A DNA stretch of 32,799 bases from an uncultured bacterium. Its GTDB lineage: Bacteria > Actinomycetota > Actinomycetes > S36-B12. A model generated the notes under the pieces. The model was given only the letters and a program-made list of their open reading frames with translations. It had not been told where the DNA came from and ran no database searches. The position numbers were made by a program, and so were the translations under genes. The stretch lies in NCBI GenBank assembly GCA_903850745.1, contig CAINMH010000106.1:1-32799 (forward strand). Direction: 5' to 3'. Numbering within the stretch: position 1 is the stretch's first letter; the number at the start of each line of letters is the position of its first letter. Positions 1-32,799 of this stretch are shown piece by piece.

Positions 1-2
1 AC

Positions 3-194
3 GCCGATTTGCAGACGAGCTGGTGCGCGGCAGGCTCGCATATATCCGCGCTCTGGCTCGCAAAAATCAATCACATGACCATCGCGGTCAACTCAGGTCC
101 CACTGCAGTGTCGTGGATGAGCGAAGTCTTCGACCGCAAGACGCCAGCGAGTAGTTGCGACTCACCCTTGCCCGTACTCGAACCGGGTCAGTAA
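3..194 (+). CDS. 3' end of an unrecognised protein (partial)
   Basis: An open frame enters from the left edge and ends with TAA at 192-194, 9 bp before the stop of the convergent MaoC gene. The visible residues have a mixed composition (Trp, Ile, His, Ser) and a GC-rich third codon position. That looks more like coding sequence than the Arg-rich competing frame on the same strand that ends at 154. I do not recognise the family and give no function. The start lies outside the window. The segment is short, so it may not be a gene. Confidence 0.3.
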   Translation, partial: ADLQTSWCAAGSHISALWLAKINHMTIAVNSGPTAVSWMSEVFDRKTPASSCDSPLPVLEPGQ

Positions 195-200
195 ACGTAG

Positions 201-210
201 GTCTTAAGAC
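201..210. repeat. 10-bp perfect palindrome over the MaoC stop codon
   Basis: GTCTTAAGAC is self-complementary and contains the TAA stop (206-204) of the minus-strand MaoC gene, just beyond the end of the plus-strand frame. It may be chance. It is too short to act as an intrinsic terminator by itself. Confidence 0.4.
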
Positions 211-737
211 GGCAGGGTCAGTGGACCGGTCTTGACCTCGGGGAAGTAGTTCTGGCCGATGCCGGAGGAACGCTTGGGGATCATGACCGAGCGAAGCCAA
301 GACACACACTCATCACCGTCTTGATTGACACCTCGGGTACGCATGGTGATGATGCCCATGGTCGGGCGCGACGAACTCTCGCGCGTCTCCAAGCAGATCG
401 ACTCTGCGTACATCGTGTCGCCCACATAGACCGGGTGCGTCAACTTGATGTCATCCCAACCAAGGTTGGCGACGGCATTCTGACTCATGTCGATGACGGA
501 GAGTCCGAGGACGAGTGCGACCGTCAGCCCGGAGTTGACGATGATGCGTCCACCCGTGATCGGATTGGACTGCGCGAGGTGCGCATTGAAGTGGTTCTGA
601 TTGGTGTTGCACGTCAACAACGTGAACCACGTGGAGTCGGCCTCGTTAATGGTGCGGCCGAACGGATGTTGGTAGACGTCGCCCACGACGAAGTCCTCAA
701 AGAATCGGCCGAGCTCGGCCGGATGCACGGTAGCCAT
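204..737 (-). CDS. MaoC family (R)-hydratase-like protein
   Basis: This is a hot-dog fold MaoC-like protein of about 177 residues, of the type that hydrates or dehydrates enoyl-CoA or mesaconyl-CoA thioesters. Seen near the N-terminus: GRFFEDFVVGDVY, then GRTINEADSTWFTLLT, then a glycine-rich strand GGRIIVNSGLT, and later NLGWDDIKL and a GDTMYAES segment. This arrangement is typical of the subfamily annotated as mesaconyl-CoA or beta-methylmalyl-CoA dehydratase-like. In the hydratase motif the usual catalytic Asp position reads Asn (CNTNQNH), while the His remains. I chose ATG at 737 because the family begins shortly before GRFFEDF. TTG 755 and GTG 752 lie in frame upstream, and none has a good Shine-Dalgarno. 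The gene lies 63 bp after DUF3040 in the same direction. The substrate is unknown. Confidence 0.85.
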   Translation of the reverse strand: MATVHPAELGRFFEDFVVGDVYQHPFGRTINEADSTWFTLLTCNTNQNHFNAHLAQSNPITGGRIIVNSGLTVALVLGLSVIDMSQNAVANLGWDDIKLTHPVYVGDTMYAESICLETRESSSRPTMGIITMRTRGVNQDGDECVSWLRSVMIPKRSSGIGQNYFPEVKTGPLTLPS

Positions 738-800
738 GCGGGAATCATTCACCAACGGGATAGCGAGCCTCAGCGGGGGGTCGTGAAGGTGTGACGCGAG

Positions 801-1187
801 TCAGTTGTCGTCGCGACGACGACGCCAGCGATCTTCAAGCCGCGAACTCAAGCCCGGCTTCGCACGCTTGGTTGAGGGATGACGCGGGTTGCCATCTCCG
901 GCGGCCTCCGCGGTCGCGGGCTTGCCGCGGAATCCGGCGTAAGTGAGCAGAGCGCCCATGAGCATGACCACAAATCCGAGAACTCCGACAGCGATCACAC
1001 TGGTGACAGCACCGACCATCATGACCAAAACGCCGAGAAGAAAAGCGATGACTCCGAGCGCAGCACGACCACGATTGGGTTTGGTACCAGAGTTCTGGCG
1101 CAATGCGGTAGCAAACTTGGGGTCCTCTGCGTAGAGGGCCTTCTCCATCTGCTCCAGCAGACGTTGTTCATGCTCAGACAGTGGCAT
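801..1187 (-). CDS. DUF3040 membrane protein
   Basis: This is a small actinobacterial membrane protein of 128 residues. It opens with PLSEHEQRLLEQMEKALYAEDPKFA, the hallmark of DUF3040. Two adjacent hydrophobic segments follow (about residues 43-63 and 65-86), then a basic tail rich in Arg and Lys that ends in an acidic DDN. The family's function is unknown; in other actinobacteria it is often found near division or cell-wall genes. The ATG has a strong ribosome binding site, GGGAGG, 6 nt upstream. It follows dinB in the same direction but is separated from it by a strong hairpin, and it has a possible -10 of its own, so it is probably a separate transcription unit. Confidence 0.88.
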   Translation of the reverse strand: MPLSEHEQRLLEQMEKALYAEDPKFATALRQNSGTKPNRGRAALGVIAFLLGVLVMMVGAVTSVIAVGVLGFVVMLMGALLTYAGFRGKPATAEAAGDGNPRHPSTKRAKPGLSSRLEDRWRRRRDDN

Positions 1188-1210
1188 TGCTACCTCCCCT
1201 CTTCACCTCA

Positions 1211-1216
1211 AGGATA
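1211..1216 (-). promoter_or_regulatory. possible -10 element for the DUF3040 gene
   Basis: TATCCT on the minus strand fits the actinobacterial TANNNT -10. It lies 23 bp upstream of the DUF3040 start codon and downstream of the dinB hairpin. No convincing -35 is visible at 16-18 bp. Confidence 0.3.
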
Positions 1217-1260
1217 CGCCGTTCAGTGCTCCCATGGGAACCCCCTGACTCTACTCCCGT

Positions 1261-1300
1261 CCGGCCGCAATGGCTCCCTGAGCGGGTAGCCAGCGGCCGG
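1261..1300 (-). terminator. GC-rich hairpin directly after dinB
   Basis: An 8-bp inverted repeat (CCGGCCGC ... GCGGCCGG) encloses a second 5-bp one (TGGCT ... AGCCA), with a 2-nt bulge and a 12-nt loop. It starts at the base next to the dinB stop codon (1301-1303). There is no U-tract, which is common for actinobacterial terminators. It probably ends the operon that begins at DUF6504. Confidence 0.6.
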
Positions 1301-2548
1301 TCAATCGCCGGGACCGGGATCCACGAGGCGGGCCGGCTGAACCACCGAGTGGCCATAGCGTGCACGTAGTCGGTCGGCGGCCTGCTCCGCGGCCCGCCAA
1401 TCAAGGGTGGCGGGGGCGTCGCCGGGCACATCGAAGGTCAGTTGCCGCTCTCCCCCATCGGCCTGGATCAAGCCCTCGAGCCGGACACCGACGAGCCGGA
1501 TTCGAACCCGCTGCAGGCCGAGTGCGTCATAGAGCTCAGCGGCCACGTCATAAATCTCGCGCGCGACGTCAGTCGGTTCTGGCAGTGTGCGGGATCGAGT
1601 CAGAGTGCTGAAGTCGGCCATCCGGACCTTGATCACGACAGTGCGGCCTACGGAACCATGTGAACGCAGCCGAGCGGCGACCTTGTGCGAAAGGCGGAGG
1701 AACTCCCGCAGCACGACCTCCGGGTCGTCGATGTCGCGCGCGAAGGTCTCCTCGGCACCCATACTGCGCTCGCCTACATCAGGCGTAACCGATCGTGGAT
1801 CACGACCCCAGGAGAGTTCAGCCAGATGGGTCCCAGCCGCGTTGCCGAGCGCTCGGCGCAAAGTCTCGACGGACGTATGCGCAATATCGCCCACAGTGCG
1901 CAGGCCCAGTCGCACGAGCACCTCTTCGGTCTTCGCGCCGACACCCCACAATGCTGCGACAGGAAGGGGATGTAGGAACTCAATGACCTCATCACCCGGC
2001 ACGACAAGTAGACCATCGGGCTTGGCGCGCGTTGAGGCGAGTTTGGCAACAAATTTGGTAGTCGCAACACCTACCGAGCAGGTGATGCCCTGCTCATCGT
2101 GGACTCGCGCGCGAATCAACTCACCGATGCGCGAGGGTGCTCCGAGCCGGCGCACGGCACCCGCAACATCGAGGAATGCTTCATCAAGACTGAGTGGTTC
2201 GACTAGCGGAGTCACAGAGTTGAAAATCGCCATCACGCCCGCGCTCACTTCGCTATAGCGATGATGCTGGGGCTCAATCACCGTCGCATCTGGGGCAATG
2301 CGTCGGGCTCGACTCATCGGCATTGCGGAGTGAACTCCGAGTGCGCGCGCTTCATAGGTTGCAGAGAGCACCACTCCTCGGCTACCGCTGCCGCCAACGA
2401 TGACAGGAGTGCCCACAAGTTCGGGCCGAGTGAGCAACTCCACCGACGCATAAAACGCATCCATATCGATATGCAGGATCGTGCAGCCTGCGTCGTCGGA
2501 GCCGAGTCCGGTGGGGCCGGACTGCCGACGGATCTGACTGCGGCTCAT
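1301..2548 (-). CDS. dinB: DNA polymerase IV (Y-family translesion polymerase)
   Basis: This is a Y-family polymerase of 415 residues that copies across damaged template bases. The palm motif ILHIDMDAFYASVE (Asp28 metal ligand) and the SLDEAFLDV motif (about residues 120-128, Asp122 and Glu123) are intact, so it should be catalytically active, unlike ImuB-type proteins. SCSVG-type and KFVAKLAS segments and a helix-hairpin-helix region (LWGVGAKTEEVLVRLGLRT) follow, then the little-finger domain. Near the C-terminus, about residues 369-373, QLTFD resembles a beta-clamp binding motif. ATG 2548 gives a normal DinB N-terminus and lies 7 nt after the dnaE2 stop, so translation is probably coupled. 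The reading frame stays open a long way upstream inside dnaE2, but that extension is only a shadow of dnaE2. Confidence 0.93.
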   Translation of the reverse strand: MSRSQIRRQSGPTGLGSDDAGCTILHIDMDAFYASVELLTRPELVGTPVIVGGSGSRGVVLSATYEARALGVHSAMPMSRARRIAPDATVIEPQHHRYSEVSAGVMAIFNSVTPLVEPLSLDEAFLDVAGAVRRLGAPSRIGELIRARVHDEQGITCSVGVATTKFVAKLASTRAKPDGLLVVPGDEVIEFLHPLPVAALWGVGAKTEEVLVRLGLRTVGDIAHTSVETLRRALGNAAGTHLAELSWGRDPRSVTPDVGERSMGAEETFARDIDDPEVVLREFLRLSHKVAARLRSHGSVGRTVVIKVRMADFSTLTRSRTLPEPTDVAREIYDVAAELYDALGLQRVRIRLVGVRLEGLIQADGGERQLTFDVPGDAPATLDWRAAEQAADRLRARYGHSVVQPARLVDPGPGD

Positions 2549-2555
2549 AGGAGCA

Positions 2556-5500
2556 TCATCCGCTGCTCCCCGGACTCGCGTGCCACAACCGTCTCGCGCG
2601 CGTGTCGTCGCCAGCCGGTCGAATATCGGCATATGGGGACTGCTTGAAGCCACTCGCGTGCAAAAGCACCCGCCGACTGCGCGGCGCCTCGGCCGTGGGG
2701 CCATCGACTTGGGGTCGAATATAGGACTCCACAGCAGTGATGCCACCCGATTGCCACGCGGAATGCGCGCCATTGAGCTCCCAACATCCAGTTGCCCGGA
2801 TGGACACTCCGCGTGGCCCGGTGCGGCGTACGTGTCCACGAATAAGCAGCAGCCACGAATGAAAGACCGTCGAGGCATACGGCCCCTGCGCGTCCTCAAA
2901 GAAAGTGGCATCAATCGGGCCGGTCGAATCATCGAGCGTCGCGAAGATGACTCGTCGCCCGGAACGTACGGGTGGAGTCTGTACTGCGACCTTGACCCCA
3001 GCGATCCAGATCTCTTGCTCAGAACGACAACTCAGCAATTGGGAGGATCGTGTGATGCCTAGGTCGCGCATCATTGGCGCATAGAACTCCATGAGGTGGT
3101 GACTGGCGTCGAGACCCAGCACATCGAGTTCGGCGCGCACACGTTCGGCTGCGCTGAGGTCAGCGAGCCCAGTGGAGATCGGGATGTCTTCTGCTCCACC
3201 GATATCGAAAGCGAGTTGATCAGCGGTCGCTGTGTGCCGTCCGCCTCTCAGCCGGTCAAGATCGGCGACCTGCAATAACAGATCTCGACGCGTTACTCGG
3301 CGACGTGACGCGGTGGACGAGATGCCATAGACCGAATCAAATCCGCCAGCGAGTACGAGCCGTTCGACCACCGGCCGCGAGACACGGGCACGCTGCCAGA
3401 AGTCGGGTAGCGAGACATAGGGCTGAGCACCGACTATTTGCTCAACCTCAGCCTCACTGATGCCCTTGACCTCGGCAAGTGACAGCCGTAGCCCACGCGA
3501 CTCACCGTCCTGAGTGGACTCGACGCGATAGGTCGCATGTGAGTAGTTGACATCAAGCCCGAGAATTTCGATGCCCATCACGCGCGCATCATCGAGAATA
3601 AGTCGTTTGGGGTACATGCCCGGATCGTGCGTCAGCACTCCGGCATAGAACGCCGCCGGATAGTGCGTCTTGAGCCACGCTGATTGATAAGTCGGCAACG
3701 CGAACGCGGCGGCGTGGGCCTTGCAGAAACCAAAAGAAGCAAAAGCACGCAGCACTTCCCAGACCTTCTCGACCGTAACCAAGTCGTAGCCACGACGCAA
3801 TGCCGCGGGATAGAACCAGACGCGTACGTCGTCAATCGCCGCTGGACTGCCCATGCTGCGTCGTGTCTCATCAGCTTCGGCCAGCGTGCAGCCGGTCATG
3901 ATCGACACGATGCGTAGCACCTGCTCGTGGAATACAACGACCCCGAATGTCTCAGCGAGTGCGGGCCGCAGATCATCGTGGATGTAGACCGGATCATTCC
4001 AGCCCTGTCGAGCCCGAAGAAATGGTGTGATCATGTCGGACTTGATCGGGCCGGGCCGGAAGAGCGAGATATCGATAATGATGTCGTTGAACGTATCTGG
4101 AGCAAATTTGCCGATGAGTTCACGTTGACCAGGTGACTCAATCTGAAAGCAGCCGAGAGTCTTCGAGGACTGGATGAGTGCGAATGTCGCCGGATCATCT
4201 AGGGACACATCATCGATCTCAACATGTGTGCCTTGCACCCGAATGACTTCATCGAGAGTGTGCGCCATCGCCGATTGCATGCGGATGCCGAGGACATCGA
4301 GTTTGAGTAGACCGAGCTCTTCGACATCATCTTTGTCGAACTGACTCATTGGGTAGCCCGCTGCGCTTTGCTCAACCGGAGTGCGATCGAGCAGGGTCGC
4401 ATCAGAGAGCAACACACCACACGGATGTAGTGCGATATGGCGTGGGAGACCATCTAGTCCTTCGACGAGATCTATCAGATCATCAAGATCGCCACGTCGG
4501 GCAAGTTGGGCGAGACCTGAACCGCGTACCTCGGGCAGGTCGGTGAGTGCAGTGCGCAGATCACGGGCTCGAATATGCGGAACTGCCTTAGCGAATGTGT
4601 CGATTTCACCCCGTGGCAGACCCAACGCTGCCCCAACATCACGGATTGCATGGCGTGCGCGGTAGGTCTCCATCATCGAGACGCAGGCGGTGCGCTCGGT
4701 GCCGAAGCGATCAAAGATGAGGTCGTAGACCTCCGTGCGCCGGGCAGACTCCACGTCGATGTCAATATCGGGTAGCGCGCGACGTAGTGGCGAAAGAAAG
4801 CGCTCCATCAACAGGCCATAACGCATCGGGTCGACCCCGGATATGCCTAGGGCGAAGTTGATGAGACTGCCGGCACCGGATCCCCGTGCGGCGACTCGAA
4901 TGCCAGATCGGCGCGCAAGATCGACGACTTCACCGACGGTCAAGAAATAGGTGGCAAAACCAAGCTGCTCGACAATCGACAACTCGTCGTCAAGTCGCTC
5001 CTGCGCGGCGCTGTGCTCCCACACGGGATATCGGGAATTGATGCCGGCTTCACAGCGATGACGCAACACACGCGCAGCTTCATGATCGGCGCGACCAAGC
5101 AGGATCTCGGCCTCTGGCACGTGAATCTCGCCAATGCCGAGATCGCGCTCGGGATCAAGCACACAGGATTGAGCAAGTGTCGCAGTGTCATACATCAATT
5201 GCGTGGCTCGACTAGACGACAGTCCAGCAGCGATCGCTATCTCTGTCGCGATCGCGTGCATTTGGGCTGAGTCAATGAGATAGCCCTCGCTGTTGGCACG
5301 ATCACGGTGCCGACTATCAAGAGGAACAAGTCGACGAATGGCATCGAGTACGTCGACCATACGCGCTTGATCGGGAGTGGCGTAACGAACCGCATGGCTG
5401 AAGACCACATCGATGCTTTGACTATCGGCCCAACCGAGCATGCGAGCAGCGAGTGCAGTCGACAGCGAGCCATTTGGGGCGCGATGACTCGTGACCGCGA

Positions 5501-6023
5501 TGCGCAGATCACATTGCTCACGCCATGGTGCGACTGCCGCAGTGGCGAGATCGGGCCGATTAACCGCAAGTGCATGGCCTACCTCGGAGTCATGACCGAG
5601 TAGAACAACGAGACTACGAGTGTCAAGATCGGGTGCATCCGTGATTGACAGTCGGGGATCGCCACGCTCGGCATGCGCAATGCTGACGGCACGACACAGT
5701 GATGCCCAGCCTTGCCGCCCGCGGGCGAGCAAAACTGCGCGCGGATCAGAGCGATCGCGCCAAGTGCCACCATGCGCGGGAGTTCGCTGTCGCTGTGTGG
5801 CGACAGGCAACAATGGCGCAGTCGCGAGATCGACGCCCAGCACGGGAGAGATGCCGGCTTGAGCACAGGCGATCGCGAAGCGTACGGCGCCGTAAACGCC
5901 ATCGCGATCAGTGAGCGCAAGAACCTCCTGGCCGAGCGCAGCAGCACGCTTAACCAACGCATCGGGGCGGCATGCCCCATATCTCAAGGAGAATCCGGAA
6001 GCCACCCGCAGGTGCGCAGTCAC
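2556..6023 (-). CDS. dnaE2: DnaE2-like error-prone DNA polymerase III alpha subunit
   Basis: This C-family polymerase has 1155 residues and is the second, damage-associated alpha subunit type rather than the main replicase. Seen in order: a PHP domain (about 1-70), the polymerase core with RGSGAGSLINFALGI (380-394), the catalytic pair in PDIDID (Asp419, Asp421), the third catalytic Asp in LLKLDVLGI (Asp576), GFCKAHAAAFALPTYQ (765-780), helix-hairpin-helix sequence near 850-900, and an OB-fold (about 1003-1085). DQLAFD (935-940) could be a clamp-binding peptide. The PHP entry HLRVASGFS has lost several metal-ligand positions, so proofreading by this domain is unlikely. The start is GTG 6023, overlapping the HEPN gene stop as GTGA. 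DinB follows after 7 nt. Confidence 0.93.
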   Translation of the reverse strand: MTAHLRVASGFSLRYGACRPDALVKRAAALGQEVLALTDRDGVYGAVRFAIACAQAGISPVLGVDLATAPLLPVATQRQRTPAHGGTWRDRSDPRAVLLARGRQGWASLCRAVSIAHAERGDPRLSITDAPDLDTRSLVVLLGHDSEVGHALAVNRPDLATAAVAPWREQCDLRIAVTSHRAPNGSLSTALAARMLGWADSQSIDVVFSHAVRYATPDQARMVDVLDAIRRLVPLDSRHRDRANSEGYLIDSAQMHAIATEIAIAAGLSSSRATQLMYDTATLAQSCVLDPERDLGIGEIHVPEAEILLGRADHEAARVLRHRCEAGINSRYPVWEHSAAQERLDDELSIVEQLGFATYFLTVGEVVDLARRSGIRVAARGSGAGSLINFALGISGVDPMRYGLLMERFLSPLRRALPDIDIDVESARRTEVYDLIFDRFGTERTACVSMMETYRARHAIRDVGAALGLPRGEIDTFAKAVPHIRARDLRTALTDLPEVRGSGLAQLARRGDLDDLIDLVEGLDGLPRHIALHPCGVLLSDATLLDRTPVEQSAAGYPMSQFDKDDVEELGLLKLDVLGIRMQSAMAHTLDEVIRVQGTHVEIDDVSLDDPATFALIQSSKTLGCFQIESPGQRELIGKFAPDTFNDIIIDISLFRPGPIKSDMITPFLRARQGWNDPVYIHDDLRPALAETFGVVVFHEQVLRIVSIMTGCTLAEADETRRSMGSPAAIDDVRVWFYPAALRRGYDLVTVEKVWEVLRAFASFGFCKAHAAAFALPTYQSAWLKTHYPAAFYAGVLTHDPGMYPKRLILDDARVMGIEILGLDVNYSHATYRVESTQDGESRGLRLSLAEVKGISEAEVEQIVGAQPYVSLPDFWQRARVSRPVVERLVLAGGFDSVYGISSTASRRRVTRRDLLLQVADLDRLRGGRHTATADQLAFDIGGAEDIPISTGLADLSAAERVRAELDVLGLDASHHLMEFYAPMMRDLGITRSSQLLSCRSEQEIWIAGVKVAVQTPPVRSGRRVIFATLDDSTGPIDATFFEDAQGPYASTVFHSWLLLIRGHVRRTGPRGVSIRATGCWELNGAHSAWQSGGITAVESYIRPQVDGPTAEAPRSRRVLLHASGFKQSPYADIRPAGDDTRARRLWHASPGSSG

Positions 6024-6436
6024 ACCCCGACCGGATGCAGTGGTGCCTGATAGTGAACGCCGAGCTGATCGGCGACGAGCGCCAGGAATGAGTTGGCGTC
6101 ACGCAATAGGTCATCGGCGTCACGCGCACTCACTGCAGTGCGACTGCCTGCCTCTGCGGCAATGCGCTTGGCAGAGCAAGATGAGAAGAAGATCGCCCAC
6201 TCAGTCAGATCGGGTGCGACCTTGGGCAGTAGCAACCAGACACTGCGTGGACGGCCACGCGTGGGACGTGCACGCGCAGCGAGGACTGCAGCAGCAGCAC
6301 GCAATGCAGCGATGTAGGCATGTGCGTATCGCTGCGTGATGGTCTCAGCGACGCTTGCTTCCGTGATAGAGCGACTAGCGGACTGCACGAGGTCGTATGC
6401 GGCCTGCGGCAGACGAGTGGGTTGTGGGATTGCCAT
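6020..6436 (-). CDS. SAV_6107-family HEPN domain protein
   Basis: This helical protein has 138 residues. The conserved core TQRYAHAYIAALRAAAAVLA, then ARARPTRGRPRSVW, then APDLTEWAIFFSS and SARDADDLLRDANSFLALV match the actinobacterial SAV_6107-type HEPN family. I see no Rx4-6H motif, the usual HEPN ribonuclease signature, so it is more likely a scaffold or regulator than a nuclease. ATG 6436 has an ideal AGGAGG 4 nt upstream (visible on the complementary strand at 6441-6446). It overlaps dnaE2 by 4 bp and lies 29 bp after DUF6504. The constant company of translesion polymerases suggests a role in polymerase assembly or control; this is inference. Confidence 0.82.
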   Translation of the reverse strand: MAIPQPTRLPQAAYDLVQSASRSITEASVAETITQRYAHAYIAALRAAAAVLAARARPTRGRPRSVWLLLPKVAPDLTEWAIFFSSCSAKRIAAEAGSRTAVSARDADDLLRDANSFLALVADQLGVHYQAPLHPVGV

Positions 6437-6465
6437 GGTTCCTCCTAGATGAAATGCGGGGTACT

Positions 6466-6762
6466 TCAGTCGTGAACTTGAGTGACGGACCATCGGCCCG
6501 TCGCGGTGTCGCGGGAGAGGTCAAAGACCCCGCCGGTGTCGGTCTCGACCCGCCAGACCGCTCGGTCAGCGGGCAGTTCGGTGCGGCGACTCGCGGTGAA
6601 CGGTCGCCACCAGACTCCAGCGGCCATCCAGTAGGCGAGGACTTCGCGCACGAGATAGCGCCGGCCCCGCCACCGGAAGGCATGTGGGGCGCTCGGCCGC
6701 TCGCTGGCCTCGAGGCGCAGCACCGTCTCCACGGAGACGGGATCGGCATAGCGGCGGGTCAT
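6466..6762 (-). CDS. DUF6504 family protein
   Basis: This is a 98-residue protein, first in the translesion operon. The segment FRWRGRRYLVREVLAYW, followed by WWRPF and then AVWRVETDTGGVFDLSRD and TGRWSVTQVHD, is the DUF6504 pattern: Trp- and Arg-rich beta strands. It is soluble, with no signal or membrane segment. The function is unknown. In actinobacteria the family is often next to dnaE2- or dinB-type genes. ATG 6762 has AAGGAG 4 nt upstream. A LexA-like box lies 22 bp before the start codon and a PafBC-type promoter precedes it. Confidence 0.82.
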   Translation of the reverse strand: MTRRYADPVSVETVLRLEASERPSAPHAFRWRGRRYLVREVLAYWMAAGVWWRPFTASRRTELPADRAVWRVETDTGGVFDLSRDTATGRWSVTQVHD

Positions 6763-6783
6763 CGGACTCCTTGGGATAAATTT

Positions 6784-6797
6784 CGTACAGGTGTTCG
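6784..6797 (-). promoter_or_regulatory. LexA (SOS) box candidate
   Basis: CGTACAGGTGTTCG matches the actinobacterial LexA operator CGAAC-N4-GTTCG with one mismatch, in the left half-site. It lies 22 bp upstream of the DUF6504 start and just downstream of the -10 element, over the expected transcription start, a position where LexA would block transcription. Confidence 0.65.
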
Positions 6798-6803
6798 ATA
6801 TGG

Positions 6804-6826
6804 AGGCTAGGCCACCCCACTGACAG
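6804..6826 (-). promoter_or_regulatory. RecA-NDp / PafBC-type damage promoter
   Basis: The minus strand reads C-TGTCAGTG, then exactly 8 nt, then TAGCCT. The published mycobacterial LexA-independent damage promoter is TTGTCRGTG-N8-TANNNT, bound with the activator PafBC. Only the first base differs. A conventional alternative also exists: TTGACG (6828-6833) with an 18-bp spacer to the same TAGCCT. Either would drive DUF6504-HEPN-dnaE2-dinB. Confidence 0.68.
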
Positions 6827-6868
6827 TCGTCAACCCCGCATTTCGAACCTCGGGATCATGGGCGGGGC

Positions 6869-6874
6869 TAACGT
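6869..6874 (+). promoter_or_regulatory. -10 element of a predicted leaderless promoter (methyltransferase)
   Basis: TAACGT, then 6 nt, then ATG at 6881. TANNNT placed 6 nt before the start codon is the usual arrangement for actinobacterial leaderless mRNAs. No clear -35 is visible. Confidence 0.5.
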
Positions 6875-6880
6875 GAGGAC

Positions 6881-7660
6881 ATGAGCGCAGCCCAGACGTG
6901 GTCAGCCGATCTCGCCTCTTGGGCGATCCCTGCCGAGATCCTGCAACAGGCCGCGATCGCCCCATGGACCCATCAGGTCAAGCGCTTCCTCGTCCCCGAT
7001 GGACCCATCCCCGACTCCCCCAGCCACGCAACCGCCCGGGCCGCGTTACCGACCGGCGGCAGCGTTCTCGATATCGGCTGTGGCGGCGGACGGGCTGCAA
7101 TGGCGCTGGTGCCTCCGGCATCGCATGTCACGGGTGTCGATCACCAGCAGGGAATGCTGGATGCGTTCGCTGGAGCCGCGCTGCGTGCCGGAGCGGGCTC
7201 GGCCACCTATCTCGGAGATTGGCCCGCGGTCGCCGACGACGTACCCGAAGCCGACGTCGTCGTATGTCATCACGTGTTGTTCAACGTTCCCGATCTCGTA
7301 CCGTTCCTCGACGCACTCAACGCACATGCACTACGGCGCGTAATCATCGAGATCCCGACACGTCATCCGTTGTCGTGGCTCAATCCGCTGTGGGAGAAGT
7401 TCTGGGGGCTCGATCGGCCCACTGCACCGAGTGCTGCCGATGCCTTGGTCATTGCACGCGCAGCAGGCTACGACGCACAGCTGATCGAGTTCAGCGAGCC
7501 TGAAGGTCGAGTGCAACTGAATGCGCACGAACGTGCGGCGGATGTGTGTATGCGCTTGTGTCTGTCGGAGTCACGAATTGATGATGTCGCGGCTGCGTTA
7601 GTTGAGATGCCTGATCAGACACGCAACCTCGCCACAATTTGGTGGGACGTCAAGCGGTAG
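6881..7660 (+). CDS. class I SAM-dependent methyltransferase
   Basis: This protein has 259 residues and a Rossmann-like methyltransferase core. Motif I is VLDIGCGGGRAAMAL (about residues 62-76), followed by VTGVDHQQGMLDAF (motif II acidic residue) and ADVVVCHHVLFNVPDLVPFL (motif IV). The C-terminal part is less conserved and ends in ATIWWDVKR. No signal peptide or membrane segment is seen. The substrate cannot be predicted; the family includes small-molecule, protein and nucleic acid methyltransferases. It is divergent from the DNA-damage operon, with 118 bp between starts, and has its own predicted leaderless promoter. A run of eight G follows three bases after the stop codon. Confidence 0.85.
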   Translation: MSAAQTWSADLASWAIPAEILQQAAIAPWTHQVKRFLVPDGPIPDSPSHATARAALPTGGSVLDIGCGGGRAAMALVPPASHVTGVDHQQGMLDAFAGAALRAGAGSATYLGDWPAVADDVPEADVVVCHHVLFNVPDLVPFLDALNAHALRRVIIEIPTRHPLSWLNPLWEKFWGLDRPTAPSAADALVIARAAGYDAQLIEFSEPEGRVQLNAHERAADVCMRLCLSESRIDDVAAALVEMPDQTRNLATIWWDVKR

Positions 7661-7662
7661 GT

Positions 7663-7670
7663 GGGGGGGG
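7663..7670 (+). repeat. G8 homopolymer after the methyltransferase stop
   Basis: Eight consecutive G lie 3 nt after the TAG stop. Such tracts can vary in length by slippage or be misread in sequencing. Because the tract lies outside the reading frame, no change to the protein is expected. Confidence 0.7.
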
Positions 7671-7832
7671 AATTGCCGAAGTCCTTTTATGTCGCTTTCG
7701 CTGTGGGTGACTTGAGAACTCGCATCGATAATGAGCAAGTTGGCAACCATATTGGTATGTCCGATGCGCTTTCGTTAGTCGTTTCTTGAGGTTTGGGCAG
7801 GATTGTGGGTTTAACCGGTAATCTGGCCCGTA

Positions 7833-7857
7833 CCTTCAACTTTGGCCTTCAACTTTG
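7833..7857. repeat. 12-bp tandem direct repeat
   Basis: CCTTCAACTTTG occurs at 7833-7844 and again at 7846-7857, with one base between. The second copy runs into the left arm of the adjacent hairpin. The rest of 7661-7913 (253 bp, convergent intergenic) holds no convincing gene, is visibly less GC-rich than its surroundings, and has two copies of the palindromic GGTTTAACC (7808-7816, 7870-7878). Confidence 0.65.
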
Positions 7858-7895
7858 CGGGATTTTGCTGGTTTAACCTGCAAAACTGCGCAAAG
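7853..7895. terminator. imperfect hairpin between convergent genes
   Basis: CTTTGCG (7853-7859) pairs with CGCAAAG (7889-7895). After a 3x3 internal loop, TTTTGC (7863-7868) pairs with GCAAAA (7880-7885). It sits 18 bp beyond the stop of the minus-strand VOC gene and downstream of the plus-strand methyltransferase, so a bidirectional terminator is plausible. There is no clean U-tract on either side. Confidence 0.45.
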
Positions 7896-7913
7896 AATGC
7901 GCTGTCCGCAGAC

Positions 7914-8279
7914 TTAGTCGCCGCGTGAACTCAACACGCAGAACTCGTTGCCTTCGGGATCTGCAAGAACGACCCACGACTGCTCGCCCTGGCCGATGTC
8001 CACGCGCCGCGCACCGAGCGCGAGCAGTCGTTCGACCTCGGCGTCGCAATCATCGGGACGAAGGTCGAGGTGTAGGCGATTCTTTCCGGCCTTAGATTCT
8101 GGGACAGCGAGAAAGAGTAGACCCGGATAAACATCCATTGCCTCACGAATCTCGACCTCTTCGCTCTCTTCGAAGATCTCTTCAGAGACGATGATCCACT
8201 CCAGAGCTTGCGCCCACCACACCGCCAGCGCATGCGGGTTAGCGGCATCCACGGTGAGCTGTTCCCAACGAAGAGCCAT
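7914..8279 (-). CDS. VOC / glyoxalase-like protein
   Basis: This is a small vicinal-oxygen-chelate fold protein of 121 residues. The start RWEQLTVDAANPHALAVWWAQALEW, the middle NRLHLDLRPDDCDAEVERLLALGARRV, and the end WVVLADPEGNEFCVLSS are classic for the bacterial glyoxalase-like (Glyoxalase_6 type) family. The His in LHLDL and the Glu in GNEFCVL are candidate metal ligands. Substrates across the family range from dioxygenase and lyase substrates to bound antibiotics, so none is assigned. It is the last gene of the polyamine operon, 9 bp after the ureohydrolase, and may handle a reactive aldehyde; that is inference. A purine-rich GGGGG lies just before the ATG. Confidence 0.85.
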   Translation of the reverse strand: MALRWEQLTVDAANPHALAVWWAQALEWIIVSEEIFEESEEVEIREAMDVYPGLLFLAVPESKAGKNRLHLDLRPDDCDAEVERLLALGARRVDIGQGEQSWVVLADPEGNEFCVLSSRGD

Positions 8280-8288
8280 GCGCGCCCC

Positions 8289-9299
8289 CTAGCGCTCAAG
8301 AAGTGGTGTCGATGGATCCCACGTTGTGCCGTGCTTGGCGTCATAACGACGACGAGCGATCGCCGACAATGCTTCCAGAACCACCCGATTGCCCAGCAAT
8401 GCGGTGATGTCCGCATGATCGTACGGCGGAGAAACCTCCACAACGTCAAGGCCAAATACAGGAAGTTCTAGGCAGATGCGCCGTACGGCATCGAGTAACT
8501 GACGCGACGAAAGTCCGCCGGGCTCAGGTGTGCCAGTGCCCGGTGCATGACCTGGGTCCACCACATCAATGTCGACGGAGAGGAAGACTCCATCGCACTC
8601 ATTCATCGCAATCACGAATGCTTCGTCCAGACAGACATCAAGCCCGCGATGCACAATCTCCGTCATCTCGTACGAACGCATGCCTTGCTCGGCCATCCAA
8701 TCGAGGACATCGGGTGGTGGCCAATAGCCGCGTAGACCGATTTGCAAGAAGCGATCGCCACGAGCAGCGCCGGACTCAATGAGTCGGCGCATGGGCTGGC
8801 CATGGCCGATCAGCGCACCGAACTCAATGTCGCCAGTGTCTGCATGGGCATCAAAGTGCAGCACGGCAACGCGGCCCCAACCACGAGCACGTGCCACACC
8901 TGTGACATCGGGCCAGGTGATCGTGTGATCACCACCGAGAATCAGTGGAATCGCGCCACTCTCAGCGACTCGCTGCACGACCGTCTCAAGTGAGGCGCAC
9001 GAAGTCGCAGCATCGCCGCTAAACATCATGACGTCGCCGCCATCAACGACCTTCATGTCTCGCAGGCCATCAACCCGCAAGGCAAGCGAAGGCCGCGAAC
9101 CGTCATGCGCGAGATAGCACGCGGCGCGCATCGCTTGGGGGCCAAATCGGGCGCCTGATCGGTAAGAGGTGCCGCCGTCAAATGGTGCGCCAATGATGAC
9201 AACGTCGGCACCTTCGTATGTCGACGGGTCGTCAAGGTCGCAAGCCGGAACACCGAGGAAGGTGAAGTCTGGGCCGAACTGCCCGCCATAGCGCGTCAT
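8289..9299 (-). CDS. speB: agmatinase-family ureohydrolase
   Basis: This Mn-dependent ureohydrolase has 336 residues and releases urea from a guanidino compound. Metal-ligand motifs are intact: GGDHTI (His125), FDAHADT (Asp150, His152, Asp154) and SVDIDVVDP (Asp243, Asp245). Length and motif order fit agmatinase, guanidinobutyrase or guanidinopropionase, and sequence alone does not decide between them. Agmatine would give putrescine and guanidinobutyrate would give GABA; both fit this locus. A nickel-dependent guanidine hydrolase is less likely, since no Hyp-type maturation genes are nearby. ATG 9299 is preceded by TAGGCT plus 6 nt, predicting a leaderless mRNA in addition to any operon transcript. 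Confidence 0.88.
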   Translation of the reverse strand: MTRYGGQFGPDFTFLGVPACDLDDPSTYEGADVVIIGAPFDGGTSYRSGARFGPQAMRAACYLAHDGSRPSLALRVDGLRDMKVVDGGDVMMFSGDAATSCASLETVVQRVAESGAIPLILGGDHTITWPDVTGVARARGWGRVAVLHFDAHADTGDIEFGALIGHGQPMRRLIESGAARGDRFLQIGLRGYWPPPDVLDWMAEQGMRSYEMTEIVHRGLDVCLDEAFVIAMNECDGVFLSVDIDVVDPGHAPGTGTPEPGGLSSRQLLDAVRRICLELPVFGLDVVEVSPPYDHADITALLGNRVVLEALSAIARRRYDAKHGTTWDPSTPLLER

Positions 9300-9305
9300 A
9301 GTTGC

Positions 9306-9311
9306 AGCCTA
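9306..9311 (-). promoter_or_regulatory. -10 element of a predicted leaderless promoter (ureohydrolase)
   Basis: TAGGCT on the minus strand, then 6 nt, then the ATG at 9299. It lies in the 26-bp gap after the FAD oxidase gene. No convincing -35 is visible. Confidence 0.5.
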
Positions 9312-9325
9312 GAGGTCAAGCGCGC

Positions 9326-10744
9326 TTATGAGTCGAAACCCAGGCCAAGACGGTCCATAGCGCGCAGCCAGAGATTGCGATGACCCTCACGCTCATCAGC
9401 TTGGGCTAGCGCACGCCGCATCAGGTCGATACCGATAGAGCGTGCAGGTTCAGGTGGGAATGGGAGCGGCTTAGTGCGAACCATCGAGAGTCTGGTGGCG
9501 GGCGAGTCGATGCCGTCAAGCAGATCAAGGGCCACTTCGGCTCCAAAGCGCGAGGTCCCGACACCGAGCCCGGTGTAGCCCGCCACGTACGACACTCGAC
9601 CTGAGTAGCCACGACCCCAAAAGGCAGCAAAGCGCGAACACGTGTCGATCGCACCGCCCCAACCGTGCGTGAAGTTCACGTCACGCAGTTGTGGGAAAGT
9701 TGCAAAGAAGTGCTGTGCCAGTCGACCGAAGGACTCACGATCAACATCGTGCTGAGGCCCAAACCCATTGCCGCGGTGATAGACCGCATCAAATCCACCC
9801 CACAGAATTCGCCCATCACTCGTGCGGCGGTAATAGTGGAATTGGTTGCCAGCATCGTCGACTCCCGAGAAGTCGTTCCAGCCGATGTCAGCATGCTGCT
9901 GGGGAGTGAGTGGCTCGGTCACTAGGACGTAGTCATAGACGGGCGCGATGTAGTGCTTGAGAGTCCGCACGGGTGAGGGCCCAGCACCCGTCGCCAACAG
10001 GACTCGACGGGCGTGAATAGTTGCGGTTTTTGTTCTCACACGCATCCCGGAACCATCGCGTTGCATGTCTATGAGTCGCGTTCCTTCAGCAATGCGTACG
10101 CCTTTACGCCGAGCAACGTCTGCCAAGCCCCACGCCAGCCTCGCGGGATTCACAACTGCAGTCGAGCCTTTCGACCACACGCCACCGAGATATGCAGGCG
10201 ACCGCACGCGGGCTTGCATCTCTTCTCTATCGAGCCATGTCGCTCTCTCGCCGTATTTCGTGGCCAACTCCACATGGTCCTGCAGCATCTTCACCTGATA
10301 ACCCTGAGTCGCAACGGTTAAGTCTCCATCGCGCACGAAGTCACAGTCGATGCCCTCCCTCATGATGAAGGCCTCAATAGCATCGAGGTTTGCATTGCCC
10401 AGACGCAATAGCTCGGGCATCTCATTGGGCCAGCGACCATGACCATTGGCGAGGCCATGCGTGATGGATGCTGAGACGAATCCGCCATTGCGGCCAGTCG
10501 CTTCATTCGCGATGCGATCACCCTCGATCAGCAACACGTCGCGTCGAGGGTTGCGCTCAATCGCGTGCAGGGCAGCCCATAGACCGGTGAACCCTCCCCC
10601 GACGATCACGAGGTCGGCAGTGGCATCGCCCTGGAGGGGTTGGCTCGGCTCAGGGCGACGCGCATCGTCGAGCCAAAACGGGGTTGTCTGGACGTCAGCA
10701 ACCAGCCCGAGAGCCTCGGTGGATACTGAACGGCCGTACAGCAT
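9326..10744 (-). CDS. FAD-dependent amine oxidase of the DAO/PuuB family (copy 1)
   Basis: This flavoprotein has 472 residues. The FAD-binding motif LVIVGGGFTGLWAALHAIE lies near residue 45, followed by EATGRNGGFVSAS. In the C-terminal half, FTHGWGGAIDTCSRFAAFWGR and a closing GYTGLGVGTSRFGAEVALDLL support the PuuB (gamma-glutamylputrescine oxidase) type fold. It probably oxidises a polyamine or its gamma-glutamyl derivative to an aldehyde, releasing ammonia and H2O2. No gamma-glutamylputrescine synthetase is in the window, so the real substrate is open. It follows potC by 18 bp and has a predicted leaderless -10. A second member of the family lies at 19022-20386. Confidence 0.85.
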   Translation of the reverse strand: MLYGRSVSTEALGLVADVQTTPFWLDDARRPEPSQPLQGDATADLVIVGGGFTGLWAALHAIERNPRRDVLLIEGDRIANEATGRNGGFVSASITHGLANGHGRWPNEMPELLRLGNANLDAIEAFIMREGIDCDFVRDGDLTVATQGYQVKMLQDHVELATKYGERATWLDREEMQARVRSPAYLGGVWSKGSTAVVNPARLAWGLADVARRKGVRIAEGTRLIDMQRDGSGMRVRTKTATIHARRVLLATGAGPSPVRTLKHYIAPVYDYVLVTEPLTPQQHADIGWNDFSGVDDAGNQFHYYRRTSDGRILWGGFDAVYHRGNGFGPQHDVDRESFGRLAQHFFATFPQLRDVNFTHGWGGAIDTCSRFAAFWGRGYSGRVSYVAGYTGLGVGTSRFGAEVALDLLDGIDSPATRLSMVRTKPLPFPPEPARSIGIDLMRRALAQADEREGHRNLWLRAMDRLGLGFDS

Positions 10745-10750
10745 GGCCCA

Positions 10751-10756
10751 AGACTA
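10751..10756 (-). promoter_or_regulatory. -10 element of a predicted leaderless promoter (FAD oxidase copy 1)
   Basis: TAGTCT on the minus strand, then 6 nt, then the ATG at 10744. It lies inside the polyamine operon, right after the potC stop, so it would be an internal promoter. Confidence 0.5.
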
Positions 10757-10762
10757 CGCCGA

Positions 10763-11563
10763 TTAGGACGAAGCGGCGAGCTTTCGTCGACGACGCGAGG
10801 ACACAATCTGACCAACGACTGTGCCCACCAGCGCCAAGGCGAATACCAACGTGGCCAGTGCATAGACCTGCACGGGGATACCACGTTGCGCCGCGCCCCA
10901 AATGAAGATCGGGAACGTGACCGTGGTGCCAGAGGCAAAGTTGCTGATGATGAAGTCGTCAAACGACAAAGCGAAGCCCAGCAGCGCTGCGCCGAGGATG
11001 CCTGGCAAGACGAGCGGGAAGGTCACAAATCTGAATGTCTGCCAAGGACTCGCATAGAGGTCCTGCGCGGCTTCCTCAAGGCGCGGATCCATTCCTTGCA
11101 GTCGAGCCTTGACGGCAACGACGATGAAGGAAATCGTGAACATGATGTGTGCGATCAGGATTGTCCAGAAGCCAAGCGGCAATCTTAGATTGAGATACAG
11201 CGCAAGCAGGCTCGCACCTAGGACGACCTCAGGTGTTGCCATGGGCAGAAAGATCAAGGAGTTAGCTGCCCCTCGACCACGGAAGCGATAACGCACTAGA
11301 GCAAGAGCGATCATGGTGCCAAATACGGTCGCGATCAGCGTAGCAATGAGGGCAATCTCAATACTGAGGATGAAAGACTGACAAACGCCCGCGACCCCGC
11401 AGAGGTTGCCCCATGCGCTCAGCGAGAACTCGTTCCACGAGATGTTGAATTTGCCTTCCGGATCATTGAAGGACAGGACCGCGACAACAGCGATCGGCAC
11501 AAAGAGATAGACGAGTACGAGAACGGCAACAATGCCGAGGAGTTTGCTGCGCAGCCACGCCAT
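10763..11563 (-). CDS. potC: polyamine ABC transporter permease (PotC-like)
   Basis: This is an inner-membrane permease of 266 residues with about six hydrophobic segments. The first is ILGIVAVLVLVYLFVPIAVV-like and lies near residue 10. The conserved EAA loop that contacts the ATPase reads EEAAQDLYASPWQTFRFVTFPLVLPG. It is the second permease of a spermidine/putrescine importer, together with PotB, PotA and PotD encoded just upstream. The start ATG overlaps the potB stop by 1 bp (TAATG), so the pair is translationally coupled. The last residues are basic (SSRRRRK), as expected for a cytoplasmic tail. Confidence 0.9.
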   Translation of the reverse strand: MAWLRSKLLGIVAVLVLVYLFVPIAVVAVLSFNDPEGKFNISWNEFSLSAWGNLCGVAGVCQSFILSIEIALIATLIATVFGTMIALALVRYRFRGRGAANSLIFLPMATPEVVLGASLLALYLNLRLPLGFWTILIAHIMFTISFIVVAVKARLQGMDPRLEEAAQDLYASPWQTFRFVTFPLVLPGILGAALLGFALSFDDFIISNFASGTTVTFPIFIWGAAQRGIPVQVYALATLVFALALVGTVVGQIVSSRRRRKLAASS

Positions 11564-12432
11564 TAGACCAACTCCTCCGTCCCTGCTCGACGGATATAGA
11601 CAGTGACGATGATCAAGATCGACGCCATCAGGATGAATGACAATGCGCTCGCCATCGGGTAGTCACGAAACTCAATGAAGTTCGTCTGGATGGCATTGCC
11701 GATCATTTTGTCCTTGGTGGACCCCAGCAGTTCGGCATTGATGTAGTCACCTGCTGCAGGAATGAATGTCAACAACGTGCCCGCCACGACACCTGGCATA
11801 GAGAGCGGCCACGTCACCTTGCGAAAGGTCGTGAAGGGAGAGGCATAAAGGTCACTTCCCGCCTCAATAAGCCGAGGATCAATCTTGTCCAACGCGGCGT
11901 ACAACGGCAGAATCATGAACGGCAGGAAGTTATAGGTGAGGCCTGCGATAACCGCTATTGACGTGTTGAGAATGCGCCCATCCGGCAGCAAATGCAGCGC
12001 GTTCAGTGTCTGAGTGATCACCGCATCGTCGGCAAGGATCGTCTTCCACGCGTACGTGCGCAAGAGGAAAGACGCGAAGAAAGGCGCAACTACGAGGACC
12101 AACATGAGCGCACGCCAGCGACCGGCCTTGAGCGCGATGAAGTAGGCAAGCGGATACGCGATGACAAGCGCGAGCACCGTGGCAATACCCGCATAGATCA
12201 ATGCTCGGAGAAAGAACTCCCAGTACTCCGACAATGCCTCGACGTAGTTACGCCAGTTGAATCCAGCCTTGTATTTGCCTGACGATCCGGTCGAAACCTG
12301 CAGTGATGTGAAGAACAGTGAAATCAACGGGATGATGAAGAAGATCGCGAGCCAGGCAACGCCAGGCAGCAGCAGTAGGTAGGCGATCCGCGCTCGACGC
12401 CTTGCCGGCCCGACTGCGGCCGCGATGGTCAT
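11563..12432 (-). CDS. potB: polyamine ABC transporter permease (PotB-like)
   Basis: This is an inner-membrane permease of 289 residues. It starts with a basic stretch (ARRRARIAYLLLLPGVAWL) leading into the first membrane segment. The EAA loop is EAGSDLYASPFTTFRKVTWPLSMPG. A late loop, LTFIPAAGDYINAELLGS, is typical of PotB/PotH permeases. ATG 12432 overlaps the potA stop as ATGA. An upstream in-frame start at 12510 exists, but it would add Arg-rich residues encoded within potA. It pairs with PotC to form the import channel. Confidence 0.9.
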   Translation of the reverse strand: MTIAAAVGPARRRARIAYLLLLPGVAWLAIFFIIPLISLFFTSLQVSTGSSGKYKAGFNWRNYVEALSEYWEFFLRALIYAGIATVLALVIAYPLAYFIALKAGRWRALMLVLVVAPFFASFLLRTYAWKTILADDAVITQTLNALHLLPDGRILNTSIAVIAGLTYNFLPFMILPLYAALDKIDPRLIEAGSDLYASPFTTFRKVTWPLSMPGVVAGTLLTFIPAAGDYINAELLGSTKDKMIGNAIQTNFIEFRDYPMASALSFILMASILIIVTVYIRRAGTEELV

Positions 12433-13574
12433 GCTCCCACCACGTGTGAGCCCATTCCGGCGGTAATGTCCTCTGCGCCGTCGAGGGCGAAGGTGTGTCC
12501 AGGAGCCCAACCGATCTGTACGTGCTCGCCGCGACGGGAGAGTTCCTCAAGACTGAGGTTCTGCTCAAAGACGACGAGCTCCTGACCCCACGGCACTTTG
12601 ACGAGATATTGGGTCGACACGCCGGTAAACGACACATCGGTCACGGTGCCCTCAAGTCGGTTGTGACCCGCTGGGAGTGGCTCATCGGCCCAATACATCG
12701 TGATCTTCTCCGGCCGGACACCAAGAATTGCGGATGAGCCCGCGGCGTGGATGCGCGACCTTGGCACAGAAAAGTTAAAGCCGTTAGCGCTGAGGACAGC
12801 ATTGTCGCCATCGCCGCCAGTGATCTGACCCGGGACGAGGTTGCACTGCCCGAGGAAGTTGGCGACGAATGCCGTAGCGGGATTTTCGTAAATTTGTGTG
12901 GGGGCACCAAGTTGTTCAATCCGACCCTGATTCATCACCGCGATCGTGTCGGCCATAGTCATGGCCTCTTCTTGGTCGTGGGTAACGTGCACAAAAGTAG
13001 TGCCCACTTCGACCTGAATGCGCTTGAGTTCAATCTGCATCTGGCGACGCAACTTCAGGTCTAGAGCGCCCAAAGGTTCGTCAAGCAGGAGCACATCTGG
13101 TTCATTTATCAGCGCACGCGCAACCGCAACTCGCTGTTGCTGCCCACCTGAGAGTTGCCCTGGCTTACGACGAGCCATTGAGGTGAGTTCGACGAGCTCG
13201 AGCATTCGCTCTACTGGGCCAGTTACGTCTTTGACACCACGCCGCCGCAGGCCGAAGGCCACATTTTCGAAAATATCTAGGTGCGGGAATAGCGCATAGG
13301 ACTGAAAGACGGTGTTTACCGGACGCTTGTATGCCTTGAGGTCCGTTATCTCCTGCGCACCCACGAACATCTGCCCCGAAGTGGGGTTCTCCAGCCCGGC
13401 CACCATCCGCAGCGTGGTGGTCTTGCCACAACCCGACGGACCAAGAAGTGCAAAGAAGGATCCGCCCGGGATGGTGAGCGTCAGGTCATCGACTGCGGCA
13501 AGTCCACCGTAAATCTTGGACAGCTTGACAAGGTTGAGGTCCTCTACCGGGGTGGCGCGCCGCGGCTCGCTCAC
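12429..13574 (-). CDS. potA: polyamine ABC transporter ATPase (PotA-like)
   Basis: This ABC ATPase has 381 residues and energises polyamine import. Walker A GPSGCGKTTT (about 45-54), Q-loop VFQSYALFPH (near 90), signature LSGGQQQR (141-148), Walker B VLLLDEPLGALD (161-172) and the switch HVTHDQEEA are all intact. A TOBE-type C-terminal domain follows, including AILGVRPEKI and LEGTVTDVSFTG. The start is GTG, 2 nt after the potD stop. The gene order substrate-binding, ATPase, permease, permease is regular for this importer class. Confidence 0.93.
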   Translation of the reverse strand: MSEPRRATPVEDLNLVKLSKIYGGLAAVDDLTLTIPGGSFFALLGPSGCGKTTTLRMVAGLENPTSGQMFVGAQEITDLKAYKRPVNTVFQSYALFPHLDIFENVAFGLRRRGVKDVTGPVERMLELVELTSMARRKPGQLSGGQQQRVAVARALINEPDVLLLDEPLGALDLKLRRQMQIELKRIQVEVGTTFVHVTHDQEEAMTMADTIAVMNQGRIEQLGAPTQIYENPATAFVANFLGQCNLVPGQITGGDGDNAVLSANGFNFSVPRSRIHAAGSSAILGVRPEKITMYWADEPLPAGHNRLEGTVTDVSFTGVSTQYLVKVPWGQELVVFEQNLSLEELSRRGEHVQIGWAPGHTFALDGAEDITAGMGSHVVGA

Positions 13575-13576
13575 TA

Positions 13577-14797
13577 CTAGTTCCCAATCGCCTTCTGGAA
13601 CGCCCGCTGGTATTTCTCATCCTGCTCCGGAGTGAGTTCCATGAATACATATGACTTCGCGAAGGTCTCGTCGCTTGGGAAAATCCACTGATTGTCCACC
13701 AGTGCCGGATCGATCTTGGCCATTTCTTCCTTGGCGCCGACCACCGGGCAGATGTACTGCACGTAAGCGGCCACTTCGGCCGAGACCTTCGGGTCGTAGT
13801 AGTAATTCATGAGAATCGACGCGTTTTTTGCGTGCTCGGACGACGCGGGGATAATCATGTTGTCGGTCCACAACATGCCGCCAGTCTCTGGCAGCCCAAC
13901 ACCGAAGTCAGGGCCGAGTTGGAACATGTCACCCGACCAGCCGATGACGGCAGTCACATCGCCGCTCTCCATCGCGCCGGCATAGTCATTGCCCGCAACC
14001 TGACGAATCTGACCTGAATCAATCTGCTTCTGAAGAGCATCAAGAGCTTGATTGAACTGATCCTCCGTGAAGTTGCTCGGGTCGTTGCCCTGCCATGCGA
14101 TGAGAATGCCCATCGTGTCTCGCATCTCCGAAAGCACCGAGATCTTGCCTTTGAGCTTGGGGTCGAAGAGTTGGTCGATGGAGGTCATCGTGTCTGTGCC
14201 CAGGACGGACTTGAGCGCGGCCTTATTCCACCCGAGGGCGCCGAAGCCCGACTGCCACGGCAGCGAATAGTCACGCGGCTTGTCGAAGGCAACATCTGCG
14301 AGTCGAGGGATCAAATTGGCAGCATTAGGCAGGACAGCCCGATCGAGCTTTTGGACGTAGCCGTTGCGGATCCAGAGTGCGGCCATCCAGTCGGTCAGAG
14401 TCACAATGTCGCGGTCAATGGACTGTCCCGACTCAAGCTGGGTACGCACCTTGGCATAGAACTCGTTGTTGTCGTTGACGTCGTCGTTATAGGTCACTGT
14501 GATGCCAGTCTGCTTTTCAAATGCAGCCAGACTTGGGCGACCACCGCTGTCATCTTCGTCGATGTAAAGCGGCCAGTTGGACCACACGACAGTCTTGTCA
14601 GTGTCGGACTTATCCGTAACCGTCGGAGAGGGCGCTGCGGCGGAAGAACTCCCGTCGCCACCGCCGGCGCCACAAGCGGCGACTACAGCGGCTACGCCAC
14701 CCACGCCAGCGACCTGGAGAATACGCCGCCTCGAGAGAGACGTACGGGACATTGCAATGAGTGCCTTCGCCTCACGGCTGAGCGGACGCTCGGACAT
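13577..14797 (-). CDS. potD: polyamine-binding lipoprotein (PotD-like), Tat-type signal
   Basis: This extracytoplasmic solute-binding protein has 406 residues. The signal region has a twin-arginine motif SRRRILQ (about 22-28) before a short hydrophobic core, and a lipobox VAAC with Cys42 as the lipid attachment site. It therefore probably exports folded through Tat and is anchored as a lipoprotein. The mature part begins with a low-complexity Gly/Ser linker, then VVWSNWPLYIDE, the typical strand of spermidine/putrescine-binding proteins, and AFEKQTGITVTYNDDVNDNNEFYAKV. SLPWQSGFGALGWNK and VIGWSGDMF are further family signatures. GGAGGA lies 4 nt before the ATG. It follows the aldehyde dehydrogenase gene by 104 bp, a stretch that shows no clear structure. 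Confidence 0.92.
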   Translation of the reverse strand: MSERPLSREAKALIAMSRTSLSRRRILQVAGVGGVAAVVAACGAGGGDGSSSAAAPSPTVTDKSDTDKTVVWSNWPLYIDEDDSGGRPSLAAFEKQTGITVTYNDDVNDNNEFYAKVRTQLESGQSIDRDIVTLTDWMAALWIRNGYVQKLDRAVLPNAANLIPRLADVAFDKPRDYSLPWQSGFGALGWNKAALKSVLGTDTMTSIDQLFDPKLKGKISVLSEMRDTMGILIAWQGNDPSNFTEDQFNQALDALQKQIDSGQIRQVAGNDYAGAMESGDVTAVIGWSGDMFQLGPDFGVGLPETGGMLWTDNMIIPASSEHAKNASILMNYYYDPKVSAEVAAYVQYICPVVGAKEEMAKIDPALVDNQWIFPSDETFAKSYVFMELTPEQDEKYQRAFQKAIGN

Positions 14798-14901
14798 GAA
14801 ATCCTCCAGTTCGAAAAGACTTGCGGGTACCAGCTCCTAATCGGAAATTGTGAATCGGGCACCATCATGCCACCTCAAGAGCCGTGAGGAGGGAGTTGGT
14901 C

Positions 14902-16338
14902 CTAATCCAGAGACGCCATCACGTGCTTGATGCGGGTGTAGTCCTCGAAGCCATACATCGACAGGTCCTTGCCGTAGCCGGAATGCTTGAAGCCGCCATG
15001 GGGCATCTCAGCCACGATGGGGATGTGGGTATTGATCCATACACAGCCGAAATTCAGACCCTTGGCCATCCGCATGGCTCGCCCGAAATCGCGGGTCCAC
15101 ACGGATGAGGCCAGCCCGTACTTCACGCCATTCGCCCACCGAAGCGCCTCGGCCTCATCGCTAAACTTTTGGACGGTCATGACCGGCCCAAAAATCTCGT
15201 TCTGGCTCATCTCGTCGTCCTGACGCAGACCGGCCACGACTGTGGGCTCAACGAAGTAGCCCGCCGACCCCTGGCGTGACCCACCCGCCACGACCTCGGC
15301 ATGCGCGGGAGTGCGGGACAAGAAGCCCAACACTCGATCGAGCTGTCCTGCGTTGTTGACAGGAGGAACGAACCCGTCGCCGCCGGGACCATCCGCAAAT
15401 GTGGTCACTGTGTTGCGAGCCTGCTCAGCCAGCGCGGCGACGAAGTCGTCATAAATGCCCGGAGCGGCAAGAACCCGAGTAGCGGCGGTGCAGTCCTGTC
15501 CGGCATTGAAATACCCGGCCACGGCAAGCCACTCAGCAGCTGCGGCGACATCGGCATCATCGAAGATCACGACGGGGGCCTTACCACCAAGTTCGAGGTG
15601 TACCCGCTTCAGATCGGCAGAGGCGGCTTCAGCAACCTGCATACCCGCACGCACCGAGCCAGTGATGGCAACCATTTGCGGCGTGGGATGCGAGACGAGA
15701 GCACGCCCGGTGTCGCGTCCACCGCAGATCACATTGAAAACACCGAGTGGGAGAGCACCGGACTCCGCGATGATCTCCGCCATCCGGACGGTGCTCGCAG
15801 GCGTTGTGTCACTGGGCTTCAGCACAACAGTGTTGCCAGCAGCAAGCGCTGGCGCGAACTTCCAGACCGCCATCATCATGGGGTAGTTCCAAGGAGTCAC
15901 CTGGCCCACCACACCGATCGGCTCACGGCGAATCATGGACGTGAAGCCCTTCATGTACTCGCCCGAGGCGCGGCCTTCAAGAACACGCGCAGCGCCGGCA
16001 AAGAAGCGGATTTGATCAATCATCGGAGGCAACTCCTCCGAAGTGGTAACCGCAATCGCCTTGCCGGTGTTTTCGCTCTCGAGCGCAACGAGTTCGTCCC
16101 CATGTGCTTCGAGTGCGTCAGCAATCGTGAGGAGCGCCTTTTGACGCTCGGCGGGCGTCGTGTCGCCCCACTCCACGAAAGCTGCCTCAGCCGCGGCATA
16201 GGCGCGGTTCACATCTTCGTCACCCGAAAGTGGCGCAGAGGCGAACACTTCACCCGTCGAAGGATTAATCAGGTCCGTGGTCTGGCCATCGGCCGCGGCC
16301 ACTCGCTCACCGTTAATGAAGTTGGTCAGAACACGCAC
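14902..16338 (-). CDS. aldehyde dehydrogenase, gamma-aminobutyraldehyde type
   Basis: This NAD(P)-dependent aldehyde dehydrogenase has 478 residues. The catalytic set is complete: oxyanion Asn151 in PWNYP, general base Glu249 in HLELGGKAP, nucleophile Cys283 in GQDCTAA, and the cofactor segment GNTVVLKPS. The sequence style ([30 protein letters not shown]) is that of gamma-aminobutyraldehyde/aminoaldehyde dehydrogenases (PatD/PuuC-like), which turn 4-aminobutanal into GABA. I chose GTG 16338 because GGAGG sits 7 nt upstream and the family begins at this point; the in-frame start at 16383 adds an unconserved extension. It is the first gene of the polyamine operon and divergent from the Lrp regulator. 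Confidence 0.92.
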
Positions 16339-16415
16339 GAGGAACCCTCCGATCGCTTTACGGCCACTCGGCCGACCCCCCAAAGACTAGTCCCAACCGT
16401 CCATTCCGTACCAAA

Positions 16416-16421
16416 ACTATA
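16416..16421 (-). promoter_or_regulatory. possible -10 element of the polyamine operon
   Basis: TATAGT on the minus strand lies 77 bp upstream of the aldehyde dehydrogenase GTG, in the 166-bp divergent gap shared with the Lrp gene. TAGACA at a 19-bp distance is a weak -35 candidate. The region is AT-richer than its flanks, as expected for a regulatory gap where an Lrp-type protein could bind, but I cannot identify its operator. Confidence 0.35.
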
Positions 16422-16504
16422 AAAAGAGCACGATATTCGTTGTCTACGGCGAGTTTGACCGCTGATTTCTTGCATGAGCGTTCAGTTTCCCGCAGGATGG
16501 GGGC

Positions 16505-16975
16505 ATGGCTCGGACCCGTCCTACTCCCCCGCAACTCGATGACGTCTCCAAGGCGATCATCGAGCAGCTGCAGCAAGACGGCCGTCGCCCGTACGCCACG
16601 ATCGGCAAGGCCGTCGGACTTTCGGAGGCAGCAGTTCGGCAACGGGTTTCACGACTCATTGAGTCGGGAGTCATGCAGGTAGTGGCCGTCACCGATCCCT
16701 TGCAGGTCGGGTTCCCTCGCGCAGCCATGATCGGCATCCATGTCGAAGGTGACGTGGAGGCCGTAGCAGATTCAGTCTCGAAGTTGACTGAGGTCGATTA
16801 CGTCATCATCTGCGCGGGCGGGTTCGACATTCTCGCCGAAGTTGTGGCCGAGGACGACGACCATCTCTTGGAGATCATCAACCGAAAGATCAGGGCCATT
16901 CCGGCCGTCCGCAGCACAGAGACATTCGTCTACCTGAAGCTGCGTAAACAGATCTACACATGGGGTACAAGATGA
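16505..16975 (+). CDS. Lrp/AsnC family transcriptional regulator
   Basis: This DNA-binding regulator has 156 residues. The N-terminal winged helix-turn-helix covers about residues 12-60: LDDVSKAIIEQLQQDGRRPYATIGKAVGLSEAAVRQRVSRL-type sequence with the recognition helix at SEAAVRQRVSRLIESG. The C-terminal RAM effector domain runs from about 70 to 150 (MIGIHVEGDVEAVA, CAGGFDILAEVV). These proteins form octamers and respond to amino acids or related metabolites. Its place between two divergent halves of a polyamine locus suggests that it controls both, perhaps with a polyamine catabolite as effector (inference). The aminotransferase start overlaps its stop as ATGA. Confidence 0.93.
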   Translation: MARTRPTPPQLDDVSKAIIEQLQQDGRRPYATIGKAVGLSEAAVRQRVSRLIESGVMQVVAVTDPLQVGFPRAAMIGIHVEGDVEAVADSVSKLTEVDYVIICAGGFDILAEVVAEDDDHLLEIINRKIRAIPAVRSTETFVYLKLRKQIYTWGTR

Positions 16976-18375
16976 CTACAACACCGCAACTCGTCACATC
17001 ATCCGGCAACGATGGCATGGCTCGCCGTGCGCAAGACAACCTCTGGATGCACTTCACCCGACATTCGGTCTACGAGGACGGCCTCGGCCAGGTCCCCATT
17101 ATCGTCCGCGGCGAAGGAGAGTACTTCTTCGATGATCGCGGCAAGCGCTATCTCGATGGCATCTCCAGCCTGTTCACCGTCCAGCTTGGACACGGCCGCG
17201 AAGAACTAGCTGAGGCCGCCGCTAAGCAGATGAAGGAACTCGCGTACTTCCCGGTCTGGTCCTACGCTCACCCACGCGCGGTGGAGCTCGCTGAGCGCTT
17301 GGTTGACCTTGCCCCCGGAGATCTCAATCGAGTGTTCTTCACTAGCAGCGGTGGCGAAGCGATCGAGAGCGCTTGGAAGGCCATCAAGCAGCACTTCAAG
17401 TTGGTCGGCAAGCCCATGAAGCACAAGGCAATCAGTCGCTATGTCGCTTACCACGGCACACCACAGGGCGCATTGAGCTTGACCGGCATTCCAGACGCGA
17501 AGAAGTTCTTCGAGCCATTGGTGCCCGGCAGTATTCGCGTCCCCAACACCAATCCTTATCGGCTTCCCGAAGGCTACGACGCCGCCGACGAAAGATTTGG
17601 CATCTGGGCTGCAGATCGCATTGAAGAGGCGATCATCATGGAAGGCCCAGAGACAGTGTGCGCAGTCTTCCTTGAGCCAGTACAGAACTCCGGTGGTTGT
17701 TTCGTGCCGCCGCCTGGCTATCTGCAACGAGTGCGCGAGATCTGCGATCAGTACGACGTGTTTATGGTTGCTGACGAGACGATCTGTGCATTTGGGCGCA
17801 TTGGTGACTACTTCTCGATGAGTCGATTTGGAGTCACTCCCGACATCATCACTTGCGCGAAGGGCATGACGTCGGGCTACGCACCGTTGGGCGCAATGAT
17901 CGTCAACGAGCGTCTCTTCGAACCCTTCCGGCACGGAACCAACACGTTCCTGCACGGCTATACCTGGGCGGGGCATCCAGTCTCATCAGCCGTTGCCTTG
18001 GCTGCACTGGATATCTATGAGCGCGACGGCATTATGGAACACGTTCGAAAGAACGAGGGCCCATTCTTCGACACCATCTCCAAACTGCACGACCTCCCAA
18101 TCGTCGGTGACGTGCGTGGCATGGGCTACTTCTACGGCATCGAACTCGTCAAGGACAAGATCACGAAAGAGACGTTCAACGACGACGAAGCAGAACGCCT
18201 GCTTCGCGGGTTCTTGTCGAAGGAACTCTTCGAAGCGGGTCTCTACTGTCGGGCCGATGACCGCGGAGATCCGGTCATTCAGCTCGCGCCCACGCTCACG
18301 ATGGACCAGTCGCACTTCGACACAATGGAACAGATCCTGCGTGACGTGCTCACGCGCGCCTGGGCCATTCTTTAG
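16972..18375 (+). CDS. class III aminotransferase (putrescine / omega-amino acid type)
   Basis: This PLP-dependent fold-type I transaminase has 467 residues. The PLP lysine is in TCAKGMTSGYAPLGA (Lys297), the pyridine-nitrogen Asp is in MVADETICAFGR (Asp268), and the phosphate-binding segment is FFTSSGGEAIESAWK. Family relatives use putrescine, cadaverine, GABA or beta-alanine with pyruvate or 2-oxoglutarate (SpuC-like). In this locus it probably deaminates putrescine or another diamine to the aminoaldehyde that the divergent aldehyde dehydrogenase oxidises. ATG 16972 overlaps the regulator's stop as ATGA; an ATG 12 bp upstream is also possible. PNPOx follows after 2 bp. Confidence 0.92.
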   Translation: MTTTPQLVTSSGNDGMARRAQDNLWMHFTRHSVYEDGLGQVPIIVRGEGEYFFDDRGKRYLDGISSLFTVQLGHGREELAEAAAKQMKELAYFPVWSYAHPRAVELAERLVDLAPGDLNRVFFTSSGGEAIESAWKAIKQHFKLVGKPMKHKAISRYVAYHGTPQGALSLTGIPDAKKFFEPLVPGSIRVPNTNPYRLPEGYDAADERFGIWAADRIEEAIIMEGPETVCAVFLEPVQNSGGCFVPPPGYLQRVREICDQYDVFMVADETICAFGRIGDYFSMSRFGVTPDIITCAKGMTSGYAPLGAMIVNERLFEPFRHGTNTFLHGYTWAGHPVSSAVALAALDIYERDGIMEHVRKNEGPFFDTISKLHDLPIVGDVRGMGYFYGIELVKDKITKETFNDDEAERLLRGFLSKELFEAGLYCRADDRGDPVIQLAPTLTMDQSHFDTMEQILRDVLTRAWAIL

Positions 18376-18377
18376 TC

Positions 18378-19025
18378 ATGCCGGACCCTGGGTCTACGGA
18401 TCGCACCAGGATTCGTCGTCTTCCCGAACTCGCGATAACTGAGCAGCAGAAGCTGTACGACGTTCTTGACGCCGGACTTGTTGCTCATGTTTCGGTGCTC
18501 GATGGCGGACTCCCCTACGTGGTTCCAGTCGCCTATGCCAGAAGTGAAGCGCGGGTCCTCTTTCATGGCTCGAGTGGCTCGCGCCTGTTTACGACACTCG
18601 CTGATGGGCAACCCACCTGTCTCACAGTGACTTTGCTTGACGGGCTGGTACTCGCACGTAGTGCCTTCGAGTCGAGCATGAATTATCGAAGTGTGATGGT
18701 TCTTGGTAGTTGTAGCGTCGTCCCGGACTCAGACAAGACAGACGCCCTCCGTGTGATCACAGATCATCTACTCCCCGGTCGCTGGGATTCACTTCGTCCC
18801 GTCACACGTAAGGAACTCGCGGCCACGCTGGTGCTGTCGCTAGCACTGGATGAATGCAGTGTGAAGATCCGTACCGGTGGTTCGGATGAGCCCGTCGAGG
18901 ATCACAACTGGCCCGTATGGGCTGGGGTGCTACCCATTCGAGAGTCTTTCGGAGAGCCGGTTCCCATGGCAGACCTTGACCCTGACATTGACGTTCCTGA
19001 ACATGTGCGGAAAATGAGCCGATGA
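18378..19025 (+). CDS. PNPOx-like flavin-binding protein
   Basis: This split-barrel protein has 215 residues and belongs to the pyridoxamine 5'-phosphate oxidase-like superfamily. Typical segments are LDAGLVAHVSVLDGGLPYVVPVAYAR (about 30-55), VLFHGSSGSRLF (the usual flavin phosphate-binding stretch), and NYRSVMVLGSCSVV. The C-terminal part contains NWPVWAGVLPI. It probably binds FMN or a related flavin. The reaction is unknown; it is not classic PdxH. It lies between a PLP enzyme and an FAD oxidase with 2 bp and an ATGA overlap on its sides, which ties it to amine catabolism. It could act on a reactive amine intermediate or in cofactor care (inference). Confidence 0.85.
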   Translation: MPDPGSTDRTRIRRLPELAITEQQKLYDVLDAGLVAHVSVLDGGLPYVVPVAYARSEARVLFHGSSGSRLFTTLADGQPTCLTVTLLDGLVLARSAFESSMNYRSVMVLGSCSVVPDSDKTDALRVITDHLLPGRWDSLRPVTRKELAATLVLSLALDECSVKIRTGGSDEPVEDHNWPVWAGVLPIRESFGEPVPMADLDPDIDVPEHVRKMSR

Positions 19026-20386
19026 TCGACCCGAAGCGCATCTCCTTCTGGTGGGACAGTCTCCCTGCGACTACACAACGGCCAGCTCTCGGAGGCGATC
19101 TGCGTGCAGACGTCGTCATTGTTGGTGCCGGATACACCGGGTTATGGACCGCCTACTACCTGCTCCGCAGTCGTCCTGATCTGAACATCGCCATCGTGGA
19201 GAAGGAGTTTGCGGGGTTTGGGGCCAGCGGTCGCAATGGCGGCTGGTGCTCGGCGTTGTTCCCCGCAAGCCTCACTTCGATTGCTCGTCAATCGTCGCGT
19301 GCGGCCGCTATAGCAATGCGGCAAGCGATGAATGCCACCGTCGATGAAGTGGGAGCTGTCGCTGCGGCGGAAGGTCTCGACATCGACTGGGCTAAGGGTG
19401 GGACTCTGATGCTCGCTCGGACGGCATTGCAACAGACGCGTCTGCGAGCGGAGGTCGCCGACGACCACGACTGGGGATTTACGGATACCGCGTGGTTGGG
19501 TGGCGACGAGGCGCATGAACGAGTGGGGGCGACTGACGTTCTCGGCGGTCTCTACACCCCACATTGCGCCGCAATTCAGCCCGCCAAACTTGTGCGTGGT
19601 CTCGCCGACGTTGTCGAGCGGATGGGGGCGACGATTTACGAAGGCACTGAAGCGAGATCGATTGAACCAGGCACTGTCCGCACAACTCGCGGCGTAGTAC
19701 GCGCACCCTATGTCGTTCGAGCAACCGAAGGCTATACCGGCAACATCAACGGTTATCGCCGCAATCTCGTACCCATCTATTCGTTGATGCTTGCCACCGA
19801 ACCACTCACCGAAACTCTGTGGAGCCAGATCGGTATTGGTGCTCGGGAAACCTTTTCCGATGGGCGACATCTGGTCATCTACGGGCAGCGCACCGCTGAT
19901 GGCCGCATCGCCTTTGGCGGACGAGGCGCGCCTTATCACTTTGGTTCGCGCATCGAAAACTCATTTGACCGCGATCCCGCGACGCACGCGGCGATCTGGC
20001 ACACATTGGTCGAACTTTTCCCCACCCTTGAAGATGTCGCTGTCACACACACATGGGGCGGACCACTCGGAATTCCGCGAGATTGGTTTGCCTCATGTGG
20101 TCTCGACTCCAACGGCATGGCGTGGGCGGGCGGTTACGTGGGTGACGGTGTCGGCACATCCAATCTTGCTGGCCGGACCTTGGCTGACCTCATCACCGGT
20201 CGCACCACTCCGCTCACCGAACTGCCGTGGGTAGGACATCGCTCACCCAAATGGGAGCCTGAGCCGTTGCGATGGCTTGCCACAAATGCTGGCCGCGCAG
20301 TCATGACGCGAGCCGATGTTTCAGAACGGCACACGGGCCGACCTTCACGAGCGGCCACTGTGATGTCACGCTTCCTCGGCCACTGA
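19022..20386 (+). CDS. FAD-dependent amine oxidase of the DAO/PuuB family (copy 2)
   Basis: This flavoprotein has 454 residues. FAD-binding VVIVGAGYTGLWTAYYLLRS lies near residue 30, then GFGASGRNGGWCSALFP. The end has THTWGGPLGIPRDWF and GYVGDGVGTSNLAGRTLADL. It has the same architecture as the oxidase at 9326-10744 but is clearly divergent in sequence, so the two are old paralogues, not a recent duplication. The probable reaction is oxidative deamination of a polyamine or glutamylated polyamine. Translation is coupled to the PNPOx gene by an ATGA overlap; the glutaryl-CoA dehydrogenase gene follows after 29 bp. Confidence 0.86.
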   Translation: MIDPKRISFWWDSLPATTQRPALGGDLRADVVIVGAGYTGLWTAYYLLRSRPDLNIAIVEKEFAGFGASGRNGGWCSALFPASLTSIARQSSRAAAIAMRQAMNATVDEVGAVAAAEGLDIDWAKGGTLMLARTALQQTRLRAEVADDHDWGFTDTAWLGGDEAHERVGATDVLGGLYTPHCAAIQPAKLVRGLADVVERMGATIYEGTEARSIEPGTVRTTRGVVRAPYVVRATEGYTGNINGYRRNLVPIYSLMLATEPLTETLWSQIGIGARETFSDGRHLVIYGQRTADGRIAFGGRGAPYHFGSRIENSFDRDPATHAAIWHTLVELFPTLEDVAVTHTWGGPLGIPRDWFASCGLDSNGMAWAGGYVGDGVGTSNLAGRTLADLITGRTTPLTELPWVGHRSPKWEPEPLRWLATNAGRAVMTRADVSERHTGRPSRAATVMSRFLGH

Positions 20387-20403
20387 GGTTGCTATTCTCA
20401 GTT

Positions 20404-20410
20404 GAGGAGG
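20404..20410 (+). promoter_or_regulatory. strong ribosome binding site that sets the gcdH start
   Basis: GAGGAGG lies 5 nt before ATG 20416. The frame stays open for 48 codons upstream inside the preceding gene, so this site decides the start. Confidence 0.75.
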
Positions 20411-20415
20411 TCTCA

Positions 20416-21591
20416 ATGACCATGCAGGTGCAAGACGTATTCACTCTCTTCTCCATTGATCATCTCCTCAGCGAGGAAGAGCGAGCGATCCAAGGTGTCG
20501 TGCGAAATTTCGTTGACGACCAGATCCGCCCCTACGTGGCCGACTGGTTCGAAGAAGGGACGCTGCCCGCTCGCGAACTAGCTCTCGAACTCGGCAAGTT
20601 GGGCATGCTAGGCATGCACCTAGAAGGCTACGGCTGCGCCGGCATGTCGGGGGTGGCCTACGGCCTTGCCGCACTGGAGATCGAAGCGGGTGATTCCGGC
20701 CTGCGTAGCCTCATGAGCGTGCAGGGTTCACTGGCCATGTACGCCATTCACGCCTTCGGATCAGAAGAACAACGTCTTGAGTGGTTGCCCCGGATGGCGA
20801 CCGGAGAGGCAATCGGCTGCTTCGGTCTCACCGAGCCCGATTTCGGCTCGAACCCTTCTGGAATGCGCACCACTGCGAGGCGCGACGGGGATGACTGGGT
20901 CATTGACGGCTCGAAGATCTGGATCACAAACGGCAATGTGGCAGATGTCTCCATAGTGTGGGCACAGACCGAAGACGGCATTCGAGGATTCGTCGCACCC
21001 ACGTCTACTCCTGGTTTCCAAGCGAATCTCATTCATAAGAAAATGTCGTTGCGCGCCTCAATCACATCCGAACTTGTATTCACCTCGATGCGATTGCCCG
21101 GTGATGCGATGCTGCCCGGCGTACGAGGGATGAAGGGTCCACTCTCGTGCTTGAACGAGGCCCGATTCGGTATCGCGTTCGGCGCTCTAGGTGCGGCCCG
21201 CGATTGCCTTGAGTCGGCAACCGCCTACGCGATCAATCGCGAACAGTTCGATCGACCTATTGCCGGTTTTCAGCTGACTCAAAAGAAGCTCGTCGACATG
21301 GCCCTCGAACTCGGCAAAGGCATGCTGCTCGCCTTGCACTTGGGTCGACTTAAGGACGAGCATCGGGTTACGCCGGAGCAGATCAGTCTGGGCAAACTCA
21401 ACAATGCCCGCGAGTCCCTCGCTATCGCCCGAGAGTGTCGCAGCATCCTCGGCGGCAACGGCATTTCACTCGAATACCCGATCATCCGACACATGAACAA
21501 CCTCGAATCGGTGTTCACCTACGAGGGCACAAACGAGATGCACACCCTGATCATCGGCCAGGTACTTACGGGGATATCAGCCTTTCGCTGA
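20416..21591 (+). CDS. gcdH: glutaryl-CoA dehydrogenase
   Basis: This acyl-CoA dehydrogenase family enzyme has 391 residues and oxidises and decarboxylates glutaryl-CoA to crotonyl-CoA and CO2. Markers that separate it from other acyl-CoA dehydrogenases are GYGCAGMSGVAYGL (71-84), EIEAGDSGLRSLMSVQ with Glu90, Arg97 and Ser98 matching the human substrate-binding Glu87, Arg94 and Ser95, CFGLTEPDFGSNP, and the catalytic base Glu370 in FTYEGTNEMH. IRHMNNLESV is another GCDH signature. Start ATG 20416 has a near-ideal ribosome binding site. It ends the plus-strand polyamine arm, which suggests use of C5 diamines such as cadaverine, or of lysine, through glutarate. Its stop lies 2 bp from the convergent prpE stop. 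Confidence 0.93.
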   Translation: MTMQVQDVFTLFSIDHLLSEEERAIQGVVRNFVDDQIRPYVADWFEEGTLPARELALELGKLGMLGMHLEGYGCAGMSGVAYGLAALEIEAGDSGLRSLMSVQGSLAMYAIHAFGSEEQRLEWLPRMATGEAIGCFGLTEPDFGSNPSGMRTTARRDGDDWVIDGSKIWITNGNVADVSIVWAQTEDGIRGFVAPTSTPGFQANLIHKKMSLRASITSELVFTSMRLPGDAMLPGVRGMKGPLSCLNEARFGIAFGALGAARDCLESATAYAINREQFDRPIAGFQLTQKKLVDMALELGKGMLLALHLGRLKDEHRVTPEQISLGKLNNARESLAIARECRSILGGNGISLEYPIIRHMNNLESVFTYEGTNEMHTLIIGQVLTGISAFR

Positions 21592-21597
21592 CGTCAG
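21588..21597. repeat. 10-bp palindrome holding both convergent stop codons
   Basis: CTGACGTCAG contains the gcdH TGA on the plus strand and the prpE TGA on the minus strand, separated by only 2 bp. No separate terminator is visible between the genes. Confidence 0.5.
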
Positions 21598-23471
21598 TCA
21601 CCCTGCAGCAAGGGCTTAAGAGTCTCAAGTACACGCGGATCTTCAATAGTGGACGGCACTGGCTCATCTCGACCTTCAGCGATGGCACGCATCGATCGCC
21701 GCAGGATCTTGCCAGAACGGGTCTTGGGTAGAGCTGGAACAACAACCACTGACTTCAGCGCCGCAACGGGTCCGATCTCGTCGCGTACGAGTTGCACCAC
21801 CTCATCGCGGAGAAGCATCGGGTCAGCCTGCACCCCGGTCTTCACCACCACGAACGCCCGCGGAATCTGGCCCTTGATCGAATCCCGTACGCCGATTACC
21901 GCGCACTCTGCTACTACTGGATGGCGGGCTACCACCGCTTCCATGGCTCCCGTCGTTAACCGGTGACCGGCGACATTGATCACGTCATCAGTACGACCCA
22001 TCACGAAGATGTAGCCATCTTCGTCCAAGTAGCCACCATCGCCAGTCGCGTAGTACCCGGGGAATGCGGTGAGGTAGGCAGAAACAAAGCGTTCGTCATC
22101 GCCCCACACCGTCGGCATCGTTCCAGGTGGTAGAGGAAGGCGAATCACGATATTGCCTTCAGCACCTGTGGGAACCTCAACTGCGTTCTCGTCCACAATG
22201 CGTACGTCATAGCCGGGCATGATTACCGATGGCGATCCGGGCTTTATAGGTAACGGTTCGAGACCGCGTGGATTGGCCGCCACTGGCCACCCCGTCTCCG
22301 TCTGCCACCAGTTGTCTACGACTGGGACGCCTAAGTGGCCCGTGGCCCAGTGATAGGTCTCCGGATCGAGGCGTTCTCCCGCGAGGAACAGCGTACGCAA
22401 TGCAGAAATGTCATAGTCCGCAAGCAACTTCGCCTCCGGATCTTCCTTGCGGATCACTCGAATCGCGGTAGGCGCCGTAAACATCGCATTGACGCGGTGC
22501 TGGGCCATAACTCGCCAGAATGCTCCAGCATCGGGCGTGCCCACTGGCTTGCCTTCGTACATCACGGTTGTCACTCCACAGATGAGTGGCGCGTACACGA
22601 TGTAGGAATGTCCTACGACCCAGCCGACATCGGACGCCGACCACCACACGTCTCCTGGACGTACTCCGTAGACATGCGCCAGCGACCACGCAAGAGAAAC
22701 AGCATGACCACCGTTATCACGTACCACGCCCTTAGGTTTTCCCGTAGTGCCGGACGTATAAAGGATGTACAGCGGATCCGTTGCCTTCACGGGGACAGCC
22801 TCGGCAGGTGTCGCGGCCGCCTCAGCAGTCGCCCAATCAATGTCCTTCGGTCCCAACTCAGACTCGAACTGCGGTCGATGTAACACGATGCATGCGTCGG
22901 GTTTGTGAGCTGCTAGAGAAATAGCTTCGGTCACCATCGGGCGGTAGTGCACGAGGTGCGTTGGCTCAATGCCGCCTGACGCCGTGACGAGGACCTTCGG
23001 GCTCGCATCGTCGATGCGAGCAGCCAACTCAGGCGCAGCGAATCCGCCGAAGACCACAGAATGCACCGCTCCAAGTCGCGCACAGGCCAACATCGCGATT
23101 GCCGCCTCGGGGACCATCGGCATGTAGATGAGAACTCGGTCGCCTACGCCCACTCCTTGCTCCCGGAGAGCGCCAGCGAAATGTGCCACTCGATTGAGCA
23201 ACGCCGCATAGGTGAGTGTCGACACGCTGCCCGTCACTGGGCTGTCATGAATGATCGCAATACGCTCGCCGTGACCTGCTGCAACATGCCGATCGAGCGC
23301 ATTGAAGCAGGTGTTGAGACGCCCATCGGGAAACCACGAATACAAGGGCGCCTTAGACGTGTCGAGGACCGTGCTCGGGAAAACGTCCCAATCAATCAGG
23401 GCGGCAGCCTCGGTCCAGAACTCGACCGGGCTCTCTAGGCTTCTCCGCCGCTCTTCAGCGTGTCGTCTCAT
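21594..23471 (-). CDS. prpE: propionyl-CoA synthetase (acetyl-CoA synthetase family)
   Basis: This adenylate-forming enzyme has 625 residues and activates propionate (or acetate or another short acid) to the CoA thioester. Seen: the AMP-binding loop YTSGTTGKPKGVVRDNGGHAV, where the VVRDNGGHA part is typical of PrpE/ACSS3; WWSASDVGWVVGHSYIVYAPL; the NWWQTETGWP motif; YYATGDGGYLDEDGY; GRTDDVINVAGHRL; and the acetylatable lysine in TRSGKILRR. ATG 23471 gives the usual N-terminus, with SPVEFWTEAAALIDW soon after. It has no Shine-Dalgarno but is preceded by TAATCT plus 6 nt, predicting a leaderless mRNA. It lies 30 bp after rlmN. Confidence 0.9.
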   Translation of the reverse strand: MRRHAEERRRSLESPVEFWTEAAALIDWDVFPSTVLDTSKAPLYSWFPDGRLNTCFNALDRHVAAGHGERIAIIHDSPVTGSVSTLTYAALLNRVAHFAGALREQGVGVGDRVLIYMPMVPEAAIAMLACARLGAVHSVVFGGFAAPELAARIDDASPKVLVTASGGIEPTHLVHYRPMVTEAISLAAHKPDACIVLHRPQFESELGPKDIDWATAEAAATPAEAVPVKATDPLYILYTSGTTGKPKGVVRDNGGHAVSLAWSLAHVYGVRPGDVWWSASDVGWVVGHSYIVYAPLICGVTTVMYEGKPVGTPDAGAFWRVMAQHRVNAMFTAPTAIRVIRKEDPEAKLLADYDISALRTLFLAGERLDPETYHWATGHLGVPVVDNWWQTETGWPVAANPRGLEPLPIKPGSPSVIMPGYDVRIVDENAVEVPTGAEGNIVIRLPLPPGTMPTVWGDDERFVSAYLTAFPGYYATGDGGYLDEDGYIFVMGRTDDVINVAGHRLTTGAMEAVVARHPVVAECAVIGVRDSIKGQIPRAFVVVKTGVQADPMLLRDEVVQLVRDEIGPVAALKSVVVVPALPKTRSGKILRRSMRAIAEGRDEPVPSTIEDPRVLETLKPLLQGD

Positions 23472-23477
23472 AGAGCG

Positions 23478-23483
23478 AGATTA
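23478..23483 (-). promoter_or_regulatory. -10 element of a predicted leaderless promoter (prpE)
   Basis: TAATCT on the minus strand, then 6 nt, then ATG at 23471. It lies in the 30-bp gap after rlmN. No clear -35 is visible. Confidence 0.55.
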
Positions 23484-23501
23484 GCGGAATGCGTCCGAGC
23501 C

Positions 23502-24602
23502 TCATACCGACTTTGCTGCGAGTTGGCCGCACGCACCGTCAATCTCGCGGCCACGAGTGTCACGCACAGTCACTGCCACTCCATGAGCCTCAAGCCGGCG
23601 GACAAATTCGCGCTCGTCTGACTTGCGAGAAGCAGTCCACTGTGACCCCGGTGTTGGGTTGAGCGGGATGAGGTTGACGTGCACCAACCGGCCTTTGAGG
23701 AGTTTGCCCAGTAGGTCCGCACGCCACGCCTGATCGTTGATGTCCTTAATCAGTGCGTATTCGATGCTGACGCGACGGTGAGTCTTCCGGGCGTAGGACC
23801 ACGCGGCCTCAAGGACCTCGCCCACCTTGTAACGCGTGTTTATCGGCACCAGCGTGTCGCGAAGTTCATCATCTGGGGCATGGAGCGAGACTGCCAACGT
23901 GACCGGGATCCCCTCATCGGCTAGCTCGTGGATTCGCGGTACGAGGCCAACGGTCGACATGGTGATACCTCTAGCCGACAACCCCATCCCTTCCGGGGAT
24001 TTCGCCGTGAGCCGACGTACGGCTCCGATGACCGCGTTGTAGTTAGCAAGTGGTTCGCCCATACCCATAAACACGACGTTGTTGACGCGGCCAGGCCCAC
24101 CAACAATCTCATCGCGCGCGAGTGAACGAGCCCCTGCAAGTACCTGCTCGACGATTTCGGCAGTCGACATATTGCGTGTCAATCCGCCTTGACCGGTCGC
24201 GCAGAAAGGGCAATTCATGCCGCAGCCCGCTTGCGAGGAGACACACATGGTGACTCGATCCGGGTATCGCATCAGCACACTCTCAACGAGAGCTCCGTCG
24301 AAGAGCTTCCATACGGTCTTGATCGTCTCGCCACCATCGCAGTCGATCGAGCGAACCGGGACCAGCAAGGTGGGGAGTAGTGCGGCTGTCAGGGCCTCGC
24401 GAGCAGCGAGCGGGATGTCGGTCCACGTCGACGGGTCGTCCTCAAGTCGGCCGAACCAGTGTCGTGACATTTGATCGGCTCGGAACGCTGGCAGCCCAAG
24501 ACTTGACGCTACTTCGCGACGTTGATCGTGACCGAGATCAGAAATATGCTGAGGTGGCTTCTTGGCGCGAGGTGCAGTGAGGACAAGCTCTCCTGGTTTC
24601 AT
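23502..24602 (-). CDS. rlmN: dual-specificity RNA methyltransferase RlmN
   Basis: This radical SAM enzyme has 366 residues and methylates C2 of A2503 in 23S rRNA (and A37 of some tRNAs). The iron-sulphur cluster motif is C-GMN-C-PF-C (Cys127, Cys131, Cys134). The two catalytic cysteines are Cys120 in VTMCVSSQ and Cys358 in [24 protein letters not shown] and ISIEYALI-type strands support the family. ATG 24602 is 7 nt after the cdsA stop; an upstream in-frame start would lie inside cdsA. It is the last gene of the rpsB-tsf-pyrH-frr-cdsA-rlmN block. Confidence 0.95.
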
Positions 24603-24609
24603 CCGATAC

Positions 24610-25461
24610 CTACGAGATACCGGTGCCAAGGAAGAGTGTGAAGAGGCCCCACGCGACAAAGGCATTGGGCACGAGTGAATCAAGCCGATCCATCGCACCA
24701 CCGTGACCAGGCAGCACTGCACCCATATCTTTCACACCGAGATCCCGCTTGATTGCACTCTCCGCCAAATCACCCGCCATCGCAGTGACCGCCAGCACCA
24801 CGCCCGCGATAAGTCCTTGCCACCAAAGACCGTTAAGCAGGAAAACAAACAGCAGGACACCGCCAATAGCCTGCACTACAAGTGAGCCGCCAAACCCTTC
24901 CCAGGATTTCTTGGGGCTGATCTTTGGGGCCAAGGGATGTCGACCGATCAGTGAACCGACCGCATAGCCACCAATATCGGCAAGAATTGTCAAAAGCACA
25001 TAGGCGAGGATTCGACTCGGCCCATTATCAGCGGCAAACATCACCATGACGAAGCCCGCCATGAACGGCAGGTAGGCGGCTACAAACACACTGGCCGTCA
25101 CGTCTCGTACGTAACCTGGCGTGCCACTTCGAATTCGCCACATGAAAATCAGTACGACAGTCACGCCGAACGTGACCGTGATAGCTGTGATGCCCCAGAT
25201 ATAGGCGACCACAGGACTCACGACTGCAGCGGCATACAGCGGCACACGAGTCATCGCGATGTCGCGCGATGCACCAGCCTTGATCAGCTCATGAACGCCC
25301 ATGCCGATCGCGAGAATAACGACGCCAACAAAGAGCGGCCGCCACGTGAACAGGCTGATGATGACGACGATGCCGATGCCGACGCCCACCCCGATGGCGG
25401 CTGGGAGATTACGGCCAGCACGCGACGTGGGTTTCGCGGACTCCGGCTCCGGGGTCGTCAC
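24610..25461 (-). CDS. cdsA: phosphatidate cytidylyltransferase
   Basis: This integral membrane enzyme has 283 residues and makes CDP-diacylglycerol from phosphatidate and CTP, the branch point of phospholipid synthesis. It has a short polar N-terminus, then about seven or eight hydrophobic segments. The C-terminal CTP-transferase signature is seen as [20 protein letters not shown], with [14 protein letters not shown] in the middle. The start is GTG 25461, 3 nt after the frr stop, with GAGGT about 8 nt upstream. Confidence 0.94.
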
Positions 25462-25464
25462 CTG

Positions 25465-26031
25465 TCAGACCTCGAGGAGTTCGGCTTCCTTGTGCTTGAG
25501 AACTTCGTCGATGGTTTCCACGTGCTTATGCGTGAGATCATCGAGAGCCTTTTCCGCACGGCGTACCTCGTCCTCGCCGACATCACCATCTTTTTGGAGC
25601 TTGTCGAGGCTCTCTTTAGCGTGACGGCGGATATTGCGCATCGAGATTCGCGCTTCTTCGGCCTTGTGCTTGGCCAGCTTGATGTATTCCTTACGGCGCT
25701 CTTCGGTGAGCTGCGGCAACACCACGCGAATAACACTGCCATCGGAGGTTGGATTAACTCCGAGGTCGCTATCGCGGATCGCCTTCTCGATGGCCGCGGA
25801 GGCGCCCTTGTCATAAGGGCTGACGATGATCATGCGTGCTTCGGGGCTCTGAAACGATGCCAACTGCTGTATCGGCGTGTAGGTGCCGTAGTAGTCCACC
25901 ACGATCTTGTTGAAGATTGTCGGAGTCGCACGACCAGTGCGCACCGTCGCGAAGTCTTCTCTGGCGATGGCGATGGCCTTGTCCATTTTGTCCTCGGCCT
26001 CAAGCAGGATCTCGTCGGTCTGGTCGCTCAT
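25465..26031 (-). CDS. frr: ribosome recycling factor
   Basis: This protein has 188 residues, the normal size for RRF, and splits post-termination ribosomes together with EF-G. Family segments are [23 protein letters not shown] near the start, [52 protein letters not shown] and the final long helix. ATG 26031 lies 1 nt after the pyrH stop, so the two are translationally coupled. An in-frame extension to 26169 would lie inside pyrH and is not conserved. Confidence 0.96.
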
Positions 26032-26032
26032 G

Positions 26033-26848
<816 letters not shown>

Positions 26849-27667
26849 TCAGCCCTGTCCTACGTCGAACCGGACGAATGCGGTCACTGTGGTGCCCGCA
26901 TCCTTCAGCACTGCGGCCACATTCTTCTTCGGGTCTGTGACCGAATCCTGCTCAAGCAGGCAGTAGTCCTTGAAGTAGGCACCCACGCGACCTTCGATGA
27001 TCTTGGGTAGCGCAGCCTCGGGCTTGCCATCCTCGATCGCCTTTGCCTCGGCTACCCGACGTTCGGTCTCAATGACGTCCGCGGGGACCTCATCGCGCGA
27101 GACATACAGCGGCTTCATGGCCGCTGCTTGCATCGCGGTGCCACGAGCGGCTTCCTCGCTGCCCTGGTAGGCGACCATAACGCCGACCTGCGGGGGCAGG
27201 TCAGATGCACGACGGTGCATGTAGACCGAGACTGGAGCGGGGAGCACAGCAGTACGACCCAGCTCAATTTTCTCGCCGATGACAGCCGCGATGCCCGCAA
27301 TTGCCTCAGCAACAGTGCCGCCCTGCGGGAGGCTCAACGCGAGCACACCTGCCTGGTCGCCGACCTGCGCGGAATTGGCTGCCACAGCGATGGCGGTGGC
27401 CAATGCCTGGAAGTCCGCGGACTTCGCTACGAAGTCGGTCTCGCACAGCAACTCGATGAGCGCATTGGCGTCATTGGCGACGATGCCATTAGACGTCTCA
27501 CGCTCCGCTCCGCGCTTAGCAGCCTTAGCTGCACCCGAGATGCGAAGGAGCTCGACCGCTTGGTCGTGATCGCCATCTGCATCTGTCAATGCGTTCTTGC
27601 AGTCCATCATTCCGGCGCCGGTCAAGTCACGAAGCTTCTTGACGTCGGCAGCAGTGAACTCAGCCAT
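26849..27667 (-). CDS. tsf: translation elongation factor Ts
   Basis: This nucleotide-exchange factor for EF-Tu has 272 residues. The UBA-like start TAADVKKLRDLTGAGMMDCKNAL and the core motif LLCETDFVAKSADF, where the TDFVAK stretch contacts EF-Tu, are intact. AMQAAAMKPLYVSRDEVP and the tail LLEQDSVTDPKKNVA follow. GAGAGGGA lies just before the ATG. It sits 47 bp after rpsB, with a palindrome in the gap. Confidence 0.96.
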   Translation of the reverse strand: MAEFTAADVKKLRDLTGAGMMDCKNALTDADGDHDQAVELLRISGAAKAAKRGAERETSNGIVANDANALIELLCETDFVAKSADFQALATAIAVAANSAQVGDQAGVLALSLPQGGTVAEAIAGIAAVIGEKIELGRTAVLPAPVSVYMHRRASDLPPQVGVMVAYQGSEEAARGTAMQAAAMKPLYVSRDEVPADVIETERRVAEAKAIEDGKPEAALPKIIEGRVGAYFKDYCLLEQDSVTDPKKNVAAVLKDAGTTVTAFVRFDVGQG

Positions 27668-27682
27668 GAATCCCTCTCAATG

Positions 27683-27696
27683 TGCGCAATTGCGCA
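27683..27696. repeat. 14-bp perfect palindrome between rpsB and tsf
   Basis: TGCGCAATTGCGCA is self-complementary and can fold as a 5-bp GC-rich stem with an AATT loop. It sits in the 47-bp gap between the rpsB stop and the tsf start. It could trim transcription or protect mRNA ends, tuning the S2 to EF-Ts ratio; the T-run that lies nearby is on the upstream side, so it is not a standard terminator. Confidence 0.5.
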
Positions 27697-27714
27697 GGCG
27701 TACGAAAAAAGTTG

Positions 27715-28533
27715 TCACTCAGCGGCGGGTGCGGCGTCCTCAACGGGCACAACAACCTCACCAGCGCCAGCAAGGAGCTCTTGCTCCCACTCGGCGAGCG
27801 GCTCGATGACCTCAGCAACGGCAACCTCACCGGTTGCGCGGCTAGCGCGAGCCATTAGACCCTCGGCAACCGCATCGGCGATGACGCGCGTGAGCAGGGC
27901 AACGGAACGAATTGCGTCGTCGTTGCCCGGGATCGGGAAGTCGACCTCATCGGGATCACAGTTGGTGTCGAGGATCGCGATGACGGGGATGCCCAACTTG
28001 CGAGCCTCGCCGACGGCGATGTGCTCCTTCTTGGTGTCGACGACCCAGACAATACTCGGCACCTTGTGCATGTCGCGAAGACCGCCGAGGGTGCGCGTGA
28101 GCTTGTCCTTCTCACGCTCGAGAACGAGGAGTTCCTTCTTGGTCAGTCCGGAAGCCGCAACGTTCGTGAAGTCGATCTGCTCAAGTTCCTTCATGCGCTG
28201 AAGACGCTTGTAGACGGTGTTGAAGTTGGTGAGCATGCCGCCGAGCCAACGCTGGTTGACGTAGGGCATCCCGACTCGCGCTGCCTGCTGGGCAACTGGC
28301 TCCTGCGCCTGCTTCTTCGTGCCAACGAACATGATCGAGCCGCCATGTGCGACGGTCTCCTTCACGAACTCGTAGGCGCGATCGATGTAGGACAGCGACT
28401 GCTGCAGGTCGATTATGTAGATGCCATTGCGCTCGGTGATGATGAAGCGCTTCATCTTCGGGTTCCAACGACGGGTCTGGTGCCCGAAGTGAACGCCGCT
28501 CTCGAGCAGCTGACGCATGGTCACAACGGCCAT
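27715..28533 (-). CDS. rpsB: 30S ribosomal protein S2
   Basis: This small-subunit protein has 272 residues. [70 protein letters not shown] and the final strand [26 protein letters not shown] are S2 signatures. ATG 28533 has GGAG 6 nt upstream; the in-frame ATG 12 bp earlier contains that site and is less likely. The C-terminus has an Ala/Glu-rich acidic extension ([13 protein letters not shown]), common in actinobacteria. It is first in its block, behind a structured leader. Confidence 0.96.
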
Positions 28534-28559
28534 GACGTACTCCATTCATAGGTTAATAA

Positions 28560-28655
28560 GCTCGCCCCGGCTGGGGAGAGCCTCCTGACGACCACCGCAC
28601 CTTCCACCCGCTAGGACGCGGGACCTCTGGAACGTGTCGGGCGGACCGGAGCCCG
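28560..28655 (-). promoter_or_regulatory. structured rpsB leader (three hairpins)
   Basis: Three inverted repeats lie in a row upstream of rpsB: CGGGC/GCCCG with an 8-nt loop (28638-28655), CCCGC/GCGGG with a 6-nt loop (28607-28622), and a longer GCTC-CCCC/GGGG-GAGC stem with an AGCC loop and one mismatch (28560-28581). The last is followed by TTATTAA, so it could act as an attenuator. Such leaders often bind the ribosomal protein that they control. No confident promoter is visible upstream. The divergent gap of 258 bp holds nothing else I can name. Confidence 0.4.
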
Positions 28656-28791
28656 CGAAGGTCGTGCGATGTAACCGTCCGGCCGAGGCCATCTGGTCCA
28701 AGGAGGAGTGTACGGGGCGAGGGGCAGTGCTTCATCCACAGGGCGGGTCGAAGACCTTGTTCCTGCTCCCGCGACCGGGCAACCTGCCCAG

Positions 28792-29256
28792 ATGCGCCGA
28801 ACCCGATTCATTCTCGTGCCCATCATCGCCCTTCTCAGCCTCCTCATGGCGATCCCGGCTGAGGCAGCGCGATGGCGAGCGCCCCTCGATGGCACCCTTC
28901 GAGTCTCGGCTCCGTTCGCCCCCGGTGCCGCCAACTGGGACCCCGGCCACCGTGGCGTTGATCTGGCTGCCTCCGCAGGTTCGTGGGTCCTCGCGGCCGG
29001 CGCGGGCCGCGTCGTTTACGCCGGAGATCTGGCTGGCCGGGGGGTCGTGAGCATTGATCATGGCGGCCTTCGTACGACTTACGAGCCAGTCGACTCCATC
29101 GTGTCGGTGGGCGAGCAGGTTTTCGCAGGCGAGGTCATCGGCCAGATCGCTGCCGCCGGCGGTCACTGCCGCTGCCTACATTGGGGTCTCAAGCGCGGGA
29201 GCAGTTACTTCGATCCCATGCGCCTGCTGCGTCGCATAGTGCTCAAACCGCTTTAG
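28792..29256 (+). CDS. secreted M23-family (LytM-like) protein
   Basis: This exported protein has 154 residues and an M23 peptidase domain of the kind that cuts or binds peptidoglycan. A Sec signal peptide covers about residues 1-25 (RRTR, a hydrophobic core, then AEAA). The first metal motif is present as HRGVDLA (His53, Asp57). At the second, the usual HxH reads CLH (Cys128, His130) within HCRCLHWGL, a form common in actinobacterial relatives. A GTG at 28708 in frame would add 28 residues ahead of the signal and has a ribosome binding site too close to it, so I chose ATG 28792, although that has no clear Shine-Dalgarno. An M23 gene next to rpsB is conserved in actinobacteria. Confidence 0.82.
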   Translation: MRRTRFILVPIIALLSLLMAIPAEAARWRAPLDGTLRVSAPFAPGAANWDPGHRGVDLAASAGSWVLAAGAGRVVYAGDLAGRGVVSIDHGGLRTTYEPVDSIVSVGEQVFAGEVIGQIAAAGGHCRCLHWGLKRGSSYFDPMRLLRRIVLKPL

Positions 29257-29261
29257 GCCTA
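29254..29261. repeat. 8-bp palindrome formed by convergent stop codons
   Basis: TAGGCCTA consists of the TAG stop of the M23 gene, 2 bp, and the complement of the xerC TAG stop. No terminator lies between the genes. Confidence 0.5.
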
Positions 29262-30191
29262 TGCGCGTGGATGCGCCTGCTCAAAAGTTGATCTCAGCCG
29301 CTCGACGGACACGTGCGTGTAAATCTGGGTAGAGGCGAGACTGGAATGCCCGAGCAGTTCCTGCACCATTCGAAGGTCAGCGCCGCCTTCGAGCACGTGG
29401 GTCGCAGCAGAATGTCGAAGGCCATGCGGTGCGATATCCGGAGCGCCCGGCACAGACGCAATGAGTTCGTGTACAACTGATCGCACGCGACGCGGATCGA
29501 TCCGACCACCACGTGCTCCCAGAAAGAGCGCATTCTCGCTGGCGGGCGAAAGCAATTGAGTGCGCGCGTTGAGCCACTCTTGCAGCGCCTTTGCTGCTGG
29601 AACTCCAAACGGCACCATGCGTTCCTTGTCGCCCTTACCTCGCACTCTCATGACACGTCGGGACTTGTCGATGTCTCCAATATCGAGCCCGCAAAGTTCG
29701 GAGACCCGGATGCCACCAGCGTAAAGAAGTTCGAGCATGGCTCTGTCGCGAGCAGTTTGCGGATCACCATCGTCCGCGCGGACAGCCGCGTTGTCGAGCA
29801 TCGTCTCTGCTTCGGCCGCCGTGAGAACCTCCGGAAGATGCCGGTGTGGACGTGGACTCGACAATCGGGTCCCAGGGTCGATCGCAATCAACCCTCGACG
29901 ACGCAACCACGACGTGAACGATCGCGCTGCGGCGGCCCGACGAGCCAGTGACGTACGCGCATGACCTGCCGAGTTCTGGTCCGCGAGCCACGCACGAAGT
30001 TCCGCCAAATCGATGTTGCTCAAGTCCACGCATCCTGACTGTCGCGCATGCTGCAAAAGGTCACGCACGTCCGTCGAGTAGGCGCGCACGGTATGGGCGC
30101 TGCGACCACGCTCATCTCGCAAATGCACAACGAAGCCAGCCAGCGCCTGCTCCCAGGCGATCGGCAGGTCGAGTGACTCTTCCGCGCTCAC
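29259..30191 (-). CDS. xerC: tyrosine recombinase XerC
   Basis: This site-specific recombinase has about 310 residues and resolves chromosome dimers at dif with XerD. The N-terminal SAM-like core-binding domain contains HLRDERGRSAHTVRAYSTDVRDLL. The catalytic residues are all visible: Arg in GGIRVSELCGL, Lys in VRGKGDKERMVP, HGLRHSAATH (His and Arg), the late His in LLGHSSLASTQIY, and the nucleophile Tyr291 in IYTHV. The start is uncertain. GTG 30191 gives the normal length, but GGGGGAG lies almost on top of it; the upstream frame contains only unconserved residues. It lies 31 bp after dprA. Confidence 0.92.
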   Translation of the reverse strand: MSAEESLDLPIAWEQALAGFVVHLRDERGRSAHTVRAYSTDVRDLLQHARQSGCVDLSNIDLAELRAWLADQNSAGHARTSLARRAAAARSFTSWLRRRGLIAIDPGTRLSSPRPHRHLPEVLTAAEAETMLDNAAVRADDGDPQTARDRAMLELLYAGGIRVSELCGLDIGDIDKSRRVMRVRGKGDKERMVPFGVPAAKALQEWLNARTQLLSPASENALFLGARGGRIDPRRVRSVVHELIASVPGAPDIAPHGLRHSAATHVLEGGADLRMVQELLGHSSLASTQIYTHVSVERLRSTFEQAHPRA

Positions 30192-30222
30192 TCCCCCATG
30201 GTGGCCGCAGACTGGCTCAAGA

Positions 30223-31350
30223 TCACGCAGGCACGGATTCTTGGCGTGCCTGTTTGACCCAACCATCCGGCGCACGCCGCACGAGACCCCGAGATTGCAG
30301 GTGCCCCAGGGCAGCCACAACCTCAGTGGGAGTGAGTCCAGCCGTGCGTACCAGCGCAGTCATAGAAGCCGGCTTACGCAGAGGCACGGCATCAAGCACG
30401 CGGGCTTCTCGGGTGGCGAGACCGTCGTCAACACGTGCCGGCTCATGATCGACGGGTGCAGCAACGCTGAGCGGATCCAGAAGCGAGAGCACATCGTCGG
30501 AGCCGGCCACCAGTTCGGCAGCGTGTTGGCGAATGAGGGCGTGACAGCCAGCCGAACTCACCGAGGTGACCGGGCCAGGAACAGCGAATACCGGGCGCGC
30601 AAGTTCGGCCGCCTCTCCAGCAGTACTACGGGCACCGGATCGCAGCGCAGCCTCAACGACAACAGTTGCGCGTGAGATCGCAGCGATTAGGCGATTCCGG
30701 GTCAGGAAGCGTTGCCGCATCGCCGAGCTACCTGGCGGGGATTCGCTCACCACGAGGCCGTTCTCTGCGATCTGAGCCAGAAGCAGGTCATGTGATCGCG
30801 GATAGGGCACGTCGACACCACTTGCCAAGACGCACACCGTGGTACCCCCGGCGGCCAGTGCCCCTCGGTGTGCCGCCGCGTCAATGCCGAAAGCTCCACC
30901 CGACACTACGGTCCAACCATGTGTCACGAAATCAGCTGACCAATGCCGAGCCACTGTTTCGCCATATGACGTAGCTGCTCGAGCACCCACCACCGCAACT
31001 GACCGCAAAGCCAGTAGCCGCAGATCGCCAGAACCAAGGACCCACAGCAGAATCGGTGCACGTTCACCGAGTTGATCAAGCTGCGTGGGCCAAGCAGCTG
31101 TCCCCGGGGTGATGACACGAGCCCCGACTCGTTCAGCGGATGCAAGATCTGCGTCCACCATGCGCTCTGGGTCGTGACGGTCAAGTTGAATCCGCAGAGA
31201 CTCCGCATTGCGCAGCGGCGAAGTACCTGCGACGAGTTCAGCTGCTGTTTCCGTCGCTCCGATTTCATTGACGCGGCGGTTGAGGTGAGCATCGACTGGC
31301 TCACTGAGTCGTGAAAGCAGCACCCGTGCACGCACATCAAGATCGTTCAT
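30223..31350 (-). CDS. dprA: DNA processing protein DprA
   Basis: This protein has 375 residues, binds single-stranded DNA during natural transformation and loads RecA; in bacteria without known competence its role is unclear. The Rossmann core contains SVAVVGARAATSYGE, VVSGGAFGIDAAAHRGAL, ASGVDVPYPRSHDLL and RFLTRNRLIAAIS. A C-terminal winged helix (about 310-365) follows, including PASMTALVRTAGLTPTEVVAAL. ATG 31350 overlaps the comM stop as ATGA, which favours it over the longer in-frame start. Confidence 0.94.
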   Translation of the reverse strand: MNDLDVRARVLLSRLSEPVDAHLNRRVNEIGATETAAELVAGTSPLRNAESLRIQLDRHDPERMVDADLASAERVGARVITPGTAAWPTQLDQLGERAPILLWVLGSGDLRLLALRSVAVVGARAATSYGETVARHWSADFVTHGWTVVSGGAFGIDAAAHRGALAAGGTTVCVLASGVDVPYPRSHDLLLAQIAENGLVVSESPPGSSAMRQRFLTRNRLIAAISRATVVVEAALRSGARSTAGEAAELARPVFAVPGPVTSVSSAGCHALIRQHAAELVAGSDDVLSLLDPLSVAAPVDHEPARVDDGLATREARVLDAVPLRKPASMTALVRTAGLTPTEVVAALGHLQSRGLVRRAPDGWVKQARQESVPA

Positions 31351-32799
31351 GCTGCCCACCCCGGTGCAGTGGATCGAACGGCCAATGCCGCGGCCACTTC
31401 GTCGTCTCCAGGCACAGCCGTTCCGGCAAGATCTGCGAGTGTCCACGCAACACGAAGGACGCGATCGGCGCCGCGTTGGCTGACGGTTCGTTCGCGCACC
31501 GCACCACGCAAGAGGCGCCACGCCGATGGGGTCGGCGGAAAGGTGCTGCGCAGCGCAGCCGGCGGAACGTGAGCATTAAGCGTCCAGGGCATTGCCTGCC
31601 AACGGTGGGCTGCGCGTTCACGAGCAAGCCGCACGCGATCAGCGACAACCGCTGAGGATTCTGCGGGTTCACCGATCAAGTCACCCGACTGCTCAAGCTC
31701 GACGCGCAGGTCGATGCGATCGAGCAACGGACCCGACAACTTATGCGCATAGCGTCGTCTCGCGAGCGACGAACAGGTACACCGATCGCCACGCCCCAAA
31801 CCGAATCCGCATGGACATGGGTTGGCTGCAATGAGCAACTGGAACCGCGCCGGCAACCTCACGCTAAATCCTGATCGTGCGACAACAGCGACACCAGATT
31901 CGAGTGATTGCCGCAGCGCCTCTAGGGCAGCACGATCAAATTCTGGCGCTTCGTCAAGAAATAGCACTCCATGATGGGCAAGCGTCACCAACCCCGCACG
32001 AATGCGCGAACCAGCGCCACCCCCGACGAGGGCAACTTCGCTGGCAGAGTGATGAGGTGCCTCGAATGGCGGTCGATCGACCAAACCGGCGTCCTCTGGC
32101 AATAAGCCGAAAGCTGATCGAATCGAGGTGACCTCCAAAGCTTCTTCGGTATCCAACGGCGGAAGGATGCCTGGTAGGCGCTCGGCAAGCAGCGTCTTGC
32201 CAACACCAGGCATGCCGATCATCGCCAGATGGTGTCCACCCGCGGCCGCCACTTCAAGCGCCCAACGCGCTTCGGATTGACCGCGTACATCTGAGAGGTC
32301 TGGCAGATGGAGAGACTGCCCTTGTCGCTGCACCTCGGGAACGGCTTCGGGTGGGGTGATGCCGCGAAGTACGTGTACGAGGTGCAGGAGTGAGTCGACC
32401 GGGACAACTTCAAGACCAGGCACCAGCGAAGCTTCAGCTGAATTGCCTCTCGGCACCACGAGTCGCGCGATGCCCGCACGGTGTGCCGCAATCGCCGCCG
32501 ACACCACCCCACGCACCGGACGGACGCGTCCATCCAGTCCAAGTTCCCCCATCACCACGCATGCCTCTGCCGCCGTGGCCGGAATCTGTTCAGTTGCGGC
32601 AAGGACGGCGACAGCAACGGAGAGATCCAGCCCAGAACCGCGCTTGTGCAGGTCCGTGGGTAGCAGCGCGATGGTGATTTTGCGTTGTGGCCACTCAAGT
32701 CCACTGTTCACGACAGCGGTGCGGGCCCGGTCGCGGGACTCCCCCACCGCTTTGTCAGGCAAACCTACGATCGTCATGCCCACCAGCCCGGCAGCAACA
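31347..32799 (-). CDS. comM: ComM/YifB Mg-chelatase-like AAA+ ATPase (5' end outside window)
   Basis: This AAA+ protein belongs to the YifB/ComM family, whose Vibrio and Haemophilus members act as branch-migration helicases in transformation. The frame stays open to the right edge, and the residues there (VAAGLVGMTIVGLPD) match the inside of the family N-terminus, so the true start lies beyond the window, probably by about 20-30 codons. Seen: the Lon-like domain IVGLPDKAVGESRDR and NSGLEWPQRKITIAL, Walker A MIGMPGVGKTLLAERLPG, Walker B GVLFLDEAPEF, the cysteine pair region ANPCPCGFG with GDRCTCS, and the C-terminal SRGADR-type Arg motif. It is the first visible gene of comM-dprA-xerC. Confidence 0.93.
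   Translation of the reverse strand, partial: VAAGLVGMTIVGLPDKAVGESRDRARTAVVNSGLEWPQRKITIALLPTDLHKRGSGLDLSVAVAVLAATEQIPATAAEACVVMGELGLDGRVRPVRGVVSAAIAAHRAGIARLVVPRGNSAEASLVPGLEVVPVDSLLHLVHVLRGITPPEAVPEVQRQGQSLHLPDLSDVRGQSEARWALEVAAAGGHHLAMIGMPGVGKTLLAERLPGILPPLDTEEALEVTSIRSAFGLLPEDAGLVDRPPFEAPHHSASEVALVGGGAGSRIRAGLVTLAHHGVLFLDEAPEFDRAALEALRQSLESGVAVVARSGFSVRLPARFQLLIAANPCPCGFGLGRGDRCTCSSLARRRYAHKLSGPLLDRIDLRVELEQSGDLIGEPAESSAVVADRVRLARERAAHRWQAMPWTLNAHVPPAALRSTFPPTPSAWRLLRGAVRERTVSQRGADRVLRVAWTLADLAGTAVPGDDEVAAALAVRSTAPGWAA

Follow-up and report, generated by a model that had tools for sequence, protein, structure and literature searches.

A candidate hybrid LexA/PafBC DNA-damage promoter upstream of a DnaE2-Pol IV operon, conserved across much of the class Actinomycetes

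On the minus strand of the 32,799-nt stretch of actinobacterial DNA analysed here (the window), genes for a DUF6504 protein, a SAV_6107-like HEPN protein, a DnaE2-type polymerase and DinB follow one another downstream of a compact intergenic region (Table 1). Because their junctions overlap or span a few bases, a single transcript for all four genes is likely. The true start of the HEPN gene may lie downstream of 6493, and DinB probably begins directly past the dnaE2 stop codon. The DnaE2-type protein also matched the NF004225 error-prone DNA polymerase model (E 6.9e-195), under that model's cut-off. DinB contains the motifs DMDAFYASVE and SLDEAFLD and looks like an apparently intact, active Pol IV. 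On the other side of the intergenic region, a divergent methyltransferase gene begins at 6881.

Table 1. Promoter elements and genes of the translesion operon, in window coordinates.
Feature	Position	Strand	Basis and remarks
-35 hexamer TTGACG	6828..6833	-	18 nt from -10; sequence and relatives
PafBC -26 element TGTCAGTG, RecA-NDp type, predicted	6818..6825	-	motif match and conserved offset
-10 hexamer TAGCCT (TANNNT)	6804..6809	-	sequence and relatives
Putative LexA operator CGAACACCTGTACG	6784..6797	-	over expected start site; motif match and relatives
Shine-Dalgarno-like AAGGAG	6767..6772	-	precedes ATG at 6762; read from sequence
DUF6504 protein, 98 aa, first gene of operon	6466..6762	-	Pfam PF20114, E 1.9e-19
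SAV_6107-like HEPN protein	6020..6493	-	Pfam PF18726, E 1.6e-33; overlaps DUF6504
DnaE2-type error-prone polymerase III alpha	2556..6023	-	Pfam DNA_pol3_alpha/finger, PHP, HHH_6, OB; 4-nt overlap with HEPN gene
DinB / DNA polymerase IV	1301..2548	-	Pfam IMS/IMS_C; NF003015 DNA polymerase IV exceeds cut-off

Upstream of DUF6504, the minus strand from 6833 to 6760 reads TTGACG AC TGTCAGTG GGGTGGCC TAGCCT CCATAT CGAACACCTGTACG AAATTTATCCCAAGGAGTCCGATG. A sequence-only reading of this DNA had proposed a PafBC promoter one base away from consensus and a LexA box with a single mismatch, and both matches held. The PafBC deviation is the first T of TTGTCRGTG (C at 6826), and the shorter pattern TGTCRGTG-N8-TANNNT is matched with zero mismatches by TGTCAGTG-N8-TAGCCT at 6825-6804. 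The same bases, as TGTCAG-N10-TAGCCT, match the PafBC promoter pattern TGTC(AG/GG/AC)-N10-TANNNT and face the operon. PafBC promoters typically have a suboptimal -35, whereas TTGACG at 18 nt is near consensus here, and we therefore do not claim strict PafBC dependence. A generic sigma-70 scan of 6700-6950 called no promoter, because TAGCCT shares just three of six bases with TATAAT.

The LexA box (CGAAC-N4-GTTCG with one mismatch, 6797-6784; 16-bp form TCGAACACCTGTACGA, 6798-6783) begins 6 nt past the -10 hexamer, an overlap with the promoter or start site that is characteristic of LexA operators. By precedent, the mismatch is probably harmless. The CGAACACCTGTACG box fully matches the Streptomyces venezuelae LexA consensus tCGAAC-N4-GNNCGa, and the dnaE2-2 box of that species (TCGAACGTCCGTAC), which deviates identically, was among the tighter LexA sites tested (PMC9380542). 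One-mismatch boxes are also normal in the present genome, since its recA carries CGTACACGCGTTCG.

To put these matches in context, we searched the 2.57-Mb genome with each pattern and with reversed patterns as controls. The exact PafBC pattern occurred eight times, with a single repeated element accounting for six, and at one mismatch or fewer it was no better than its reversed control across the genome. The LexA box at one mismatch or fewer occurred 85 times compared with 46 for the control, and three times in the window compared with 1.96 expected. Each motif taken alone is thus only modestly above or near chance, and neither is strong. The stacked pattern TGTC-N12-TANNNT-N3..16-CGNAC-N4-GTNCG, by contrast, had a single occurrence in the genome, namely this site, and its reversed control had none. 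Apart from this site, the genome has the combination of -35, -26 and -10 elements only in the six repeat copies and at two further positions.

In these repeat copies a promoter of nearly identical sequence (TTGACGTTGTCAGTGCCTCGGTATATCCT) recurs six times; the repeat is dispersed, and the flanks upstream of it are unrelated (L004, L005, L008, L009, L010 and L011; G000 contigs C20, C30, C173, C184, C192 and C196). The six promoters are PafBC-type with a -35, no LexA box was seen close by, and the L010 copy precedes a DUF222 (13E12/HNH-type) gene (PF02720). Another exact PafBC match, TGTCGGTG-N8-TAATCT (L006:1501-1522), lies near a tRNA gene, and no obvious target gene could be read there.

The regulators that such a promoter would need are encoded in this genome. 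Profile matches identified RecA, a LexA protein that has both HTH and S24 peptidase domains, and neighbouring pafB and pafC genes upstream of or beside tatC, the latter two as a tandem WYL/WCX pair, one member with HTH_PafC. The genome also encodes a third WYL protein (G000:C180). Its ruvC carries a perfect LexA box, with no TGTC at -26 by reading of the sequence. The lexA promoter (L188:1-140) has only a two-mismatch box, TCGAACAGATGTGCCG, weaker than the ruvC, recA and DnaE2-operon boxes.

Within the order, 101 of the 166 genomes carry the stacked site, and the reversed control gave 2 sites; a class-wide draw of 395 genomes had it in 161, against 6 hits for the reversed control. We then anchored the comparison on LexA alone, taking the best upstream LexA box at 50 DUF6504 loci (this genome and relatives) with nothing else required. 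A box at one mismatch or fewer preceded 47 of the 50. Scoring TGTC where it preceded a TANNNT by exactly 16 nt, the TANNNT itself lying 0-18 nt ahead of the box, we found TGTC at exactly -26 in 42 of these 47 relatives (16 of 20 genera), and TTGAC 17-19 nt before the -10 in 36 of 47 (likewise 16 of 20 genera). TGTC was missing from the remaining 5 and no TTGAC was detected in 11; some relatives without TTGAC keep TGTC (most of family f6, and G068). The bases between the elements vary among relatives while the spacing of the elements is near-fixed. The LexA box lies 0-14 nt past the -10 and is a perfect CGAAC-N4-GTTCG at the corresponding position in most relatives.

The stack also follows the operon where its first gene is missing. 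In genera where no DUF6504 can be recognised, the gene behind the stacked promoter is HEPN (SAV_6107) or DnaE2 itself. Outside the order, a SAV_6107 HEPN gene followed on the same strand, no more than 0.85 kb downstream, at 17 of 30 stacked loci, 11 of which had TTGAC just upstream of TGTC; a second outside-order set, from other families, had the HEPN gene downstream at 11 of 20 loci. Several class members keep the stack with TTGAC absent. Loss of the motifs in relatives would have spoken against the sequence-only reading, whereas both are kept order-wide and recur in several further families of the class. This conservation shows that the stacked site is not a chance match. Judged by these comparisons, the layout is very probably real: a LexA "off" site and a PafBC "on" site superimposed and kept across much of the class Actinomycetes.

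Three further ideas were tried on the same genomes and set aside. PafC is nearly universal in the class (383 of 395 genomes), so a correlation between PafC absence and loss of the stack had no power and was dropped. Family f4 seemed to carry the -26 element without PafBC, as PF19187 found nothing there; most of its members, however, have tandem WYL matches spaced as in pafBC, so the family is no counter-example. A trade-off between the -26 element and the LexA box was suggested by the first 50 relatives, in which exact TGTCRGTG and a one-mismatch box each occurred in four genomes, and these were the same four. The larger set ruled it out: genus g2 pairs TGTCAGTG with perfect boxes, and degenerate boxes accompany different -26 sequences in G095, G100, G030, G038 and G118.

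The recA promoters served as an internal control. TGTC[AG][GC]-N10-TANNNT was found in 47 of 51 recA promoters of the order, only one of which had TTGAC, compared with 36 of 47 at the DnaE2 operon. Across the order, 37-144 nt separate the PafBC motif of recA from the LexA box upstream of it; in the present genome, CGTACACGCGTTCG is followed farther down by TGTCAGGG-N8-TAACGT. By sequence, recA of the order thus has the mycobacterial layout of separate promoters, and the comparison indicates that the DnaE2-operon promoter is arranged differently, with both controls and a -35 close to consensus united in a single promoter. The -26 variants at DnaE2-operon promoters (TGTCAG, TGTCGG and TGTCAC) recur at recA and are those listed for Mycobacterium tuberculosis PafBC (PMC8151990). 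In four genomes (G035, G057, G072 and G090), the recA match consisted of two pieces in one open frame, covering profile positions 1-198 and 193/195-262 and separated by about 1 kb, as expected for an intein.

Sequence comparison thus yields four elements at near-fixed spacing, conserved at orthologous operons, together with LexA, RecA and PafBC genes in the window's genome. We consider it likely that these elements drive the DUF6504-HEPN-DnaE2-DinB operon as a hybrid promoter responsive to DNA damage, with LexA as the dominant gate and PafBC as an amplifier; here we infer binding, the start site, that LexA dominates and how the -35 and -26 elements share the work. In an undamaged cell, LexA on the start site would block transcription. 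Upon damage, single-stranded DNA would act twice: by way of RecA it would cause LexA cleavage and free the start site, and by way of the WYL domains it would activate PafBC. RNA polymerase with sigma-A could then use the -35 and -10 hexamers of the freed promoter, at lower strength without the boost that PafBC at the -26 element would provide. We favour this ranking because neither mode of initiation should be possible while LexA occupies the start site.

PafBC displaces sigma domain 4 from the -35, so a consensus -35 is unexpected at a PafBC-dependent promoter and counts against one. PafB touches the -26 element, PafC touches sigma domain 4 (the usual -35 contact), and single-stranded DNA activates the complex (PMC11804915). 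The last point undoes the contrast drawn in the sequence-only reading between single-strand sensing by LexA/RecA and a separate PafBC route. Its picture of a LexA gate on a PafBC-driven promoter stands in part: comparison bears out a PafBC-type -26/-10 whose expected start site is covered by a LexA operator, whereas the sigma-A -35 had been overlooked. As TTGACG is conserved here and absent from the recA PafBC promoters of the same genomes, the promoter need not be strictly PafBC-driven.

The -35 is also where the main alternatives part. Were this a plain SOS promoter, sigma-A would use TTGACG-N18-TAGCCT under LexA repression and the TGTC in the spacer would not be a working PafBC site. The conserved consensus -35 fits that account, as does the RecA/LexA dependence of M. 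tuberculosis dnaE2 (PMC8151990), yet it leaves unexplained why TGTC stays at exactly -26 in 42 of 47 relatives while the surrounding spacer varies, why some relatives keep TGTC where TTGAC is absent, and why recA carries an identical element without a -35; we regard it as unlikely. The opposite account, a LexA-gated promoter strictly dependent on PafBC with TTGACG unused, was that of the sequence-only reading. It draws on the zero-mismatch -26/-10 and on class members that keep the stack without TTGAC, but the enrichment of correctly spaced TTGAC here relative to recA suggests that the hexamer is used, which makes this account, too, rather improbable.

The -26 element might instead be read by another WYL regulator, similar to SiwR or DriD. 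The genome does encode a third WYL protein, and SiwR likewise uses the -26 region (PMC10693628); SiwR targets, however, have a GGA triplet inside a 19-bp palindrome and not TGTCRG, and the element is shared with recA and a class-wide set of promoters in which PafC is nearly always encoded. We consider this explanation very unlikely. Chance matches of no function would suit the near-background frequency of each single motif and are hardly credible for a stack that occurs once in the genome and recurs at orthologous operons order- and class-wide.

Compared with known systems, the hybrid promoter combines familiar parts. It shares the exact TGTCRGTG-N8-TANNNT with PafBC (RecA-NDp) promoters and differs from them in its near-consensus -35 at 18 nt and the LexA operator on the start site. 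The mycobacterial recA region also places both regulators on one gene, with an identical -26/-10 motif, but there PafBC P1 and LexA-controlled P2 are two separate promoters, whereas here they are superimposed in one. In S. venezuelae, LexA boxes lie ahead of DnaE2 and Pol IV, LexA control of dnaE2-dinP was shown and a GTAC-type box like the present one binds LexA tightly, whereas the authors detected no conservation of the PafBC motif there (PMC9380542). The mycobacterial ImuA'-ImuB-DnaE2 mutasome is likewise a damage-inducible DnaE2 translesion system under LexA, a property predicted here from sequence. That system is defined by ImuA or ImuA' and a catalytically dead ImuB beside DnaE2; here DUF6504, the HEPN protein and an active-looking Pol IV take their place, and a -26 PafBC element is present.

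Genes carrying both sites are already known, namely recA, uvrA and uvrC (PMC8223512) and Rv2017c-Rv2019c (PMC8151990). In a partial literature search, we found no report of a superimposed LexA/PafBC arrangement at a DnaE2-Pol IV operon. What appears to be new is the conserved superposition at this operon; LexA and PafBC control singly, and dual control at other genes, are already known. The report that M. tuberculosis dnaE2 is clearly RecA-dependent, and not described as PafBC-dependent (PMC8151990), counts against the PafBC arm of the hybrid promoter. Tentatively, with the chance of being right somewhat short of even, we propose that the DnaE2-Pol IV operon was ancestrally controlled by the four-element hybrid (-35, PafBC -26, -10 and LexA operator), that selection has kept this control in much of the class Actinomycetes as a two-input gate, at which mutagenic repair becomes possible on loss of LexA and is amplified by PafBC, and that mycobacterial dnaE2 then lost the PafBC arm. 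Error-prone polymerases are costly when unneeded. A conserved promoter that combines a dominant repressor with an activator, each responding to single-stranded DNA, would explain how the DnaE2-Pol IV operon can be tightly off yet strongly inducible in actinobacteria. The promoter also offers a natural test of PafBC sigma adaptation with a near-consensus -35.

Several smaller observations emerged from the comparison. Between the LexA box and the first gene, the leader is anywhere from about 20 to 290 nt long (L047-L096); many of these relatives have an extended LexA palindrome (TATTCGAAC...GTTCGAATA) and, downstream of it, a common GGATTCGCGGC block. A stacked TGTC/-10/LexA site lacking TTGAC precedes ruvC in genera g3 and g4 of the order (L242, L244, L245 and L246) and in another family of the class (L325 and L326). 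Stacked sites were also seen before large open reading frames that by eye resemble DUF222/HNH family proteins (L247, L249, L250 and L321-L323) and, at L324, the replicative helicase DnaB.
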